This document shows, piece after piece, positions 1 through 6,150 of a stretch of DNA of 6,150 nt; position 1 is the first letter of the stretch, and each line of letters starts with the position of its first letter. The position numbers and the translations under genes were made by a program. The stretch spans positions 1 to 6,150 of the forward strand of contig JAPPMR010000988.1 of NCBI GenBank assembly GCA_028818995.1, read 5' to 3'. This DNA is from Candidatus Poribacteria bacterium (GTDB lineage Bacteria; Poribacteria; WGA-4E; WGA-3G). A model generated the notes under the pieces. The model had not been told where the DNA came from. It saw only the letters and a list, made by a program, of their open reading frames with translations, and did no database searches.

Positions 1-2
1 CA

Positions 3-1253
3 TCAAGCCATGCGTTCTCAACTCCTGCGCCCAATCTTTCCCCAACAACATTTGAGAAACACTTGGCCGGTGATCGTGAATTTGAGCAAGCGTTTGTGAC
101 AGCCCCTGCGGTGGTGAACCCTGGTTTAGGTCCTATTTACAACAACGTAACGTGCATCAACTGTCATGCACGTGATGGTCGCGGACGACCGCCAGGAGTT
201 GATGAGAAATTTGTGTCCATGCTCTTTAGACTTAGTCTCCCGAATACAGAAAACGAGGAAGCGGGAAAATCCCCGATACCAGTTCCGGGCTACGGAACCC
301 AGTTAAATAATCGCGCAATCTACGGTACACCCGCAGAAGGGTCAGTCAAAATTGAGTATTCTGAGCAACCGTTAACAACCGAAGACGGAACGCGTGTGCA
401 TCTCCGCTATCCCAATTATACGATTACGGATGCCTATAAATCTTTACCCGATAATGTTGAATTATCACCTCGCGTAGCACCTGTCGTGTTCGGACTCGGT
501 TTATTAGAAGCAATACCCGAAAAAACCATCTTAACTTATGCTGATGAGGCTGATGTTGACGAAGATGGCATCTCTGGCAAACCCAATTATGTATGGGATG
601 TAGTTAAAAAGCGTTACGCGCTTGGTCGTTTCGGATGGAAAGCGAACCAACCTAACCTTCTTCAACAGGTTGCATCCGCATATCATGATGATATGGGAGT
701 GACTACCTCATTGTTCCCTTTAGAAAATTCAACAGGACAAACCCAACTCAAGGAAAACAGTCCGAGGCCCGAAGTGAGCGATGAAATTTTAGATGTGGTA
801 ACGTTCTACGTGCAAACGTTGGCGGTACCTGCCCGTCGAAATGTAGACGATCCACAAGTCATGCATGGTGAACAACTATTTGCACAAGCACAATGTGCAA
901 GCTGTCATATTCCAACGTTAAGAACTGGCGTTTTACCGGGTGTTCCCTCAGTCAGCAATCAAACGATTCATCCGTATACAGATATGTTGTTACACGACAT
1001 GGGACCTGAGTTAGCGGACAATCGTCCTGATTTTCAGGCAAGTGGTAGTGAATGGCGGACACCACCTTTATGGGGTATCGGTTTAGTGATAACAGTCAAC
1101 GGTCATACCAATTTTCTCCACGATGGTAGGGCACGAGATTTAATGGAAGCGATCCTCTGGCACGGAGGGGAATCGGAAAAATCACGACAAGCCGTTTTGG
1201 AAATGTCAAAAACTGAACGTGATGCACTTATAGCGTTCTTAGAGTCATTGTAA
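3..1253 (+). CDS. Di-haem c-type cytochrome / putative peroxidase (DUF1111 di-haem oxidoreductase), 5'-truncated by the window
   Basis: The frame is open from base 3 with no stop, and the residues encoded before the TTG at 63 (SSHAFSTPAPNLSP...) suit this family, so the real start and signal peptide lie upstream. Numbering below takes the leucine codon at 63 as residue 1. There are two haem c attachment motifs, CINCH (31-35) and CASCH (278-282). The C-terminal half has the family's HDMG (311-314), LHDGRA (H353) and WHGGE (H367) blocks. An acidic D-V-D-E-D-G-I-S-G loop (164-172) resembles a calcium-binding loop. This matches the DUF1111 family, related to MauG/CcpA-type di-haem peroxidases; databases often call it 'thiol oxidoreductase', without firm biochemical support that I know of. 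The protein should be periplasmic or anchored. Its relatives often sit beside imelysin-type iron-regulated lipoproteins, and here a TonB receptor and a DUF4856 protein follow. A role in iron or ligand redox chemistry is inference; the family call is firm. Confidence 0.93.
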   Translation, partial: SSHAFSTPAPNLSPTTFEKHLAGDREFEQAFVTAPAVVNPGLGPIYNNVTCINCHARDGRGRPPGVDEKFVSMLFRLSLPNTENEEAGKSPIPVPGYGTQLNNRAIYGTPAEGSVKIEYSEQPLTTEDGTRVHLRYPNYTITDAYKSLPDNVELSPRVAPVVFGLGLLEAIPEKTILTYADEADVDEDGISGKPNYVWDVVKKRYALGRFGWKANQPNLLQQVASAYHDDMGVTTSLFPLENSTGQTQLKENSPRPEVSDEILDVVTFYVQTLAVPARRNVDDPQVMHGEQLFAQAQCASCHIPTLRTGVLPGVPSVSNQTIHPYTDMLLHDMGPELADNRPDFQASGSEWRTPPLWGIGLVITVNGHTNFLHDGRARDLMEAILWHGGESEKSRQAVLEMSKTERDALIAFLESL

Positions 1254-1267
1254 GAAATTGGATAAAT

Positions 1268-1272
1268 AAGGA
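1268..1272 (+). promoter_or_regulatory. Ribosome binding site for the 84-residue lipoprotein
   Basis: AAGGA lies 8 nt upstream of the ATG at 1281, inside the 27-bp gap after the di-haem gene. It supports 1281 as the start rather than the in-frame ATG at 1290. The short gap has room for little else, so co-transcription with the upstream gene is likely. Confidence 0.7.
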
Positions 1273-1280
1273 TTTAGAAG

Positions 1281-1535
1281 ATGAACTTAATGTTTACCAC
1301 ACTTAGAAAATTGTTGTTAGCACTGATTGTCGTTTTCGGTTTAACTTTGTGCGGTTGTGAAAGTGATCCTATTCTTTCACCTCAAGTTGAAGTTGAGGAG
1401 GAAGCTGGTGGAAGTTATGGTAACACTAATCTGTCGGTTAATACAACTGAGAACACACAAAAAACAGTTAAAGATGAGAAAAACAGCAAAATTGTCAGCA
1501 ACCGTAGTAAAATTACGAACCCCAAACGCTTTTAA
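1281..1535 (+). CDS. Small lipoprotein of unknown function (84 aa)
   Basis: I do not recognise this protein. The N-terminus is a typical lipoprotein signal: two basic residues (R9, K10), a hydrophobic stretch (11-23), then a lipobox Leu-Cys-Gly-Cys (23-26), with C26 the likely lipidated residue. Residue +2 is Glu, so the Asp inner-membrane retention signal is absent; by analogy with E. coli it would go to the outer membrane. The mature part is about 58 residues with no obvious fold. An acidic patch (E37, E39-E41) is followed by GG and an Asn/Thr/Lys-rich tail that ends basic (NPKRF), so it looks disordered. It sits 27 bp after the di-haem gene and 22 bp before the receptor, on the same strand with its own Shine-Dalgarno, so it is probably a translated member of the operon. 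It could be an accessory lipoprotein to the receptor or cytochrome, but nothing in the sequence shows which. Confidence 0.75.
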   Translation: MNLMFTTLRKLLLALIVVFGLTLCGCESDPILSPQVEVEEEAGGSYGNTNLSVNTTENTQKTVKDEKNSKIVSNRSKITNPKRF

Positions 1536-1543
1536 TAAAGTAT

Positions 1544-1547
1544 AGGA
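1544..1547 (+). promoter_or_regulatory. Ribosome binding site for the TonB-dependent receptor
   Basis: AGGA followed by an A-run lies 10 nt before the ATG at 1558. It is a moderate Shine-Dalgarno match at slightly long spacing, and it supports 1558 as the receptor start, which also gives a complete signal peptide. Confidence 0.55.
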
Positions 1548-1557
1548 AAAAGAATTC

Positions 1558-3669
1558 ATGTTCCAATTTTTAGTCGTAGCTTGTAGAAGAACAGTATCAA
1601 TCTTAATCGTCCTAACGCTTCTCTTTGGCATACCGTACTATTGTCAAGGTTCAACTGAAATTAGTGGCAAAGTGGTTGACAAAGAAACAGGAAATCCCAT
1701 TTTAGGTGCTGTTGTTAAGATAAAATCCAATGGAAATATCTTAGAAGAAGCAACAACTGCGAGAGATGGCAGCTTTCAATTTACGCAGAATGCCCAAAAG
1801 GATCAACAGATCCTGGTAAGTTCAATTGGCTACAATGCCTACAGTAAAATGATTACCTCTGAATCACCGGGCAATTTAGAAATAGCGTTGTCGAGCCAGA
1901 CCTTTGAATTAGCGCCGATAGAAATTATTGGTCAATCGCTGCGTGAACATAAAAAACTGACAGGAACAATGAGCAAGTTAGAACCGGAAATGGTTGACCT
2001 GATAAAGCCTGTTGGCACACAAGAATTGCTTGAATTCATACCGGGTATCAACGGCTATGCGGATGATGGATTTGGCAACTCACGTTTGAGTATTGGAATT
2101 AGAGGTTTAAATCCCCGTCGAAGTGCGCGTGTGCTTATACTTGAAGATGGTGTGCCAATACAGCCCGCTGTCTATATTTATCCGAACGCCTACTACAACC
2201 CGCCTGCTGACCGAATTGATGCTGTTGAGGTGATTAAAAGTAGTGCTGCTGTCCGCTATGGACCGCAAACGATGGGTGGCGTTATTAATTACACGACACG
2301 AAAACCTGATGGAACACGCGGGTTAGGAAATCAGATCACAGTCGGAAACAACGGATACTATGGTGCCTTTTCAGAATTGACAGGTATTGGAAATCCTGAA
2401 AAAGTGTTGTCAGACTTGCAACTTCTATACAAACATGGAGACGGTTTTAGAGAAAATAACACATTTGATCAGGCTAACGGCACTCTTAAAACGCTTTTTC
2501 AACTGAGTGAAGAAAAGACTCTGTATCTCAAACTAAACGGTAATTTTGAAAACTCAAATGCTACTTATACCGGTTTGACAGAATATACATTTAAAACGGA
2601 TCCCAACTTTAACCCTAAAGAAGACGATAATTTTAAGATTATACGAACCTCTCTTGACCTCATCTATACCAACAAAATCTCGGAAAATCTGGTAAGTAAT
2701 ACCACGATGTATACGAGTTTGTTTGACAGGCGGTGGTGGCGTGAGGATGATATCTTCGTGCGTCCTGCCTCTATTGAAACAGGGAATCTGGCGCCAGTGC
2801 CCTATTACCAAACAGGTGATCTCGTCAGAACAGGTAATGGTAAAAGCAACTTCGGTATTCTCCGAACCTTTTACGTAGGTGGAATTGAGCAGAACTATAC
2901 GGTCAAACACGGCATTGGTGGAAATATTGGACGGGCTGAAATCGGTGGCAGAGTGCACTGGGAACGTTTCATTGACGACAAGAAAATCGGTGATGCGCCG
3001 AATGCACGTGATGGGGTTTACTATACGGGAACGCCAGGCTCTAATGAGGATCCTGTGAAAATTGTTGGGCAAAGTCACCACTACGAAACGATGGCGTTAG
3101 CACTTTATGCCAAAGAACAACTTGAATTGCAAGACCTCACGCTTACACTTGGTACGCGGTTTGAAGTATTTAAGCAGGACAGGGTAGACAGACTACGCGG
3201 CTCAGTGTTGGCAGATAAAGTATCTTCAGTGCTATTACCGGGAATTGGTGCGAACTATCAGGTCGGGAATTTCAACATTTTCGGCAGCATTCATAGAGGG
3301 TATACAGCACCCTCCAGCGGTACACTAAAAGTTACTAACTTCGGGCAAAATGTTGATGCTGGTGGACTTGACCTCAAACCTGAAAAAAGTTGGAACATGG
3401 AACTGGGATTCAGATCATGGATGCGAGGCGTTACAATAGAAACTGCCGGATTTTTCATTACGGTCGAAGATTTGGTTGCGGCTGGACGTGGTACTGCATT
3501 CAAGAATTTAGGAAAGGTTAATTTGTCAGGACTTGAAATGGCAATGAGACTTGACATATCAGAACTCGTGTCAATACTACCTGATCTCAATGCTTCTTAT
3601 ACATCCTTCAAACAGAAATCGTTGATGGTATTGTCAAGTCTGCGACTATTGCCGGTAATGTTGATGTAG
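1558..3669 (+). CDS. TonB-dependent outer-membrane receptor, FecA-like, N-terminal and most of barrel (frameshifted near 3612)
   Basis: This is an outer-membrane active transporter, probably for a ferric chelate. A signal peptide occupies about residues 1-31 (hydrophobic 13-26). A carboxypeptidase-regulatory-like domain follows at about 35-112, beginning ISGKVVDKETG. APIEIIGQ (about 119-126) is a possible TonB box. The plug covers about 130-250, with the FecA-type block RYGPQTMGGVINYTTRKP (233-250). Beta-barrel sequence then runs on to about residue 685. After residue 684 (Lys, codon 3610-3612) this frame gives about 19 unrelated residues and a TAG at 3667-3669. Sensible barrel sequence continues at once in another frame to 4049, so the intended protein is about 830 aa, a normal receptor length. 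The simplest explanation is one A missing from the AAA run at 3610-3612, either a real mutation or a sequencing or assembly error. The substrate is not provable from sequence; iron is inferred from the FecA resemblance and the neighbours. It follows the small lipoprotein gene by 22 bp and is likely in the same operon. Confidence 0.92.
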   Translation: MFQFLVVACRRTVSILIVLTLLFGIPYYCQGSTEISGKVVDKETGNPILGAVVKIKSNGNILEEATTARDGSFQFTQNAQKDQQILVSSIGYNAYSKMITSESPGNLEIALSSQTFELAPIEIIGQSLREHKKLTGTMSKLEPEMVDLIKPVGTQELLEFIPGINGYADDGFGNSRLSIGIRGLNPRRSARVLILEDGVPIQPAVYIYPNAYYNPPADRIDAVEVIKSSAAVRYGPQTMGGVINYTTRKPDGTRGLGNQITVGNNGYYGAFSELTGIGNPEKVLSDLQLLYKHGDGFRENNTFDQANGTLKTLFQLSEEKTLYLKLNGNFENSNATYTGLTEYTFKTDPNFNPKEDDNFKIIRTSLDLIYTNKISENLVSNTTMYTSLFDRRWWREDDIFVRPASIETGNLAPVPYYQTGDLVRTGNGKSNFGILRTFYVGGIEQNYTVKHGIGGNIGRAEIGGRVHWERFIDDKKIGDAPNARDGVYYTGTPGSNEDPVKIVGQSHHYETMALALYAKEQLELQDLTLTLGTRFEVFKQDRVDRLRGSVLADKVSSVLLPGIGANYQVGNFNIFGSIHRGYTAPSSGTLKVTNFGQNVDAGGLDLKPEKSWNMELGFRSWMRGVTIETAGFFITVEDLVAAGRGTAFKNLGKVNLSGLEMAMRLDISELVSILPDLNASYTSFKQKSLMVLSSLRLLPVMLM

Positions 3670-4049
3670 AGCTAAACGGCAATGAACTGCCTTACGCCCC
3701 GCAGCATACTTTCACTGTAGGATTGGCAAAACAACTTGGTGACGTTATTCGTGTGCGTGCCGATATGCGGTTTGTGGACGAAGTTTTCACCGATTTTGAA
3801 AACATTCAGCAAACTAAAAATCGTGGCGATACCGGTCCCATTCCAAACTATGCGATTGTCAATGCAAGTATAGATTACAAATTAACTACACAGTGGCAGC
3901 TATTTTTCACTGCCAAAAACATTTTCGATAAAGTATATATCGGGTCGCGTTTGCATTCAAATGCAGGGCAACCTGAAGCCAATTTAAGCTCGGGCATCCT
4001 AATCGGTCCGAGACGACAGATACTTTTTGGTATCAAGCAAGGTTTATAG
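3612..4049 (+). CDS. C-terminal barrel segment of the same TonB-dependent receptor, in the shifted frame
   Basis: This stretch is the continuation of the receptor, not a separate gene. Read from 3612 it gives TEIVDGIVKSATIAGNVDV and onward, joining smoothly to ...LNASYTSFK in the other frame. It then carries typical last-strand features of FecA-like receptors: LPYAPQHTFTVGL, VNASIDYKL, FFTAKNIFDKVYIGSR, and a closing GPRRQILFGIKQGL. About 145 residues are intact to the TAG at 4047-4049. No convincing start codon or ribosome binding site would allow independent translation; the TTG at 3723 lies in the middle of barrel sequence. The previous stop in this frame is at 3582-3584, so the lesion must lie between about 3585 and 3669, best placed at the AAA at 3610-3612. 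The clean preservation downstream favours a recent mutation or a base-calling error over an old pseudogene. Confidence 0.88.
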   Translation, partial: TEIVDGIVKSATIAGNVDVELNGNELPYAPQHTFTVGLAKQLGDVIRVRADMRFVDEVFTDFENIQQTKNRGDTGPIPNYAIVNASIDYKLTTQWQLFFTAKNIFDKVYIGSRLHSNAGQPEANLSSGILIGPRRQILFGIKQGL

Positions 4050-4062
4050 TTCTGGTGTAAGG

Positions 4063-4094
4063 TGAAGAGAGATGTTTTAAAGCTGCTCTCTTCA
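4063..4094 (+). terminator. Hairpin after the receptor gene, possible terminator
   Basis: TGAAGAGAG (4063-4071) and CTCTCTTCA (4086-4094) form a perfect 9-bp stem around a 14-nt loop, starting 13 nt after the receptor stop. The position suits a transcription end for the upstream operon. The following bases (AAAGTTTCTATT) are only a weak U-tract, so it may instead be an mRNA 3'-end stabiliser or a leaky terminator. Confidence 0.45.
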
Positions 4095-4119
4095 AAAGTT
4101 TCTATTAAAAACTAATAAT
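4091..4119 (+). promoter_or_regulatory. Possible sigma70-type promoter for the DUF4856 gene
   Basis: TTCAAA (4091-4096) could serve as a -35 box and TAATAAT (4113-4119) as an AT-rich -10, 16 bp apart. Transcription would then begin near 4125, right at the Fur-box-like palindrome, a common arrangement for Fur repression. The matches are loose and the -35 overlaps the preceding hairpin arm, so this is tentative. Confidence 0.3.
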
Positions 4120-4121
4120 TC

Positions 4122-4150
4122 ATAAAGATAATGAGACTCGTTATCTTTAT
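4122..4150 (+). promoter_or_regulatory. Fur box-like operator inside a 29-bp palindrome
   Basis: Bases 4127-4145 read GATAATGAGACTCGTTATC. Aligned without gaps to the classical 19-bp Fur box GATAATGATAATCATTATC this matches 16 of 19 positions, including the first eight and last five. The symmetry continues outward: 4122-4150 is palindromic about A4136 with a single mismatched pair (4132/4140). It ends 15 bp before the ATG at 4166, so bound Fur-Fe would block the promoter or early elongation. Transcribed, it could also form a hairpin followed by TTTT, so an additional terminator role cannot be excluded. An operator fits better given the iron-related genes on both sides. Confidence 0.7.
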
Positions 4151-4153
4151 TTT

Positions 4154-4160
4154 AAAGGAG
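4154..4160 (+). promoter_or_regulatory. Strong ribosome binding site for the DUF4856 gene
   Basis: AAAGGAG lies 5 nt before the ATG at 4166. It is the best Shine-Dalgarno in the window and fixes the start. Such a strong site is unusual for Bacteroidota, which bears on the organism guess. Confidence 0.8.
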
Positions 4161-4165
4161 AAAAC

Positions 4166-5476
4166 ATGAATTTCTTGACGATAAAATATCAATGGTTAGC
4201 TGCGTTGCTAATTGTTGTTAGTCTATTTCTAACCGCTTGTGGAACCGATGATGACGAACTTGACCCTACAGATGAAGCCAAAATCGATGTGCCACAAGCG
4301 TATGTATTTGATAGTCGCTTTGAAGAAGGCAAAAGTAGTGTTTCTTACTCAGGGCAGGTTGTACGCAATCTGCTGTTGCAGGACTTAAAGGCGACCACCG
4401 ACAGCGTAGGAAAAGACGGTGCCAAGTCTGTTACAGTGCACCACCAGCTCCAATTCTATGCTTATGATGATGCACTAAACCTGAAAACGCTGACGACTAC
4501 AGGATCAATATCTGCACTTGAAAGTCATTATTCCGCGCTTTCAACTGGGAAAAATCTTGTTGGTAAGATTTCAGGCGATCCAGTCATCGGTTACAATCGC
4601 ACTGCAGATGATTTAGTGCGGGAATGGTTCAAACAAATTGCGGATAATTCGCAGGATTCTGATAAACTCGGCACGGCAATGGCTTACACTAACGATGACG
4701 GTGTTGACATGTCGCAGATGATTAACAAGGTGCTTATCGGTGCAGTCCCTTATTATCAAGCGACAGGTGTTTATCTCAACGGTCTGCTTGAACGTGATAA
4801 TAGTGAAGCGAGAGATGGAGAGGATCCGTATACTGCGATGGAGCATGCGTGGGATGAGGCTTTCGGTTATTTCGGTGCTGCTCGTGATTATGCGCGTTAC
4901 ACCGACGATCAACTTGCTGGATCGGTTGATGATTTTACATTCGATTCTAATGGTGATGGCAGTATTGACTTCAAATCGGAATACAACTTCGGGCTTTCTA
5001 GAAATGCAGCAAAACGCGATAAGGGAGGGACAGGCGTGGATTTCACGAAGGATATTTTTGATGCTTTCCTTGCTGGACGCACCGCTATTACCAATCAAGG
5101 TTCGGTTGAGGAAATCAGCGCGCACCGCCAAGCCGCTGCGGAAGGGATGGAAAAGGTGATCGCAGCGACAGTCGTTCACTACATCAACGATACGCTTAGC
5201 GATATGTCTGAGTTAGGTACAGCCGACGAAAATCGTGCCAATTTAAATAAACATTGGGCGGAGATGAAAGGTTATACTGTCGCTTTGCAGTACAATCCTT
5301 TCAAGTTGATTAGCGATGGACAGCTTCGGGAATTGCATGGTATTATGGGGGAAGCACCCCAATATGATGAACCGGGCAGTAGTGAATATGAAAAACAAGT
5401 TTCCTATTACGAACGCGCTAAAGTTGTCCTACAGGCTGCTTATGGATTCTCCAATGCGAACATGGAGAACTGGTAG
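4166..5476 (+). CDS. DUF4856 domain lipoprotein, imelysin-related, probably iron-regulated
   Basis: This 436-residue protein starts with a lipoprotein signal: hydrophobic residues 11-22 and lipobox Leu-Thr-Ala-Cys (22-25), with C25 lipidated. Gly at +2 suggests outer-membrane sorting. An acidic linker (GTDDDELDPTDE) follows. The body matches DUF4856 as I know it: VSYSGQVVRN near 58, the central block YTAMEHAWDEAFGYFG (222-237), FLAGRTAI and VIAATVVHYIN in the C-terminal half, and HWAEMKGYTVALQYNPF near the end. The family is helical and related in context to imelysins (EfeO/IrpA-type iron-regulated proteins), but I do not see the classical imelysin GxHxxE motif. H227 and E231 in HAWDE could be a substitute metal site. 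D260-N262-D264-G265 with I267 and D268 looks like an EF-hand/dockerin-type calcium loop. A Fur-box-like palindrome sits just upstream, so expression under iron starvation is likely. A role in binding or passing iron in the periplasm is inference; the family call is firm. Confidence 0.88.
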   Translation: MNFLTIKYQWLAALLIVVSLFLTACGTDDDELDPTDEAKIDVPQAYVFDSRFEEGKSSVSYSGQVVRNLLLQDLKATTDSVGKDGAKSVTVHHQLQFYAYDDALNLKTLTTTGSISALESHYSALSTGKNLVGKISGDPVIGYNRTADDLVREWFKQIADNSQDSDKLGTAMAYTNDDGVDMSQMINKVLIGAVPYYQATGVYLNGLLERDNSEARDGEDPYTAMEHAWDEAFGYFGAARDYARYTDDQLAGSVDDFTFDSNGDGSIDFKSEYNFGLSRNAAKRDKGGTGVDFTKDIFDAFLAGRTAITNQGSVEEISAHRQAAAEGMEKVIAATVVHYINDTLSDMSELGTADENRANLNKHWAEMKGYTVALQYNPFKLISDGQLRELHGIMGEAPQYDEPGSSEYEKQVSYYERAKVVLQAAYGFSNANMENW

Positions 5477-5533
5477 TCACCGCTATAAGAAAGGATAAAT
5501 ACTTTAGATGATTGAGTAGGTGAAAGAAAAGGC

Positions 5534-5575
5534 AGATTGGAAGACTTGTCCTCTAATCTTCCTTTCTTCTAATCT
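5534..5575 (+). terminator. Hairpin downstream of the DUF4856 gene, possible terminator
   Basis: AGATTGGAAGA (5534-5544) can pair with TCTTCTAATCT (5565-5575) over 11 positions with one G-U pair, leaving a 20-nt loop. A run of four T (5575-5578) overlaps the end of the stem. It lies 57 bp after the DUF4856 stop and before the next gene, as a terminator would, but the stem is AT-rich and the loop large. It may simply be part of the repeat element described here. Confidence 0.35.
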
Positions 5576-5624
5576 TTTGGAGTATGGACAGAGAGATGTG
5601 GCGACAATTACAATCTTCCAATCT
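5534..5624. repeat. GATTGGAAGA / TCTTCCAATC inverted repeat with internal direct repeats
   Basis: AGATTGGAAGA (5534-5544) has an exact reverse complement at 5614-5624. Between them TCTAATCTT occurs twice, at 5552-5560 and 5568-5576 (16-bp period), and AATCT recurs at 5612-5616 and 5620-5624. The right arm falls inside the first codons of the next gene if it starts at 5584. It resembles a dispersed intergenic repeat family of the REP/MITE-remnant type. I recall similar TTGGAAG-rich repeats from Poribacteria, but cannot confirm that here. Confidence 0.5.
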
Positions 5625-6150
5625 CTTTATCTGGAGTATTGTTTTTGTCGGTTGTATAGGCTCTCGGTTGCTTAGCACTATCTACTATATTGAAGACTTA
5701 GATAGTTTGCGATTTGCGCTGAGTATGGTAGATTACGATATTGCCAAGCTGCAACCGCATTTTCCTGCATATCCTGTTTTCTGTTTCGTTGCCAAACTTT
5801 TTTATACACTCATTGGTCGCTTTGCATTAGCATTTTCACTACTTGGAGGTTTATCCACCTTTTTCACAACCTTTTTCACACTAAAGATAGCGAGGATTCA
5901 GAGCACCACAATATTGGGTAAAATCGCAATTTTTGTAATTTTTATGACACCATTACTGTGGCTGATGAGCAATCGCTACATGCCTGATGCAATGGGTGTT
6001 GCGTGTCTTTTCGCAAGTCTCTACTTTACGACAGCAGAAGAAGAAAACGGTAAGAACACATTATTATCTCATAGCATAATTGGGTTTTTCCTTGCAGGTC
6101 CCTTGCTCGGTGTACGGCTTTCTTACCTACCCTTGTTAGTACCTGCGTTA
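5584..6150 (+). CDS. Polytopic membrane protein, likely GT-C type glycosyltransferase (family 39/DUF2723-like), 3'-truncated by the window
   Basis: The ATG at 5584 opens a frame of 189 codons that runs off the window end; the last in-frame stop before it is at 5554. Hydrophobic helices are visible at about 14-33, 62-78, 80-100, 111-128, 136-149 and from 164 on. After the first helix comes EDLDS (37-41) and then LQPHFPAYP (56-64). This resembles the acidic first-loop motif and the 'HxPxYP' segment of GT-C enzymes that use lipid-linked sugars. NRYMPDAMG (130-138) and GVRLSYLP (176-183) also recur in such proteins as I know them. The start is uncertain: GGAG at 5579-5582 is only 1 nt from the ATG at 5584 and 13 nt from the in-frame ATG at 5596. 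It is probably a separate transcription unit from the iron genes. The substrate is unknown; a membrane protein of another polyprenyl-sugar family remains possible. Confidence 0.65.
   Translation, partial: MDREMWRQLQSSNLFIWSIVFVGCIGSRLLSTIYYIEDLDSLRFALSMVDYDIAKLQPHFPAYPVFCFVAKLFYTLIGRFALAFSLLGGLSTFFTTFFTLKIARIQSTTILGKIAIFVIFMTPLLWLMSNRYMPDAMGVACLFASLYFTTAEEENGKNTLLSHSIIGFFLAGPLLGVRLSYLPLLVPAL

Follow-up and report, generated by a model that had tools for sequence, protein, structure and literature searches.

The site at 4127-4145 of the window (the whole 6,150-nucleotide stretch of Candidatus Poribacteria DNA analysed here) is very probably a real Fur-type operator, ordinary in kind, at which binding and repression are predicted, and the gene that follows it encodes a lipoprotein of the DUF4856 family, which, judged from sequence, most likely aids bacterial iron acquisition. 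The explanation headed by this predicted operator, taken as it is set out below, is one in which we have considerable confidence. Direct support is provided by the sequence match, its conservation, the Fur genes of related genomes, the regulon and the gene linkage. The features of the window are collected in Table 1.

Table 1. Features located in the window around the predicted operator
Feature	Position	Strand	Basis or remark
Di-haem oxidoreductase (DHOR) gene, 5' end beyond the window	3-1253	+	PF06537, E 1.2e-111
Lipoprotein-like gene, 84 aa, same cluster	1281-1535	+	ORF; without Pfam match
TonB-dependent receptor gene, upstream of the site	1558-4049	+	ORF and profile; frame split near 3606-3612
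Hairpin just 3' of the receptor gene, no U tract	4063-4094	+	RNA fold
Promoter-like match TTAAAA-16-GATAAT	4105-4132	+	Weak; GATAAT forms the left end of the box
29-bp dyad enclosing the core	4122-4150	.	13/14 pairs; outer part varies in relatives
Predicted Fur-type operator, 19-bp core GATAATGAGACTCGTTATC	4127-4145	.	Match to classical box and copies in relatives
AAGGAG, likely ribosome-binding site of the DUF4856 gene	4155-4160	+	Inferred from sequence
DUF4856 lipoprotein gene, presumed target of the site	4166-5476	+	PF16148, E 6e-23
Membrane glycosyltransferase-like gene, start only	5584-	+	PMT_2, 21.1 bits, below cut-off

The 19-bp core GATAATGAGACTCGTTATC was found to agree with the classical Fur box GATAATGATAATCATTATC (also given in the available part of PMC5609570) at 16 of 19 positions when read on the + strand; the - strand gives 15 of 19. 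Scored on one strand, 400 first-order Markov shuffles of the window never reached 16, and a maximum of 15 came up in 2 of them. The initial annotation had described a 16/19 Fur box at this place, and both its coordinates and its sequence proved exact. It had placed all three differences in the central third; the mismatches lie at box positions 9, 11 and 14, which is correct for two of them but not for position 14, just outside. The enclosing dyad, centred on 4136, was likewise as described, with a single unpaired position (4132/4140), and odd-centred dyads with at least 13 of 14 pairs occurred in 0 of 200 shuffles. A spacing of 15 bp to the start codon, as originally given, holds for this 29-bp dyad, whereas the 19-bp box ends 20 bp before the ATG. 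As in classical systems, a 19-bp dyad is found shortly upstream of iron genes. Two promoter-like sites were detected in the region against 0.7 expected, and the tabulated match is suggestive only.

The product of the downstream gene scored 81.8 bits against PF16148, above the curated cut-off of 22.3, and carries a lipobox-type cysteine (Cys25), which confirms its description as a DUF4856 lipoprotein. The upstream gene had been called a FecA-like receptor; it does encode a TonB-dependent receptor, whose top NCBIfam match, the FecA-like NF041676, stays far under the cut-off (110.9 bits against 1100). The receptor is read in two frames, the 846-aa protein of the related locus L001 matching frame 1 to about residue 701 and frame 3 beyond, and the split may be either a sequencing error or a broken gene.

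Twenty-nine DUF4856 loci were compared, 20 of them from Candidatus Poribacteria, and those nearest to the window were MAGs of this phylum, with L001 at 93% protein identity. With L002 left out, which came without upstream sequence, a box within three mismatches of the Poribacteria consensus GATAATGAGWCTCATTATC was found ahead of the DUF4856 gene in 15 of the remaining 19 loci of this phylum, starting 34-61 bp ahead of the query-match start. The consensus differs from the classical box in its middle, which reads GAG-W-CTC, and individual boxes of relatives reach 17/19 against the classical sequence. No such box was found ahead of DUF4856 in the other four loci (L014-L017); in genome G015 it sits ahead of small-lipoprotein and TonB genes instead, and in G013 a 3-mismatch box precedes an outer-membrane-protein gene. 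In the 16 sequences, the window plus 15 loci, pairwise identity averaged 0.885 in the box, a figure inflated by the picking of rows by best match and their alignment on the box, against 0.29-0.42 in the 60-bp flanks, and 15 of 19 columns were uniform in 14 or more of the 16 rows. Arms paired in 0.50-0.81 of rows over the five positions next to the 19-mer and in 0.25-0.62 over the following five; because pairing outside the 19-mer falls off in this way, the long dyad of the window is partly accidental. Conservation upstream of orthologues, which the initial annotation had proposed as a check on the dyad, is therefore confined to the 19-bp core and does not extend to the longer palindrome. None of nine loci from other phyla showed such a box ahead of DUF4856, the stretch scanned in four of these (L022, L023, L024 and L028) not being the true upstream region (an N run, or a match start inside the protein); L028's genome was rescanned as L099 in the Bacteroidota set described below.

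The gene order at L001 is DUF5916, an outer-membrane beta-barrel-like protein, imelysin, DHOR, the 84-aa lipoprotein, the TonB receptor and DUF4856, followed by a protein without Pfam match and then an FAD-type oxidoreductase. In 16 of 20 Poribacteria genomes (positions judged by eye) DUF4856 shares a contig with an imelysin gene no more than about 10 kb away; in G004 and G020 the two are on different contigs, and no imelysin was found in the draft genomes G003 and G005. Seven DUF4856 proteins from Gemmatimonadota, Latescibacterota and Verrucomicrobiales MAGs (L018, L019, L021, L022, L023, L024 and L026) are 65-72% identical to that of the window, for which transfer between marine or sponge-associated lineages, or mis-binning of contigs, could account.

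A FUR-family gene (PF01475) was present in all 20 related Poribacteria genomes examined, a set of relatives to which the window's own genome does not belong, and the Fur gene that the initial annotation had asked to confirm is thereby present in relatives. It is single copy in 17 of these genomes and has 2-3 paralogues in G013, G014 and G016. Among solved structures the G001 protein lies nearest to Fur (2xig, 6d57, 4ets), before PerR and Zur; it falls under every NCBIfam cut-off, so that these models leave the Fur/PerR/Zur subtype unsettled. PF01475 was not found in G021 and G022 (Gemmatimonadota) or G024 (Latescibacterota), draft MAGs of unstated completeness in which DUF4856 is also without the box; G023 is without the box too and does have a FUR match. 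The FUR-family genes themselves are not preceded by the box (25 entries, of which that of L034 is in the wrong frame; best 6 mismatches).

At up to three mismatches, the consensus was found in whole Poribacteria genomes 4-14 times each in G001-G019 and once in G020, and the reversed pattern 0-3 times; with the limit lowered to two mismatches, the reversed pattern had no match in 9 of 9 genomes searched. A tally of distinct sites with at most two mismatches, the window's own included, came to 97, of which 64 are at iron-related genes; as the tally was drawn from loci around boxes or DUF4856 genes of related Poribacteria, this is not a genome-wide fraction. The 64 comprise 22 sites at the outer-membrane-protein gene heading the imelysin operon, 16 at heme-degrading-monooxygenase-like genes (HmoB/HmuQ/IsdG-type, under the NCBIfam cut-offs), 15 at DUF4856, 6 at small-lipoprotein/TonB genes, 4 at multicopper oxidase genes and 1 at the gene for an Fe(III)-binding protein, the best solved relative of which is 7w3w (E 3.9e-107). 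Behind the multicopper oxidase gene of G001 come an Fe(III)-type binding-protein gene and an ABC-permease gene. Of the remaining sites, 6 lie at genes for DUF368, a nucleoside hydrolase or DUF5916, and 27 are next to no labelled gene. From sequence, the box set is read as a probable iron regulon, and both the excess over the reversed pattern and the placement of sites agree with the clustering at iron genes that the initial annotation had looked for.

DUF4856 was also found in 24 of 148 Bacteroidota genomes drawn and in 0 of 14 control genomes; the 24 together with G026 make up the Bacteroidota set of 25. In 23 of the 25, DUF4856 lies directly upstream of an imelysin gene on the same strand, and in the five loci viewed these two genes are followed by a third, membrane-protein-like one and then by a TonB-type receptor gene. 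The third gene, for which NCBIfam gave no match, is presumably gamma-carboxylase/HTTM-like. A second dyad, TTTAGAnTnnnTCTAAA, was found within one mismatch upstream of DUF4856 in 19 of 25 genomes and in 0.4% of shuffles, a comparison that is not independent because the pattern was picked after the sequences had been viewed; by eye, it often occurs twice per upstream region. A longer form, at one mismatch, gave 1-11 matches per genome on both strands of 21 Bacteroidota genomes against 0-5 for the reversed control, which equalled or exceeded the pattern in G082 and G113, and with so moderate an excess the pattern is less specific genome-wide than the Poribacteria box. Of the 25 genomes, 24 have Fur. 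Where it was not found (G138), the dyad and the adjacent imelysin are also missing; G157 has Fur, yet neither dyad nor adjacent imelysin.

The TTTAGAnTnnnTCTAAA dyad fits the published Fur box of Riemerella anatipestifer, ATTTAGAATTATTCTAAAT (PMC5609570), and according to the available part of that paper purified Riemerella Fur shifted four other promoters by EMSA. The same source lists a TonB receptor (RAYM_09779), a gamma-carboxylase (RAYM_09784), an imelysin (RAYM_09789) and a hypothetical protein (RAYM_09794), all raised 2.1-3.1-fold in low iron and listed as Fur-regulated (its Table 4). The gene order is that of the Bacteroidota DUF4856 operons, and the box sequence is unlike that of Poribacteria. 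From gene order only, RAYM_09794 should be DUF4856; its iron response having been published for a "hypothetical protein", the iron link is in part already on record, though not under the family name. In the fur mutant its 3.07-fold low-iron rise persists, with a rise of only 1.36-fold in the presence of iron, and the Fur-box table, in the available text of PMC5609570, includes none of the four genes; these two observations argue against a pure Fur account.

Operons that combine imelysin and di-haem oxidoreductase, PA4370-PA4373 of Pseudomonas and VC1264-VC1266 of Vibrio, are described as under Fur in the part of PMC3143127 available, and VC1264-VC1266 also appear in iron- or Fur-related tables (PMC7600106 and PMC5816637, both seen in part). 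The partner proteins in these operons are described there as imelysin-like and not as DUF4856 (PMC3143127, same part). DUF4856 and imelysin show no detectable sequence similarity except in the signal peptide: an assignment of DUF4856 as imelysin by sequence was rejected, hhalign against 7 imelysins aligning 25 columns of signal peptide. PF09375 was not matched by the window protein at E 1 and was not among the best 25 of 34 families for 87 DUF4856 members.

In an alignment of 87 DUF4856 proteins, from which L016 was excluded because its reading held stops at the coordinates used, the lipobox-type Cys25 is kept in 98% of the relatives, and the segment TxMEHxxDExxGY is near-invariant, with E226, H227, D230 and E231 at 100% and M225 at 97%. 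The Bacteroidota proteins aligned are 20-32% identical to that of the window. The AF2 model of the window protein is all-helical (mean pLDDT 81, pTM 0.82; weak stretches 24-34, 103-112, 114-126 and 254-274); a fold search with it gave no informative match and no imelysin among the matches listed, which leaves room for an imelysin fold. NF038033, the profile of a FEA1-related lipoprotein, matched 37 of the 87 proteins at E up to 0.1 (best 6.8e-8), although the window protein was not matched at E 0.1. When the 148 Bacteroidota genomes were searched with NF038033, 11 of 12 matches fell on DUF4856 genes, and 13 of the 24 Bacteroidota DUF4856 genomes gave no match at E 0.001. Against the 250-bit cut-off all scores fell far short, the best in the genome search being 28.3 bits; the resemblance, which concerns some DUF4856 proteins, is weak but specific.

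Algal FEA1 is described as a periplasmic, iron-deficiency-induced protein and a proposed iron concentrator (PMC8098128, in part), and an algal Fea1-domain protein was found iron-loaded (PMC4855317, in part). Because of the NF038033 likeness and these algal data, DUF4856 may be an iron-binding or iron-handing helper lipoprotein, for which the chances appear to us about evenly balanced. The likeness to algal FEA1 goes via the NF038033 profile. Rather doubtful, and offered tentatively, is the fuller picture in which DUF4856 would be a Fur-controlled bacterial counterpart of FEA1, an all-helical lipoprotein of the surface or periplasm that binds iron through the invariant MEHxxDE segment and feeds a TonB receptor and imelysin, with iron control in Poribacteria and Bacteroidota exerted through two different box sequences.

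The palindrome could alternatively be the hairpin of an intrinsic terminator or attenuator of the receptor transcript, as its folding as + strand RNA (-11.4 kcal/mol, z -2.94) and the ATTTT that comes after it might suggest. However, its stem is A+T-rich, no site with a stem of at least three G-C pairs and a T-rich tail was found in 3950-4250, the outer arms lose their pairing in relatives as described above, and the 19-mer is also found in numerous other promoters, as well as in tandem arrays remote from gene ends. The hairpin tabulated just behind the receptor gene lies nearer its stop and is a possible 3' end of the receptor transcript, likelier than the dyad. A terminator is accordingly very improbable, and the refuting case named by the initial annotation, a palindrome acting only in this way, went unsupported. 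Chance resemblance, which draws on nothing more than the freedom in motif choice and the picking of identity rows by best match, is scarcely credible against the shuffle tests, the recurrence of the box at the same place in relatives and its genome-wide excess over the reversed pattern.

More weight attaches to the regulator that would use the dyad, which might be an operator for a DtxR-family protein or for a FUR paralogue responding to another metal or to peroxide. A DtxR-family protein (PF02742) was found in 15 of 20 Poribacteria genomes, the NCBIfam cut-offs do not resolve Fur subtypes, and three genomes have the FUR paralogues noted above. Against this, four genomes that gave no DtxR-family match (G003, G007, G008 and G018) have the DUF4856 box, most of the genomes have a single FUR-family protein with best solved relatives named Fur, the sequence fits a Fur box, and the neighbours are iron genes. 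We consider another metal regulator improbable and retain the Fur-type operator as the preferred reading.

With ample cytosolic iron, the FUR-family protein would bind the 19-bp dyad, which ends 20 bp short of the DUF4856 ATG and probably overlaps the promoter, and would repress the gene. Under iron starvation DUF4856 would be released along with the neighbouring outer-membrane-protein, imelysin, DHOR and TonB-receptor genes, which have boxes of their own in relatives, and the lipoprotein, at the outer membrane or in the periplasm, would most likely serve as an iron-binding or iron-handing helper of uptake. Fur binding, repression, the overlap with the promoter and the biochemical role of DUF4856 are what we infer in this scheme. 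The kind of element and the pathway were known already; new are the family assignment, its support from two phyla and the Poribacteria regulon. The name DUF4856 was absent from the main texts of the literature searched, and no main text was found that names both Poribacteria and the ferric uptake regulator. A domain-of-unknown-function family thereby gains a testable role in iron acquisition, supported by two phyla, two operator sequences and a recurring imelysin/TonB neighbourhood, and a Fur regulon is outlined for the uncultured, sponge-associated Poribacteria. The suggestion that DUF4856 is iron-controlled and that its annotation could move towards iron homeostasis is thus upheld, at the level of prediction, by the box, the regulon and the two-phylum linkage.

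Several further observations were made on the box-bearing loci. Tandem arrays of 2-4 boxes, repeated every 31-32 bp (about three helical turns), are found at L078:5914-6028, L081:5827-5941 and L084:5977-6058, with pairs in L088, L090, L179 and L182. Several arrays lie close to DUF368 or nucleoside-hydrolase genes, in broad stretches poor in genes and without labelled target, and Rfam gave no match in L078, L081, L084, L086, L179, L182 or L186; the arrays might serve cooperative Fur binding or belong to an unrecognised transcript. At L079:4872-5924, a box precedes the gene for a 351-aa multicopper oxidase at the head of an Fe(III)-binding-protein/permease cluster. Its best solved relatives are animal ceruloplasmin (4enz, E 6.9e-180 over three repeats) and coagulation factor V/VIII, with bacterial laccases ranking lower, and it is predicted to be a ceruloplasmin-like ferroxidase of a sponge symbiont. 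In G015 (C35:8817-9773, within L097), the two halves of imelysin are swapped in one open frame, profile positions 119-287 preceding 1-113, which resembles the circularly permuted imelysin of Bacteroides ovatus described in the available part of PMC3143127.
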